From NCBI GenBank assembly GCA_016873275.1, contig VGXO01000001.1, positions 1-61,677 on the forward strand: 61,677 nt of DNA. Reading direction: 5' to 3'. The position numbers and the translations under genes are program-made. The notes beneath the pieces are model-generated. The model did no database searches, was not told the DNA's origin, and was given only the letters and a program-made list of their open reading frames with translations. Positions within the stretch are counted from its first letter, which is position 1, and each line of letters begins with the position of its first letter. Shown one piece after another: positions 1 to 61,677 of the stretch. This DNA comes from Phycisphaerae bacterium (GTDB lineage: Bacteria > Planctomycetota > Phycisphaerae > Phycisphaerales > SM1A02).

Positions 1-735
1 GCGCTGCGCTGCGCAATCGCTTCGCGAGGCGAGCAATCCGTTCATCGGACCTCCCCTCCGTCTCGCTGGCTTCGCCAGCGAGCCACCTCCCCGACGTCGC
101 TTCGCTCCGTCAGGGAGGAGTTCCGGAGCACACCTCCCCGACCTCGCTCCGCTCGGTCGAGGAGGTGTTCCGGAGCGCCTCATCTCGACTTCGCGCCCTC
201 CGGAACTCCTCCCCACGGCGCAGCCGTGGGGAGGTGGCCTGCGAGCGCAGCGAGCAGGACGGAGGGGACCGACTCCGACGGGTTGCGAGCGCAGCGCTGC
301 GCAATCGCTTCGCGAGGCGAGCAACCCGTTCATCGGACCTCCCCTCCGTCTCGCTGGCTTCGCCAGCGAGACACCTCCCCGACGTCGCTTCGCTCCGTCA
401 GGGAGGAGTTCCGGAACACACCTCCCCGACCTCGCTCCGCTCGGTCGAGGAGGAGTTCCGGAGCGCCTCATCTCGACTTCGCGCCCTCCGGAACTCCTCC
501 CCACGGCGCAGCCGTGGGGTTGGTGGACTGCGAGCGCAGCGAGCAGGACGGAGGGGACCGACTCCGACGGGTTGCGGGCGCTGCGCTGCGCAATCGCTTC
601 GCGAGGCGAGCAATCCGTTCATCGGACCTCCCCTCCGTCTCGCTGGCTTCGCCAGCGAGCCACCTCCCCGACGTCGCTTCGCTCCGTCAGGGAGGAGTTC
701 CGGAACACGACTCCCCGACCTCGCTCCGCTCGGTT
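1..735. repeat. Tandem array of a ~289-bp palindrome-rich repeat
   Basis: The same block recurs with offsets of 288 and 289 bases (compare the caatcgcttcgcgaggcgag segment near 14, 302 and 591), giving about 2.5 copies; the array continues left of the window. Each unit is a chain of small inverted repeats: ctcgctggc/gccagcgag (62-82), an imperfect stem around the gacgtcgcttcgctccgtc block, a 12-bp stem with a 3-nt loop at 208-234, and a long-range pair acgggttgc/gcaacccgt (279-329). Frames through it are open but give only Arg/Pro/Ser-rich low-complexity translations that fit no family, so I treat it as non-coding. The same modules occur at 20.7-21.2 kb and 31.5-31.7 kb, partly inverted. Confidence 0.85.
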
Positions 736-764
736 TAAGGAGAAGCCTCTCTGCCTCCGTCCCC

Positions 765-1802
765 TCACCGAAGCAGTTCTCCGCACTCGGGGCACTGCGC
801 CGACCAGAGCGTGCCCCGCACGTCGTGACCACAGGAAGGACAGCGATCCGCCCGGCGGAGCCGCTCGCGCCGGCGCTCCGAGGCGGCGCCTACGACGATG
901 GACGCGAGCCGGAGCGCCCCCACCGCCGCAGCGCCGATCGCGGCAAGCACGGCGCCCGCGACGAGCGAGTTCGCCGCGAGCGCCGCAGGCTCGAGGCGGG
1001 TCGTGCGCGACGCGGGGTCCGTGCCCGCGAGCCACCCCGCGACCGCCCGGCGGGCGTCGTCCTCCGAGGAGGCGACCTGCCGCGGCGGCGCGCCGTCCTC
1101 GCCGCGACGAACGAGGGGCGATGAGCCGGCGAGCGCCTCGGCGATCGCCTCGCGCACGAGGGGCGCGAGTCGGCTCGCGTCGGGATCCGCGACCGGATCG
1201 TCGCCGCCGAGGGGATAGTCGAAGAGCACGAGTCGCGGCGACCACTCGACGACGCGCGAGGCGAAGGGGAAGCCGCCACGATCGACGCGTCGCGACACCT
1301 CGAAGCGACCGGACTCGCTTCCGCCTGCAGGTCTCGACCCGCCGACGAACGCCTTCGCCGCCGACGCGACGGGTCCGGGCGTCCGGATCGGTCCATCCGC
1401 GGCGGGCGGCACGCGGAAGACCCGCCCCTCCGCGAGGAGCTCCTCGGAGCTCCGCACGACCACGCGACCGGAGAGGAGCGCCGTCGGGATCGAGAGACCG
1501 ATCGCCCCAAGCAGCACGAGGTCGAGCGCGACCGCCCATCGGCTGCGCTCGCGACGGGCACCGAGGCGCCTCACCTCCATCGCCCACTCGACGCCGGTCA
1601 GGCGCAGTGCCCACTCCCACGGCGTTCGGGGACGCGAGGGACCGCGATCAGGCGTCGTCGCCGGCGGTCGGCGCTCCTCGATCCGCGGGATCTTCACCCG
1701 CCGCCGACCCCACGCCCGCGACCCCGGCGGTCGCGGCGCTCCCAAGGAAGGATCAGAAGAGGGAGGCGGAGCGTCGCCCCGCTCCGATCGCTCGCGGTCC
1801 AT
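765..1802 (-). CDS. Membrane protein with C-terminal zinc ribbon, function unknown
   Basis: 345 residues. One hydrophobic segment lies near residues 90-115 (VALDLVLLGAIGLSIPTALL) and a second near 270-300, with a soluble domain between them that probably faces outward. The tail has two cysteine pairs, CPSCGHDVRGT and CPECG, a zinc-ribbon pattern that I have seen often on planctomycete membrane proteins. I chose the ATG at 1802 because extending upstream reads into a 16-bp tandem repeat and gives low-complexity sequence. There is no clear ribosome binding site. Function is not recognised; the order (membrane anchor, periplasmic domain, cytosolic zinc ribbon) is inferred from hydropathy by eye only. 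Confidence 0.7.
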   Translation of the reverse strand: MDRERSERGDAPPPSSDPSLGAPRPPGSRAWGRRRVKIPRIEERRPPATTPDRGPSRPRTPWEWALRLTGVEWAMEVRRLGARRERSRWAVALDLVLLGAIGLSIPTALLSGRVVVRSSEELLAEGRVFRVPPAADGPIRTPGPVASAAKAFVGGSRPAGGSESGRFEVSRRVDRGGFPFASRVVEWSPRLVLFDYPLGGDDPVADPDASRLAPLVREAIAEALAGSSPLVRRGEDGAPPRQVASSEDDARRAVAGWLAGTDPASRTTRLEPAALAANSLVAGAVLAAIGAAAVGALRLASIVVGAASERRRERLRRADRCPSCGHDVRGTLWSAQCPECGELLR

Positions 1803-1889
1803 CGCCGCAAGGTAGCGGCGCGCCGATGGAGGCGCGATCCCGACGCCTGCGGCGTGCCTCGACGCGGATGTCGTCCCTCTCCCGAGAGA

Positions 1890-1985
1890 ACGACGTTCCG
1901 AGGCGACGACGTTCCAAGACGACGACGTTCCAAGACGACGGCGTTCCAAGACGACGGCGTTCCACGCCAGCGACATTCAAAACCA
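1890..1985. repeat. 16-bp tandem repeat, six copies
   Basis: Six head-to-tail units with consensus acgacgttccaagacg begin at 1890, 1906, 1922, 1938, 1954 and 1970; the central copies are nearly identical and the last two have decayed. It lies just upstream of the minus-strand zinc-ribbon gene. The period is not a multiple of three, so it is unlikely to be coding. Confidence 0.85.
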
Positions 1986-2008
1986 GCGACCGGTCGGCGT
2001 CGAGCCGG

Positions 2009-2344
2009 TCAGCGGACGCCGCGGGAGCGGCGCGGACGACGACCGGGGAGCCTCCACTGCACCGACGGGACCACCGCGTCGCCCTCGACTCGGTCGCGGC
2101 GACCGGCGACGGGTCGCAGGCGATCCGCCGCGCCGTGGAGCGGCATGGTCGAGGACGCGCGTGCCTCGACGAGCGGCGGCCCGGCGGCGATCGACGCGAC
2201 CTCGACCTCGTCGAGCCAGCGGCGGAACTCGACGATCCGACGCCGACGCTCCCGCGCCGCGACGAGCGCCGTCGACGCGAGCAGCGCGCCGGCGCCGAGG
2301 AGCGGCAGGAGGACGTTCAGGATCTCGGCGATGGAGACGAGCAT
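2009..2344 (-). CDS. Small membrane protein, unknown
   Basis: 111 residues, starting MLVSIAEILNVLLPLLGAGA. One N-terminal transmembrane helix (about residues 4-29) is followed by a basic stretch (ARERRRR) and an amphipathic segment; the last third is Arg/Pro-rich and may not be conserved. The positive-inside rule would put the C-terminus in the cytoplasm. No family is recognised. It could be a real small gene or a chance open frame; the convincing hydrophobic helix directly after the start favours a gene. Confidence 0.45.
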   Translation of the reverse strand: MLVSIAEILNVLLPLLGAGALLASTALVAARERRRRIVEFRRWLDEVEVASIAAGPPLVEARASSTMPLHGAADRLRPVAGRRDRVEGDAVVPSVQWRLPGRRPRRSRGVR

Positions 2345-2543
2345 CGGGATGACCTACGCAGCGCGGGGAGGGACGGACGCATGATCCTCGGGGGCTTGGG
2401 GAGCCGACCTCCCGCGCCGGTGCTCGTCCGGCTTGATCTCCGAGAGATCTCCGCCTCCCGGTCGGAGGGGCGGAAGAGTAGGCACCGACCCGCGTCAAGT
2501 CAGGTGCTCGCGGAACCCGCCGACGGAGCGACCCGCCGCGCCG

Positions 2544-3350
2544 CTACCGCCGTCCCGCCGAGTCGAGCGCCTTCCGCATCCGCGCGGTGCACTCCTCGCT
2601 GCCGACGAGCGCGAGGGTGGTCCGCACCGACGCCTCAAGCACCTCGTCCCGCAGGCACTCGTCGAGGTCGGCGAGCGACCTCTTCGTCGCCCGAAGCGCC
2701 TCCGGTCCGGCGGCGGCGAGCCTCCGCAGCGTCGCGGCGGTCAGTTCCCGAAGCGCGGCGGGGTCCGTCGCGAGCGCCGCCGCGAGCCCGCTGCGGAGCG
2801 CCGCGCTGCCATCGAGGAGCTCGCCCCCGAGCATCATCGCCCGCGCCCGCCCGTCGCCGACCCCCGCCCGCAGCGTGGGAAGGCTCACCGCCGGCGAGAT
2901 CCCGATGCGCACGGCGGGATAGCCGATCGACGCCTCCGGCGAGACGAGGACGACGTCGCATGCGGAGACGAGGGCGGCGCCGCCCGCAAGCGCCGCGCCA
3001 TGCACCGCCGCGACCGAGACCGCCTCCATCCGGCGAAGCATCCGGCAGAGTCCGCCGAGCCGCGAGACGAAGGACGCGAGGGCGCCGGGCTCCTCGACCG
3101 CGGCGCGGAGGTCGAAGCCCGCGCAGAACGCCGGTCCCTCCGCCTCGATCGAGAACGCGGCGCATCCTGCCCGGCGCACCTCGTCGAGCGCCGACTCGAT
3201 CGCGTCGAACATCGCGTGCGAGAGGGCGTTCCGCCGCGCCGCGTCGGCGAGGACGATCCGCGCGACCGCGCCATCGACCTCGACCCGCAGCGGTCCGCGT
3301 CCGGGCGCGTCCGCCGAGCCGTCGCGCGAGCGCTCATGGCGAGAGGTCAT
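2544..3350 (-). CDS. Enoyl-CoA hydratase/isomerase (crotonase) family protein
   Basis: 268 residues, the usual length for the family. The two oxyanion-hole segments are present: FCAGFDLRAAV near residue 75 and HGAALAGGAALVSACD near 115. In the stretch where classical hydratases carry their two catalytic glutamates the protein reads IGYPAVRIGISPAVSLPTL, and the first glutamate position is Ala, so it may not be a simple enoyl-CoA hydratase; methylglutaconyl-CoA hydratase-like or isomerase roles are possible. It is 9 bases downstream of the aldo/keto reductase gene on the same strand, so the two are probably co-transcribed. CoA-thioester chemistry in the cytoplasm is inferred from the family. 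Confidence 0.85.
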   Translation of the reverse strand: MTSRHERSRDGSADAPGRGPLRVEVDGAVARIVLADAARRNALSHAMFDAIESALDEVRRAGCAAFSIEAEGPAFCAGFDLRAAVEEPGALASFVSRLGGLCRMLRRMEAVSVAAVHGAALAGGAALVSACDVVLVSPEASIGYPAVRIGISPAVSLPTLRAGVGDGRARAMMLGGELLDGSAALRSGLAAALATDPAALRELTAATLRRLAAAGPEALRATKRSLADLDECLRDEVLEASVRTTLALVGSEECTARMRKALDSAGRR

Positions 3351-3359
3351 CGTCGCTCC

Positions 3360-4328
3360 TCAGGTGAGTCCCGGCCAGACCTCGCCGCCCCGCGCGCGAT
3401 CGAACGCCTCGCGGATCGCCGCGGTCGCCGCGGCGGGCAGCGGACCCTCCTGCGCCGCGCGGAGGTTCGCCGCGAGATGCTCCGGTCTCGTGCTGCCGAC
3501 GAGCGCCGAGGTCACCTCGGGGAAGGAGAGCACGAAGCGAAGCGCGAGCGTCGGCCACGCGGTCCCCGGATCGCCCGCCACGCCGAGCCGCGCCGGATCG
3601 ATCGCGAGCCGCGCGAGGCGCTCGTGGTAGGGCTGGGCGTACTGGCGGTAGATCCCCTGCTGCTCCTCCGGCGCCCGCCACGCCGCGTTCGCGAGCGGCC
3701 GCTTCACGAGGACGCCGAGACCGCGCCGTGCCGCGGCGGGCAGGACCTCCGCGAGGTTCGCCTGGTCGACGAGGTTGAGCGAGACCTCGAGGAGCGAGAC
3801 CTCCGGATGCAGCGCCGCGAGCAACGCCGCCTCGTTGTCCCCCGAGTAGCCGACCATCCGCACGAGACCGCGGCGCCTCGCCTCCGCGACCGCGCCGATC
3901 GCCTCGCCCTTCTCGAGCACGTCGCGGCTGCAGGAGTGAAGCAGGATCGCGTCGAGCTCGTCGATCCCGAGCCGCGCGAGGCTGCGCTCGATCGAGAGCC
4001 GGATCGACTCGGCGCACCACGGATCGAGTCCCTCCCGCCCGGGCGGCGAGCCGCACTTCGAGACGACCACGACCTCGCCGCGTCGCCCCCGGATCGCCCG
4101 ACCGATCGCCTCCTCGCTGCCGCGGTACATCGCCGCGGTGTCGAGGAGGTTCGCCCCGCGGTCGACGAGCGACCCCACGAGGCGGTCGACCACGGCGCGG
4201 TCGGTCTCGAGGAAGCCGATCGGCGCCGCGCCGAAGCCGAGGACTCCGACCATCGGTCCGCCGCGACCGAGCGCCCGCTGCGGGATGCGCCCGCCGAGGT
4301 CGGCGGTCGATCCTGACCGTGAGATCAT
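3360..4328 (-). CDS. Aldo/keto reductase
   Basis: 322 residues with the (beta/alpha)8 aldo/keto reductase pattern. The catalytic tetrad can be read: Asp and Tyr in LLDTAAMYRGSEEAIG (near residue 63), Lys in VVVSKCGSPP (near 90) and His in ILLHS (near 128). The NADPH-binding C-terminal part is VTSALVGSTRPEHLAANL. Such enzymes reduce carbonyls of sugars or aldehydes with NADPH; the substrate cannot be read from sequence, and the L-galactose dehydrogenase-like subgroup is a guess. It sits immediately upstream of the crotonase gene with a 31-bp gap between the two reading frames' ends (start codon of the crotonase at 3350), suggesting one transcript. Confidence 0.9.
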   Translation of the reverse strand: MISRSGSTADLGGRIPQRALGRGGPMVGVLGFGAAPIGFLETDRAVVDRLVGSLVDRGANLLDTAAMYRGSEEAIGRAIRGRRGEVVVVSKCGSPPGREGLDPWCAESIRLSIERSLARLGIDELDAILLHSCSRDVLEKGEAIGAVAEARRRGLVRMVGYSGDNEAALLAALHPEVSLLEVSLNLVDQANLAEVLPAAARRGLGVLVKRPLANAAWRAPEEQQGIYRQYAQPYHERLARLAIDPARLGVAGDPGTAWPTLALRFVLSFPEVTSALVGSTRPEHLAANLRAAQEGPLPAAATAAIREAFDRARGGEVWPGLT

Positions 4329-4381
4329 CGCTGGCTCCTTCGCGCTCCCTCGGTCGGGTCCGACCTCGGAGGTCGCGGATG

Positions 4382-5011
4382 CTACGTCCGCGCCGGACCC
4401 GCCGCGGCGAGCGCCTCGAGCATCGCCCGCACGCCGCGGAGGGTCATGTCGAGGGGCATCGGCACGCCGCCCTTCGGCGCCGGTCCCTGCGCCGGAAGCC
4501 GCGGGACGTGCAGGAAGCCGCCGCGCCGCGAGGGCTCGCCGCGCAGCCGATGGAGCAGGCGGTACATGACCTCGTTGCAGAGATAAGTCCCCGCGGAGGG
4601 CGACTCCTCCGCCTCGACGCCGGCGGCGCGGCTTGCGGCGACGAGCGCCGAAGTCGGCAGCGTGCTCGGCAGGGATGCGGGTCCGCCCGCGACGACCGGC
4701 TCGTCGCGGAGCACGTTCCCGGCATTGTCCGGCGACGCGAACTCGCGGCGGTTCACCGCGGTCGACTCGACGCGGATCGCCGACGCCCGACCATCCTCGC
4801 CCATCGCGACGACCGCCGTCGGCGCGTGGCGGTCGATCGCCGCCGCGAGGAGGTCGCCCGCCGCGACCGTCACCACGGGGAGGATCACCGCCTCGACGCG
4901 GACGCCGTGGATCGTCGTGCCGGCGAGCGCCCGCGCGAGATCCGCGGAGGGATTGCGGTCGCTGCCGCCGAAGGGCTCGAAGCCGCTGACGAGGATCACG
5001 CCCGCGCTCAC
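4382..5011 (-). CDS. pcp: Pyroglutamyl-peptidase I (pyrrolidone-carboxylate peptidase)
   Basis: 209 residues, typical for this cysteine peptidase, which removes N-terminal pyroglutamate from peptides. The family start ILVSGFEPFGG is followed by N-P-S; the catalytic residues are readable as Glu in RVESTAVN (near 82), Cys in SAGTYLCNEVMY (near 145) and His in GGFLHVP (near 168). The start is GTG at 5011, chosen because the family N-terminus begins just there and because GTGA overlaps the xerD stop by four bases, implying translational coupling. A longer upstream frame reads through xerD and is spurious. Pairing of Pcp with a recombinase is unusual and probably not functional. Confidence 0.93.
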   Translation of the reverse strand: MSAGVILVSGFEPFGGSDRNPSADLARALAGTTIHGVRVEAVILPVVTVAAGDLLAAAIDRHAPTAVVAMGEDGRASAIRVESTAVNRREFASPDNAGNVLRDEPVVAGGPASLPSTLPTSALVAASRAAGVEAEESPSAGTYLCNEVMYRLLHRLRGEPSRRGGFLHVPRLPAQGPAPKGGVPMPLDMTLRGVRAMLEALAAAGPART

Positions 5012-6054
5012 GACGCCCGCCTCGGCGCGCCGCGGCGCTCGCGCGGATGGCACTGCTTGACGACCTCGCGGAGCTGCGTGCGGTCGACGTGGGTGTAGAT
5101 CTGCGTCGTGGCGATGTCCGCGTGCCCGAGCAGCTCCTGCACCACGCGGAGGTCGGCGCCGCCGCGGACGAGGTGCGTCGCGAAGGAGTGACGCAGCACG
5201 TGCGGATGGACGTCGGCGAGCCCGCACGACGCGGCGAGGCGGCGGATGATCTTCCAGACCCCGGTCCGCTCGAGCGGGCGACCGCTCGCGGAGAGGAGCA
5301 GGCGATGCGCGTCGCGGCGGTCCTCGTGGCGGGCGAGCGTCGGGCGGAGCTCGTCGAGGTAGCGGACCGTCCACTCGACCGCGGGCGTCCCGATCGGCAC
5401 CACGCGGTGCTTCGAGCCCTTGCCGAAGACGCTCACGCTGCCGAGGATCGGGTGGAAGTCGTTGACCTTCAGGGTCGTGACCTCGGTCGCGCGGAGCCCC
5501 GCCGCGTACATCAGCTCGAGCATCGCCCGGTCGCGGAGCCACATGGAGCCGGTCTCGGGAGAGGGCGCCTCGACGAGGCGGCGCATCTGCGCGGCGGAGA
5601 GCACCACGGGGATCCGCTTCCAGGTGACGGGGCGCTCGAGGAGCCGCGCAGGGTCGTCCTCGATGCGGCCGCGCGAGCGGAGGAAGCGGAAGAACATCCG
5701 CGTCGAGGCGAGGTGCCGGGCGATCGAGGTCGGCTCGAGCCCGCGCTCGCGGGAGAGCCGCCGAAGGTGCTCGCGGAGGTGCTCGGGAGTCGCGCCGCGC
5801 GGCTCGAGCACTCCCTGCTCGGCGAGGTCGACGAAGAGGTCGTCGAGGTCGCGCCGGTACGCCGAGAGCGTCGCGGGGCTGAGCCCCGCCTCGACCTTGA
5901 GGAAGCCGAGCCACTCGCGCCTCGCCCGCTCGAGCATCTCTGGCGCGGGCGGGCGATCGGTCGCCCTCCGGTCGCCGGCGGGGGCGGAGGCGGAAGCGTC
6001 GACGGGGGCGTCGGTGGCGGCGTCGGTCGTGGCGTCGCTCGGGCGCGCGGGCAT
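5008..6054 (-). CDS. xerD: Site-specific tyrosine recombinase XerD
   Basis: 348 residues. The SAM-like N-terminal domain (about 50-135) is followed by the catalytic domain with all expected residues: Arg in AGLRATEV, Lys in FGKGSKHR, the HxxR box in HPHVLRHSFATHL, His in LGHADIATTQIYTH and the nucleophile Tyr in the same block. The XerC/XerD type resolves chromosome dimers at dif before division. The ATG at 6054 is preferred over an upstream frame start because a GAAGGA ribosome site lies just before it; the first ~45 residues are Asp/Ala/Pro-rich and poorly constrained. It is divergent from trpS with 71 bp between. XerC is possible, but the VKQCHP tail context and architecture read as XerD. 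Confidence 0.9.
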   Translation of the reverse strand: MPARPSDATTDAATDAPVDASASAPAGDRRATDRPPAPEMLERARREWLGFLKVEAGLSPATLSAYRRDLDDLFVDLAEQGVLEPRGATPEHLREHLRRLSRERGLEPTSIARHLASTRMFFRFLRSRGRIEDDPARLLERPVTWKRIPVVLSAAQMRRLVEAPSPETGSMWLRDRAMLELMYAAGLRATEVTTLKVNDFHPILGSVSVFGKGSKHRVVPIGTPAVEWTVRYLDELRPTLARHEDRRDAHRLLLSASGRPLERTGVWKIIRRLAASCGLADVHPHVLRHSFATHLVRGGADLRVVQELLGHADIATTQIYTHVDRTQLREVVKQCHPRERRGAPRRAS

Positions 6055-6125
6055 CGGTCCTTCATCGGCGGAGCGACCCGCGGCGCTTGGACGGGCGCCG
6101 GAACTCGACCGATACACTCCGACCC

Positions 6126-7217
6126 ATGCCCGAGACGAGCCCACGCCCGAGCGCCGCCGGCGGTCGATCCCGCATCCTGACCGGCGACACCCCGACCGGT
6201 CAGCTGCATCTGGGGCACTGGGTGGGCTCGGTCAAGCGGCGGGTCGAGCTGCAGCACGACCACGACTGCTTCTTCATCATCGCGAACCTGCACGCGTTCA
6301 CGACCCGCGCGGACAAGCCGCGGGAGATCCGCGAGAGCACCCTCGAGATCGTCAAGGACTACCTCGCGATGGGCATCGATCCCGCGAAGGCGACGATCTT
6401 CCTGCAGAGCGAGGTGCCGGCGATCAGCGAGCTGACCTTCCTCTTCGCCATGCTGCTTCCCTTCAACCGGGTGATGCGGAACCCGACCCTGAAGGACGAG
6501 ATCAAGGTCAAGAACCTCGGCGAGAACTACAGCTTCGGGTTTCCCCTCTACGCGGTGGGGCAGACCGCGGACATCCTCGCGTTCCGTCCGGTCGGCGTGC
6601 CGGTCGGAGAGGACCAGGTGCCGCACCTCGAGCTCACCCGCGAGGTCGCGCGGCGGTTCAACCAGCTCTACTGCGGCGTCGAGGACGTGGTCGAGGACGA
6701 CGACCATCCCCGCGCGGGCGGCGTCTTCCCGATCCCGCGGGCCGAGGTCGGCAAGGTCGGGCGCCTCGTCGGCGTGGACGGCGTCCACAAGATGAGCAAG
6801 AGCCTCGGGAACGCGATCTTCATCTCCGACTCCGCGAAGGAGATCCGCCGGAAGGTCTCGAAGATCTACACCGGTCGGCAGAGCCCGACCGAGCCGGGCG
6901 ACGTCTCGAACGCGCTCTTCCAGTACGTGGACGCGTTCATCGAGGACCCCGCGCGCATCGCCGAACTCAAGGACCGCTACGCCCGCGGCGCCGACCTCGG
7001 CGACGGGCACGTCAAGGTCGAGGTCGCGGAGGCGATCGACCGGCTGATCGCCCCGATGCGGGAGCGGCGCCGCGAGTTCGAGGGCGACGACGCGCGGATC
7101 CTCGCGATCCTGCGCGACGGCTGCGCCCGCGCGAACGCCGCGGCGGAGGAGACCCTCGCCCTCGCCAAGGAGGCGTGCGGGCTCGGCTACTTCCGACGCC
7201 GGCTCTCGATCGACTGA
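6126..7217 (+). CDS. trpS: Tryptophanyl-tRNA synthetase
   Basis: 363 residues, normal for a bacterial class I TrpRS. The HIGH signature appears as GDTPTGQLHLGHWVGS near residue 20 and the KMSKS loop as HKMSKSLGN near residue 210. GEDQVPHLELTRE, which contacts tryptophan and ATP in the family, is intact. The enzyme charges tRNA-Trp in the cytoplasm. The ATG at 6126 is chosen since the frame upstream overlaps the promoter space shared with divergent xerD and the conserved part begins at about residue 16. Confidence 0.97.
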   Translation: MPETSPRPSAAGGRSRILTGDTPTGQLHLGHWVGSVKRRVELQHDHDCFFIIANLHAFTTRADKPREIRESTLEIVKDYLAMGIDPAKATIFLQSEVPAISELTFLFAMLLPFNRVMRNPTLKDEIKVKNLGENYSFGFPLYAVGQTADILAFRPVGVPVGEDQVPHLELTREVARRFNQLYCGVEDVVEDDDHPRAGGVFPIPRAEVGKVGRLVGVDGVHKMSKSLGNAIFISDSAKEIRRKVSKIYTGRQSPTEPGDVSNALFQYVDAFIEDPARIAELKDRYARGADLGDGHVKVEVAEAIDRLIAPMRERRREFEGDDARILAILRDGCARANAAAEETLALAKEACGLGYFRRRLSID

Positions 7218-7242
7218 CGCGGTCACCCCGGTCCGACCCCGC

Positions 7243-8742
7243 TCAGAAGAGCAGCTGGATCTGCGCCCGCAGGCTCCACTGCAGCTCCTCGCCCGGCAGG
7301 TCGGGGCGGTATCCGGCGCCGGGGTTCGAGCCGTAGCCGATCGGCGCGTACTCCGGCAGGCCGAGGGTGGCGAGGTTGAGCCCCCAGTCGAAGGTGAACT
7401 TCAGGTCGTTGCCGCGGAGGAACCAGTTGAAGCCGACGGTGATGAGGTCCAGCTGGTCGTCCTCGTAGGGAACGAGCACGCCGCCCGAGGGTCCGCGTCC
7501 GCTGGCGCCGAGCACGCCGTGCTCGTAGCGGGCGAAGATCTCGACGTCGTCGGTCACGAAGTAGCCGCCCTGCACGAGCAGACCCCACGGGTTCTGCGTG
7601 CCGATGGGCGTGCGCGGGGGCAGGAACGACGTGGCGTCCTCGCCGTTCTCCCAGACGCCATAGGCGAAGAGGCTCGCGCCGCCGAAGTTGACCGTGACGT
7701 CGGCGGTGGCGCCCGAGACGAGCGACGCGTTCGCGAGCCCGCCGAGGAAGGACTGCTCGTACCGCTGGATGAAGCCGCTCAGCCCGAGCATCACGCCGAC
7801 CGCGCCGCCGCGGAAGCTGTTGAAGTCGGAGAAGTCCCGCCAGCCCGCCTCGCCGAACTTGATCTCGCCGCGCCCCACGAAGGAGTAGGCGGTCGGGTCG
7901 GTGTTCCAGCTCGAGCCCTGGACCAGGCTCGCCCGGGTCGCGAAGGGCGTGCGGATGCCGTTTCCCGTCCACGCGCGGAGCCGCACTCGCTGGCTCTGCC
8001 AGCGGAGCTGGAGACCGCGGTTGAAGTTCTGCTGGAAGTACCCCGAGAGGAGCGAGCGCTCGACCGCGAGTTGGCGGCGGCTCGAGACGAGGTCCTCCTG
8101 GAGCCACGGCGCGCGGAACTGACCGACCCGCACCGCGAAGCCGTCGCCGAGGTCCTTCTCGATCCACGCGTCCTCGAGGCGGAAGTCCGAGTTGCTCCCG
8201 CCGACGGGGACGTTCGAGGAGCGGGCGAACCCGGCCTGGAGCTTGTAGGTCCAGGTCCGGTCGATGATGTTGCCCTCGAAGTCGAGGCGGGCGCGACGGA
8301 GCTGGAAGCCGTACTCGGTCCGCTGGTCGCCCGCCTGGTTCAGCGTGTAGCGGGTCTGGATCTGCCCGGCGATGCGGAGCGAGTAGTCGCCGTCGGCGCT
8401 CTGGAGGAAGAACCCCCTGCCCGGCGCGTAGCCGGCGAGCACGCCGTCGGACTGGTAGCTCGACCGCGCCTCGGCGTCGGCGAGGACGTCCGTGACCACC
8501 TCGCGGATCTGCGCGGCGCGCTCCTCGCTCAGCCATTGCTCGCCGTCCGCCCGCTCGAGCTCGTTCACGCGGGTGGTGAGCCGCTCGACGGTCGCCCGGA
8601 GCTCCGCGATCTCGTCGCGGTCGCTCGGAGCTGCCGCCGCGGGGATCTCCTCGTCCGCCCACGCCGCCGCGCCCGCGAGCGCCGCGACCGCCGCCGCAAG
8701 CGCGGCGATCGGCGGGCGGAGGAAGCTTCGTGAGGATCGCAT
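7243..8742 (-). CDS. Outer-membrane porin, phosphate-selective porin O/P-like (copy 1)
   Basis: 499 residues. Signal peptide with Ala-rich core cut near AWADEE (about residue 27), then a short coiled coil (EIAELRATVERLTTRVNELE), then a long beta-strand-rich barrel beginning near FFLQSADGDYSLRIAGQIQ, with alternating aromatic residues and a C-terminal phenylalanine (LRAQIQLLF), the usual outer-membrane insertion signal. This matches the OprO/OprP-like porins abundant in planctomycetes. The ATG at 8742 gives a proper signal peptide; an earlier frame start does not. It is a paralogue of the gene upstream (8902-10386), which shares nearly every segment. The substrate is unknown; phosphate or other anions are only the family's name-sake. 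Confidence 0.88.
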   Translation of the reverse strand: MRSSRSFLRPPIAALAAAVAALAGAAAWADEEIPAAAAPSDRDEIAELRATVERLTTRVNELERADGEQWLSEERAAQIREVVTDVLADAEARSSYQSDGVLAGYAPGRGFFLQSADGDYSLRIAGQIQTRYTLNQAGDQRTEYGFQLRRARLDFEGNIIDRTWTYKLQAGFARSSNVPVGGSNSDFRLEDAWIEKDLGDGFAVRVGQFRAPWLQEDLVSSRRQLAVERSLLSGYFQQNFNRGLQLRWQSQRVRLRAWTGNGIRTPFATRASLVQGSSWNTDPTAYSFVGRGEIKFGEAGWRDFSDFNSFRGGAVGVMLGLSGFIQRYEQSFLGGLANASLVSGATADVTVNFGGASLFAYGVWENGEDATSFLPPRTPIGTQNPWGLLVQGGYFVTDDVEIFARYEHGVLGASGRGPSGGVLVPYEDDQLDLITVGFNWFLRGNDLKFTFDWGLNLATLGLPEYAPIGYGSNPGAGYRPDLPGEELQWSLRAQIQLLF

Positions 8743-8901
8743 GGGATCGGTCGAAGGGCGGCGTCCGCGGACGGTACCCGAGTCCGTCCACCGACCGCGG
8801 GTAGCGCCGGGGGTCATGCCGCCCGCCGACGCCTCGAGTCCCGCCCGCTCCGTCCGATCGCGGTTCCGGCGCCGGGTCCGACGCCCGGCGACCGTCCCCG
8901 G

Positions 8902-10386
8902 TCAGAAGAGAAGCTGCATCTGCGCCCGCAGCGACCACTGGTACTCACCGCCCGGGACGTCCTCGCGGTATCCCGCGCCGCTGTTGCTCCCGTAGCCCTC
9001 GAATCCGTAGGCCGGGCGACCGAGCGTGTTCAGGCTGATGCCGTAGTCGAGGGTGAACTTGAGGGCGTTCTTCGCGAAGAACCAGTTGAATCCGGCGGTG
9101 ATCGCGCTGAGGTCGTTGTCGGCGTAAGGGATGCCCATCAGCGACCCGCTCGCGTCGAGCGATCCGTACTCGTAGCGGGTGAAGAGCTCGACGTCGTCGG
9201 TGATGAAGTAGCCGCCCTGCACCAGGAAGCCCCAGGGATTCCGGGTGCCAAGCGGCTGGTTGCCGGGAAAGGTCTCCGCGTCCTGCCCGCTCTCCCAGAT
9301 GACGTAGGAGAAGAGGCTCGCGCCTCCGAAGTTCACGGTGACGTCGGCGGTGACGCCGGAGACGAGCGTCGCGTTGGCGTCGCCGAAGACCTCGCTCGTC
9401 GCGTAGCGCTGGTAGAGCCCGCTGATCCCGAGCATCACGCCGGTCTTGCCGCCGCGGAAGCTGTTGAAGTCCTCGAAGTCCTTCCACGCGGCGTCGCCGA
9501 ACTTCGCCTCGCCGCGGGCGACGAAGGAGTAGACCGTCGGATCGGTGTTCCAGTTCGAGCTGGTGACGTTGTGCGAGTCGCCCGCGAAGGGCGTGGGGAT
9601 GCCGTTGCCGGTCCAGCCCCGCAGCCGCAGCTGCTCCGACTGCCACTGGATCTGCGCGCCGCGGTTGTAGTTCTGTTCGAAGTAGCCCGCGAGCAGCGAA
9701 CGCTCCACCGCGAGCTGCCGGCTGCTCCCGACGAGGTCCTCCTGCATCCACGGCGCCTTGAACTGCCCGACCTTGACCGAGAAGCCGTCGCCGAGGTCCT
9801 TGTTGATCCACGCGTCCTCGACGAGGAAGGTTGAGGTGTTCCCCGAAGTCTTGTTGTTCGCGCCGCGGTTGAAGGCGCCCTGCAGCTTGTAGGTCCAGGA
9901 GGGATCGACCACGTTGCCGCTGAAGGTGATCTTCACGCGGCGCATCTGGAAGCCGTACTTGTACTCCGCGGGTCCGTTGGCGCCGAAGGTGCCGGGGTCC
10001 TCTGCGCGGTTGAGGACGTAGCGCGCCTGGATCTGTCCGCTGACGCGGAGGTAGTAGTTGCCGTCGGCGCTCTGGAGGAAGAAGCCCTTGCCGGGGTCGT
10101 AGCCCGCGAGCGCGCCATCCGAGGCGTAGCTCGCGCGGGTCTCGGCGTCGGCGAGGACGTCGAGCACCACGCCGCGGATCTGGGCGGCGCGGCTCTCGTC
10201 GAGCCACGCCTCCTCATCCTCCTGCTCGAGCTGGGCGAGGCGCGAGTTCACCGCGTCGAGGGTCGCCTCGAGGCGGGAGATCTTCTGGAGCGCCGCGTCG
10301 AGCGCCTGCTCCTCGTCCCCCGCGGGCGCCATCGACGCGAGCAGGAGCGCGCTTCCGCACGCCAAGAAGCCGGCTGGTCGCCGCAT
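8902..10386 (-). CDS. Outer-membrane porin, phosphate-selective porin O/P-like (copy 2)
   Basis: 494 residues, same architecture as the downstream copy: signal peptide ending near MAPAGDEE, coiled coil (LQKISRLEATLDAVNSRLAQ), then barrel from FFLQSADGNYYLRVSGQIQ to the terminal LRAQMQLLF. The ATG at 10386 has a strong AGGAGG site seven bases upstream, clearer than for copy 1. The 159-bp gap between the copies holds no obvious hairpin. Copy 2 has an insertion (GANNKTSGNTS region) and different loop sequences near SEVFGDANAT and the C-terminal third, which in porins are the extracellular loops, so the copies may differ in permeability or phage exposure. Tandem duplication is inferred from the matching order of motifs. 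Confidence 0.88.
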   Translation of the reverse strand: MRRPAGFLACGSALLLASMAPAGDEEQALDAALQKISRLEATLDAVNSRLAQLEQEDEEAWLDESRAAQIRGVVLDVLADAETRASYASDGALAGYDPGKGFFLQSADGNYYLRVSGQIQARYVLNRAEDPGTFGANGPAEYKYGFQMRRVKITFSGNVVDPSWTYKLQGAFNRGANNKTSGNTSTFLVEDAWINKDLGDGFSVKVGQFKAPWMQEDLVGSSRQLAVERSLLAGYFEQNYNRGAQIQWQSEQLRLRGWTGNGIPTPFAGDSHNVTSSNWNTDPTVYSFVARGEAKFGDAAWKDFEDFNSFRGGKTGVMLGISGLYQRYATSEVFGDANATLVSGVTADVTVNFGGASLFSYVIWESGQDAETFPGNQPLGTRNPWGFLVQGGYFITDDVELFTRYEYGSLDASGSLMGIPYADNDLSAITAGFNWFFAKNALKFTLDYGISLNTLGRPAYGFEGYGSNSGAGYREDVPGGEYQWSLRAQMQLLF

Positions 10387-10688
10387 CGCGAGTCCTCCTC
10401 GGCGCCTCGATCGACGGTCCGCGACCGCCGGGGGCGGCACCCTACCCGAAGTCCGCGCCGCCGATGCATGGTCGGCGGAACCGCCGGGTGATCCTGGGGT
10501 GTGTTGGGCGGCGTCGGCACGGAGGATCGCCAAGCACCGCCTGCCGCCGTGGTCGAGGAGGGAAGGACCATGCCGCGAACGCCGCCGGCGGCATCCTGCC
10601 CTCGGACCGCGCGACCGACCAAGCGGACCTCGCCGCGACGCGCGTCGAGGCATCGCCCGCGGGGGCGACCCCGGGGACGCCGCCCTGG
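10387..10688. other. Intergenic region, 302 bp, no gene seen
   Basis: Lies between phhA (stop at 10689) and the start of porin copy 2. It contains short inverted repeats and, near 10585-10597, a decayed half-copy of the ggca-tcc-tgcc hairpin family seen at 21402, 22125 and 47423. Open frames here are Arg-rich shadows. No recognisable promoter boxes, tRNA or riboswitch. Confidence 0.5.
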
Positions 10689-11537
10689 TCAGGCGACCTT
10701 CGCGCCAGCGCGGTCGAGCAGGCGCATCGCGTAGGAGTTCATCGCGTCGCGCAGCTGCTCGAAGCTCTCGAGCACGTAGAGGATCGGCTGGTAGTGGTCG
10801 ATCTCGAACGAGGTCGCGCAGACCACGTCGAGGTCGAAGGGCCGACGATCGACCTCGCTCGACTCGAGCGCGTGGCGGCTCTCGCCCGGGCTCGAGATGA
10901 GACCCGACCCGTAGAGCCTCAGGCGCCCGCCCTCGCGGATGAGCCCGAACTCGACGGTGAACCAGAAGAGCCGCGCGAGACGCTCGGTGTGATGGGGATC
11001 ATTGGTGAGCAGCGCCGCCTTCCCGTAGGTCTGCAGGAAGTCCGCGAAGACCGGGTCGGCATGCAGCGGGACGTGCCCGAAGATGTCGTGGAAGATGTCG
11101 GGCTCGGGCAGGTAGTCGATCGAGCTCTTCGGGCGGATCACGATGGTCGTCGGGAACTCCCGCCGCGCGAGGCAGGCGAAGAACGCCTTCGCGGGCAGGT
11201 AGCCCGGCACGGCGCGGCTCTGCCAGCCGGTGAGGCGCTTCAGGAAGTGGTTCACGCTGCGGGGTCCCTCGAGGTAGGGGATGTGGTCCCGCACGAGGTT
11301 GATCGAGCGCGCCCCGGAGAGGTAGACCTCCGACGCGCGGGTCGCGAGGAACTCCATCTGCCGGTCGTAGAGGATCCGCCAGGTCTCCTGGTTCTCCTCG
11401 GTGTAGCCCTCGTACCGCTGCGCGATGTAGACGCCGGTGATGTCCTCGTGACCGGGCTCGCCGAAGTGGTCCGCCCGCTCCTGGGCGCGGCGGGCGTCCG
11501 CGTCGTCGATCATCGCGTGGTTGAGGCTCGGGTTCAT
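10689..11537 (-). CDS. phhA: Phenylalanine 4-monooxygenase
   Basis: 282 residues, the size of bacterial phenylalanine hydroxylases without regulatory domain. The iron ligands are clear: both His in IFHDIFGHVPL (near 152) and Glu in FWFTVEFGL (near 196). The enzyme hydroxylates phenylalanine to tyrosine with tetrahydropterin and oxygen. The start at 11537 gives MNPSLNHAM before the conserved part. No pterin-4a-carbinolamine dehydratase (phhB) or tyrosine-degradation gene lies beside it, so it stands alone, flanked by a porin and an unknown gene. Confidence 0.95.
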   Translation of the reverse strand: MNPSLNHAMIDDADARRAQERADHFGEPGHEDITGVYIAQRYEGYTEENQETWRILYDRQMEFLATRASEVYLSGARSINLVRDHIPYLEGPRSVNHFLKRLTGWQSRAVPGYLPAKAFFACLARREFPTTIVIRPKSSIDYLPEPDIFHDIFGHVPLHADPVFADFLQTYGKAALLTNDPHHTERLARLFWFTVEFGLIREGGRLRLYGSGLISSPGESRHALESSEVDRRPFDLDVVCATSFEIDHYQPILYVLESFEQLRDAMNSYAMRLLDRAGAKVA

Positions 11538-11657
11538 GGAGTCTGGTTCCTCGCGGGACGACCCGACCCGGGACGACTCGCCGGGGGGGACGCTCCGCCT
11601 CCGCGTGCGGGTCGATCGTAACCCCCGGGCACCCTCGACTCCAACGTTCGCGAGGCG

Positions 11658-12290
11658 TCAGGACCCCGCGAGCCTACGGAGCGCCGCCGCCGCGTCGGCG
11701 GGCGAGCGAAGCGGCGGATCGACGGCGATCCGCAGGATCCCATAGGACCCGCGGACGTCGATCCCCTCCGGATCGATGCCCACGACGCGCGGCGACTCGA
11801 GACCCCAGTCGGCGGGCGGGCGACCGCGCCGCCGCGCCTCGGCGACCGCCGCCGCCTGCACCTGCGGGGCGATCTCGCGGTTGATCGCGGCGCAGGCGGC
11901 GCCCTCGCCGTCGGCGAGCGGGTTCCGCAGGTCGAGCCCCTCCCCGTCGAGGAACCATCCCTTGAAGCGACCGGCGTCGATCGTCATCACGCCCCACCGC
12001 ACGTCGGGCGGCTCGCCATGGTGGATGCGCCAGCGGTCGGCATGGATGCCGTCGGGCGAGTGCTCGTCGAGCTCCTCCATGGTGACCATCAGCTGCATCG
12101 AGTCCTCGCCCTCGTCGGGAAGCGCGAGCACCACCTCGGTCGCGCGGAGCATCGCGACCATGACCGACGCGACGAGCCTCCCGTCGGGGGCGACCACGAT
12201 GCGGATGGGTCGGACGTCGCCGTCGAAGATGATCTGCCCGGCGAGGTGACCGCGGAGCCACGCCCGCGCCTCGGCGACGATGGGGTCCAT
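11658..12290 (-). CDS. Conserved hypothetical protein, possibly split-barrel fold
   Basis: 210 residues. No signal peptide or membrane segment. The first half alternates short strands (RIVVAPDGRLVASVMVAMLRA, EVVLALP, SMQLMVTMEEL) and then helices, and there is a hydrophobic patch WGVMTIDAGRFKGWFLDGEGL. The strand pattern resembles FMN-binding split-barrel proteins, but I could not identify a binding motif, so this is only a suggestion. ATG at 12290 lies 57 bp from the divergent aroDE start; an upstream open frame is antisense to aroDE and not real. Confidence 0.65.
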   Translation of the reverse strand: MDPIVAEARAWLRGHLAGQIIFDGDVRPIRIVVAPDGRLVASVMVAMLRATEVVLALPDEGEDSMQLMVTMEELDEHSPDGIHADRWRIHHGEPPDVRWGVMTIDAGRFKGWFLDGEGLDLRNPLADGEGAACAAINREIAPQVQAAAVAEARRRGRPPADWGLESPRVVGIDPEGIDVRGSYGILRIAVDPPLRSPADAAAALRRLAGS

Positions 12291-12347
12291 GGCGGCGATC
12301 CTATCCGCCGCGCCGACGGCTCCCCGCCGACCACTACAGTCCGCGGC

Positions 12348-13928
12348 GTGAACCTCCTCTGCGTCCCGATCGCCGTCGACGCGCCCGACATGGTCGGGCT
12401 CGCCCTCGAGCGCGCCGCGCTCGCCGCGTCGCGCGGCGCAAGCCTCGTCGAGTGGCGGGCAGACGCGCTCGCGGAGGACCCGCAGGCGCTCGGCGCGCTG
12501 CGGCGGCTCGTGCGGGAGAGTCCCCTGCCGTCGATCGTGACGATCCGACCCGCCGTCGAGGGCGGGCTCTACGACGGCGAGGACGCCGCGCGGGTGAGCC
12601 TGCTCGAGGCGCTCGGGACCTCCGGGGACGCGCCGCGCTACCTCGACTGCGAGTGGTCGACCTACGGGCGGAGCGCGAACCTCGCGCAGAAGATCGACCT
12701 CGTCGTCGATCACCCGGCGCAGGTGCGGGAGGCGACGACGCGCCTGATCCTGTCGCTCCACGACCTCGAGGGTCGACCCCGGGACCTGCTGCAGCGGATC
12801 GCGGCGATGGCGCACGAGCCGGCGTGCGCGGTGATCAAGGTCGCCTACCGGGCCCGCTCGATCCGCGACGACCTCGAGATCCTCGACCTCCTCGCGGAGC
12901 GCCCGAAGCCGATGGCGGCGATGGGGCTCGGTCCCTTCGGGCTCATGACCCGCGTGCTCTCGCCCAAGTTCGGCGGGCTGATGACCTACGCGGCGCTCGA
13001 GCCGGACCTCGCGACCGCCGAGGGACAGCCGACCATCGAGGAGATGCTCGTGACCTACCGCCACCGCGCGATCGGCGCCGCGACGGAGGTCTTCGGCGTG
13101 GCGGGATGGCCGGTCGCGCACTCCCGCTCGCCCGCGCTCCACAACGCCCGCTTCGACGCCGAGGGTCGCGACGCGGTGCTCGTCCCCATGCCGGTCGCGC
13201 CGGGGTGGGAGCCCTTCAAGGCATCGATCGGGGAGATGATCGACCACCGGCGGCTCTCCTTCCGCGGCGCCGCGGTGACGCTGCCGCACAAGGAGCACCT
13301 CGTGCGCCTCGTGCGCGAGCGCGGCGGCGAGGTCGAGCCGCTCGCCGCGCGGATCGGCGCTGCGAACACCCTGGTCGTGCGGCGCGACGGGTCGCTCCTC
13401 GCCGCGAACACCGACGCGCCCGCCGCGGCGGAGGCGCTCGCGGAGGGATGCGGGCTCGATCCCGCCTCGCTCGACCGATCCTCCTTCTCGGGTCGGCGCG
13501 TCGCGGTGCTCGGCGCGGGCGGGGCGGGCGCGGCGGTCGCCGCGGGGCTCGCCGAGCGCGGGGCGACGGTCGTCCTCTTCAACCGGACCCATGATCGCGC
13601 CGAGGCGCTCGCCGCGCGGCTCCGGGCGGCGGACGAGTCGTGGCGGATCTCCGCCGGACGCATGGACTCGCTTGCCTGCGGCTGCTTCCACGCCTTCGTG
13701 AACGCGACGCCCGTCGGCATGCAGGGCGGTCCCGATCCGGATGGGTCGCCGCTTCCCGACGAGGTCGTGCTCGACGACTCGATCGTCGTCCTCGACACGG
13801 TCTACGCGCCGGAGAGGACGCCGCTCCTCGCCGAGGCGGGCTCGCGCGGGGCGAAGGTCGTCCCGGGCCTCGCCATGTTCGCCCGCCAGGGGGCGCGGCA
13901 GGCGGCGATCTTCGCGGCGGAGCGGTAG
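12348..13928 (+). CDS. aroDE: Bifunctional 3-dehydroquinate dehydratase / shikimate dehydrogenase
   Basis: 526 residues with two enzymes of the shikimate pathway in one chain. Residues 1-235 are a type I dehydroquinate dehydratase with the base His in LILSLHDLEG (near 140) and the Schiff-base Lys in CAVIKVAYRA (near 164). Residues 240-526 are shikimate dehydrogenase: GWPVAHSRSPALHNARF, the catalytic Lys in VTLPHKEHL, substrate Asp in ANTDAPAA and the NADP site GAGGAGAAVAAGL. The start is GTG at 12348; upstream of it the frame is antisense to the divergent neighbour. The fusion order is the one known from plants, chlamydiae and some planctomycetes. No other aro gene is adjacent; the EboD-like gene at 39455 is only a distant relative of AroB. 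Confidence 0.95.
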   Translation: MNLLCVPIAVDAPDMVGLALERAALAASRGASLVEWRADALAEDPQALGALRRLVRESPLPSIVTIRPAVEGGLYDGEDAARVSLLEALGTSGDAPRYLDCEWSTYGRSANLAQKIDLVVDHPAQVREATTRLILSLHDLEGRPRDLLQRIAAMAHEPACAVIKVAYRARSIRDDLEILDLLAERPKPMAAMGLGPFGLMTRVLSPKFGGLMTYAALEPDLATAEGQPTIEEMLVTYRHRAIGAATEVFGVAGWPVAHSRSPALHNARFDAEGRDAVLVPMPVAPGWEPFKASIGEMIDHRRLSFRGAAVTLPHKEHLVRLVRERGGEVEPLAARIGAANTLVVRRDGSLLAANTDAPAAAEALAEGCGLDPASLDRSSFSGRRVAVLGAGGAGAAVAAGLAERGATVVLFNRTHDRAEALAARLRAADESWRISAGRMDSLACGCFHAFVNATPVGMQGGPDPDGSPLPDEVVLDDSIVVLDTVYAPERTPLLAEAGSRGAKVVPGLAMFARQGARQAAIFAAER

Positions 13929-14045
13929 GGCGCGGCGGGAGATCGCCAGTCGCGACCCGCGAGCGCGACGAGGCTCGACGCCTCCCCCGAACTCTGCGAC
14001 ATTTCATCCGGCGCGTCGTCGGGACGCGACCCCGAGGATGCATCC

Positions 14046-14909
14046 ATGCAGCAAGGGCTTCAGGCGATCTTCTCCCGCCTCGTCTCGGAGATCCGAACCA
14101 GCCTCCCGGGAACCTCCTTCGAGATCCTCGAGATCGGTGCGGTCCCGCTCGGCGGCGCGCCCGAGCCGTTCCACCGTCTCCTCGACGACTTCCCCGGCTC
14201 CCGCGTGCACGCCTTCGAGCTCGATCCGAAGAGCTGCGCGACGCTCGCCGCCGCGGCGCGACCGGGCGTCATGGTCCATCCCGCGGCGATCGGCGTGCGG
14301 CGGGAGAGGCGGACGGTCCATCTCACCAATGACCCGATGTGCACCTCGCTCTACAAGCCGAACGAGGCGATGCTGCGGGAGTTCCACAACTTCGAGGTCG
14401 CCTACCTCCGCGGGACGAGCGAGGTGGAGGTGACCCCGCTCGACGAGCTGCTCGACGCCGGAAGGTTCGGGCCGGTCGACTTCGTCAAGATCGACATCCA
14501 GGGCGCGGAGCTCGATGCCTTTCGCGGCGGCGCCAGGACGCTGCGCTCCGCCCTCGCCATCGTCTCGGAGGTCGAGTTCTTCCATCTCTACGAGGACCAG
14601 CCGCTCTTCGGCGACGTGGACCGCGAGCTCCGCGTCCAGGGCTTCATGCTCCACAAGTTCCTCGGCATGTCCGGTCGCGCCCTTCGACCCGTCGTGATGA
14701 ACAACGATCCCAACTACCCCGCGTGGCACCTCTGGAGCGACGCGATGTTCGTGCGCGACCTCCGCCAGTGGAGCGGGCTCGAGCCGGCGCCGCTCGCGAA
14801 GCTCGCGGTGCTCGCGCTCCTCTACGGGAGCCCCGACGTCGCGTTCCGCTGCCTCCAGCTCTGCGACCAGAAGCTGGGCTCGCGGCTCGCGGCGGCGCTC
14901 TCGGGATGA
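14046..14909 (+). CDS. FkbM-family methyltransferase
   Basis: 287 residues. The SAM-binding core runs from FEILEIGAVPLGG (near 24) through VHAFELDPKSC and ends with the FkbM hallmark FVKIDIQGAELDAFRGG (near 147) and VSEVEFFHLY. Such enzymes O-methylate sugars or polyketides, often in surface-glycan synthesis. The ATG follows 117 bp after aroDE; the motif that normally begins the SAM site (DVGANxG) is replaced here by EIGAVPLGG, a divergence shared by some family members. The C-terminal 60 residues are helical and of unknown role. Acceptor substrate unknown. Confidence 0.87.
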   Translation: MQQGLQAIFSRLVSEIRTSLPGTSFEILEIGAVPLGGAPEPFHRLLDDFPGSRVHAFELDPKSCATLAAAARPGVMVHPAAIGVRRERRTVHLTNDPMCTSLYKPNEAMLREFHNFEVAYLRGTSEVEVTPLDELLDAGRFGPVDFVKIDIQGAELDAFRGGARTLRSALAIVSEVEFFHLYEDQPLFGDVDRELRVQGFMLHKFLGMSGRALRPVVMNNDPNYPAWHLWSDAMFVRDLRQWSGLEPAPLAKLAVLALLYGSPDVAFRCLQLCDQKLGSRLAAALSG

Positions 14910-14918
14910 CGTGCGGCG

Positions 14919-15745
14919 TCAGGAGGGGTGGTTCATCACCGCCCGGTCGCGGATCGCCCGCGGGGTGAGCCTCGCCGCGAGGCGGAACGGCAGGAAGTGC
15001 ATCGCGGCCGCGAGAACCTTGTTGAAGGCGCCGGTCACCACCACCGGCTGGTTCCGCTCGACCGCCCGCCAGGACTCCTCCACGACCGCGCGGGAGGACT
15101 GCCACATGAAACGGGGCAGCGAGTTCATCGACTCGCGCACGCCGAGCACGTCGTGGAACTCGGTGGTGGTGAAGCCCGGGCAGGACGCGGTGACGTGGAC
15201 GCCGCTGCGGCGGTGGGCGAGCCAGATCCCTCGGCTCGCCGAGACGAGGAATTGCTTCGTCGCGGGATAGGTCGATCCCGGCGGCTCCGCCGCGAACGCC
15301 GCGAGGGAGGCGACGTTCACGATGCGGCCCCACCGCCGCGCGAGCATGCCCGGCAGCACGAGCCGCATCAGGTGGAGCGGCGCCCGCGTCATCACCGCGA
15401 GGAACTCCGACTGCGCCGACCACGAGGCATCCGCGAACCGCTGCCTCAGCCCGTAGCCCGCGTTGTTGACGAGGACGTCGACCGCGCGTCCGCGGTCGGC
15501 GACCGCCCGCACGACGCGCTCCGGCGCCTCCGGATCGGCGAGGTCCGCGGCGATCGCGGACGCCTCGACGCCATGGTCCTTGGCGAGCCGCCCGGCGAGC
15601 GACTCGAGGCGGTCGAGCCGCCGCGCGACGAGGCAGAGGTCGAAGCCGCGCTCGGCGAGCAGCTCGGCGAAGGACTCGCCGATCCCGGCGCTCGCCCCGG
15701 TCACGAGGGCGAGACGGCGCGGGGCGGTGGCATCGGCGGCCGGCA

Positions 15746-15746
<1 letters not shown>
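14919..15746 (-). CDS. Short-chain dehydrogenase/reductase (SDR)
   Basis: 275 residues. Classical SDR signatures in order: cofactor loop TGASAGIGESF (near 16), VNNAGYG (near 92), catalytic Ser in VNVASLAAF and YxxxK in YPATKQFL (near 162). The C-terminal extension FNKVLAAAMHFLPFRLAARLTPR is hydrophobic and amphipathic, typical of SDRs acting on lipids or ketones at membranes. The ATG at 15746 overlaps the asnS stop (TGATG), so the gene is translated from the asnS message. Substrate unknown. Confidence 0.9.
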
Positions 15747-17173
<1,427 letters not shown>

Positions 17174-17454
17174 CGGGGATCCTTCGAGGGTCGCGGGACG
17201 AGGGGGGAGTATTCGGCAGGGTCCCGGGCGGAGCAACACGCGCCGCGGCGTCCGACCCGGCGGTCGATCGCATGTGCCATTTCGGCAGCGGTCGGCTTCG
17301 CCGCTCGGTCCGCCTGTCAGCGGCGGGCGGCGGCAACGGTGGCTCGGGCGCTCGGATCCTCCGAAGTCGGGGCGTTTTTCGCGGGACGCCCGCTCCGAGC
17401 GGCATCCGGGGTCCGGTCGGGCGGGCGCGCCGGTTGCCTCGTACCGTCCTTCCC

Positions 17455-17949
17455 ATGCAGGGTCCGCCGATCCAACCTCGGTTCCCGACCAGTCCCCTCG
17501 GGGGCGGCGAGAGCCGCCTGAACCTCCTTCTTGGCTATGCCAAATGGCGGCAGGACACGGTCGCGGAGCACCTTCCGACCCTCCTCGAGCCGCTCGGGAT
17601 CCGGTGCATCCGCGCCTCGACCGCCCGGGAGGCGACCGATCTGGTCCGGACCTTGCAAGTGCACATCGCGGTCGTGGACCTGACCATTCCCATGGACGGG
17701 ACGGACCCCCGCCTCGACGAGGCGGGATCCCGCGTGCTCGAGCTGCTTCGGCGGCTCGAGCAGCCACCCCCGACGGTGGTGGTCAGGCCCCCGCAGCCCT
17801 CCGTCCGCGAGAGCGGGCGAGGCTTGGCGGACGCCCTCCGACAGGGGGCCTTCGCGGTCCTCGACGGACCGGTCCGCATCGAAACGATGCTGGAGGTGCT
17901 GCGGCGGGTGGTCCGCCGGCACTTCTCGGATCATTGGCCGGTGCAGTGA
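17455..17949 (+). CDS. Degenerate response-regulator receiver-like protein
   Basis: 164 residues with the alternating strand-helix order of a CheY-like receiver: [10 protein letters not shown] (strand 1), [16 protein letters not shown], the phospho-acceptor-like [11 protein letters not shown] (near 80), TVVVRPP and the last strand AFAVLDGPV. The acidic pair normally following strand 1 is missing and the conserved Lys before Pro (KPV) is Gly (GPV), so phosphorylation as in ordinary response regulators is doubtful; VVD still offers an Asp. No output domain. ATG at 17455 lies in sensible spacing before the conserved part. It ends 65 bp before groES on the same strand and may be co-transcribed with the chaperonin genes. 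Confidence 0.75.
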
Positions 17950-18014
17950 GCACCGGATCGAAGGTCGGGCGCCCTCGGCGTCCCGGAAGCGTGAGCCCCT
18001 CGGAGACCCGTGTC

Positions 18015-18305
18015 ATGAAGATTCGACCCCTCGGCGACAAGATCATCGTCAAGCGCGACGAGCCCACCGCCCGCACCGAGAGCGGGATCTACCTGCCCGA
18101 GACCGCCAAGGACAAGCCCAAGCAGGGCAAGATCGTCGCGGTCGGCAACGGCATCCTCAACAAGGAGACCGGCGACTACATCCCCTTCAGCGTGAAGAAG
18201 GGCGACGCGGTGATCTTCAGCTCGTATGCCGGCACCGAGATCAAGATCGACGACGTGGACTACCTCATCATGACCGAGGAGGACATCCTCGGCGTGGTGG
18301 AGTGA
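18015..18305 (+). CDS. groES: Co-chaperonin GroES
   Basis: 96 residues, full length. It opens [17 protein letters not shown]; the mobile loop ([15 protein letters not shown]) that binds GroEL and the GYIPF-like middle ([21 protein letters not shown]) are intact. GroES caps GroEL during folding. The 65 bp upstream has no CIRCE operator (TTAGCACTC-N9-GAGTGCTAA), so HrcA control is unlikely here. Followed by two small genes and then groEL on the same strand. Confidence 0.97.
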
Positions 18306-18336
18306 TCCGCGTCGAGCCGATCCCAAGGAGACGACC

Positions 18337-18624
18337 ATGGAACGCGGACCGCTTCTGCGGATCCTGTTGGACATGAAGGGCACGCAGAAGGAGCTCGACC
18401 TGATCATCTCGGGTCAGCCCCAGCCCCTCGAGATCCAGAACGTGGTGGAGGTGGACGAGCTCCACAGCTCCCACGGCATCCGGGTGAAGACCCGGCAGAA
18501 CTACATCTGGATCGACGCCTCGCACGTCGCGATGGCGTACCAGGTCCGCACCGACCTCGACGAGGACATCCCGGCCCGCGTGCCGGGACCGCCGCCGAAG
18601 TCTCGCCTGAAGGCGAAGGTCTGA
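18337..18624 (+). CDS. Small protein of unknown function inside the groES-groEL operon (1)
   Basis: 95 residues: an N-terminal helix ([18 protein letters not shown]) and then several predicted strands ([36 protein letters not shown]), ending with a basic Pro-rich tail. No known domain recognised. A strong AAGGAG site nine bases ahead of the ATG and G/C-rich third positions support real translation. It lies 31 bp after groES and 7 bp before the next small gene. The segment GIRVKT...YIWIDASHV resembles [19 protein letters not shown] in that neighbour, so the two look like diverged copies of one fold. Role could be linked to chaperonin function or stress, by position only. Confidence 0.8.
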
Positions 18625-18631
18625 GCGGCGG

Positions 18632-18832
18632 ATGGACGCCGCGACCCTGCGGAAGGCGCTCCGCGAGCTCGACGGACACCGCGACCTGCGGATCGAGTTC
18701 GACGCGAAGACCTGCCGCGTGAGCAAGGCGCTCCTCATCCCCGAGGAGCCCGACGGGCTGGTGAAGGTCACGGACGGAGCGCGGGTCTTCGTCCTCGACG
18801 CCACCGGAATCCGCTGGATCGAGATCGGTTGA
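18632..18832 (+). CDS. Small protein of unknown function inside the groES-groEL operon (2)
   Basis: 66 residues, [20 protein letters not shown] at the start: a short helix followed by about four strands ([38 protein letters not shown]). It has the same helix-then-strands order as the preceding 95-residue protein and a similar C-terminal motif (V-x-T... [IV]-[WF]-[IV]-[IL]-D-A-[ST]). Seven bases separate the genes. No family recognised. groEL starts 90 bp later with its own ribosome site. Confidence 0.75.
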
Positions 18833-18922
18833 CCACCCGCGCGAACGCCCCCACGAACGACTGACCCGACGATCGAACACGTCACGATCGACGACCCGAC
18901 CGAAGAAAGGAACCCCACGAAC

Positions 18923-20563
<1,641 letters not shown>

Positions 20564-20623
20564 TCCCTGCGTCCTCCCTTCCTCGTCGCCCGCCCTCGAG
20601 GCGGTCGGCTCCACGAGTGCACC

Positions 20624-20653
20624 CCGCCGCCCGGTCTCGCGACCGGGCGGCGG
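20624..20653 (+). terminator. Hairpin terminator after groEL
   Basis: A perfect 13-bp GC-rich stem (ccgccgcccggtc / gaccgggcggcgg) with tetraloop tcgc, 60 bp after the groEL stop. No U-run follows (tcgtcgtgag), as is common in high-GC genomes; the strength and placement still suggest transcript end. Confidence 0.7.
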
Positions 20654-20705
20654 TCGTCGTGAGCCGAGGACGCGGAGCACCTCCTCGCCTTCCCGTCGCC
20701 TCGGT

Positions 20706-21183
20706 CGGCTCGGCGCACTCCGGAACTCCTCCTCGAACGAGCATCGCGAGGTCGGGGAGTCGTGCTCCGGAACTCCTCCCTGACGGAGCGAAGCGACGTC
20801 GGGGAGGTGCCGAGCGAACGCAGTTCGCGAGGCGGAGGGGACGTCCGATGAACGGGTTGCTCGCCTCGCGCAGCGATCGCGCTCGCCTCTCCCGCGAGTC
20901 GCCACGCGACGAGTGGGAGAGGCCGCCTCGCGAACGCAGTTCGCGAGGCGGAGGGGACGTCCGATGAACGGGGCGCTCGCCTCGCGCAGCGATCGCGCTC
21001 GCAACCCGTAGGAGCTGGTCCCCTCCGTCGCCTCGCTTCGCTCGGCGACACCTCCCCACGGCGAAGCCGTGGGGAGGAATCTCCCAAGAACGCGCTCGCC
21101 TCTCCCGCGAGTCGCGGAGCGACGAGTGGGAGAGGTCGCCTCGCGAACGCAGTTCGCGAGGCGGGTGAGGGTGGCGCGACCCG
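20706..21183. repeat. Mosaic of palindromic repeat modules
   Basis: Contains the modules of the 1-735 array mostly in reverse orientation (ggaactcctccctgacggag, cggaggggacgtccgatgaa, aacgggttgctcgcctcgcg), plus a 12-bp hairpin at 21051-21077 (cctccccacggc / gccgtggggagg, loop gaa), two copies of a ctctcccgcgag...gtgggagag block, and a 12-bp hairpin at 21137-21163 (cgcctcgcgaac / gttcgcgaggcg, loop gca) directly followed by gggtgagggtgg. No coding sequence fits. Confidence 0.85.
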
Positions 21184-21634
21184 CGACGAATGCCGCAGGG
21201 CGCACCGATCGAGACATCGCGTGTCGATTCAGCGCCTCGACTCGCGCGTCGTGCTTCGGACCACCCCCACCGGGCTTGTCGCGTCGCGACAAGCCCGACT
21301 CCCCCGCATCGCTCCGCTCGCGGGAGAGTGCCGGGCTCGCCCGAGCCTCGCGTGGACCGCGTGCATCGTGCCCGCATCGGGTCCATCTCGATCCTCTCCA
21401 ATGCGGGCGAGACGCCCGCAATCCGCTTCACGTGACCGAGCGCGGCTCCATCGAGCCACCGCCCTCGATCCAACCCTTGCCCACGTGACTCGCGAGGCTC
21501 CCCGCGCCCTCTGCGACCTCTGCGACCTCCTGGGCGTGAATCGACGCCGCGACGGGCGTTCGACGACACGGTCTCGTCGCCGCGACTGAACCTCGCCCCT
21601 CGACGCGCCTCCGCCTCCCGGCGAGGATCCCTTC
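21184..21634. other. Repeat-derived intergenic DNA without a gene
   Basis: Includes the hairpin tgcgggcg-aga-cgcccgca at 21402-21420, an inverted pair gcttgtcgcgtcgcgacaagc near 21275, and a phrase of repeated ctctgcgacc units at about 21507-21543 that resembles the ctctgcg-type interspersed repeats seen in many environmental bacteria. The stretch 21184-21265 is a diverged relative of 31372-31445 (shared gtcgtgcttcgga). No credible gene. Confidence 0.6.
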
Positions 21635-22024
21635 ATGGCGATCCTGCTCCCCCTCGCGCTCGTCCTGCTCTCGATTGGCGTCCTCGCGGTCGCGGTCAAT
21701 CGACGCTCCGAGCGCCCGTCGATGCCACGTCTGCTGCTCGCGGTCCTCCTCGCGGCGGGAGGGGGATTCCTCCTCGGGTTCCTCGTCGCCGACGTCGAGA
21801 CCTCCTACCACCGAGCCCTCCTCCGCGGCGTCGTCCGCGCCACCGCGGACGCGCTCGGCACCGACGATGCGCCGGGCGACGCGGCGCGGGTCCGCGACGC
21901 CTATCGCGCGGCGCTCGAGGACTCCGAGCGCGGCGAGGACTTCTCGGCGGGCTGGCGGGTCGTGCGGATGCTCGGCGACCTGCCGGACCCGGGCGAACTC
22001 GATCCGCCGCCGGACTCGCCCTGA
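21635..22024 (+). CDS. Small membrane protein, unknown
   Basis: 129 residues. Two transmembrane helices in the first 55 residues (MAILLPLALVLLSIGVLAVA and LLLAVLLAAGGGFLLGFLVA) joined by a short basic loop (NRRSERPSMPR), then a soluble helical tail with many acidic residues (DTLDD-like, EDSERGEDFSAG) ending in Pro-rich PPPDSP. Both ends probably lie on the same side of the membrane. No family recognised. It stands between two repeat-rich stretches. Confidence 0.65.
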   Translation: MAILLPLALVLLSIGVLAVAVNRRSERPSMPRLLLAVLLAAGGGFLLGFLVADVETSYHRALLRGVVRATADALGTDDAPGDAARVRDAYRAALEDSERGEDFSAGWRVVRMLGDLPDPGELDPPPDSP

Positions 22025-22124
22025 CGACGCGGCGCGATCGACCATCCTGCATTCTGAGCCCAAGCCCCAAGTCCAAGCCCGCGTGCGTCTTGCCCGCACC
22101 GGCGCGGCTCGGAGTGGACCCGAT

Positions 22125-22141
22125 GCGGGCAAGATGCCCGC
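22125..22141. repeat. Short hairpin repeat (gcgggca-aga-tgcccgc)
   Basis: A 7-bp inverted repeat with loop aga. Related hairpins with 7-8-bp arms and a 3-nt loop lie at 21402-21420 and 47423-47441 (there cgccggca-tcc-tgccggcg, i.e. the loop reads gga on the other strand). A degenerate relative precedes this one at about 22084-22100. Confidence 0.65.
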
Positions 22142-22146
22142 GGTCC

Positions 22147-22224
22147 ACTTGAGTCCCGCACTCGAGTCCCCCACTTGATTCCCGCACTCGAGTCCCCCAC
22201 TTGATTCCCGCACTCGAGTCCCGC
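22147..22224. repeat. 13/26-bp tandem repeat
   Basis: Three 26-bp units (starts 22147, 22173, 22199), each made of two related 13-mers acttgattcccgc and actcgagtccccc, so effectively six 13-bp copies with consensus actYgaKtcccSc. It lies in the 260-bp gap between the small membrane protein and the GNAT gene. Non-coding. Confidence 0.85.
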
Positions 22225-22284
22225 ATTCGCCGGATCGCGATGAAGACCGCGAACCGCAGCGCCCGTCGAGGACTCCCCCGCCCG

Positions 22285-22986
22285 TCACTCCTTCCGCGGC
22301 AGCCTCGCGAGGTCGAACTCCGCGGGCGGCGGGCACTCGGGGTTGATCCACTGGATCACCGCCGCCCATCCCGCGCTCTCGACGTCGTGCGGAAGGTACG
22401 CGCGGATCGGTCTCACCACCTGCCATCCGTCGTGGAGGTGCGCGGTGAGCACCGGATCGACGAGCCGCCCGGCGCGCACGGCGTCGATGTACTGAGACGC
22501 CGTCAGCTCCGCGACGTGCGCCGCGTAGCCCGGCATGCGGCTTCCGCCCGCCATGCGCCACAGCCTCCGCCGCCGCACGAGCTCGCGGGTCGCGTCGGTC
22601 AGTCGCTTCGCGAGCCCGTGGTGCTGGTGCCTCGGATGCACCATGAGGTCCGCGCCGTAGAGCGTGTGCCCCTCCGGATCGTGGTCGGTGAAGAGCCCCT
22701 GCGCCGTGAGCACGTCCCACGAGTCGTCCACGTGGAAGTGCGCGAGGTTCAGGATCAGGCTGAAGTGGCATCCGGCGACCTCGCCGGTCGCCTCGTGCTC
22801 GGCGACGAACTGCCCGTCGGGGAAGAGCCGGTGATGGGTCGCGAGCTCCTCGTTCGTGTACGGCCGCTCGGTCGCGTAGACCGTCGCGCAGATCTCCGCG
22901 ATCGCTGGATAGTCGCGCTCCTCCATCGAGCGGACGCGGTATCCGGGCGGCGGACCTGGGACGGCGGGCATGGTCGGATCAGGCAT
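22285..22986 (-). CDS. GNAT-family N-acetyltransferase
   Basis: 233 residues. The acetyl-CoA loop of GNAT enzymes appears as VHPRHQHHGLAKRLTDATRE (near 118), preceded by the strand LYGADLMV. The following part, GGSRMPGYAAH...SQYIDAV...DPVLTAHLHDG...YLPHD, strongly resembles the acetyltransferase half of bifunctional GNAT/carbon-nitrogen-hydrolase proteins, but no hydrolase domain follows. Acceptor unknown. I took ATG 22986; a second ATG at 22971 is equally possible, and frames further upstream run into the 33-bp tandem repeat. Confidence 0.83.
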   Translation of the reverse strand: MPDPTMPAVPGPPPGYRVRSMEERDYPAIAEICATVYATERPYTNEELATHHRLFPDGQFVAEHEATGEVAGCHFSLILNLAHFHVDDSWDVLTAQGLFTDHDPEGHTLYGADLMVHPRHQHHGLAKRLTDATRELVRRRRLWRMAGGSRMPGYAAHVAELTASQYIDAVRAGRLVDPVLTAHLHDGWQVVRPIRAYLPHDVESAGWAAVIQWINPECPPPAEFDLARLPRKE

Positions 22987-23035
22987 GGCGTGTCTCGGAG
23001 GGGGAGTCCCTCCGCGATCATCGCATGAGCGGGTC

Positions 23036-23270
23036 GTCCGTCGCACCTCTCCCGCGAGGAGCGCAGCGGTCCGTCGCACCTCTCCCGAGAGGAGCGGAGC
23101 GGTCCGTCGCACCTCTCCCGAGAGGAGCGGAGCGGTCCGTCGCACCTCTCTCCCGAGAGGAGCGGAGCGGTCCGTCGCACCTCTCTCCCGAGAGGAGCGG
23201 AGCGGTCCGTCGCACCTCTTCCGAGAGGAGCGGAGCGGTCCGTCGCACCTCTTCCGAGAGGAGCGGAGCG
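23036..23270. repeat. 33-35-bp tandem repeat, seven copies
   Basis: Units begin with gtccgtcgcacctctcccga at 23036, 23069, 23102, 23135, 23170, 23205 and 23238; units 4 and 5 are 35 bp (an extra ct), the rest 33 bp. Each has a small stem cctct/agagg. Right after it a perfect 11-bp hairpin (23287-23311, ggtccgcgacc / ggtcgcggacc, loop tcc) is followed by gggtgagggtgg. No spacers of unique sequence, so not CRISPR. Confidence 0.9.
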
Positions 23271-23399
23271 ACGAGCGGGAGAGGTCGGTCCGCGACCTCC
23301 GGTCGCGGACCGGGTGAGGGTGGTCCGCATCAGTCGGTCGTCGCGACCTCCCCGTCCGACGTGGTCGTCACTCGGATCTCGTCGCGGGCGGGACCGCCC

Positions 23400-24452
23400 T
23401 CACGGGCACTCGCCCCAGCCGCCGAGCAGGAGGCTGAGGTCGATGCCGCTCACGACCCCGTCCTGGTCGAGGTCCGCGTCTCCCGGACCGCCCCACTGCG
23501 AGAGCAGCACCGCGAGGTCGAGTCCGCTTATCACCCCGTCCTGGTCGAAGTCGCCGAGGCAGCCGCCGCCGCCCGGTCCAAGCTCGATCACCGCCAGGTG
23601 CGGATAGCCCGCGCCAGCGTCGTTGAGGTCGTTCCACGCCCCGCTGCTTCCGAGCATCTCCGCGTAGTGCTCGACGTTGCTCGAGTTGTTCGGCTCGCCG
23701 ACGTTCCAGTTGGTGAACGTGACCGGACTGCCATCCGACCAGCGCCAGTCGCCCTCCGCGTCGCGGTCGTTGAAGCCGATCCAGAGCCGGCGATCCTGCC
23801 CGGCGAAGTTCCCGAACTGCTTCAGGATGAACTCGTTCTCCTCGAGGCTTCCGATCGAGGCGAGATGACCGCCGAGCGACTGCGCGAGCGACTCGGCGCC
23901 GGTCCAGGTCGTCGAGGTCGTCAGCACGTAGCGCTGCCCGCTCGCGGGATCGGTGACGTCGGCGAGGAATCCGCTCTCGATGACCATCGTGCCGCTTCCC
24001 GTCGTGCCGCCCGAGGCAGGGGTGCCATAGCTCCCGAGACGGATCGCGTACTCCTCGCCCGCCGTCGCGGCGAAGACCACCACCGACCGCAGCCCGCACG
24101 AGTCGTCGTTGCAGGCGACGACCGTGTCGGGATCGGGACAGCCGCCCTTGGGATAGCCATCATGCACGGCGAGCTTGGTGTCGAAGGTCGACTCGCAGAG
24201 GCTGATCCGCACGAGCGTCGAGTCCTCCGCGATCCAGCGATACCACACGTCCTTGTAGATCTGCGCCTGGCCGAAGAAGCTGCACGCCGCGACCGTCGAG
24301 CCGTCGGTCGTCGCGCCGGCAGTCGAGTAGGCGATCGCGCCGAATCCGACGAGCGCTGCCGGCGTCGTGCACGAGTCGTTCGCGGGCTGCGCGAGCGCCG
24401 AGGTTCCCGCGGAGAGGGCGAGGATCAGCGGCATCAGGATCGGTCGGGGCAT
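23400..24452 (-). CDS. Secreted C-type-lectin-domain protein with dockerin-like tail
   Basis: 350 residues. Signal peptide (MPRPILMPLILALSAGTSALA, cut before QPANDS). Residues 22-165 form a beta-rich domain with four cysteines of the PPC-like kind seen in secreted planctomycete proteins. Residues 180-290 are a C-type lectin domain: LGGHLASIGSLEENEF, LWIGFNDRDAEGDWRWSDG, the calcium/sugar motifs GEPN and WNDLN. The tail (about 298-350) has two EF-hand loops, DFDQDGVISGLD and DLDQDGVVSGID, each followed by LL-x-x-WG, ending WGECP. Probably exported and calcium-dependent, binding mannose-type sugars given EPN. The tail type is shared with the proteins at 51532 and 59448. Confidence 0.88.
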   Translation of the reverse strand: MPRPILMPLILALSAGTSALAQPANDSCTTPAALVGFGAIAYSTAGATTDGSTVAACSFFGQAQIYKDVWYRWIAEDSTLVRISLCESTFDTKLAVHDGYPKGGCPDPDTVVACNDDSCGLRSVVVFAATAGEEYAIRLGSYGTPASGGTTGSGTMVIESGFLADVTDPASGQRYVLTTSTTWTGAESLAQSLGGHLASIGSLEENEFILKQFGNFAGQDRRLWIGFNDRDAEGDWRWSDGSPVTFTNWNVGEPNNSSNVEHYAEMLGSSGAWNDLNDAGAGYPHLAVIELGPGGGGCLGDFDQDGVISGLDLAVLLSQWGGPGDADLDQDGVVSGIDLSLLLGGWGECP

Positions 24453-24571
24453 GGTTCGGCTCCGTGGGGCGGTCGGCGGCGCCGGAAGGCGCCTCGTCGG
24501 AACCTACCCCGCCGCCGCGCCGAGGCAACCGGGGAGCCGTCGTTTCGAGCGAGGTCCGGCGCGCCGCCCCC

Positions 24572-25552
24572 TCATCGGGCGATGCCGAGGGACTTCATCG
24601 CCTCCGCCGCGAGCGACGCCGAGACCGGCGTGAAGCCCTCGCGGGCGACGATCGTCTGCCCCTGCCGCGAGTACACGAAGCGGATGAACTCCGCGAGCGC
24701 CGGCGGGGCGACGCCGCCCGCCGAGGGCACCACGTAGAGGTGCAGATGCCGCGCGAAGGGATAGCGACCGCTCGCGCAGTCCTGCGGCGTCGGCATCACC
24801 ACGACGCCCGACTCGTCGCGCACGCCGATCAGCCTCGCGCGGGGCGTGCGGAAGAAGAGCGAGACGAAGGTGATCCCGCGCGGATCCGCGACGACCCCCT
24901 GGATCAGCTCCGACGCCACCGTCCCCGGCACCGCGTCGACGTGGTATCGCCCGTCGCCGAGGAGATCCGAGCGCATCACGCCGAAGGAGCCCTGCGAGGA
25001 GAGCGGGATGAACCGGACGATCCCGCGCGTCGCCCATTCGTCGCCCGTCGCCCCGAGCTCGCCCCAGGTGGTCGGTCCGCCGGCGGCGTCGCCGAAGACC
25101 GACTTGAGCTGCGCCCGGTCGAGGGCGTCGATCGGGTTGTCGGGATGCACGAAGAACCCGAGCGCATCGACGGCGATGCGGAGGTCGACCGGCGCCGCGC
25201 CTCGCCGCAACTTGACGTCCGCGACCTCGGCGTCCGTCATCGGTCGGCTCATCGGCGCCATCTGCGACTGACCCGAGGCGAGCGCCGGCGGCGCGCTCGC
25301 CGACCCGCCGGTGTCGAAGTCGAAGGCGACCTCGGGATGGATCTGCCGGAACGCGTCGGCGAGCTGCTCGAGGAGCGCGGTCGTCGTGGAGGATCCGATC
25401 GAGGTGACCTTGCCGCTCGGTCGCCCCTCCGGTCGATACTCCGGGAGGGTCTGATCGACCGCCGGCGGGTCCTCGACGCCGACCGCCGGGATCGGCGAGG
25501 TCGGCGCGAGGAGGAGCGCGGTCGCGAGGAGGATGGTGCGGGATCGCGTCAT
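24572..25552 (-). CDS. PstS-like phosphate-binding protein
   Basis: 326 residues with a signal peptide (cleavage near AVGVED) and the PBP-type fold of phosphate ABC transporter substrate-binding proteins: VTSIGSSTTTALLEQLADAF (phosphate loop, near 50), SQMAPMSRPMTDAEV and IPLSSQGSFGVMRSDLL. The pstCAB permease genes are not in the window. A minus-strand frame belonging to the upstream lipoprotein remains open across this whole gene, but this frame has the signal peptide and family motifs and is the real one. ATG at 25552. Confidence 0.9.
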   Translation of the reverse strand: MTRSRTILLATALLLAPTSPIPAVGVEDPPAVDQTLPEYRPEGRPSGKVTSIGSSTTTALLEQLADAFRQIHPEVAFDFDTGGSASAPPALASGQSQMAPMSRPMTDAEVADVKLRRGAAPVDLRIAVDALGFFVHPDNPIDALDRAQLKSVFGDAAGGPTTWGELGATGDEWATRGIVRFIPLSSQGSFGVMRSDLLGDGRYHVDAVPGTVASELIQGVVADPRGITFVSLFFRTPRARLIGVRDESGVVVMPTPQDCASGRYPFARHLHLYVVPSAGGVAPPALAEFIRFVYSRQGQTIVAREGFTPVSASLAAEAMKSLGIAR

Positions 25553-25579
25553 GGGTGGGGCTCCCGGGGGTGGTCCCCC

Positions 25580-26693
25580 TCAGCGCGGCGCCCTCCTTCG
25601 GGGCGAGCTTGTCGAGGAGCCCGCTCGTCGCGCCGATCGTCCGCTCGACCGCCTCGACCGTCGTCCGCACCTCGACGAGCAGCCGCTCCCCGTCGGCGAT
25701 CGTCGAGCGACCGACCTCGAGGAGCCCCGTCGCGTCCGCCATGGTCTGCCGCAGGCTTCCCTGCGCCTCCTCGACCTCGGCGAGGATCTTCTCGCGCTCC
25801 GAGGCGATCGTCGCGGGCAGCCCCTCGACCACGCGGCTCGCGCGGTCGGCGCTCTCGGCGAGCGAGGTCGTCGCGGCGAGCGCCTCGCGGACCTCGGCTC
25901 GCGACAGGATCCCGTTCACCACGTCGTCGACCTTCCAGTTGAGGATCATCGGGGCGCGCTTGGACATCCAGAAGGTCCGCTCGCCGAGCATGCGGGCCTT
26001 CTCCGCGACGTCGACCACCTCGCTGATCGGGGCGAGGAGCCCCCCGCCGCTCCGCACGTCCTGCTCGACCACCGCGCCCGCCGCCGCGACGTCGTCGAAG
26101 CGGACGAAGGCGAGGTAGTCAAGCGCCGGATTCTCGCGGCGCCAGCGGAGGATCATGTTGTCGAGCGCCTCGAGCTGCTGCGGCGTGAGCGCCCGCGCGG
26201 CGACCTTCCAGATGTCGAGCCGCGCCTCGCGGAGCTGGGTGATGAGGGGTCCTGCGCGGTCGCCGAAGACCGCCACCGCCTCGCCCTCGTCGATCCAGAT
26301 GTAGCTCTGGAGCGTCACGTAGAGGACGAGGTCGAGGAGCTGCGAGAGCGGGTCGCCGCTCGTCACGATGTCGTAGACCGCGGTCGACCCGAAGGTCTTG
26401 ATGCGGTTCATGACGAGCGACTGCCGAGGCTCCGGGCTCATCCGGTTGATCTCGACGTCGGCGTTGATGAGGTAGGTCGAGAAGCGGTCCGCGAAGGCGT
26501 AGCAGAGCTCCTGCAGCTCGGCGGGGCTCAGCTGCCGCGACTCGCTCGTGCGCCTGACCGGCTCGGCAGGCGGGGTCTTCGTCCGCGCTGGCGCGGCGCC
26601 GCAACCGGCGAGGGCGACGACCGCCGCGCCGAGCACGGCGACCAAGGCGAGGCGCGCGAGGGGCGACCGAGCCGAGCGCGTGATCAGGACCAT
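25580..26693 (-). CDS. Lipoprotein with C-terminal coiled coil, probable 3' frameshift
   Basis: About 370 recognisable residues. Lipoprotein signal peptide with lipobox ALAGC near residue 30, a helical domain (ELCYAFADRFSTYLINADVEINRM), and a long coiled coil toward the end (AEVREALAATTSLAESADRA ... VRTTVEAVERTIG). Beyond residue ~365 (near LAPKEGAALRG) the same frame stays open to 24504 but reads antithetically to pstS and looks like noise, whereas a TGA at 25580-25582 lies in the pstS frame. One base of frameshift just upstream would end the protein there, 27 bp before pstS. Either an assembly error or an eroded end; the domain is unknown. Sits upstream of pstS, so a role in phosphate uptake is conceivable. 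Confidence 0.65.
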
Positions 26694-26790
26694 CGATGAG
26701 CCCGCCGACCGGCGACGCTGGATCGAGGGCGGGGAGTGTACGGTCGCGCGGCGTGTCGGATCAGGCGGACCGGCGCCGAGCATCGCCGCC

Positions 26791-28161
26791 TCACGCCGCC
26801 TTCAGCGCCGCGGCGAGCTCGACGAGCGCCTTCTTCCCGTCGCCGAAGAGCATCAGGCAGTTGTCGGCGGCGAAGAGCGGGTTCGGGATGCCCGCGAACC
26901 CGGGGCTCAGGCTCCGCTTCACGACCACCACCGTCCGCGCCTTGTCGACGTCGATGACCGGCATCCCCGCGATCGGGCTCTGCGGGTTGGTCCGCGCCTC
27001 GGGATTGACGACGTCGTTCGCCCCGACGACGAGCGCGACGTCCACCTCCCCCATCGCGGCGTTGACCTCGTCCATCTCCTTGAGCTTCGAGTAGTCGACG
27101 TCCGCCTCGGCGAGCAGCACGTTCATGTGCCCCGGCATGCGACCGGCGACCGGATGGATGCCGAACTCGACCGTCGCGCCCCTCGCCTCGAGCGCCGCGG
27201 CGAGGTCGCGGACGACGTGCTGCGCCTGCGCGACGGCGAGCCCGTAGCCGGGGACGATCAGCACCCGCCGCGCGCCATCGAGGAGCATCGCGACCTCCTC
27301 CGGCGAGGAGGACTTCACCTTGCCCGCGTAGACCGAGTCGGCGCTCGCGGAGGCGCCCGCGGGGGCGATCCGCCCGAAGAGCACGTTCGCGAGCGAGCGG
27401 TTCATCGCCACGCACATGATGCGGGTCAGGATGATCCCGCTCGCCCCGACGAGGGAGCCCGCGACGACGAGCAGGGTGTTCCCGAGCACGAACCCCGTCG
27501 CCGCGGCGGCAAGCCCCGAGTAGCTGTTGAGGAGGGAGATCACCACCGGCATGTCCGCGCCGCCGATCGGCGTGGTGAGCATGACGCCGAGGAGAAGCGC
27601 CCCCGCCGAGGCGGTCCAGTACGCCGCGTCGCCGCCGCCGCGGGCGAGCCAGACGCAGGCGGCGAGGGTGCCGAGCGCGACGAGGATCGTGGCGATCGGG
27701 TGCGCCGGCGCGACCACGCGGTCGATCCACTTCGCCTCGCGGAGCTTCACGAACGCGACGGCGCTTCCGGTGAAGGTCACCGCGCCGATCACGCCGGAGG
27801 CGCCCGTCGCCACGAGCGTCGAGAGGGCGTCGTCGGACCTGAGGAACGCGCCCGCGACGAGGAGCGACGCGGCGCCGCCGAGACCGTTGAGCGCCGCGAC
27901 CATCTCGGGCATCGCGGTCATCGCGACCCACCGCGCGGAGACCGCCCCCGCGACGGTGCCGACGACGAGTCCCGTCGCGATCCACCTCCACTCGACGATG
28001 TCCGCGAAGCCGAGCGTCACCACCACCGCGAGCAGCATGCCGACCGCGCCGAGCAGGTTGCCGCGCGGCGCGGTGCGGGGATGCGCGAGGTCCTTCAGGC
28101 CGAGGACGAAGAGGACCGACGCCGCGAGGTAGAGCAGGATCTGGAGGGGCGTCTCGGTCAC
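26791..28161 (-). CDS. pntB: NAD(P) transhydrogenase subunit beta
   Basis: 456 residues. About eight transmembrane helices in the first 270 residues (VLFVLGLKDLA, ATGLVVGTVAGAVSARWVAM, ALLLGVMLTTPIGGADMPVV ...) and a C-terminal NADP-binding domain with the signature VPGYGLAVAQAQ and GANDVVNPEA. Together with the two proteins upstream it couples hydride transfer from NADH to NADP+ to proton inflow. The start is GTG at 28161, one base after the stop of the previous gene, which places the methionine directly before the first helix. Confidence 0.96.
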   Translation of the reverse strand: MTETPLQILLYLAASVLFVLGLKDLAHPRTAPRGNLLGAVGMLLAVVVTLGFADIVEWRWIATGLVVGTVAGAVSARWVAMTAMPEMVAALNGLGGAASLLVAGAFLRSDDALSTLVATGASGVIGAVTFTGSAVAFVKLREAKWIDRVVAPAHPIATILVALGTLAACVWLARGGGDAAYWTASAGALLLGVMLTTPIGGADMPVVISLLNSYSGLAAAATGFVLGNTLLVVAGSLVGASGIILTRIMCVAMNRSLANVLFGRIAPAGASASADSVYAGKVKSSSPEEVAMLLDGARRVLIVPGYGLAVAQAQHVVRDLAAALEARGATVEFGIHPVAGRMPGHMNVLLAEADVDYSKLKEMDEVNAAMGEVDVALVVGANDVVNPEARTNPQSPIAGMPVIDVDKARTVVVVKRSLSPGFAGIPNPLFAADNCLMLFGDGKKALVELAAALKAA

Positions 28162-28162
28162 G

Positions 28163-28549
28163 TCACGCCCTCCGCCTGAACATCTTGAGCATCCGGTGGG
28201 TGACGAGGAACCCGCCCACCACGTTCACCATCGCGAGCGCGACCGCGACCGTCCCGAGGATCGTCGCCCACCCGCCGGCGCCGCCGCCCGCCGCGACGAG
28301 CGCCCCGAGCACGGTGATCCCCGAGATCGCGTTCGAGCCGGACATGAGCGGCGTGTGCAGGGTCGGCGGCACCTTGGTGATGAGCTCGACCCCGACGAGG
28401 AGCGAGAGCGCGAAGATCGTCACGAAGAGCGCGAGGTCGTGCGCATCGAGCCCCGGCGGAGCGCCCGCCGCGGCGTGGGCGGCGTCCGCGGAGGCGGTCT
28501 GGGCGGAGGTCGGGAGGGAGGTCTGGGCGGCGAAGAGGAGGTTCGTCAT
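28163..28549 (-). CDS. pntAb: NAD(P) transhydrogenase subunit alpha, membrane part
   Basis: 128 residues with three to four transmembrane helices: ALFVTIFALSLLVGVELI, NAISGITVLGALVAAGG and ILGTVAVALAMVNVVGGFLV; the motif KVPPTLHTPLMSGSNAISG is the hallmark of the PntA membrane segment. The ATG at 28549 gives an Ala/Ser-rich N-terminus. It lies 22 bp after pntAa and 1 bp before pntB, so the alpha subunit is split in two chains, as in many bacteria other than E. coli. Confidence 0.92.
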   Translation of the reverse strand: MTNLLFAAQTSLPTSAQTASADAAHAAAGAPPGLDAHDLALFVTIFALSLLVGVELITKVPPTLHTPLMSGSNAISGITVLGALVAAGGGAGGWATILGTVAVALAMVNVVGGFLVTHRMLKMFRRRA

Positions 28550-28571
28550 GGGTCGTCCGTCGTCGGCGGGA

Positions 28572-29750
28572 TCAGCCCGCCGGGAGCCGCTCCCGTGCCC
28601 GCGCGGAGGCGACCGCGCCGTCGCGGGCAAGCAGCGTGTCGCGGAGGATCTCGTCGGCGGCGGGATCCGGCGCGCCGTCGACGAGCCCGGGCGCGCCCGC
28701 CTTCGCGAGGAGCTGGAGGAACGCGGCGAGGTTCCGCGCGTACATGAGGCTCGCATGGTGCGGGACGGTCGAGGCGAGGTCGATGGGACCGAGCACGCGC
28801 CTTCCCTCGACCTCGACGATCTCCCCGGCGGCACCATCCCCGCGGGTTCGGGTGAGCTCGCAGTTGCCGCCCCGCTCCGCCGCGAGGTCGATCACGACGC
28901 CGCCCGGCGGCATCCCCCGGACCGCGTCGGCGGAGACGAGCCGCGGCGCCGGTCGCCCCGGCACCGCCGCGGTCGCGATGACCACCTCATGCTCGGCGCA
29001 GGCGGCGGCGAGGCGGCGCCGCTGCTCCATATAGAAGGATTCGTCCATCGCCCGGGCGTACCCGCCTCCGCCCTCGCCGCCCGCCTCGAGCCCGAGGTCG
29101 AGGAACCTCGCCCCGACCGAGCGGACCTGCTCCGCCGCCGCCGCGCGGATGTCGTAGCCGGTGGTGGTCGCCCCGAGCCGCCGCGCCGTCGCGAGCGCCT
29201 GCAGCCCCGCGACGCCCGCCCCGAGGACGAGGACCCGCGTCGCGGCGAGCGTGCCCGCCGCGGTCATGAGCATCGGGAACATCCGGTCGAGGAGCGACGC
29301 CGCGAGGACCACCGCCTTGTAGCCGGCGACGGTCGCCTGCGAGCTGAGGACGTCCATCGACTGCGCCCGGGTGATCCGGGGCAGCAGCTCGAGGGCGAAC
29401 GTGGTCGCGCCGGTCGCGGCGAGGGCGGCGATGCGCGGCGATCCGGAGAGCGGCTCGCCCATGCCGACGAGGACCCGCGCGGAGGCGGCGGACTCCGCGA
29501 TCGCGCCCTCCGGCGAGCGCGGATCGCAGGGAAGCCGCACCATCGCGAGGAGCTCCGCCGCGGCGAGGACGGCCCCGCGGTCGAGCACCTCCGCCGAGCC
29601 GTACGCCGAATCCGGGAATCCCGCCGAGGCGCCCGCGCCACGCTCGACGAGCACCCGATGCCCCGCCTTCGCGAGGAGCGCCGCCGTCGCCGGCACGATC
29701 GCGACGCGCCGCTCTCCCGGGACGAGTTCGCGCAGGGCGCCGACGATCAT
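28572..29750 (-). CDS. pntAa: NAD(P) transhydrogenase subunit alpha, NAD-binding part
   Basis: 392 residues of the alanine dehydrogenase/PntA fold: ALRELVPGERRVAIVPATAA at the start, AQSMDVLSSQATVAGYKAVV, and the nucleotide loop VLGAGVAGLQALATARRLGA (near 165). VPGRPAPRLV and GVVIDLAAERGGNCE are typical late motifs. The ATG at 29750 has AGGAA five bases upstream. First gene of pntAa-pntAb-pntB; the chain lies on the cytoplasmic side and binds NAD(H). Confidence 0.95.
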   Translation of the reverse strand: MIVGALRELVPGERRVAIVPATAALLAKAGHRVLVERGAGASAGFPDSAYGSAEVLDRGAVLAAAELLAMVRLPCDPRSPEGAIAESAASARVLVGMGEPLSGSPRIAALAATGATTFALELLPRITRAQSMDVLSSQATVAGYKAVVLAASLLDRMFPMLMTAAGTLAATRVLVLGAGVAGLQALATARRLGATTTGYDIRAAAAEQVRSVGARFLDLGLEAGGEGGGGYARAMDESFYMEQRRRLAAACAEHEVVIATAAVPGRPAPRLVSADAVRGMPPGGVVIDLAAERGGNCELTRTRGDGAAGEIVEVEGRRVLGPIDLASTVPHHASLMYARNLAAFLQLLAKAGAPGLVDGAPDPAADEILRDTLLARDGAVASARARERLPAG

Positions 29751-29851
29751 GGGGGTTCCTCGCGGGCGTCCGGAGCGGCCGCCGGGCGGGAGACTACCGC
29801 GCGGCCCACCGACGCTTTGACGATGCCCGCCGCGACCGGTCCAATCCGGCG

Positions 29852-31117
29852 ATGGCGACCCAGAAGACCCCCTCGCGGCGGAGCCGGCCCGCGACCGCCG
29901 CTCCTTCATCCTCCGCCCGCATCGATCCCGCCGAGCACGCGCGGCGCCGCGAGGCGGTCCTCAAGGCGCTCGGCGGCGCGGTGGGTCTCGTCTTCGCCGG
30001 CGACGCGGTGGGCGAGGAGCCGTATCGACCGCATCCAGACTTCGAGTACCTCACCGGGATCGACGACGAGGGCGGCGCCGTGCTGCTCCTCGATCCGAGG
30101 CATCCGGTGCCCTCGCGGCGGGCGATGCTCTTCCTTCGACCGCTCGATCCGGAGCTCGAGCGGTGGGTCGGCATGCGCGAGCCGATCGGCGGACCGCTCA
30201 AGACCCGCTACGGCATCCCCACGATCATGCGGAAGGGAGCGCTTGCCCGCGAGCTCTCGCTCTCCGCGCAGCGGAGCCGCCGGCTCGCGTGCCTGCATCC
30301 GCCCGCGCACCATGACGCGCCGATCTCGCCCGACCTCGACGTGCTGCGGCGCGTCGCCGAGCGGGTGGTCGGCTGCTCGATCACGGACGCGACCGACGTC
30401 CTCCCGAAGATGCGGGCGTCGAAGTCGCCCGCCGAGGTCGAGCTGATCCGCCGCGCCGGCGAGGCGACCAAGGTCGGCTTCCTCGAGGCGATGAGGGCGA
30501 TTCGTCCCGGCGCGAGCGAGTTCGACGTCGAGTCGGCGCTCGACCGCGGCTACCGCGCCGCGGGCAGCCGGCGCCATGCGTACCGACCGATCGTCGGAAC
30601 CGGGCTCAACGCGACGGTCCTCCACTACCACGCGAACTCCGCGACGATCCAGGCGGGCGACCTCGTGCTGATCGACTCGGGCGCCGAGCTCGGGGGCTAT
30701 GCCTCCGACGTCACCCGCACCTATCCCGCCGACGGCGTCTTCACGCCGCGGCAGCGGGAGGTCTACGAGGTGGTGCTGCGGGCGCTCGACGCGGGGATCA
30801 AGGCGTGCGTGCCCGGCAAGCGGCTCTCCGACATGGACGCCGCGGCGCGGAAGGTGATCAACGACGCCGGGTTCGGCGAGTACTTCATCCACGGCGCCGG
30901 GCACCACCTCGGTCTGCAGGTGCACGACGCGAGCCCCGACGAGCCGCTGCGGCCTGGCGCCGTGGTGACGGTGGAACCTGGGATCTACATCCCGCAGGAG
31001 CGCCTCGGCATCCGCGTCGAGGACGACGTCGAGGTGACCCGCACTCGCCCGCGCAACCTGACCGCGTCGATCCCGAAGACCGTCGCCGAGATCGAGTCGA
31101 TCATGCGGCGCGGGTGA
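29852..31117 (+). CDS. pepP: Xaa-Pro aminopeptidase (M24B)
   Basis: 421 residues. An N-terminal domain (about 25-175) precedes the pita-bread peptidase domain. All five metal ligands can be read: Asp in VLIDSGAELGG, Asp in YASDVTRTYPADG, His in GAGHHLGLQVHD, Glu in VEPGIYIP and Glu in RVEDDVEVT. It cleaves the first residue from peptides with proline in second position. The start at 29852 gives a basic Ser/Ala-rich leader; it is divergent from pntAa with about 100 bp between. A second start further in is possible. Confidence 0.93.
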   Translation: MATQKTPSRRSRPATAAPSSSARIDPAEHARRREAVLKALGGAVGLVFAGDAVGEEPYRPHPDFEYLTGIDDEGGAVLLLDPRHPVPSRRAMLFLRPLDPELERWVGMREPIGGPLKTRYGIPTIMRKGALARELSLSAQRSRRLACLHPPAHHDAPISPDLDVLRRVAERVVGCSITDATDVLPKMRASKSPAEVELIRRAGEATKVGFLEAMRAIRPGASEFDVESALDRGYRAAGSRRHAYRPIVGTGLNATVLHYHANSATIQAGDLVLIDSGAELGGYASDVTRTYPADGVFTPRQREVYEVVLRALDAGIKACVPGKRLSDMDAAARKVINDAGFGEYFIHGAGHHLGLQVHDASPDEPLRPGAVVTVEPGIYIPQERLGIRVEDDVEVTRTRPRNLTASIPKTVAEIESIMRRG

Positions 31118-31133
31118 GCGACCGAGCACTGCA

Positions 31134-31330
31134 CCTCCCTCACGAGTCGCCACGCGACGAACCAGCGAGTGCCCGAAGACTCGACGCCTCTCCCGCGAGG
31201 AGCCACGCGACGAACCAGCGAGTGCCCGAAGACTCGACGCCTCTCCCACGAGTCGCCACCCGACGAACCAGCGAGTGCCCGAAGACTCGACGCCTCTCCC
31301 GCGAGGAGCCACGCGACGAGTGGGAGAGGC
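31134..31330. repeat. 53-bp tandem repeat, 3.7 copies
   Basis: Units begin at 31134, 31187, 31240 and 31293 (partial). Each starts cctctcccgcgag or cctctcccacgag and carries cgacgaaccagcgagtgccc and gaagactcgacg. The last unit shifts into gtgggagagg, then a hairpin at 31331-31357 (cgggtcgcgaac / gttcgcgatccg) and gggtgagggtgg, the same closing module as at 21137 and 23287. Confidence 0.88.
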
Positions 31331-31705
31331 CGGGTCGCGAACGCAGTTCGCGATCCGGGTGAGGGTGGCACGACGCGCGACGAGCGTCGTGGAGCGCACC
31401 AGTCGAAGCGTCGCCCCTTCCCAGTCGTCGTGCTTCGGAGCACCTTCCACCGGACCTCGCGTTCTCGGCGCCAGTGGAGGTTCGTCGGCGGGCGCTCGGC
31501 ACACTCCGGAACTCCTCCCCGGCGGAGCGCAGCGACGCGGGGGAGGTGCCGAGCGAACGAAGTTCGCGAGGCGGAGGGGACGTCCGACGAACGGGTTGCT
31601 CGCCTCGCGCAGCCCACGCAACCCGTCGGAGCACGACCCCTCCGTCGCCTCGCTGCGCTCGGCGACACCTCCCCACGGCTACTGCCGTGGGGAGGAGTTC
31701 CGAAG
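31331..31705. repeat. Mosaic of palindromic repeat modules
   Basis: After the closing module a 100-bp stretch related to 21184-21265 follows, and then the modules ggaactcctcc, agttcgcgaggcggagggga, aacgggttgctcgcctcgcg, and a 12-bp hairpin at 31668-31695 (cctccccacggc / gccgtggggagg, loop tact). Order and orientation match 20706-21183 and are inverted relative to the 1-735 array. Confidence 0.83.
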
Positions 31706-31757
31706 GTCGCAAGAACGCGATGGTGCGATCACTCGATCCGGAGTTGCCTCGCCCTCC

Positions 31758-33728
31758 TTAGTTCCCCCGCCGCGCGCCGCCGGACGCCTTCAGCGTCACC
31801 TTGACCTCCTGCTCCTTGCCGTCGCGCACGACGACGAGCGTCACCACGTCGCCCGGCTCGTGCGAGCGGAGCTTCGACATCAAGTCGCCCGCGCCCATGA
31901 GGAGCGTGCCGTCCCAGGAGAGGATCACGTCGCCCGCGACGATGCCTGCATCGGCGGCGCTCGTCCCCTCCGAGACCGCCTCGACCTTGACGCCCTCGCC
32001 GTCGGAGAGTCCCGGCTGCACGCCGAGCCGCACGCCGGCGTAGCCGCGGTCCGGGGTCGCCGCGGCGTCGCCCGAGGAGAACCGCAGGCGCTCGCCCGAG
32101 AGGAGGTCCATGAGCACCGCCTCGACGAGCCCCATCACCTTCGTCGCGCCCGCGGGGTTCACGGTGTGACCGCGGTCGCCGGGACGGTGGTAGGACTCGT
32201 GGACGCCGGTGAAGAAGAAGAGGACGGGGATCCCCGCGCCGTGGAACATGCTGTGGTCGGAGGGTCCGCGACCGCTCGGGTCGGCGCGGACGAGGAGACC
32301 GCTCTCCTCGAACCGCGGGCGCAGGCGGTCGAGGAATCCCTCCGCGGTGCGCACGCCGCCGACGAGGATCTCGTCGCTCCGCAGGCGACCGATCATGTCG
32401 AGGTTGATCATCGCGTTGATGCGGTCCGCGGGCACCGTGGGGTTCTGCACGAAGTAGCGCGAGCCGTTCAGGCCGCTCTCCTCGGCGGTGAAGGCGAGGA
32501 AGAGGACCGATCGCCGCGGCTCGGGCAGCGATCCCTCCTCCGCGAGTGCCCGGAGTCGCGCCGCGAGGACGAGCATCGCCGCCGTGCCCGAGGCGTTGTC
32601 GTCGGCGCCGGGATTCACCTCGATCACGCCGTCCTCCTGCTTCATGCCGATGTGGTCGTAGTGCGCCCCGAGCACGACCCACTCGTCCGCGAGGGCGCCC
32701 GTCCCGGGCAGCACGCCGCCGAGGTTCGAGGTCGGCACGCCGTCGCGGACCTCTACCACCGCCCGCACCGAGGCGGGTGTGCCGGCGAGAACGCCGAAGG
32801 GCATGCCCTGGTCGGCAAGCCTGCGCCATTCGAGCAGGTCGCCCCTCGTCTCCGGCGACGGATCGAGCGATGCGAGCAGCCGCGCGGCGACCGCGGGCGA
32901 GACGATGAACGCGGGGATCGAGAGCTGCGGTCCGAGCCCGCCGCGGCGCGGGAGCTCGAGGTCCTTCGCGCCCTCCGCGACGCCCGGCGGGTTCACGAGG
33001 AGGATCGCCGCGGCGCCCGCCTTCGCGATCGCCGAGAACTTGTCGGAGAGCGAGGAGTGCTCGCTGAAGCGCCGCTCGCTCCAGCGGCTGCGGCCCTCCT
33101 CGTCGAGCGGCTCGTAGCGGAGGACCACCACCACGCGGCCGGCGAGGTCGCCCGCGCCCGCGAGGTCGTCGTGACCGTCGGGTCCGTCCTCGATGCCGTA
33201 GCCGACGAACGCGACCGACCCGGAGACCTCGCCGCCGCCCGAGTTCGCGAGCAGCACGAAGTCGCGTCCTTCCTCGAGCGCCTCGCCCCCGACCGCGAGC
33301 GCCGAGAAGAGGACCTCGCGGGCCCGCGAGGGCATCTCGAAGGTCTGCCGGTAGCCGCCGGAGAACGCGGGGTCGAGCCCGATCCGCGTCATCCAGTACT
33401 CGAGGTAGTCCGCCGCGCGCTCGATGCCCGCGGAGCCCGGCTCGCGTCCCTCGAAGTAGGGGTTCGAGAGCGTCACCACGTGCTGGTGCCAGGCGATCGC
33501 GTCCTCGCCAAGCGCCTCGAGCACCGCCCGCAGGCTCGTCCGCTCGGGATCGACCTCGTCGAAGGACTCCTCCGGCGAGAACTGGTAGACGTCGACCGCG
33601 CCCTCGACGACGCGGGCGGGAGGCGCCGCGGGCGGCGCCGCGTCCTGCACGGGCGCGGCGAGCGCGGCGGAGACGAGGAGGATCGACGGGAGCAGGTGCC
33701 CGGCGCGACCGAGGGTCAGGCAGGTCAT
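31758..33728 (-). CDS. Secreted M28-family metallopeptidase with PA and PDZ domains
   Basis: 656 residues. Signal peptide near residues 10-27 ([17 protein letters not shown]). A protease-associated (PA) domain is inserted between about 150 and 300. The M28 zinc core is complete: [41 protein letters not shown] and HESYHRPGD. The last ~95 residues are a PDZ domain ([20 protein letters not shown] ... [15 protein letters not shown]). Likely an aminopeptidase in the periplasm or outside. ATG at 33728 has an AAGGA site; the frame upstream is antisense to gcvP. Confidence 0.93.
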
Positions 33729-34068
33729 GGACTGGGTCCTTGGGGGGGAGACGGCGACTATAGAAAGGACGGAGGGTTCGGCCGCTTCGCTCGAGGACCC
33801 TCGCGGGACGCGGCGGGTTCGACGACCCGCGGGCGGGAGGACGTCGCGCGGCGGAGGGCTCCGCCGCCCGCGACGCCCCCGCTCGAACCCGCGCCGCCTC
33901 CTCGAACGAACGGTCCCGCGTGCGTCCGGACGCCTCCGATCGGCGAAGTCCCGATCCCTATACTCCCGCCCGCTCCGCGGCAGCCCCGCCGTCCCGTCGG
34001 ACGTCGTCGGCGCCGCGGATCGTCGTTCACGGACGCGTCCTCGAATCGATCCCGATCCGGATCCCGCC
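33729..34068. promoter_or_regulatory. Divergent promoter region M28 peptidase / gcvP
   Basis: 340 bp without a gene. Candidate minus10 boxes: TATACT at 33959-33964 facing gcvP, and TATAGT on the minus strand (33757-33762) facing the peptidase; neither has a good minus35 at the right spacing. I looked for a glycine riboswitch in the gcvP leader and saw none of its conserved core. Frames across this region continue into gcvP but code for nothing recognisable. Confidence 0.35.
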
Positions 34069-36990
<2,922 letters not shown>

Positions 36991-37020
36991 TCCGGCGGCG
37001 GACCGGACGCCCGCCGCGGC

Positions 37021-38469
37021 TCACCCCGCGCCGACGCCGATCCAGCCGGACATGAGCGACGCGAGACCGAGGAAGGTGAGGAAGCTCATGCTGTCGGTGA
37101 CCATCGTGAGGAAGATGGTCGAGGCGGTCGCGGGATCCGCCCCGAGCCGGCGAAGCAGGATCGGGATCGCCGTGCCGACGAGGCAGCCGACCGAGAGCGC
37201 GACGCTCATCGCCGCCGCCACCACCACGCCGAGGCGCCACGCGTCGCCGCCGTGGGAGAGCGCCTCGATGACCGCCACCGCGGTGCCCACGAGGAGACCG
37301 CAGCAGATCCCGTTCACGAGCCCGACCAGCGCCTCGCGCCGAAGCAGCGTCGCTGCCGCGTGGCGTCCGACCTCGTCGAGGACGATCCCGCGAAGCGTCA
37401 CCGCGAGCGACTGCTGACCGGCGTTCCCCGCCTGGTTCGCGATGACCGGCATCAGCACCGCGAGCACCGCGATCTCCGCGATGAGTCCCTCGAACTGGAG
37501 GACCACCATCGCCGCGACGCCGCTCGTGAAGAGGTTGACCATGAGCCACGGCAGGCGGCTCCGGAGCTTCTCCGAGAGGGGCGACGCGACGCCCTCCTCT
37601 CGACCCGCGCCGACCATGACCTGCGCGTCCTCGGTGCCCTCGGCGCGGATCGTGTCGATCACGTCGTCGACCGTGACGATGCCGAGCAGCCGACCCTGCG
37701 CGTCCACCACCGGAAGCACCACGTAGTCGTAGCGGGCGAACTCCTGCGCGACGTGCTCGCGGTCGAGCTCCGGCGAGAGCGCGTCGATCCGGCGGTCGAT
37801 CACCTCGGCGATGCGCTGCCTCGGATCCGCGAGGAGGAGCGTCCGAAGCGAGACCGTGCCCTCGAGGTGACCGCGGCGGTCGATCACGAAGGCGTAGGGC
37901 GTCGCCTCGTCGACCTCGGCGCGGCGCACCGCCTCGACCGCCTCCGCGACCGTCATCTCCGCGCGGACTGCGACGTAGTCGGTCGTCATCATGCCGCCCG
38001 CGGAGTCCTCGGGATGGCGAAGGAGCTCGCGCAGGCGCGTCGCGCGACCGGTCGCCATCGCCTCGAGGATCCTCGAGCGGCGGTCCTCCGCGATCGCCTG
38101 CAGGAGGTCGGTCGCGTCGTCGGGCGCCATCTCCTCGAGCAGCCGACCGGCGAGCGCCGGGTCCTCGCCCGCGAGGTCCTCGACCACTCCCGCCGCGAGC
38201 GAGGGCACCATGTGGGCGATCGCCTCGGCGGCGGCATCGAGGTCCATCTCGCCGAGGACCTCGACCGCCTCCTCCTCCGGGAGCCGCTCGAGGGTGTCGG
38301 CGGCATCGGGCGCCTCCTGCGCCTCCACCGCCTCGGCGAGCACCGGCGCCTCCGCCCCCGCGGAGATGAGCTCCTCGACGCGGCGGTCCTGGGTCGACTC
38401 CTCGGTGGCGCGCTCGATCAGCGGTCGATCCGCCTCGACGGGATCCGGCGCCGGTCGCTCGGGAGTCAT
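37021..38469 (-). CDS. mgtE: Magnesium transporter MgtE
   Basis: 482 residues. Domains in order: an N-terminal superhelical domain (about 30-160, EVLGEMDLDAAAEAIAHMV), two CBS domains (about 165-290, YVAVRAEMTVAEAVEAV and YDYVVLPVVDAQGRLLGIVT) and a five-helix membrane domain with the conserved PVIANQAGNAGQQSLAVTLR pore segment. Mg2+ import at the inner membrane, gated by Mg2+ binding to the cytosolic part. ATG at 38469 is divergent from the SpoU gene with 60 bp between. The upstream open frame is antisense to the neighbours. Confidence 0.95.
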   Translation of the reverse strand: MTPERPAPDPVEADRPLIERATEESTQDRRVEELISAGAEAPVLAEAVEAQEAPDAADTLERLPEEEAVEVLGEMDLDAAAEAIAHMVPSLAAGVVEDLAGEDPALAGRLLEEMAPDDATDLLQAIAEDRRSRILEAMATGRATRLRELLRHPEDSAGGMMTTDYVAVRAEMTVAEAVEAVRRAEVDEATPYAFVIDRRGHLEGTVSLRTLLLADPRQRIAEVIDRRIDALSPELDREHVAQEFARYDYVVLPVVDAQGRLLGIVTVDDVIDTIRAEGTEDAQVMVGAGREEGVASPLSEKLRSRLPWLMVNLFTSGVAAMVVLQFEGLIAEIAVLAVLMPVIANQAGNAGQQSLAVTLRGIVLDEVGRHAAATLLRREALVGLVNGICCGLLVGTAVAVIEALSHGGDAWRLGVVVAAAMSVALSVGCLVGTAIPILLRRLGADPATASTIFLTMVTDSMSFLTFLGLASLMSGWIGVGAG

Positions 38470-38529
38470 CCGCCGGAGTGTATCGGTCGCCGCGCGCGAT
38501 CCCGCCCGCGCGGCGATGATGCGGACCGG

Positions 38530-39402
38530 ATGAGCGTCGATGATCGAGACCAAGACGGAGCGCTCGAGCAGGTCCCCGCGGGAGACCCGAGGCTCGAGCC
38601 CTACCGGTCGCTCCGCGATCCGGACCTCGTCCGCGCGGGCGAGGGCGAGGGCTGGTTCATCGGGGAGCAGGCGCTCGTCCTCGAGCGGATGCTCGCGCGG
38701 CGCGGCACGACGATCTCGATCCTCGCGAGCAGGCGCATGGCGCCGCGGGCGGTCGAGATCCGCCGCGCCTCCGCGGATCCCGAGGTCCCGATCCTCGTCG
38801 CGGAGGATCCGGTCATCGAGTCGCTCGTCGGGTTCGAGCTCCACCGCGGGCTCCTTGCCCTCGGTCGCCGCCCCGAGGATGGTCGGGCGCGGATCGACGC
38901 CGCCCTCGCGGACCGGTCGCGACCGATCGCGCTCCTCGCCTGCGAGGAGATCCGGAACATCGACAACATCGGGCTCCTCTTCCGGAACGCCGCCGCGTTC
39001 GGCGTCGCGGGGGTGCTCCTCAGTCCCGGCTGCCACGATCCCCTCTACCGGAAGAGCCTCCGCGTCTCGATCGGGCATGCCCTCGACGTCCCCTTCGCGC
39101 GGCTCGACGCCCTCGCGGGCGACCTTCGCGCGATGCGGGAGCGGCACGGGCTCGCGCTCCTCGGCACCGCCACCGATCCGGGGGCGGTCGCGGTCCATCG
39201 CCTCGAGCCCACGCGGCGGTTCGTCCTCCTCGTGGGCTCGGAGTTCCCTGGTCTCTCCCCCGCGGCGAAGGCGGCGTGCGACCGGCTCGTGCGGATCCCG
39301 ATGGCGCGCGGCGTCGACAGCCTCAACGTCGGCGTCGCCGCGGCGGCGTGCCTCTCGCATCTCCGCGGCGACCTGCTCGAAGCCGAGCGCTCCACGACCT
39401 GA
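38530..39402 (+). CDS. TrmH/SpoU-family RNA 2'-O-methyltransferase
   Basis: 290 residues. An N-terminal substrate-binding part (about 20-110) and the SPOUT knot domain with the three family motifs: EEIRNIDNIGLLFRNAAAFG, FVLLVGSEFPGLS and VRIPMARGVDSLNVGVAAA. It methylates ribose in rRNA or tRNA with SAM; which position is not readable from sequence. Starts with ATG at 38530. Followed 52 bp later by the EboD-like gene on the same strand. Confidence 0.92.
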   Translation: MSVDDRDQDGALEQVPAGDPRLEPYRSLRDPDLVRAGEGEGWFIGEQALVLERMLARRGTTISILASRRMAPRAVEIRRASADPEVPILVAEDPVIESLVGFELHRGLLALGRRPEDGRARIDAALADRSRPIALLACEEIRNIDNIGLLFRNAAAFGVAGVLLSPGCHDPLYRKSLRVSIGHALDVPFARLDALAGDLRAMRERHGLALLGTATDPGAVAVHRLEPTRRFVLLVGSEFPGLSPAAKAACDRLVRIPMARGVDSLNVGVAAAACLSHLRGDLLEAERSTT

Positions 39403-39454
39403 TCGACGGCGCGTTCGGGCGTATCGTCTCCCCCTCCTCCCGACCGGAACCCGC

Positions 39455-40645
39455 GTGCGGATCCCACCGACCATCGCCAGCGCGAACGACCTCCGGCTCG
39501 ACGGCACGGTCCGCGTCTCCTTCGCGCACCGCGTCCGCTTCGTGCGCGGCGCGATGCGGTCGGTCGATGGTCGACCATCGCCCCTCGCCGCGGCGATCGC
39601 CGAGGCGACCGCCGACGACGGCGGCTTCCGCGGACGGCTGCTCCCGGTCCTCGACTCGAACCTCGCCCGCGCGCAGCCCGCGCTCGAGCCGTCGATCGCC
39701 GACGCCCTGCGGGCGGGCGGCGCCGCGATGCCCGAGGTGCTGCCCGCGCTCGTCGTGCCCGGCGGCGAGCGGGCGAAGAACGATCCCGCGGTGCTCGAGG
39801 CGATCCTCGACGCGCTCGACCGAGGTCGAGTCTGCCGGCGGAGCATCCTGCTCGCCGCGGGCGGAGGCGCCGTCCTCGACGTCGCCGGCTTCGCCTCGGC
39901 GACCTTCCACCGCGGCGTCCGCCTCGTCCGTCTGCCGACCACCACGCTCGCGCAGGACGACGCGGCGATGGGGGTCAAGAACGGCGTCAATCGAGGCGGC
40001 AAGAAGAACCTTCTCGGCGCGTTCGCGGTGCCCTCGGCGGTCCTCTGCGACCTCGAGCTCCTGCGGACGCTGCCCGACCGCGAGTTCCTCGCGGGCTTCT
40101 CCGAGGCGGTGAAGATCGCGGTGATCCGCGACGCGGCGCTCCTCGATCGGATCGAGCGCGACGCCGCGGCGATCCGCGCCCGCGACGAGGCCGCCGCGGA
40201 GTGGGTGATCCGCCGCTGCGCGGAGCTCCACCTGCGGCACATCCTCGAGGGCGGCGATCCCTTCGAGACCGGCACCGCGCGGCCGCTCGACTTCGGTCAC
40301 TGGTCGGCGCACCGCCTCGAGTCGATGACCGGTCACCGCGTCCTGCACGGCGAGGCGGTCGCGGTCGGGATCGCCCTCGACGCGACGATTGCGGCGCTCG
40401 AGTCGCGGCTCGACCGCGCCTCGGCTCGAAGGATCATCCTCGCGCTTCGGGCGCTCGGGCTTCCGACCTGGCTCGATGCGCTCCGCGAGGTGACGGACCT
40501 CCTCGCGGGGCTCGAGGAGTTCCGCGAGCACCTCGGCGGCGCGGCGAGCCTCGCGATGCCCACGCGGATCGGGGCGAGCACCGACGCGCCGCCTCCCTCC
40601 GCCGAGCTGGTGCGGCGGGCGATCGACGAGCTCGCGCGGTCGTGA
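39455..40645 (+). CDS. EboD-like sugar-phosphate cyclase (3-dehydroquinate synthase superfamily)
   Basis: 396 residues, start GTG at 39455. NAD-binding GGGAVLDVAGFASATFHRG (near 130), PTTTLAQDDAAMGVKNGVN, the metal Glu in GFSEAVKIAVI, first His in PLDFGHWSAH and second in VLHGEAVAVGIALD. The phrases QDD-x-x-x-GVKNGVN, GKKN-x-LG and GGDPFE-x-G are those of EboD proteins from the ebo clusters of cyanobacteria and others, rather than of AroB. No eboA, eboB, eboC, eboE or eboF homologue is in the window. It probably makes a carbocyclic compound from a sugar phosphate; true AroB activity cannot be excluded. Confidence 0.8.
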   Translation: MRIPPTIASANDLRLDGTVRVSFAHRVRFVRGAMRSVDGRPSPLAAAIAEATADDGGFRGRLLPVLDSNLARAQPALEPSIADALRAGGAAMPEVLPALVVPGGERAKNDPAVLEAILDALDRGRVCRRSILLAAGGGAVLDVAGFASATFHRGVRLVRLPTTTLAQDDAAMGVKNGVNRGGKKNLLGAFAVPSAVLCDLELLRTLPDREFLAGFSEAVKIAVIRDAALLDRIERDAAAIRARDEAAAEWVIRRCAELHLRHILEGGDPFETGTARPLDFGHWSAHRLESMTGHRVLHGEAVAVGIALDATIAALESRLDRASARRIILALRALGLPTWLDALREVTDLLAGLEEFREHLGGAASLAMPTRIGASTDAPPPSAELVRRAIDELARS

Positions 40646-40651
40646 CCCCGG

Positions 40652-41665
40652 TCAGCGCGCCGCGACGGTCCGCTTCGCCGGACGATCGGCGTAGCCCTGC
40701 GGATGCGCCTGGTGCCAGCGCCACGCGGTCTCCACGACCTGCTCGATCTCCGGGAACCGCGGCTTCCAGCCGAGCCTTGACTTGAGCTTCTTCGGGTCCG
40801 CGACGAGCGCCGGCGCATCGCCGGGGCGCCGAGGGGAGATCACGAGCGGCACCTTCCGACCGGTCACCTTCTCGCACGCCGTGATGACCTCCATCACCGA
40901 GTTGCCGTTGCCCGTCCCGATGTTGAAGACCTCGCGGGTGGTCGGCGTCGTCGCCTGGATCGCGAGCCAGTGCGCCGAGGCGAGGTCCTCGGTGTGCACG
41001 TAGTCGCGGATGCAGGTGCCGTCGGTGGTGGGATAGTCGGTGCCGAAGACCGCGAGCGACTTCATGTCGCCCGCCGCGACGCGGAGGACGAGCGGGATCA
41101 GGTGCGTCTCCGGCTCATGGTCCTCGCCGTGCGAGCCGTCGGCGTCCGCGCCGGCGGCGTTGAAGTAGCGGAGCAGCGTGAAGCCGAGCCCGTACGCCTC
41201 GGCGAAGTCGCGGATCATCCACTCGACGGCGAGCTTCGTCCGCGCGTAGGGACTGCACGGCACCTGCTCGGACTCCTCGCTCATGGGCATCTTCGGGTTG
41301 AGCCCGTAGGTCGCGCAGGTGCTCGAGAAGAGCATCCGCTCGATGCCCGCCTCCCGCATCGCGGTGAGGAGGCTGAGCGTGCCGGCGATGTTGTTCCGGT
41401 AGTGGTGGTCGGGATTCGTCACCGACTCGCCGACGTAGGTCGCGGCGGCGAAGTGCATCACCGCGTCGAAGCGGCGCTCGCGCATCAGCGCCACGAGGCG
41501 CGGCGTGTCCTGGATGTCGCCGACCACCAGGCGATCCGCGGGGACGGCGGCGCGATGCCCGAGGCTCAGGTTGTCGTAGGCGATCGGATCGGCGCCCTGC
41601 CGCACGAGGTAGCGGAGGCAGGCGGACCCGACGAACCCGGCACCGCCGGTGACGAGGATCTTCAT
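40652..41665 (-). CDS. galE: UDP-glucose 4-epimerase
   Basis: 337 residues, extended SDR. NAD loop VTGGAGFVGSACLRYL at the start, catalytic Ser in SSTCATYG (near 121), YxxxK in YARTKLAVEW (near 145), and the sugar-nucleotide tail NIGTGNGNSVMEVI. Interconverts UDP-glucose and UDP-galactose (or the acetamido forms). ATG at 41665 has a GGAG site nine bases upstream. Last gene of the six-gene glycan operon, 22 bp after the phosphatase gene. Confidence 0.93.
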   Translation of the reverse strand: MKILVTGGAGFVGSACLRYLVRQGADPIAYDNLSLGHRAAVPADRLVVGDIQDTPRLVALMRERRFDAVMHFAAATYVGESVTNPDHHYRNNIAGTLSLLTAMREAGIERMLFSSTCATYGLNPKMPMSEESEQVPCSPYARTKLAVEWMIRDFAEAYGLGFTLLRYFNAAGADADGSHGEDHEPETHLIPLVLRVAAGDMKSLAVFGTDYPTTDGTCIRDYVHTEDLASAHWLAIQATTPTTREVFNIGTGNGNSVMEVITACEKVTGRKVPLVISPRRPGDAPALVADPKKLKSRLGWKPRFPEIEQVVETAWRWHQAHPQGYADRPAKRTVAAR

Positions 41666-41687
41666 GGCGAGGACTCCTACGCTCAGA

Positions 41688-42251
41688 TCATCGGCGCGCC
41701 GGCGCCTCGAATCCACGCGCGAGGATCCAATCGACCGCCTCCGCGAGGTCCGCGACGACCGCCGCGGCGTGCTCGGAGGACGCCTCCTGCCCCAGGCCGG
41801 TTCGGACGAGGATCGACCCGCGGCAGCCCGCGGCGCGACCGGCGAGGAGGTCCGAGGTCGAATCCCCGACCATCCAGCTCGAGGCGAGGTCGAGGCGGTG
41901 CTCCGCGGCGGCGCGGAGGAGCATGCCCGGACCCGGCTTGCGGTCGGGATGCTCCGGAGTTCCCGGACGCTCCGGCGGCGCATGGGGGTTCCAGTAGATC
42001 GCGTCGAGGAGGGCGCCCTCGGCGCGGAGGCGTCGCGACATCTCCGCGTGGATGCGGTCGAGACCCGCCTCGTCGAGGAGGCCCCGCCCCACCACCGACT
42101 GGTTCGTCGCGAGGACCGCGAGGTAGCCCGCCTCGCGGAGCCGGCGGATCGCCGCCGCCGCGCCGGGCACGAGGCGGACGTCCTCGACGCGGCGCAGGTG
42201 ATGCACGTGCTCGATGACCGTCCCGTCGCGGTCGAGGAAGACCGCCCTCAC
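41688..42251 (-). CDS. gmhB: GmhB-like HAD phosphatase (heptose bisphosphatase)
   Basis: 187 residues with the four HAD motifs: FLDRDGTV (near 5), ATNQS (near 48), RKPGPGML (near 104) and GDSTSD (near 129). GmhB removes the 7-phosphate of heptose-1,7-bisphosphate. In E. coli GmhB a zinc loop has the pattern C-x-H ... C-x-C before RKP; here it reads NPHAPPERPGTPEHPDRKP, so the Cys ligands are missing and the loop is probably metal-free or uses His/Asp. The GTG start at 42251 overlaps the preceding stop by four bases (GTGA). Confidence 0.85.
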   Translation of the reverse strand: MRAVFLDRDGTVIEHVHHLRRVEDVRLVPGAAAAIRRLREAGYLAVLATNQSVVGRGLLDEAGLDRIHAEMSRRLRAEGALLDAIYWNPHAPPERPGTPEHPDRKPGPGMLLRAAAEHRLDLASSWMVGDSTSDLLAGRAAGCRGSILVRTGLGQEASSEHAAAVVADLAEAVDWILARGFEAPARR

Positions 42252-42967
42252 CGCAGCCCCGCCGCGAGGTCCGCCTCCGCCTGGCGCAGCGACTCCGGCG
42301 TGCCGATGTCGCGGTGGTAGCCGCGGTGCACGAAGCCCCGCATCCGCCCGGCGAGCGAGGGCAGCAGGTCGAAGGCGATGTCGAAGCCGCGGCGGTCCGC
42401 CATCTCGCGATGGAGCGCCGCATCGACGACGTAGATCCCGGCGTTCGCGAGGTTGCCGCGCGGATCCTGCGGCTTCTCGATGAACGACCGGATGCGCCCG
42501 TCCGGCGCGAGCTCGGCGATGCCGCAGCGGCGCGGCTCCTCGCACTCGAAGAGGACCATGGTGAAGGGATCGGGATGACCCTGGTGGAACGCGACCGCCG
42601 CCGCCAGATCCACCGTCGACAGGTTGTCGGCGTAGACGATGACCATGAGGTCGGCGTCGTCGGCGAGGTCTCGATTGGCGGTGATCGTCCCCGCCGAGCC
42701 GAGGAGGACCGGCTCGAAGCGCTCCTCGAAGCGGACGCCGCCGCGGGCGTTGGAGGCGCGGATCCACTCGCGCACCGGATCGGGCAGGTGATGGGTGTTG
42801 ATGCGGGCGCGACGCACCCCCGCCGCGTCGAGCGAGTCGCGCCACCAGTCGAGGAGCGGTCGTCCACCGACCGGCACGAGGCACTTCGGCACGCGGTCGG
42901 TCAGCGGGCGCAGGCGGGTGCCGAGCCCTCCCGCGAGGAGGAGCGCCGCCACCCGCGGTCCGCTCAC
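42248..42967 (-). CDS. Sugar-1-phosphate nucleotidyltransferase (HddC-like)
   Basis: 239 residues of the NTP-transferase fold. Nucleotide loop LLLAGGLGTRLRPLTD near the N-terminus, Lys in VPKCLVPVGGRPLLD, and metal Asp in VIVYADNLST; EKPQDPRGNLANAGIYV is the sugar-binding loop. By context it likely makes GDP-D-glycero-alpha-D-manno-heptose from heptose-1-phosphate. GTG at 42967 overlaps the epimerase stop by GTGA. A mannose- or glucose-1-phosphate enzyme is possible. Confidence 0.87.
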   Translation of the reverse strand: MSGPRVAALLLAGGLGTRLRPLTDRVPKCLVPVGGRPLLDWWRDSLDAAGVRRARINTHHLPDPVREWIRASNARGGVRFEERFEPVLLGSAGTITANRDLADDADLMVIVYADNLSTVDLAAAVAFHQGHPDPFTMVLFECEEPRRCGIAELAPDGRIRSFIEKPQDPRGNLANAGIYVVDAALHREMADRRGFDIAFDLLPSLAGRMRGFVHRGYHRDIGTPESLRQAEADLAAGLR

Positions 42968-44091
42968 GAGCCGACCTCCACGGGACGCACCACCTGCAGG
43001 CGCTCCATCAGCTTCTGGCACTCCTCGAGGATGCGCCCGGGATCCTCCGCGGTGTCGAGCCAGCGGCGGTACTCGCCGACGCTGTCGAGGACGCCTCGGC
43101 GCGGCCGCCACCCGAGCGCCTTCAGCTTCGAGACGTCGGAGCAGATGTGGCGGGTGTCGCCGAAGCGGTACTTGCCGCTCGGGCGCCGCGGGAGGTCGGT
43201 CGTGCCGAAGACCTCCGCGACCACGCCGGCGAAGTCCAGCACCGTCATCGCGCGGTCGCCGCCGACGTTGAACATCTCGTAGTCGCTGCGGGGATCCTCG
43301 AGGACGAGGAGGTTCGCGTCGACCACGTCGTGCACGTTGACGAAGTCGCGGATCTGCATGCCGTCCTCGTAGATCGGAGGCGCGATCCGCTGGTGCGCGG
43401 CGAGCGAGAAGACCCGGCACGCGCCGCTGTAGGCGTTGTGGAAGCTCTGCCGCGGACCCTGCACGATCGAGTAGCGCATCGCGACGGTGGGGATCCCGTA
43501 CCGCTCGCCGAGCCGCAGCGCAAACTGCTCCTCGGCGATCTTGCTCATGCCGTAGGGATTCTGCGGGTTCGCGACGCCCTCGTCGGTCGGCTGCCAGCGG
43601 AGCGGTCCGCGGAAGCCCTCCGGCGCCTGGCACTCGAAGACGCCGCGGCGGAGCTGCGCGTCGGGCCGCATGTCGGGAAGGCAGCGGCGACCGTCCGCGT
43701 CGAGGTAGAGCCCCTCGCCGAGGGTCGCCTGCGAGCTCGCGACGATCACCCGGCGCAGCGGCAGCTTCTCGCGGAGCGCGAGCTCGTAGATCCGCGCCGT
43801 CGAGGCGACGTTCACGTCGACGAAGCGGCTGAACTGCGGGAGGTAGTCCTGGAACGCCGCGAGGTGGTAGACCGCGTCCTGGTCCTGGAGCGCCCGGAGG
43901 AGCGTCGCCTCGTCGCGGACGTCGCCCCGCATGAACTCGACGCGGCGGTCGAGGTAGTCGGGCACGCGGCGTCCGGGGTGCACCGGCTCCTCGAGGCTGT
44001 CGAGGACGCGCACCTCGTGCCCGCGGGCGAGGAGCGCATCGGCGGTGTGCGAGCCGATGAAGCCGGCGCCACCGGTGATCAGGATCCGCAT
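42964..44091 (-). CDS. NAD-dependent epimerase/dehydratase, extended SDR
   Basis: 375 residues. NAD loop ITGGAGFIGSHTADALL, catalytic Ser region VIVASSQATLGEGLY (near 118) and YxxxK in NPYGMSKIAEEQF (near 180). C-terminal sugar-nucleotide region VNVHDVVDANLLVL and FNVGGDRAMTVLD. It acts on a nucleotide-activated sugar, plausibly the GDP-heptose made by its neighbours, giving a deoxy- or epimerised heptose. Starts at 44091, 19 bp after the kinase stop. Specificity unresolved. Confidence 0.88.
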   Translation of the reverse strand: MRILITGGAGFIGSHTADALLARGHEVRVLDSLEEPVHPGRRVPDYLDRRVEFMRGDVRDEATLLRALQDQDAVYHLAAFQDYLPQFSRFVDVNVASTARIYELALREKLPLRRVIVASSQATLGEGLYLDADGRRCLPDMRPDAQLRRGVFECQAPEGFRGPLRWQPTDEGVANPQNPYGMSKIAEEQFALRLGERYGIPTVAMRYSIVQGPRQSFHNAYSGACRVFSLAAHQRIAPPIYEDGMQIRDFVNVHDVVDANLLVLEDPRSDYEMFNVGGDRAMTVLDFAGVVAEVFGTTDLPRRPSGKYRFGDTRHICSDVSKLKALGWRPRRGVLDSVGEYRRWLDTAEDPGRILEECQKLMERLQVVRPVEVGS

Positions 44092-44110
44092 GGTCGTCCG
44101 TCCTCCGTGG

Positions 44111-45160
44111 TCAGGCGTTGAGCGCCGCGGTCCGCGCCGCGCTCGGGCGCGACGAGGCGTCCCGCGGGGTCGCGCAGTGACCGGGATGGTCGCTGATGAA
44201 GATGATCCGGCTGCCGAGGCGGTCGACCCCGAAGCGCACCCGCTGGGGATTCCCGAGCGCCTCGAGGATCGCCCCGTGCCGCTCGGGCGGCGCGATCAGG
44301 TACACGAAGCCGCCACCGCCCGCCCCGAGGAGCTTGCCCGCCTGGGCGCCCGCCCGCCGCGCCGTCTCGTACATCCCGTCGATGTGGTCGCTGCTGATCC
44401 CGAAGCCGAGCGAGCGCTTGAGCCGCCAGCCCTCGTCGAGGAGCCGCGCGAACTCGTCGAGGTCCCCGCGCCCGGCGATCACCTGCCGCATCTCCTGGGC
44501 GAGGTCGCGCATCGCCCGGAGCGTCGTCCGCTTGTCCGCGGTGCCCTTGCTCTGCTTCTCGAGGATGCCGTCGGCGCTCCGCTCCTGCGCGGTGAAGACG
44601 AGCATGCTGCGGCGCTCGAGCTCGGCGATCGTGTCGCGGGCGCAGGGCACCGGCTCGACGTGCACCGACTCGTCGGGATTGAAGCGGATGTAGTTCATGC
44701 CGCCGAACGCGGCGGCGTACTGGTCCTGCTTGCCGATCGGCTTGCCGAGCCGCTCGATCTCGAGGTGGCAGGACTGCTCGGCGAGCGTGCCGGGTCCGGT
44801 CACCATCCCGCGGTAGGCGTGGAGCGCGTTGAGGAGACCGACGGTGAGGGTGCTGCTCGAGCCCATGCCCGTGCCCGCGGGCAGGTCGCCGATCGTGGTG
44901 ATCTCGAGGTGCCGGTCGAGCCCGGTCATCTCGAGCGCCGCGCGGACGATGGTGTGCTGGATGTCGGGAACCGTCTCGGCGATCTCCGTCTTGCTGTACG
45001 CGATGCGGATGCTGCTCGCGAAGCGCGGACCCACCGTCACGTACATGTGGCTCTGCAGCCCGACCGAGAGGACCGCGCCGAACTCCTCGCGGTAGAACGC
45101 GGGAAGGTCGGTGCCGCCTCCGGCGAAGCTCACGCGGTACGGAGTCTGCGAGATGATCAT
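44111..45160 (-). CDS. D-glycero-D-manno-heptose-7-phosphate 1-kinase-like GHMP kinase (HddA-like)
   Basis: 349 residues. It starts MIISQTPYRVSFAGGGTDLP, close to HddA; the GHMP ATP loop is PAGTGMGSSSTLTVGLLNAL (near 92) and the late motif is KLLGAGGGGFVYLI (near 280). HddA phosphorylates the anomeric carbon of heptose-7-phosphate in the GDP-heptose route used for S-layer and capsule glycans. A strong AGGAGG site precedes the ATG. The isomerase GmhA that would supply the substrate is not in the window. Confidence 0.88.
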   Translation of the reverse strand: MIISQTPYRVSFAGGGTDLPAFYREEFGAVLSVGLQSHMYVTVGPRFASSIRIAYSKTEIAETVPDIQHTIVRAALEMTGLDRHLEITTIGDLPAGTGMGSSSTLTVGLLNALHAYRGMVTGPGTLAEQSCHLEIERLGKPIGKQDQYAAAFGGMNYIRFNPDESVHVEPVPCARDTIAELERRSMLVFTAQERSADGILEKQSKGTADKRTTLRAMRDLAQEMRQVIAGRGDLDEFARLLDEGWRLKRSLGFGISSDHIDGMYETARRAGAQAGKLLGAGGGGFVYLIAPPERHGAILEALGNPQRVRFGVDRLGSRIIFISDHPGHCATPRDASSRPSAARTAALNA

Positions 45161-45171
45161 GGGTCTCCTCC

Positions 45172-46482
45172 TCAGGCGGGGCTCGCGGCGAAGGCGGGCG
45201 CGGCGGCGCGGGCGCCGCCGCGCGGACCGCGGAAGATCTCGAAGAGCGGCTCGAGGCATCGGTCGAGGTCGAAGACCTCGATCACCCTCGCCCGCCCGGC
45301 GACCGCGAGCCGGCGCCGAAGCGCCGGATCCTCCGCGAGCCGCGCGAGCGCCCCGGCGAGCGCCTCCACGTCGCCCGGCTCGACGAGAAGTCCCGTCTCG
45401 CCATCCTTGATGAGGTCGGGGATGCCGACGAGGTTCGTGGAGACGGCGGGAAGTCCGCACGCCATCGCCTCCATCAGCATCTGCGGGAGCCCGTCGACGT
45501 CGCCGTCGGCGGCCCAGGTGCAGGGCAGGCAGTAGACGTCGCCGCCGTGCATGAACTCCGGAATGAGCTCCTGCTTCAGCGCTTCGCCGGTCAGGCTCAT
45601 CATCGAGGACAAGCCGAGCCGCTCGACCTGCGCCCGGAGCTCGGCCTCGAGCGGACCGCTCCCGGCGATCACGCAGTCGAAGCGAGTGCCTCGGTCGCGC
45701 AGTCGCCCGCACGCGGCGATCAGGTCCGCGAAGCCCTTCTTGCCGACGAGCCGGCCGGACGCGCGGATCCGGAACACGCCGTCCGCGGCGCGAGGTCGCG
45801 GGGAGAAGTGGCTGGTGTCGATCCCGCAGTAGACGATCACGAGCTGCTCGGGTCGCGCACCCTCGGCGAGGTAGAAGCGGCGATGGAACTCCGAGATGCA
45901 GCAGATGCGGTCGGCGCGGCGGATCTTGTCCCGCAGCGCGACGCGGTCGCGGTAGAGGTCCGCCGCGTGACCCGTGAAGCTGAACGGGACGCCGAGCATC
46001 CACGCCCCATACATGCCGACGGTCCCGCATGAGTGGATCCACTGGCTGTGGATCCGCTCGATCCGCTGTCCACGCAGCGAGTCCGCCCACGCGCAGGCGA
46101 CCGCGAAGTGTCCGATCGCGCGGACGCGCCGACCGAACGACTCCCTCTCGCCCGCGATCGCGTTCCACAGCGCCGACCAGAACCGACCACCGAAGCGAAG
46201 GGGCGCGAGCAGCACGCCTCCCACGACGCCGAGGATGCTCGGCGGATACAGGTAGTGCGTGCCGCGGTCGAGCTCCCTCGCCCACTCGCTCGTGAAGAAG
46301 GAGTGCTTGTCGCGGTAGAGCGCGTGCAGCCGGAACGGGATGCCCGCCGCACCGACGCGGCGCAGCTCGTTCCCCACCCAGGCGTTGCCGATCCCGTTGG
46401 TGGTGATGTAGTGGATCACGCGAGCGGCTCCGCCGACGCGGGGCAGGTCGTGCCTGACGACCCGCGGCGGAAGTCCGGACAT
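45172..46482 (-). CDS. Glycosyltransferase family 4
   Basis: 436 residues, GT-B fold. Donor-site half has IRASGRLVGKKGFADLI (near 240), CVIAGSGPLEAELRA and the E-x7-E motif in LPQMLMEAMACGLPAVSTN. The acceptor half includes ALYRDKHSFFTSEWARELDRG. First gene of the glycan operon, 11 bp before the kinase. I use ATG 46482 rather than a TTG two codons earlier. The sugar is likely the heptose made by the following genes, by context only. Confidence 0.9.
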   Translation of the reverse strand: MSGLPPRVVRHDLPRVGGAARVIHYITTNGIGNAWVGNELRRVGAAGIPFRLHALYRDKHSFFTSEWARELDRGTHYLYPPSILGVVGGVLLAPLRFGGRFWSALWNAIAGERESFGRRVRAIGHFAVACAWADSLRGQRIERIHSQWIHSCGTVGMYGAWMLGVPFSFTGHAADLYRDRVALRDKIRRADRICCISEFHRRFYLAEGARPEQLVIVYCGIDTSHFSPRPRAADGVFRIRASGRLVGKKGFADLIAACGRLRDRGTRFDCVIAGSGPLEAELRAQVERLGLSSMMSLTGEALKQELIPEFMHGGDVYCLPCTWAADGDVDGLPQMLMEAMACGLPAVSTNLVGIPDLIKDGETGLLVEPGDVEALAGALARLAEDPALRRRLAVAGRARVIEVFDLDRCLEPLFEIFRGPRGGARAAAPAFAASPA

Positions 46483-46657
46483 CGGCAACCTGCGCCCGGA
46501 GCGTCAGCGGCGGTCGCGGGGACTGCGAGGTTCTCGGACCAACCCATCTCGTCCGACCACCCACGCCATCGCCGATCGCGCTGGCGAAGGGCGGCGGACC
46601 CCTCCGTGGAGGAACCCGCCGCCCAAGACGAGGTCTTCGACCCGCTGCCGCGTGGGC

Positions 46658-47365
46658 TCATGCCGCCTCGCGGAACCGGCGCAGCTTGAGGCTTGGCTTC
46701 GCGGCATGACGCTCCGAGCGTGCCGCGGGCAGCTCCTCGATCCGCGCGAGGAGCTCGCGGGGACTCGTCGCCCATAGGTCCGCGCCGATCTCCTCGGCGA
46801 GGCCCGGAGCGCGGTTGAAGATGCCGCCGCCGACCACGATCTGCATGGAGGGGCACGCATTCACGCCGCGGATGACGTCGATGAGCCCGCGGATGTTCGG
46901 TGCGTCGCGCGGACCGCTCGAGAAGAGCAGCAGGATGTCCGGACGGCGCGCGTTCACCTCCTCGAGGATCTCGTCGTTCGCGATGCCGCCGCCGCCGAAG
47001 AACACGTCGTAGCCGTCCGCCTCGGCGAGGTCCGCGACGAGCTGACCGGCAAGGTCGTCGGCCTCGGTGAGGCCGCAGAACATGCAGATGGTTCGACCTC
47101 GCGGCGCCCGCGGCGAGTAGGTCGCCTGCGCCTGGTCGACCAGCGAGCGGAGCAGCCGCGTCGCGTACTGGAAGGACAGCGTCGAGATCTGGTCGTTGCG
47201 GAAGAGGGTGTTCAGCGTGTCGAGGATCGACCAGTACACCTCGCGGCTCATCGTCTCGCCGTCGAGTCCCGCCTCGGTCGCCTCGCGGACGATCGTGCGG
47301 CACTCGGCTCGGGCTCCGGACACGAGCGCCTGGAAGAGGCGCTCCTGGACGTCGTGGGGATTCAT
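46658..47365 (-). CDS. Cobalamin-binding-domain-like protein
   Basis: 235 residues in two parts: a four-helix cap typical of B12-binding proteins (about 5-85, LFQALVSGARAECRTIVREA) and a Rossmann-like domain (about 90-215; TICMFCGLTEADDLAGQLVAD, VFFGGGGIANDEIL, MQIVVGGGIFNRAPGLAEEIG). In genuine B12 proteins the D-x-H-x-x-G box provides the lower His ligand; here the corresponding place reads EADDLAG and His is Asp, so cobalamin may not be bound in the usual way. ATG at 47365 has an AGGAG site. No output domain. It could be a sensor or a corrinoid protein relative. Confidence 0.7.
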   Translation of the reverse strand: MNPHDVQERLFQALVSGARAECRTIVREATEAGLDGETMSREVYWSILDTLNTLFRNDQISTLSFQYATRLLRSLVDQAQATYSPRAPRGRTICMFCGLTEADDLAGQLVADLAEADGYDVFFGGGGIANDEILEEVNARRPDILLLFSSGPRDAPNIRGLIDVIRGVNACPSMQIVVGGGIFNRAPGLAEEIGADLWATSPRELLARIEELPAARSERHAAKPSLKLRRFREAA

Positions 47366-47422
47366 GTCGGGCTCTCCTCTTCGCCGCAGGCATCCCTGCG
47401 CCGCGGCGGTCGCGTTCCGTTC

Positions 47423-47441
47423 CGCCGGCATCCTGCCGGCG
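47423..47441. repeat. Short hairpin repeat (cgccggca-tcc-tgccggcg)
   Basis: Perfect 8-bp arms with loop tcc in the 188-bp gap between astB and the B12-like gene. Same geometry as 21402-21420 and 22125-22141, on the other strand. Confidence 0.6.
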
Positions 47442-47553
47442 TCCCGACCACGCGTCGGGGACCCTGTGCATCGGGCGCGACGCGTCGATCGCTGGATGCG
47501 CGACGCGTTCCCCGTTCACGCCGGAAGGCGACCGCTTTTATCCGACCGCCGGG

Positions 47554-48891
47554 TCAGCGCTGGAACTCGTAGATCGATCCAAGCCCAAGGATGCGGGTCA
47601 GCTCGTCGAGCGCGGCACGCGACTCGTCGAGGAGCGATGGATCCGCGAGGTCGCGGGGATCGATCGACTCGCGGTAGAAGCGTCGAACCCACGACGAGAG
47701 CCGCTCGTGGAGCGACGCCGAGAACCGGCACCCGCTCGCCACCGCCCCCCACTCTCCCTCCGTCAGCGGCACCCGCAGCCGCAGGCACGCCGGTCCGCCG
47801 CCGTTTCGCATCGACTCGCGGAGGTTCATGAAGCGGACCGCCGCGATGGGCACCGAAGGATCGGCGACGAGGCGGTCGATCTCCGCGCGCGTCGCCGGAT
47901 CCTCCTGCGACTCGGTCGGAGCGATCAGCACGCGTCCGACTCCGGGCGACCACACGAGCTGCGAGTTGAAGAGATAGCTCTTGACCGCGCTCTCGATCGG
48001 CACCCGCGCGGACTTGACCTCGACGGCGCGGAACGAAGGACCGACCCGTGCCCGAAGCGCCGCGAGCACCTCGTCGCGGTCCGCGAAGGCGAGCTCGTGA
48101 TGGAGGAGCAGCGGCCCGTGCCCGACCGCGATGACGTCGTTGTGGAAGACGCCGGCGTCGATCGCCCGCGGATCCTGCAGCGCGAAGACCACCCGCGCCG
48201 GATCGAGCCCATGCCTCCGAGCGACCGCCTGCGACGCCTCGAGGGCGTGCCGCGCGGGATGGAGCTTCGGTCGCCGCGGATCTCCCTCCGCCCTGCCATG
48301 CACGAAGAGGTCGATGCCAGGCGTGCCGTCGGGATCGGCACCTGAGGCGTGCAGCCGGGTGTGGTTCGCGGCACCCTCGTCGCCGAGGACGTCGGCGGAC
48401 GGAAGCGCTGGATGCACGACGAAGCGGGTCTCGTCCGCGAACACCGCGCGGAGCGTGCGCTCGGTCTGCGGCGCCTCGATCGCGCGATGGAGCATCGTGC
48501 GCAGGTTCGCGACGGTCAGGTGCACGCGGCGATCGGCGCAGTCATCGCTCGCCGAGACCGTCGCGGCGTTCGCGGCCCACATCGAGGACGCCGACGAGGC
48601 GCGGGCGAGGAGCACCGGATCCTCGCGGGCGGCACGACCGATCACCTCATGGTCTCGTCCCGCGAAGCCAAGCGCGCGGAGGAGCGCGACGCTCGGTCGC
48701 TCCTGAGGAGGCAGCACCCCCTGCGCGACGCCGAGCTCATGGAGCGCCGCCATCTTCGCGAGTCCCTGCAGCGCCGCCTCCCGCGGTCGCGCCGTCTCGC
48801 CGCGGTGCCGGGTCGACGCCACGTTGCCCGGACTGAGCCCGGCGTAGTTGTGCGTCGGACCGACGATCGAGTCGAAGTTGACCTCAGGCAT
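47554..48891 (-). CDS. astB: N-succinylarginine dihydrolase
   Basis: 445 residues, close to E. coli AstB length. Starts MPEVNFDSIVGPTHNYAGLS, a family signature; the catalytic Cys lies in NGGGPACLRLRVPL (near 370), the catalytic His region is LLLHHELAFADRDE and SQEDPATR is near the family loop. It hydrolyses N2-succinylarginine to succinylornithine, CO2 and ammonia in arginine catabolism. None of astA, C, D, E is in the window, so it is isolated here; they may lie elsewhere. Confidence 0.94.
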   Translation of the reverse strand: MPEVNFDSIVGPTHNYAGLSPGNVASTRHRGETARPREAALQGLAKMAALHELGVAQGVLPPQERPSVALLRALGFAGRDHEVIGRAAREDPVLLARASSASSMWAANAATVSASDDCADRRVHLTVANLRTMLHRAIEAPQTERTLRAVFADETRFVVHPALPSADVLGDEGAANHTRLHASGADPDGTPGIDLFVHGRAEGDPRRPKLHPARHALEASQAVARRHGLDPARVVFALQDPRAIDAGVFHNDVIAVGHGPLLLHHELAFADRDEVLAALRARVGPSFRAVEVKSARVPIESAVKSYLFNSQLVWSPGVGRVLIAPTESQEDPATRAEIDRLVADPSVPIAAVRFMNLRESMRNGGGPACLRLRVPLTEGEWGAVASGCRFSASLHERLSSWVRRFYRESIDPRDLADPSLLDESRAALDELTRILGLGSIYEFQR

Positions 48892-48915
48892 CGCCTTCCG
48901 TCATCGGCGAGCGCA

Positions 48916-49347
48916 TCACTTCGCCGTCACCTCGGCGACGAAGGTAAAGCTCGCCGGCTCGCTCGGCACCGGTTGACCGGGCTGCACGTACTCGAGGACG
49001 ACGAGCGCCCGTCCCGGCGCCTGCGCGACGAACCGCAGCTGCTGCGTGCGGACCTCCTCGCTCGGCGCGGCACCCGGTCGAGCGATCAGGCGGTCGCCGT
49101 CGGGAAGGATCACCGCCTGGTCCGGCAGCGTGCGAAGTTCCCAGCGGTAGCCCATCGTGGGATTCGCAAGCAGCTCGACGAGCAGGTCCTGTCCGGTCGT
49201 CAGCCGCACCGTCGACCCCGAGTCGCCCGGACCGATGGTGACTGACCCTTCCGGCACCGCAGGCGGCGATTGGCAGGAGATGGTCGTGGCGAGAACGGCG
49301 AGAAGAAGAACGGAAGGTCGGGCGAGGCGATGGAAGGCGATTTGCAT
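48916..49347 (-). CDS. Chagasin/I42-family protease inhibitor lipoprotein
   Basis: 143 residues. Lipoprotein signal peptide with lipobox TISC (near residue 25). Then an immunoglobulin-like inhibitor of cysteine proteases: VELLANPTMGYRWELRTLP carries the NPTxGYxW loop, and LRFVAQAPGRALVVLEYVQP the later strand. Secreted inhibitors of this family block papain-type proteases. It is divergent from parB with 170 bp between. The RPW-type third loop typical of chagasin is not obvious. Confidence 0.83.
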   Translation of the reverse strand: MQIAFHRLARPSVLLLAVLATTISCQSPPAVPEGSVTIGPGDSGSTVRLTTGQDLLVELLANPTMGYRWELRTLPDQAVILPDGDRLIARPGAAPSEEVRTQQLRFVAQAPGRALVVLEYVQPGQPVPSEPASFTFVAEVTAK

Positions 49348-49396
49348 GGCTCGAAGCGTACGGGGCGAGATGATAACTGAGTCCTATAACTGTGCA

Positions 49397-49412
49397 TGTT
49401 CCACATGGAACG
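49397..49412. promoter_or_regulatory. parS-like site (one central base changed)
   Basis: TGTTCCACATGGAACG: the palindrome GTTCC-ACAT-GGAAC is the parS half-site pair with CACATG at the centre instead of CACGTG. It lies 121 bp before parB and 57 bp (centre to centre) from the perfect site. Confidence 0.75.
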
Positions 49413-49453
49413 TCGTCCGTGCTGGGCCTCTACGTTCAGGCTGAAGTTCCGTC

Positions 49454-49469
49454 TGTTCCACGTGGAACA
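49454..49469. promoter_or_regulatory. parS site, perfect palindrome
   Basis: TGTTCCACGTGGAACA, a perfect 16-bp palindrome identical in form to the parS sites known from Pseudomonas and other bacteria, recognised by ParB. It lies 49 bp before the parB start codon. Confidence 0.9.
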
Positions 49470-49517
49470 CCGCGTGTGCTACAACCCCAACGGCTCGTTC
49501 CCCTAGGCGAGGTACCC

Positions 49518-50594
49518 ATGCCTGATGCAACTCCCGCGCAAAGCCCGAAACCTGCGTCTCCAAGCACCCCTCCTGCAGGCTCTCCGCCACGGCGCCTCGG
49601 GCGGGGACTGAGTTCGCTGATCTCGACATCGCCGCCCGTACCGATTTCTCCTCCCGCGCCCGCGACCATGCCGCCGCCCGCGACCACGCGGCCCGCTGGA
49701 GGCACCAAGGTCGCAATCAACAGAGTCGATGCTGTTCCATCCGAACCGTCCGGCATGCCAGCGACGGCTCTAAGCAGTCAGACCACGGAGGGACTGGTCT
49801 GGCTGCCGATCGAGTCGATCCAGACCAATCCCCGTCAGCCCCGCGAGTTGTTCGACGAGGGAGCGATCCAGAGGCTCTCCGAGTCCATCCGCTCAAGCGG
49901 ACTGATGCAGCCGATCGTCGTCCGACCATCCGCCAAGGGGCATGAACTGGTCGCCGGCGAGCGTCGACTCCGGGCAAGCAAGTTGGCAGGCCTCAAGGCG
50001 ATTCCCGCGATCATCCGAGCCCTTGGTGATCGAGAGTCAGCCGAGTGGGCTCTCGTCGAGAACCTCCAGCGGGAGGACCTCAACCCGATCGAGCGGGCGC
50101 GAGGAATCAGCCGACTGGTCAGGGAGTTCCAGTTGACCCACCAGGCGGTCGCGGATTCCCTCGGTCTGGAGCGGGCAACGGTCTCAAACTTGATTCGGTT
50201 ATTGGACCTAGATGACTTCACGGCGTCGATGGTCGCATCTGGTCGGCTCGACCAAGGTCACGCCAAGGTCCTGCTGGGCGTTGCGGATCCCGTGGTCCGC
50301 CGCAGCCTGGCGGCGAGCTCCGTCGATCGACAGTGGTCGGTGCGGCGACTGGAGATGGAGGTCCGACGGCTCATCGCCCCCGAGACCCCCGTCCAGTCCA
50401 GATCCATCGATCGAGGGCGGGCGAGCGGTCGGGTCCAGGTCGAGGACCTCCAGCGTCGACTCTCCGAGCACCTCGGCACCCGCGTCGAGATCGTGCTGGG
50501 ACGCCGGAAGGGCGAGGGTCGCGTGATGATCGACTTTCACAGCCTCGAGGAGTTCGACGGTCTGATGGAGCGGATCGGCTTCGTCGCGGACTGA
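49518..50594 (+). CDS. parB: Chromosome partitioning protein ParB
   Basis: 358 residues. A Pro-rich leader (MPDATPAQSPKPASPSTPPA) contains LGRGLSSLI, the usual ParA-contact motif near ParB N-termini. Then the ParB CTPase domain (about 95-200) with VAGERRLRASK and VENLQREDLNP, and the helix-turn-helix THQAVADSLGLERATVSNL (near 220) that reads parS; the C-terminal dimer domain ends VMIDFHSLEEFDGLMERI. ATG at 49518 with GAGGT upstream; the frame above it crosses the parS sites. Codon use is a little less GC-biased than its neighbours. No parA is next to it. Confidence 0.96.
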   Translation: MPDATPAQSPKPASPSTPPAGSPPRRLGRGLSSLISTSPPVPISPPAPATMPPPATTRPAGGTKVAINRVDAVPSEPSGMPATALSSQTTEGLVWLPIESIQTNPRQPRELFDEGAIQRLSESIRSSGLMQPIVVRPSAKGHELVAGERRLRASKLAGLKAIPAIIRALGDRESAEWALVENLQREDLNPIERARGISRLVREFQLTHQAVADSLGLERATVSNLIRLLDLDDFTASMVASGRLDQGHAKVLLGVADPVVRRSLAASSVDRQWSVRRLEMEVRRLIAPETPVQSRSIDRGRASGRVQVEDLQRRLSEHLGTRVEIVLGRRKGEGRVMIDFHSLEEFDGLMERIGFVAD

Positions 50595-50673
50595 CCGATC
50601 CCTCGACCCCGGGGCGTCCATGGGCGTCCGAGGGAGTCAAGGAGCGTCCGCAGGATCGTCCGCAGGAGCGCCC

Positions 50674-51003
50674 ATGGATCAACGGCGCCGCCGCGGGCGG
50701 GATCCGTCGCGCGGCACGCGGGCGGATACGCGACGCGCCGGACGCCCCCGACCCGCGCGATCTTCGTCGAACTCCCGGACCTTGCTCACGGAGGTCGCGC
50801 GGCTCGACGAGGACCACGGCATGCAGTCGATGCTCTCCTCAACCACCGCCGCCCACTCCGAGCTCGAGGTCGTCGATCCGCAGGTTCGCCGCTGCTTCGA
50901 GCGGTTCCTCGCGGGCTGGGCGATCGACCTGCTCGAGGCGCGTCGCCTCGGTCTGCTCTCGTTCGGTTGGAACAACGCGGATCTCGACGCCGACGTCGAG
51001 TAG
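50674..51003 (+). CDS. Small hypothetical protein downstream of parB
   Basis: 109 residues from ATG 50674, which has an AGGAG site six bases upstream. The first 35 residues are Arg-rich and the last 70 look folded: LLTEVARLDEDHGMQSML ... SELEVVDPQVRRCFERFLAGWAIDLLEARRLGLLSFGW. No family recognised. It lies 79 bp after parB on the same strand. A start at a later Met (near MQSML) is possible. Confidence 0.5.
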   Translation: MDQRRRRGRDPSRGTRADTRRAGRPRPARSSSNSRTLLTEVARLDEDHGMQSMLSSTTAAHSELEVVDPQVRRCFERFLAGWAIDLLEARRLGLLSFGWNNADLDADVE

Positions 51004-51531
51004 CGGAGCGCGAGGAGTCCCCGCGCCGAGACCCCACAACGAGCCCCCGCGACGAGTCCCCGCGACGAGCCCTTCCACGCGCGTCGGCATCACGTGGATC
51101 CGCGCGAACTCAGGCGCGAGGTGATGCCGCGTCAAGACCAGGTCATCCCGCGGGGATCTCCGCGCGCCTCCCACACGGCGTGGCGCACGCCATCGCTCGC
51201 CGCGCCCAGGCTCGCAGCATCGACCTCGCCACGCGACGGCGCCTCTCGATCTTGACCGCGACCCCGCGGTCAAGATCCGGCGTGACGACGGAGGTCGGTC
51301 CCGCGTCCGCGAGGACGCCTCCTCGGACCAACCCATCGACGGACGTGCATCGACGAGCCCGCATCGACGGAGCGCTTCAAGGGACGCGCCTCGAAGAATG
51401 CGCCTCGAACGACGGGCACCAGTGGACCAGCACAGACGCCGGTCGCCTGCGGCCGGATCCAAGGCGCAACGAAACGCGAGGTCGCCATGGCGGCGACCTC
51501 GCGGGGAGGCTCTCGGGGGATGGACGCGCGA
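51004..51531. other. Intergenic region, two hairpins, no gene
   Basis: 528 bp. Holds a perfect 12-bp hairpin at 51249-51276 (atcttgaccgcg / cgcggtcaagat, loop accc) and another at 51477-51501 (see separate entry), plus short tandem cgacgag units near 51040-51075. Open frames are low-complexity. No tRNA or riboswitch recognised. Confidence 0.55.
51477..51501 (-). terminator. Hairpin after the beta-helix gene
   Basis: Perfect 10-bp stem (cgaggtcgcc / ggcgacctcg, loop atggc). On the minus strand it follows the stop of the gene at 51532 by 30 bases and is followed by gcgtttcgttg, a weak T-run, fitting an intrinsic terminator. Confidence 0.6.
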
Positions 51532-52593
51532 TCAGGGCTTGCAGTTGCCCCACGCGGCGAGGAGCACCACGAGGTCCGCGCCCTCGACGACGCCGTCGTT
51601 GTTGAGGTCCGCGGCGACGGGGATCCCGACGCCGGAGAAGCCCCAGAAGCCGAGCATCACGCTGACGTCGGCGCCCTCGACGACTCCGTTGTTGTTGAGA
51701 TCGCCTGGGCAGCCCTCGCAGAAGACGTTCTTGCCGCCGTCGACGTACGCGCCGACGTAGGGCGAGGGGGCGTTGCCGCACACCTCGGTGTCGACGAGGA
51801 CGAGGTCGTCGAAGCCCGGACGCACCCAGAAGCCGCCGGCAACGTCGCCGATGTTGTTCTTGATCTCGCAGCCGTTGAGCGTCGCGGAGCCGCCGGTCGG
51901 GTAGTAGGTCAGACCGCCGCCGATGTTCGCGGTGTTGTTCGAGATCACGCAGTCGATGAGCGTGGCGCTGCCCTGCGCCACGTGCAGCCCGCCGCCGTGG
52001 GAGTTGAGCGCCTTGTTGTAGGTGAAGCTGCAGTTCTCGAAGGTGGGATTGCCGCCGAAGGTCTGCGCGCCGCCGCCGTCCGCGGACACCTGGTTCTGGT
52101 GAAACACGCAGTCGCGGATGATCGAGTCGCTCAGATAGATGTAGGCGCCGCCGCCATACGCCGACGCGTTGTGCAGGAAGCGGCAGTCCTCGATGGTCGG
52201 GCTCGAGTTCAGCACCGCGATCCCGCCGCCGACGCGGATGAGTGGCGCCAGCGGCAGGGGGGTGCCGGTGATCCCATGCTGGATCGTGAAGCCCTCGAGC
52301 CGCGCGGTCGCGGGCTCTCCGGACATGCAGCGGACCACCGAGGTCGTGAGGCCGGTGCCGTTGATGAAGGTCGAGAGCGGACCGCTGACCGACCTCACCA
52401 CGATGTCCTTGCCGAGGAAGTCGATGCCCTCGAAGTAGGTCCCCTTCGAGACGAGGACCTCGTCGCCGGCGACGGCCGCGTCGATGGCGGCTTGGATGGT
52501 CGGAAACTCCCCGGGAACCTCGAGGATGTCGGCCGCGGCGAGCGATGCCGTCGCCCCGACGAACGAGATCGCGATCACGTTGCTGGTCTTCAT
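51532..52593 (-). CDS. Secreted right-handed beta-helix protein with dockerin-like tail
   Basis: 353 residues. Signal peptide (MKTSNVIAISFVGATASLAA, cut before ADI). Then FPTIQAAIDAAVAGDEVLV and a run of parallel beta-helix coils (SSPTIEDCRFLHNASAYGGG, NPTFENCSFTYNKALNSHGG, SATLIDCVISNNTANIGGG) of the polymorphic outer membrane kind. The C-terminus (about 297-353) has two EF-hand loops, DLNNNGVVEGAD and DLNNDGVVEGAD, ending WGNCKP. ATG at 52593 has a GAGAGGTG site. Probably an exported surface protein; carbohydrate or adhesion role is inferred from the fold. Confidence 0.88.
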   Translation of the reverse strand: MKTSNVIAISFVGATASLAAADILEVPGEFPTIQAAIDAAVAGDEVLVSKGTYFEGIDFLGKDIVVRSVSGPLSTFINGTGLTTSVVRCMSGEPATARLEGFTIQHGITGTPLPLAPLIRVGGGIAVLNSSPTIEDCRFLHNASAYGGGAYIYLSDSIIRDCVFHQNQVSADGGGAQTFGGNPTFENCSFTYNKALNSHGGGLHVAQGSATLIDCVISNNTANIGGGLTYYPTGGSATLNGCEIKNNIGDVAGGFWVRPGFDDLVLVDTEVCGNAPSPYVGAYVDGGKNVFCEGCPGDLNNNGVVEGADVSVMLGFWGFSGVGIPVAADLNNDGVVEGADLVVLLAAWGNCKP

Positions 52594-52781
52594 GTCGTCA
52601 CCTCTCCGATGTTCGGACGATCGCCGCGGGGAAACGCTTCCCCCGCCGCGCGGACGGTACCATCGCTCCCGCGGAGCCCGCGCGGGCGTCGATGAAAACT
52701 CCGCGAGAAGCAGGTGCCTACCCGAGCATGGTCCGGGAACCCGCGGATCGCGACGGACGCCCGCCAAGCACGCCACCCCCC

Positions 52782-53882
52782 ATGCGGATCCTTCACTGGC
52801 TCGACCTGTGGTGGCGCGAGGTCGGTGGACCCCTCCGCTCCGTGTCCGAGCTCGCCTCCGCGATGCGCGATCGCGGTCACGAGGTGACGATCGCGACCGC
52901 CGATCCGCGCGACGCCCCGCCGGCGTGGCTCGAGGGTCCGTCGCCCCGCCTCGTGGTGCTTCGGCACGGCGTGCTGGGCCGGATCGCCCGGACCGAGTCC
53001 GCCCGCATGACGTCGCTGCTCGAGTGGGCGGACGTGGTGCATCTGCATGGGCTCTGGGAGCGGTCCACCCACCAGCTCGCGCGGCGCTGCCGGCGGATCG
53101 GGACTCCCTACGCCTCGAGCCTCCGCGGCACGCTCGATGACTGGGCGATGACGCAGTCGCCGCTCCGCAAGCGGCTCTTCCTGCGCGCGGTCGCGTCGCG
53201 CACGCTCCGCGAGGCGGCGCTGGTGCACTGCAGCTCGAGCGGAGAAGCGGCGCAGGCGGCGCCCCGCATCGACCGGGCGCCGCTGGTCATCCCCAACCTG
53301 CTCCGCCTCGAGCCGCTGCTCGACCTGCCGCGCCGCGAGGCCGAGCGCCCAACGATCCTCTTCGTCGGTCGCGTGCATCCGTCGAAGGGACTCGATCTCC
53401 TCCTCCGCGCCATCGCCTCGCTCGCCGAACCGAGCCTCGTGCTCGAGGTCGCCGGAACGGGCGCCGCCGAGCCGGAGATGCGGTCGCTCGCCGGCTCGCT
53501 CGGTCTCGCCGACCGCGTGCGGTTCCTCGGGCTCCTCGGGGACGACGCCCTCGCCACCGCGCTGCAGCGGGCATGGGCGATGACCCTCCCGACGAGCCAG
53601 GAGAACTTCGGCAATGCGCTCTTCGAGTCGCTCGCCGCGGGCGTGCCGGTCGTGTGCACCCGCGGGCTCGACGCGGACGCGGAGCTCCGCGCGAGCGGCG
53701 GCGCGGTGCTCGTCGAGCGCACGGTCGAGTCGATCGCGGGCGGGCTTCGGTCGCTCCTCGCCGACGCGCCGCGGCGGCGGACGATGTCGGATGCGGCACG
53801 CGCATGGTCGACCCGAGAGATGCATCCGCGCGTGATCGGCGACCGATTCGAGGCGATGTACCGCGGCATGACGCGCGGCTGA
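52782..53882 (+). CDS. Glycosyltransferase family 4
   Basis: 366 residues, GT-B fold. Starts MRILHWLDLWWREVGGPLRS with the GG near the start that begins many such enzymes. Nucleotide-sugar half: ILFVGRVHPSKGLDLLLRAI (near 195), VLEVAGTGAAEPEM and the E-x7-E region in NFGNALFESLAAGVPVVC. No signal peptide. It faces the opposite way from the flippase and ligase genes and its stop lies 12 bp from the end of the flippase gene. Sugar unknown. Confidence 0.9.
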   Translation: MRILHWLDLWWREVGGPLRSVSELASAMRDRGHEVTIATADPRDAPPAWLEGPSPRLVVLRHGVLGRIARTESARMTSLLEWADVVHLHGLWERSTHQLARRCRRIGTPYASSLRGTLDDWAMTQSPLRKRLFLRAVASRTLREAALVHCSSSGEAAQAAPRIDRAPLVIPNLLRLEPLLDLPRREAERPTILFVGRVHPSKGLDLLLRAIASLAEPSLVLEVAGTGAAEPEMRSLAGSLGLADRVRFLGLLGDDALATALQRAWAMTLPTSQENFGNALFESLAAGVPVVCTRGLDADAELRASGGAVLVERTVESIAGGLRSLLADAPRRRTMSDAARAWSTREMHPRVIGDRFEAMYRGMTRG

Positions 53883-53894
53883 TCCGCGCCGCCA

Positions 53895-55274
53895 TCAGCG
53901 ACGCGCGCCCCCGCGCAGCTCCGAGACCTCGCGGCGACCAAGCAGCCCGACGACCACCAGCCATCCGGCAAGGAAGACCGCGAGCCGCGCCGCCGCGCCC
54001 GTGATCGAGTCCGCAGGATGACCCGCGAGCCGACCGGCGACCTCGGCGAGGACGAGGAGCACGACCGCGGGCATCACGAACGCGGCGCACCAGCGGAGCG
54101 GCGGGATCCATCCGACGCCCGCGACGGCGCCGGACGCGGCGAGGTGCATCGCGCCGGCGAGGATCCGCTGCACGCCGACCACGGCGGCGACGATGGCGAG
54201 GTCCTCGCCCGCGAGGGCGATCGCCGCGAGGATCGCGCCGACGAGCGTCGCGCCCTCGACCGCCTCGAGCGCCGCCCGCAGGCGCCATCGCCCCGTCGCC
54301 TCGACGGTCGCGGCGCTCACGAGCGCCGGACCCCGCACGAGGATCGATGCGGCGACCGCCTGCGCGACCACGATCGAGCCGTCCCACTTGCCGCCCCACG
54401 CGACGTGGATCAGCGCCGGCGCCGCGAGGCATCCAAGCGCCGCGGCGGGCGCGACGACGAACGACGCAAGGCGCACGCTGCGGCGGAGCGCGTCGACCAG
54501 GCGCGCTGGATCATGCGCAAGCCGCGCGACCGCCGGCAGCAGCACGCCATAGGCGCCGCCGGTGACGAGCAGCATCCCGGACGCCGCGAGCTGGAAGCCG
54601 AAGAAGTAGTCCGCAAGCAGCGGCTCCGCGGCGATCCCGAGGACGAGGTAGTCGCCGCGAAGGACGATCGCCCCGAACATCGCCGAGAGCATGATCCAGC
54701 GGCTCGTGCGGAGGACCGCGGCGACCGATCGCGGGTTCGCGCCACGCAGCGAGAACCCGCGTCCGGCGCCACGCCACAGCAGCAGCAGTCCCTCCAGGAG
54801 CGTGCCCACGAGGATCGGAAGCGCGAAGGAGAGCCCGCCGAATCCCGCGGCGGCCGACGCCACGGTGAGCCCGCCCCGCACGACGACCAGTCCCGCCTCG
54901 ATGCCGGACGCCGCCCGGAATCGGAGGTCGACCTGCAGCCGGGTCCGAAGCACCGCGACCGGCGCGGTGACGATCACGTTCGCCGCAAGCACCAGCGCGA
55001 TCGGACGGACGCCCGCGGTGCCGAAGATGGAGGGTGAGGCGAGGGCGAGCGCCGCGAGGATCGCCGCCGAGAGCGCCGCGAAGAGGAGGGCAAGCACCGT
55101 GGCGGGACCGACGAGCTCCGCGTAGCGCTCCGGCTGCTGCCGCAGGAGCTTCTGCACGCCGCCATCGACGAGGGCGGAGGTGAACACCGTCAGCGAGAGC
55201 GCCATCCCGAAGAGGGCGAAGTCCTCGGGGACGAGGAGCCAGCCGAGGGCGAACTGCACGACGAGCCCGACCAT
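53895..55274 (-). CDS. Oligosaccharide flippase (Wzx-type), copy 1
   Basis: 459 residues from ATG 55274, with about 12-14 transmembrane helices. Motifs shared with the neighbour: VPEDFALFGMALSLTVFTSALVDGGVQKLL (first 20 residues: VPEDFALFGMALSLTVFTSA), RGDYLVLGIAAEPLLADYFF and AWGGKWDGSIVVAQAVAASI. MATE-like polysaccharide exporters move lipid-linked glycans across the membrane. The first helix is shortened at this ATG: 27 residues upstream in the same frame (ending AGWSGLVAAGSKM) still match the paralogue's N-terminus, with a GGAGGA site before a CTG at 55355, so the real start is probably CTG. Confidence 0.88.
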   Translation of the reverse strand: MVGLVVQFALGWLLVPEDFALFGMALSLTVFTSALVDGGVQKLLRQQPERYAELVGPATVLALLFAALSAAILAALALASPSIFGTAGVRPIALVLAANVIVTAPVAVLRTRLQVDLRFRAASGIEAGLVVVRGGLTVASAAAGFGGLSFALPILVGTLLEGLLLLWRGAGRGFSLRGANPRSVAAVLRTSRWIMLSAMFGAIVLRGDYLVLGIAAEPLLADYFFGFQLAASGMLLVTGGAYGVLLPAVARLAHDPARLVDALRRSVRLASFVVAPAAALGCLAAPALIHVAWGGKWDGSIVVAQAVAASILVRGPALVSAATVEATGRWRLRAALEAVEGATLVGAILAAIALAGEDLAIVAAVVGVQRILAGAMHLAASGAVAGVGWIPPLRWCAAFVMPAVVLLVLAEVAGRLAGHPADSITGAAARLAVFLAGWLVVVGLLGRREVSELRGGARR

Positions 55275-55401
55275 CTTGGAGCCGGCGGCGACGAGCCCGC
55301 TCCAGCCGGCGCCGGCGAGCGTCGCGCGACGCAGCGATGAAGGGGGCGCGTTCAGGGCAGGGGTCCTCCGCGGACGAGGGGCTCGTCGCTCGGTCGACGG
55401 T

Positions 55402-56874
55402 TCATCGACGCGACGTCGCGAGCGCCGCGAACTCCCGCAGCTCCCGGCGGGCGGGAACGCCGAGGATCGCGGCCCACGCGACCGCGAAGATCACGACCTC
55501 CGCCGCCGCCGCGGCGAGCCCGCCGGAGGGGACGCCGAGGAGCGGCGTCGCGCCCCGCGCGATCGCCCACGCCGCCGCGGTTCCCGCGCCGACGAGGAGC
55601 GTCCAGCCGAGGACGCGCCACGCCCCGGCGCCGACCGCCCGCGCCGCGACCTCGAGCCGCACGATCCCGATCGCGGTCTGCTGCACGCCGACGAGGAGGG
55701 CGAGCACCGACAGGTCCTCGGGACGCAGGATCTCGGCGGCGAGCACCGCGGCGACGAGCGACGCGCCCTCCACGAACGAGAGCCCGAGCAGCAGGCGCCA
55801 GCGACCAAGACCCTCGAGGGTCATGTCGCTCGCGATCGCGACGCCGCGGATGGCAAAGGCGTAGGCGATCGCCTGGGCGATCGGGATCGACCCGTCCCAC
55901 CGACCTCCCCAGAGGAGGTGGATCAGCGCCGGCGTCACCAGCGCGAGCGCCACGCCGCTCGGAAGGATCGTCCAGGCGGCGAATCGCTGCACCCGCGCGA
56001 ACGTCGCGGCGACCCGCGCGGGATCCGCCGCGATGCGACCGATCACCGAAGGCAGCACGCCCGCGGCGGCGCCGGTCACGAGCTGCATCGTCGAGGCGGA
56101 GAACTGGAAGCCGAAGTAGTAGAGCCCGAGGATCCACGGCGCGACGAGGCTGAGGACGAGGTAGTCGCCGCGGCGGGCAAGCAGCGACCCGACCTGCGCG
56201 ACCATGATCGGGGTGGTCGAGCGGAGCAGCGCGAGGGCGTCGGCGATCCTCGCCCCGCGCATCGACCACTGCCGGAGCCCGCCGACCGACGCGAAGGCGA
56301 CGACCTCGACGACCGCCCCGAGCGCGAGCGGCGCGATCAGGGACATCGCCCCGAAGCCGGCCCATGCGAGCCCGACCGCGAGCGCCGCCCGACCGACCAC
56401 GAGCGAGGTGTCCACCACCGCCATCGGACCGAAGCGGAGGTCGACGTCGAGCCTCGCGCGGAGCACCGCGATCGGTCCCTGCAGGAGGCAGTAGGCGCCC
56501 ATCGCGAGGAGCGGCAGGCGCATCGGGCCTTCCTCGTAGATCCACGGCGAGGCGAGCGCGAGCGCGACCATCACGAGTCCGCCGACCAGCGATCCGCCGA
56601 CGGCAAGCAGCGTCGCCGACCCGATCACCGCGACGAACCGCCGCTGGTTCGCCCGCAGGAACTTGTGCACGCCGCCATCCTGGATCGCCTCGGTCAGGAC
56701 GGTCGCGCCGAGCGCGGCGCCGTAGACCGCGAAGTCCTGCTCGACGAGCATCCAGCCGAGGACGAACTGCATCGCGAGGGTGGTGAGCTTGCCAACGAGG
56801 GACGCGACCGCGTACCACGCGGCGCCGCGCGCCGTCGAGCGACCGAGCGGAGCTTCGACGTCTCCGGCGCTCAC
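55402..56874 (-). CDS. Oligosaccharide flippase (Wzx-type), copy 2
   Basis: 490 residues with about 14 transmembrane helices. Starts GTG at 56874 (VSAGDVEAPLGRSTARGAAW), overlapping the stop of the upstream glycosyltransferase by GTGA. The first helix VASLVGKLTTLAMQFVLGWM is followed by EQDFAVYGAALGATVLTEAI, RRGDYLVLSLVAPWILGLYY and GGRWDGSIPIAQAIAYAFA, the same pattern as copy 1. It probably flips a lipid-linked glycan. The two paralogues may serve two glycans. Confidence 0.9.
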   Translation of the reverse strand: MSAGDVEAPLGRSTARGAAWYAVASLVGKLTTLAMQFVLGWMLVEQDFAVYGAALGATVLTEAIQDGGVHKFLRANQRRFVAVIGSATLLAVGGSLVGGLVMVALALASPWIYEEGPMRLPLLAMGAYCLLQGPIAVLRARLDVDLRFGPMAVVDTSLVVGRAALAVGLAWAGFGAMSLIAPLALGAVVEVVAFASVGGLRQWSMRGARIADALALLRSTTPIMVAQVGSLLARRGDYLVLSLVAPWILGLYYFGFQFSASTMQLVTGAAAGVLPSVIGRIAADPARVAATFARVQRFAAWTILPSGVALALVTPALIHLLWGGRWDGSIPIAQAIAYAFAIRGVAIASDMTLEGLGRWRLLLGLSFVEGASLVAAVLAAEILRPEDLSVLALLVGVQQTAIGIVRLEVAARAVGAGAWRVLGWTLLVGAGTAAAWAIARGATPLLGVPSGGLAAAAAEVVIFAVAWAAILGVPARRELREFAALATSRR

Positions 56875-58076
56875 CGTGCGACTCCCGCCGCGGCGAGCCG
56901 GCGCCGCCACGCGTCGAGGCTCGCGCGGGCAGCGACCTCCCAGGCGTATCGCTTGCGCACGATCGCCGCCCCGCGGGCGCCCATCGCCGCGCGGAGCGTG
57001 TCGTCCGCCAGGATCCGCCCGATCGCCTCCGCGAGCCGACGCTCGTCGGAGGGGACGACCAGACCGGCGCCCGCCTCCGAGATCTCGGGGAAGTTGCATC
57101 CCTCCGTCGCGACCACCGCGCGACCTGCCGCCATCGCCTCGAGGAGCGCGACGCTGAACGCCTCCTGCCGGCTCGGCAGCACGAAGACCTCCGCCGCGCC
57201 GAGCGCCGCGAGCTTCTCCTCGCCGAGGAGCGGACCGACGACGTGGACGCGGGGCGCCGCCGCCGTCGCCGCGATCGCGGCGCGGAAGGACTGCTCCGCC
57301 CCCGCGTCCGGTCCGGCGACGACGAGATGGACGTCGGGACGCGCGGCGGCGACGCGGGCGAACGCCGGCGCGAGCACGTCGAGTCCCTTGCCCGGATGCA
57401 GCCTGGACAAGAAGAGGACGAAGGGCGCGCCCGCGAGCGCCGGCACGCGGCGCTCGAGCACCGCGCGATCGACCCGACGCTCGAGCTCCTCGACGACGAC
57501 GCCGTTGGGCACGACCTCGATCGGCACGGGAAGACCGAGAAGCTCCACGCCCCGGCGCTCCTGCTCGTTGAGGACCTGCAGGAAGAGCGCCCGCTCGAGG
57601 ATCCGGCGGTGGACGAGGCGCATCGAGATCGACTTCTTGAGCCGCTTCTGGGCGAGCGCCCATGGTCCGAGCACGCCATGCGGCTGGACGAGGTAGGGGA
57701 TGCCGAGTCGCCTCGATCGCCACGCCGCGGCGGCGATCGCCGGCTCCCAGAGCATGTGCAGGTGGACGGCGTCGACGGTGCCCGCAGCGATGGGGTGCGG
57801 TCGCCCGCGCGAGCCGAGGAGCGAGGGCAGCTCGACCCGCCTCGCCCGCGGACCGCCGGGGAGCGCCTCGGCGGCGCGGCGGAGGACCTGCTCGACATCT
57901 CCGCCATGGCGACCGTGGGCGACCGTCACCTCGGCGCCGAGCCTCGCCTGCGCCTCGGCGAGGCGCAGGACGACCTGCGGCGGCCCGCCCTGCGCCGGAT
58001 CGAGCGACGCGAGGACGTGCACGATCCGAAGGGGTCGCGGCGTGTCGGGCTCTCCCAGCATGGATCCAGCCATCAT
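56871..58076 (-). CDS. Glycosyltransferase family 4
   Basis: 401 residues, GT-B fold. VHVLASLDPAQGGPPQVVLR near the start, donor-site FVLFLSRLHPGKGLDVLAPA (near 218), VVAGPDAGAEQSFRAA and the E-x7-E motif in EAFSVALLEAMAAGRAVVAT. ATG at 58076 overlaps the stop of the ligase gene by ATGA, so the two are coupled. A second ATG three bases later is also possible. Likely adds a sugar to the glycan exported by the flippase genes that follow. Confidence 0.9.
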   Translation of the reverse strand: MMAGSMLGEPDTPRPLRIVHVLASLDPAQGGPPQVVLRLAEAQARLGAEVTVAHGRHGGDVEQVLRRAAEALPGGPRARRVELPSLLGSRGRPHPIAAGTVDAVHLHMLWEPAIAAAAWRSRRLGIPYLVQPHGVLGPWALAQKRLKKSISMRLVHRRILERALFLQVLNEQERRGVELLGLPVPIEVVPNGVVVEELERRVDRAVLERRVPALAGAPFVLFLSRLHPGKGLDVLAPAFARVAAARPDVHLVVAGPDAGAEQSFRAAIAATAAAPRVHVVGPLLGEEKLAALGAAEVFVLPSRQEAFSVALLEAMAAGRAVVATEGCNFPEISEAGAGLVVPSDERRLAEAIGRILADDTLRAAMGARGAAIVRKRYAWEVAARASLDAWRRRLAAAGVAR

Positions 58077-59410
58077 CGACCGGCGAGCATCGGCACCCTC
58101 GCCGATTCGACGTCGACGGAGGCGCCCTCCGGCGGCATCGGCTCCTCGGGACGGGAGAAGTACTCCCGGTGGAGCCGCCCGATCAGGATCAGGAGCCCGA
58201 AGAGGAGCGGCGTCCCGAGCATGCTGCCCTGCTTGTTGGAGAGGAGCAGGTAGTAGAGGGTGATCGCGAGGATCACCGAGAGGTCGATGCGGGAGGAGTG
58301 GTCGTGGCGGACGGCGACGAAGAGGTCGCGTCCCTGGCGCCATCCAAGGACGAGCACCGTGCCGAGGATCGCGGCGCCGATGATGCCCGCCTCCGCGAGC
58401 GCGTCGGCGAGGAGCACGTGCGAGTAGTCGTCTCCCGAGCGGGTGTCGAGCTCGCGGAACGCCGAGACGCCAAGCCCCTGCACCCAGTGTCCCGGACTCG
58501 AGAGGTACGCGGCGAAGAGATCGACGACGTTGTCGAGCCGACCGGCGCCGCCGAAGACGAGGCTCTGGGCGTCCCAGCGGTCGTCGTTGCGCCAGGAGAT
58601 GAAGAGCGATGCGGCGAACATCATCCCGACCACCACCACCACCGCCGCGGCGGTGGTCAGCACGAAGCCGCGGAGGTTGCTGACGCGGTAGGCGAGGGGG
58701 ATCGTCACGATGATGGTCAGGACCGCGAGGACCATCTGTCCGCGCGAGCCGGAGAGGAGCGCGACGCCCGCGCCGATCACCACCGCCGCCACGCGGAGCG
58801 CCACCTGCCAAGGCGTCCAGCGGGTCAGCATGGTGAGCGCCCCGATGATCATGAGGGTGCCGCCGAGCGTCCCGATCTGCAGCGGGTTGGTGCGGTCGCC
58901 GCCGACGAGGCGGATGCTCAGGCGTCCCGCCACGATGTTGAAGTCGGGGCTCAGGATGATCATCAGCCCGATCGCGAGCCCGACGAGGAGCAGCGACTGC
59001 ACGACGGTCCGGAGCTCCTCGATGCGGCAGATCATCATCGGCGCGAGCAGCATCAGGAGGATCCAGTAGGGAAGACCCTGCACCGCGAGGTCGAGCGCCT
59101 CGCCCTCCGCGGGAGACCAGATGGTCGACAGGTATCCCCAGGCGTAGAAGCCCCACGACGCGAGGAACGCGCCCGTGAAGAGATGGATCACCGGCGACTC
59201 GCCGCCGAGCCAGCGCCGCACGATGCTCAGGAGCGCAAGCCCCGCCACCGCCACGTTGAACGCGAAGGCGTTGTTCAGGAAGTAGGGGACCGTCGCCTGG
59301 AGGAGCATCTCCAGCGGGAACATCATCACCACGACGGCGAATGCCCACGAGGGGCGCCAGAGCGTCGCCGCGAAGAGCACGCATACCAGGATCAGCGGCA
59401 GCAGCGACAT
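58073..59410 (-). CDS. O-antigen ligase/polymerase-type membrane protein
   Basis: 445 residues with roughly 11-12 transmembrane helices and a large periplasmic loop containing GLGVSAFRELDTRSGDDYSH, the Wzy_C/WaaL-like motif that has the catalytic-type His. GSRGQMVLAV is a further family hallmark. It polymerises or ligates lipid-linked oligosaccharide at the periplasmic face. It is the first recognised gene of the four-gene minus-strand glycan set (ligase, GT4, flippase copy 2, flippase copy 1). Confidence 0.87.
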   Translation of the reverse strand: MSLLPLILVCVLFAATLWRPSWAFAVVVMMFPLEMLLQATVPYFLNNAFAFNVAVAGLALLSIVRRWLGGESPVIHLFTGAFLASWGFYAWGYLSTIWSPAEGEALDLAVQGLPYWILLMLLAPMMICRIEELRTVVQSLLLVGLAIGLMIILSPDFNIVAGRLSIRLVGGDRTNPLQIGTLGGTLMIIGALTMLTRWTPWQVALRVAAVVIGAGVALLSGSRGQMVLAVLTIIVTIPLAYRVSNLRGFVLTTAAAVVVVVGMMFAASLFISWRNDDRWDAQSLVFGGAGRLDNVVDLFAAYLSSPGHWVQGLGVSAFRELDTRSGDDYSHVLLADALAEAGIIGAAILGTVLVLGWRQGRDLFVAVRHDHSSRIDLSVILAITLYYLLLSNKQGSMLGTPLLFGLLILIGRLHREYFSRPEEPMPPEGASVDVESARVPMLAGR

Positions 59411-59447
59411 CGGGACCGGATGGTACGGACGCGGCGCGGACCGGGCG

Positions 59448-61677
59448 TCAGGGCTGTCCGGACGACGCGCCCCGCTCCTCGGCGACGACGTCCTGGACCT
59501 GCCTGATCCGCGTCGCCCAGCCCGCGAGGAGCTGCTGCCGGACCCCGTCCGACTGCCACGTCGTGGGCGTCGAGCCGAGGATGTCCTGGGCGAACGCCGC
59601 GCGGACCTGCTGCTGCTCGACGTTGCCGGGCTCGTCCGCGTTGGTGGTCAGCCGGGCGTAGAAGCCCGCGGCGGTCCAGATGATGAGCGAGTCTGCGCCG
59701 CCGGCGATCGCCGGCTGGATCTGCTTGGAGCGCACCTGGTCGAGGGGAATGAGGCGGAACTGCCCGCCCGAGCCGCCCGGCGCGAACCACAGGTTCACGA
59801 AGGGCGTCACGGGCCGGTCGGTCCGCGGGGATGCGGCGATCATCGCCTTCGACAGCTCCACGACCCGCTCGTTGCGGAGGCGGGCGTTGTGGGTGCTGTG
59901 CTCGGCGGCGGCGGGCGTCGGGTAGTTCCGCGCGTCGTCGCGGTCGTAGATCGTGGGCGAGACGAAGTCGCACTCGTCCACGATCGCCTGCACCAGCGCG
60001 CGGCGCGCCGCGATGATCTGCTGCAGCTGCGAGTCGGGGATGCTCACGTGCGTGTGGGCGACGCCGCCGACCTGGAACCACGCGGGCAGCGAGGGCAGGC
60101 CGTAGACGCTCCATCGCGCGTTCGGGAACTGGAGCTTCAGCGACTGGAGCGCCGCGACGAACGAGTCGCGGGTGCGGATGTAGTCGGCGTTGTTGGGATC
60201 GGCGAGCCCCTTCGCGAGGTTGTGGAAGTGAGGCACCTCGTAGTCGAGGATGAACCAGCCGGTGGGGTTCGAGCCCCAGTGCTCGATGACCAACGACGCG
60301 ACGTGGCTGGGGTCGATGGTGCCGTCGCCGCAGGTCGGGTCGAAATTCTGGTAGTAGACCCGCGCCGGCGCGGCGCCCTCCGCCATGATCTCCGCGGTGA
60401 GCGTGGGGACGGTGTAGAGCGAGGCGCCCGCGGTCTCGAGCAGCGAGTCGGAGAGGATGAGCGGGATCGGAAGCGGCGGGCGAGGCGACGCGGAGGGAAC
60501 CTCGGGCGGCGCCGGCGGAGGAGGAGGCGCCGTGGGCGGCGTCACCGGCGTGGTCGGATCGACCGGCGGGACGGAGCCCTCGCCCTCGGTCGAGTTCGAA
60601 GTCGAGCCGGACTCGAACTCGTTGGGCAGCACGCCGGTCACGTCGGGCGAAAGCTCGATCGCGACCGTGCCGTCGGTCGTCTTCGGGCGCCCGCCGGGCG
60701 CGCCCGCGAGCTCGATGGTGAGGTCGATGCCGTCGACGCGCCCGTCGCCGTTGAGGTCCTCGATCCCCGAGTTGGTCCAGTTGTTCGCCTCGCGGGCGGC
60801 GAGGTCCATCGTGAGGTCGATGCCGTCGATGCGCCCGTCGCCGTTCAGGTCCTGCCAGCCGGCGTCGCTCCAGGCGCCCTGCCCGGTGCCGCCGCCGAGG
60901 TAGGCGCCCTCCGCCTGCCCGCCGGGCGCGGTGAAGCCAAGGTCCTCGCCGGTCGGGACCGTGGCGATCGTGCCGTCCTGCGTGCGCTCGCCCTCCTTGC
61001 CGGTCACCACGTCCGCCGAGGGACTCCCGTCGCGCGGCGCGAAGTCGTCGTCCGCGACCTCGAAGAACGCGAGGCGCTGGGAGGACTTCTGCCGGAGCCA
61101 CGTCCCGATCGCGCCGCGGTCGCGCTCGAGCCGGCGCGGCTCGCCATCAAGCTCGGCGTCGAGCTGGTTCACGCCGGGCGCGAGCGAGATGCGCCAGAGG
61201 ACCTCCTCCGGCGCGATGGACGCGCCCACCGCGAGGTAGGTTGCGCCCCGGCGGACCTCCACCCGGCGGACCTCCAGGCTCGCGCCCGCGGACTGCCGGG
61301 CGACCTCGTCGAGGACCGCGGCGAGGCGCCGCGCGTCCTCCTCGACCTCGCTGCCGCGCCGGCGCTCGACGCACACGATGCCGGCGGGCGCGATCAACGC
61401 CGCATGACGGACCATCTCGTCCCAGGTGATCGTCCCCGCGATCGCCGACCGCTCGCCCTCCGACGTCGCGACCGAGTAGGGCAGGATCCAGGGCACCACC
61501 CGCCGACCCTCCGCGGCGATCGCGGCAGCGGTCGAGACCTCCTCGGCGAGCGCCATGAACGACGAGGGCGCGAAGCCGGACGCCTCGAACGAGGTCGGCG
61601 CCGCCTGCCCGTAGAGCCGCAGCGCGGAGGCGCCGCCGAACGAGGTCGTCTTGCCCTCCTCGTCGGGTCGGCGCAGC
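59448..61677 (-). CDS. Large secreted protein with internal dockerin-like pair, 5' end outside the window
   Basis: At least 742 residues; the frame is open to the last base, so the N-terminus is missing. From the window edge: a beta/alpha segment (VVPWILPYSVATSEGERSAI, GIVCVERRRGSEVEED), then two EF-hand loops DLNGDGRIDGIDL and DLNGDGRVDGIDL, a Pro-rich linker (VTPPTAPPPPPAPPEVP), and a second domain with TIM-barrel-like strands (TGWFILDYEVPHFHNLAKGL, WSVYGLPSLPAWFQVGG, DFVSPTIYDRDDARNYP, ADSLIIWTAAGFYARL). A glycoside-hydrolase-like fold is inferred, not proven. It ends 37 bp before the ligase gene. Confidence 0.75.
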   Translation of the reverse strand, partial: LRRPDEEGKTTSFGGASALRLYGQAAPTSFEASGFAPSSFMALAEEVSTAAAIAAEGRRVVPWILPYSVATSEGERSAIAGTITWDEMVRHAALIAPAGIVCVERRRGSEVEEDARRLAAVLDEVARQSAGASLEVRRVEVRRGATYLAVGASIAPEEVLWRISLAPGVNQLDAELDGEPRRLERDRGAIGTWLRQKSSQRLAFFEVADDDFAPRDGSPSADVVTGKEGERTQDGTIATVPTGEDLGFTAPGGQAEGAYLGGGTGQGAWSDAGWQDLNGDGRIDGIDLTMDLAAREANNWTNSGIEDLNGDGRVDGIDLTIELAGAPGGRPKTTDGTVAIELSPDVTGVLPNEFESGSTSNSTEGEGSVPPVDPTTPVTPPTAPPPPPAPPEVPSASPRPPLPIPLILSDSLLETAGASLYTVPTLTAEIMAEGAAPARVYYQNFDPTCGDGTIDPSHVASLVIEHWGSNPTGWFILDYEVPHFHNLAKGLADPNNADYIRTRDSFVAALQSLKLQFPNARWSVYGLPSLPAWFQVGGVAHTHVSIPDSQLQQIIAARRALVQAIVDECDFVSPTIYDRDDARNYPTPAAAEHSTHNARLRNERVVELSKAMIAASPRTDRPVTPFVNLWFAPGGSGGQFRLIPLDQVRSKQIQPAIAGGADSLIIWTAAGFYARLTTNADEPGNVEQQQVRAAFAQDILGSTPTTWQSDGVRQQLLAGWATRIRQVQDVVAEERGASSGQP

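Follow-up and report, generated by a model that had tools for sequence, protein, structure and literature searches.

A flippase gene of a Phycisphaerae bacterium that probably starts at a CTG codon overlapping the stop of a mini-ORF

Where does translation begin in a gene whose reading frame runs on well above its first canonical start codon? This question is raised by flippase B, a gene of a Phycisphaerae bacterium in the 61,677-nucleotide stretch of DNA that we analysed (hereafter, the window). An in-frame stop at 55493-55491 bounds the open frame on the upstream side and the gene's own stop, at 53895, on the other, and the 72 codons between the upstream stop and ATG 55274 include no ATG, GTG or TTG. 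CTG 55355 and CTG 55334 are the only NTG codons among them, and there is one ACG (55322). A first-pass annotation had proposed a flippase started from the CTG at 55355, 27 residues above the first ATG at 55274, in a frame lacking ATG, GTG and TTG; these coordinates and codons were borne out by the sequence. The GGAGGA that it had placed nine bases ahead of the CTG is present, with a spacer of eight. A homologous N-terminus upstream of any ATG, GTG or TTG, combined with an in-frame CTG, is one mark of a CTG-initiated gene, and both were found here. The part of the proposal that stands most firmly is a protein start upstream of ATG 55274; CTG 55355 as the initiator, read as fMet and served by GGAGGA, is its best reading, to which we assign a probability of about 0.6, with the alternatives weighed below. 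The features concerned are listed in Table 1.

Table 1. Features of the flippase B locus, in window coordinates
Feature	Position	Strand	Remarks
O-antigen-ligase-like membrane protein (named by eye)	58073..59410	-	Counterpart directly upstream of the G002 flippase
Glycosyltransferase-like gene (named by eye)	56871..58076	-	ATGA overlap with ligase stop
Flippase A, upstream paralogue	55402..56874	-	40% identical; GTG start, GTGA overlap with preceding gene
Mini-ORF, 17 codons, MNRRPSDEPLVRGGPLP	55352..55405	-	ATG overlaps flippase A stop (ATGA); TGA overlaps CTG (CTGA)
GGAGGA, putative Shine-Dalgarno site	55364..55369	-	Spacer of 8 nt to CTG; 16S tail of the genome holds GGATCACCTCCTTTCT
Proposed CTG start codon	55353..55355	-	Overlaps TGA 55354-55352 as CTGA
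Flippase B (predicted MOP-superfamily flippase)	53895..55355	-	486 residues from CTG 55355; open frame, Pfam and PDB fold matches
Second in-frame CTG, alternative start	55332..55334	-	From sequence; lacks a purine-rich stretch at the usual distance
First in-frame ATG	55272..55274	-	Residue 28, within predicted helix 6-40

Homology, family profiles and predicted structure give good support to a protein start upstream of ATG 55274, and codon usage gives weak support. Translated from CTG 55355, flippase B passed the gathering scores of PF13440 (103.4 bits, 1.8e-29; cut-off 23) and PF01943 (40.1 bits, 3.9e-10; cut-off 28.2). The PF01943 score was 32.4 bits from ATG 55274 and rose to the higher value with the extension, whereas that of PF13440 was nearly unchanged (103.6 bits without the extension), because its match starts at residue 40. 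Three NCBIfam flippase models, all scoring below their curated cut-offs and used as alignments only, reached into the extension: position 2 of PRK10459 aligned to residue 7, position 4 of an O-glycosylation Wzx model to residue 6, and position 4 of the TuaB model to residue 8. A fourth NCBIfam row, TIGR01102, had an E value of 0.015 and was taken as chance. Flippase A likewise aligns to flippase B from residue 7 onwards. The resemblance to the paralogue N-terminus noted in the first-pass annotation therefore holds for SLRRAT...AGAGWSGLVAAGSKM; the preceding residues ('NAPPS' or 'APPSS') have no clear match.

An AlphaFold2 model of flippase B, built on a 36-sequence alignment (mean pLDDT 92.1), predicted helix 1 at residues 6-40. 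A start at ATG 55274 would remove 22 of its 35 residues and leave 13, in agreement with the earlier statement that the ATG product lacks the beginning of the first helix and that the CTG restores it. Residues 1-5 have pLDDT values below 50, and the model therefore gives no choice between CTG 55355 and CTG 55334. In Foldseek, the model matched MurJ (6nc6_A, TMq 0.72) and the Wzx-type flippase WzxE (9g9p_A, TMq 0.62), both with E near 3e-6. The predicted structure thus shares its fold with solved MOP flippases, and a MOP-family polysaccharide-precursor flippase is the best explanation of what flippase B may be. Compared with other members of this superfamily (Wzx, TuaB, MurJ), it is the same in fold and family profiles; its start codon alone is unusual.

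A check proposed with the first-pass annotation was whether homologues start at an ATG in this region, and they gave a favourable answer. In 36 of 37 scored homologous loci, a canonical start codon was present 15 or more codons above the residue-28 position, a codon in this position not being proof of a start there. The exception, L020, is cut by a contig end. This count began from 42 loci; three without a tblastn hit were dropped (L025, L026, L027), and another two, L001 and L045, represent the window gene, so that 36 of 39 became 36 of 37 others. Four loci (L005, L017, L020, L030) reached the limit of their stretch. In an alignment of the query, flippase A and 34 of 35 loci (L020 left out), with starts picked by script, none of the 35 other sequences had Met in the residue-28 column. 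The shortest aligned homologues begin, by these script-picked starts, 10-11 residues before the Trp-18 column, that is, at the position of CTG 55334.

Only one close orthologue was found, in genome G002 (54% identical), among 61 genomes including the source genome itself and 181 genomes of the family (E up to 1e-20). It starts at an ATG (11791 of L032) three codons further out than CTG 55355, 30 codons rather than 27 above the residue-28 position. The CTG was read in one genome of the species, and the close orthologue has an ATG instead. The flippase of G001 is 35% identical and lies beside a sulfotransferase-like gene (named by eye) on the other strand. A search of genome contigs for closer orthologues returned one distant Mycobacterium locus, and in a DNA search of three genomes of the genus the initiation region matched itself and otherwise gave short matches only.

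Codon usage was scored with a table trained on contig C1, which comprises the window and five neighbouring stretches. Upstream of the first canonical start, flippase B had the strongest coding signal of the 123 C1 genes: 17 codons and 6.9 bits, with the best onset at 55325, nearer CTG 55334. Over 560 kb it ranked second of 402 genes, and it was one of three with such a signal over at least 15 codons. We therefore rejected coding potential as sole proof of the extension, and homology carries the case. Another of the three, L056, starts in tRNA-adjacent sequence that looks non-coding by eye. Elsewhere in the same genome, L067:2289-3212 (+) has a codon signal of 7.1 bits extending 17 codons upstream of its first canonical start, and outside the window the gene at C1 141150-141572 (-) has one of 10 codons (4.9 bits), with no CTG at the coding onset.

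Within the locus, the stretch 55403-55356 scored -19.2 bits in the flippase frame and so has no coding character, the lower quartile of in-frame upstream sequence on C1 being -12.8. Residues 2-7 had poor codon usage (-5.9 bits; 10 of 123 genes were as low), and residues 9-27 scored +3.8 bits. Taken together, these values place the onset by codon usage at or after 55355, with a slight preference for 55334. The indications for the exact codon would thus diverge, as the putative Shine-Dalgarno site and the orthologue prefer CTG 55355, while codon usage slightly prefers CTG 55334.

In this genome, the 16S gene terminates in GGATCACCTCCTTTCT, a normal anti-Shine-Dalgarno sequence. CTG is common in this DNA (72% GC); counted on both strands of C1, 14 of 3418 CTGs had GGAGGA at a 5-10 base spacer, and 210 of 3420 had any Shine-Dalgarno core before them. 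Such cores preceded 21 of 123 C1 genes, taken at the nearest canonical start, compared with 85 of 1797 internal codons, which indicates that the signal is in use, but by a minority of genes. Predicted RNA structure at the initiation region was ordinary (z -1.13; 23 of 200 shuffles folded as well).

The operon runs from the ligase-like gene through the glycosyltransferase-like gene and flippase A to flippase B. One feature goes beyond the first-pass annotation: CTG 55355 shares bases with the stop of a mini-ORF, and the mini-ORF's ATG (55405), which lies in another frame than flippase B, does so with the stop of the paralogue. The mini-ORF TGA and the CTG form a four-nucleotide stop-start overlap, CTGA, at 55355-55352. 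The codon score of the mini-ORF was -2.7 bits, between the medians of gene starts (5.4) and in-frame upstream sequence (-8.9). A similar arrangement is present in G002, where the stop of the ligase-like gene lies in an ATGA that opens an 8-codon mini-ORF, whose TGA in turn overlaps the flippase ATG as ATGA. The layout is common to both loci; the mini-ORFs differ in sequence and length, so the equivalence of the sites is positional only. Relative to G002, the window has an additional glycosyltransferase-like gene and a second flippase between the ligase-like gene and flippase B (55402-58076), which makes the two flippases a tandem pair.

How unusual this layout is was estimated on C1 by a script; it misplaced at least two gene starts (in the genes with stops 58075 and 101366), so the overlap counts are approximate. 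By this script, 18 of 123 genes start at an ATGA, GTGA or TTGA overlap, a slight undercount. Outside such overlaps, ATGA occurred at 9 of 95 TGA stops; two of these nine lead into reading frames of 401 and 316 codons and are genuine starts that the script misplaced, leaving seven. Among the seven, only the ATGA of flippase A leads to a mini-ORF whose stop coincides with the start proposed for the following gene. At stop 108799, the mini-ORF ends four bases past the following start; the others end at a greater distance or are followed by no gene. The double overlap around the mini-ORF is therefore less common than a single one, but as stray ATGAs at stops are not rare, its first overlap may be a coincidence.

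The putative Shine-Dalgarno site, the fit to the orthologue start and the stop-start overlap together make CTG 55355 the best reading of the start. A possible route to it would be as follows. Ribosomes finishing flippase A would restart at ATG 55405, translate the 17-codon mini-ORF and stop at TGA 55354-55352; GGAGGA would then hold the terminated ribosome so that it reinitiates one base back, at CTG 55355, and this coupling could offset the weakness of the CTG codon. Coupling is reported to depend strongly on very short distances and to fall steeply beyond them, the -4 overlap being the commonest across 1,695 species (PMC10666635); the four-base overlap would thus offer favourable spacing. 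By the same measure, the 47 bases from the flippase A stop to CTG 55355 are too far for direct coupling, a distance that the mini-ORF would bridge. Direct binding at GGAGGA, with no part for the mini-ORF, would yield the same protein, and reinitiation after the mini-ORF probably deserves about half the weight given to the CTG 55355 start. We offer only tentatively the stronger proposal that the mini-ORF is a translational ramp licensing a near-cognate start, and that production of flippase B requires translation of both flippase A and the mini-ORF.

Each component of this arrangement is known already: CTG starts, four-base overlaps and leader peptides. Their occurrence together in flippase B is uncommon. 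Like bacterial CUG-start genes, flippase B would have an NTG read by initiator tRNA, to which it adds a strong Shine-Dalgarno site; the case for it is built on homology and sequence. It shares the four-base stop-start overlap of the coupled ATGA and GTGA pairs described in PMC6728339 and PMC10666635, but its start is CTG and what precedes it is a mini-ORF of 17 codons instead of a full gene. The mini-ORF also resembles the leader genes of PMC4833913, short ORFs just before a structural gene that are proposed there to raise translation from the nearby downstream start. However, the leader genes described in that source do not overlap the downstream gene and peak at 10-11 bp, whereas the mini-ORF overlaps at both ends and lies inside an operon.

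Measurements of CUG initiation count against CTG 55355. In a mycobacterial selection, CTG accounted for 0.03% of the leadered starts recovered and was not enriched (PMC4633059), CUG initiation complexes are described as less stable (PMC11497404), and ancestral AUG to CUG switches were reported in 2 of 61,358 cases (PMC5622118). The last source also describes a tendency of GUG and UUG starts to be compensated by stronger Shine-Dalgarno sites, CUG being too rare for that analysis. PMC12350097, citing Hecht 2017, counts CUG as one of the seven strongest starters in E. coli. If the CTG 55355 reading is right, expression is probably low.

Among the competing explanations, an unlikely one that we take most seriously is that the start was or is ATG 55405 and that an indel between 55405 and 55355 broke the frame. 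Such an indel could be real, in which case the CTG would have rescued a weakened gene, or it could be an error of assembly. The two preceding operon junctions (ATGA and GTGA) do start exactly at the overlap, the assembly is a draft of 136 contigs with an apparently metagenomic origin, and a laboratory frameshift in lambda cI was reported to be rescued by a non-standard start, ACA (PMC6397469). G000 and G002 also have a 10-base word in common near these starts, but words of at least 9 bases shared with the same G002 stretch turned up in 176 of 2000 random C1 stretches, and the words shared upstream of the start were not significant. Further against an indel, the intervening stretch lacks coding character in the flippase frame, with its score of -19.2 bits lying below the lower quartile, and in G002, too, the ATGA is out of frame and a proper start of its own comes after it; the mini-ORF frame score is ambiguous. 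Initiation at CTG 55334, yielding a 479-residue protein that starts near the beginning of helix 1, seems rather improbable: the shortest script-picked homologues and the codon usage onset both point close to it, but it has neither a purine-rich stretch at the usual distance nor a stop-start overlap, and the closest orthologue starts further out.

It is quite improbable that the assembled C at 55355 is wrong and the true codon is ATG, GTG or TTG. The orthologue has ATG in this role, but the 486-codon frame is open throughout, and substitution errors in consensus sequence are rare. A start at ATG 55274, producing a shorter functional protein or marking a decaying gene, is very improbable. It is the first canonical start and the output of any ORF finder limited to ATG, GTG and TTG, but it would cost most of predicted helix 1 at a column where no other aligned sequence has Met, and the coding signal runs on for 17 codons above it. 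Least credible to us is a -1 ribosomal frameshift near the mini-ORF end (CCC TGA, after GGAGGA) that would fuse the mini-ORF to flippase B; the two frames do differ by -1, with a Shine-Dalgarno-like stretch immediately upstream, but no classical slippery heptamer was seen at the mini-ORF end, and the G002 orthologue with its plain ATG needs no frameshift.

We know of no description of a mini-ORF joined to a gene by CTGA; we looked at the literature through related terms and make no claim that this one is unpublished. If ribosomes finishing the mini-ORF do reinitiate at CTG 55355, CTGA would be a fourth coupling junction beside ATGA, GTGA and TTGA, overlooked by gene callers limited to ATG, GTG and TTG. 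At such overlaps, termination would deliver the ribosome, and the start codon would matter less. Flippase B would be a clean example, as such a caller would misplace its start by 27 residues and cut a transmembrane helix. Should CTGA work by reinitiation, further CTG starts could be sought at four-base overlaps with short leader frames.

On either side of the operon, the window encodes proteins with GDLNNNGVVEGADVSVMLGFWG-type repeats (51532-52776 and 59448-61556), which look dockerin-like by eye. The one at 59448-61556 also has an apparent equivalent beside the flippase operon of G002.
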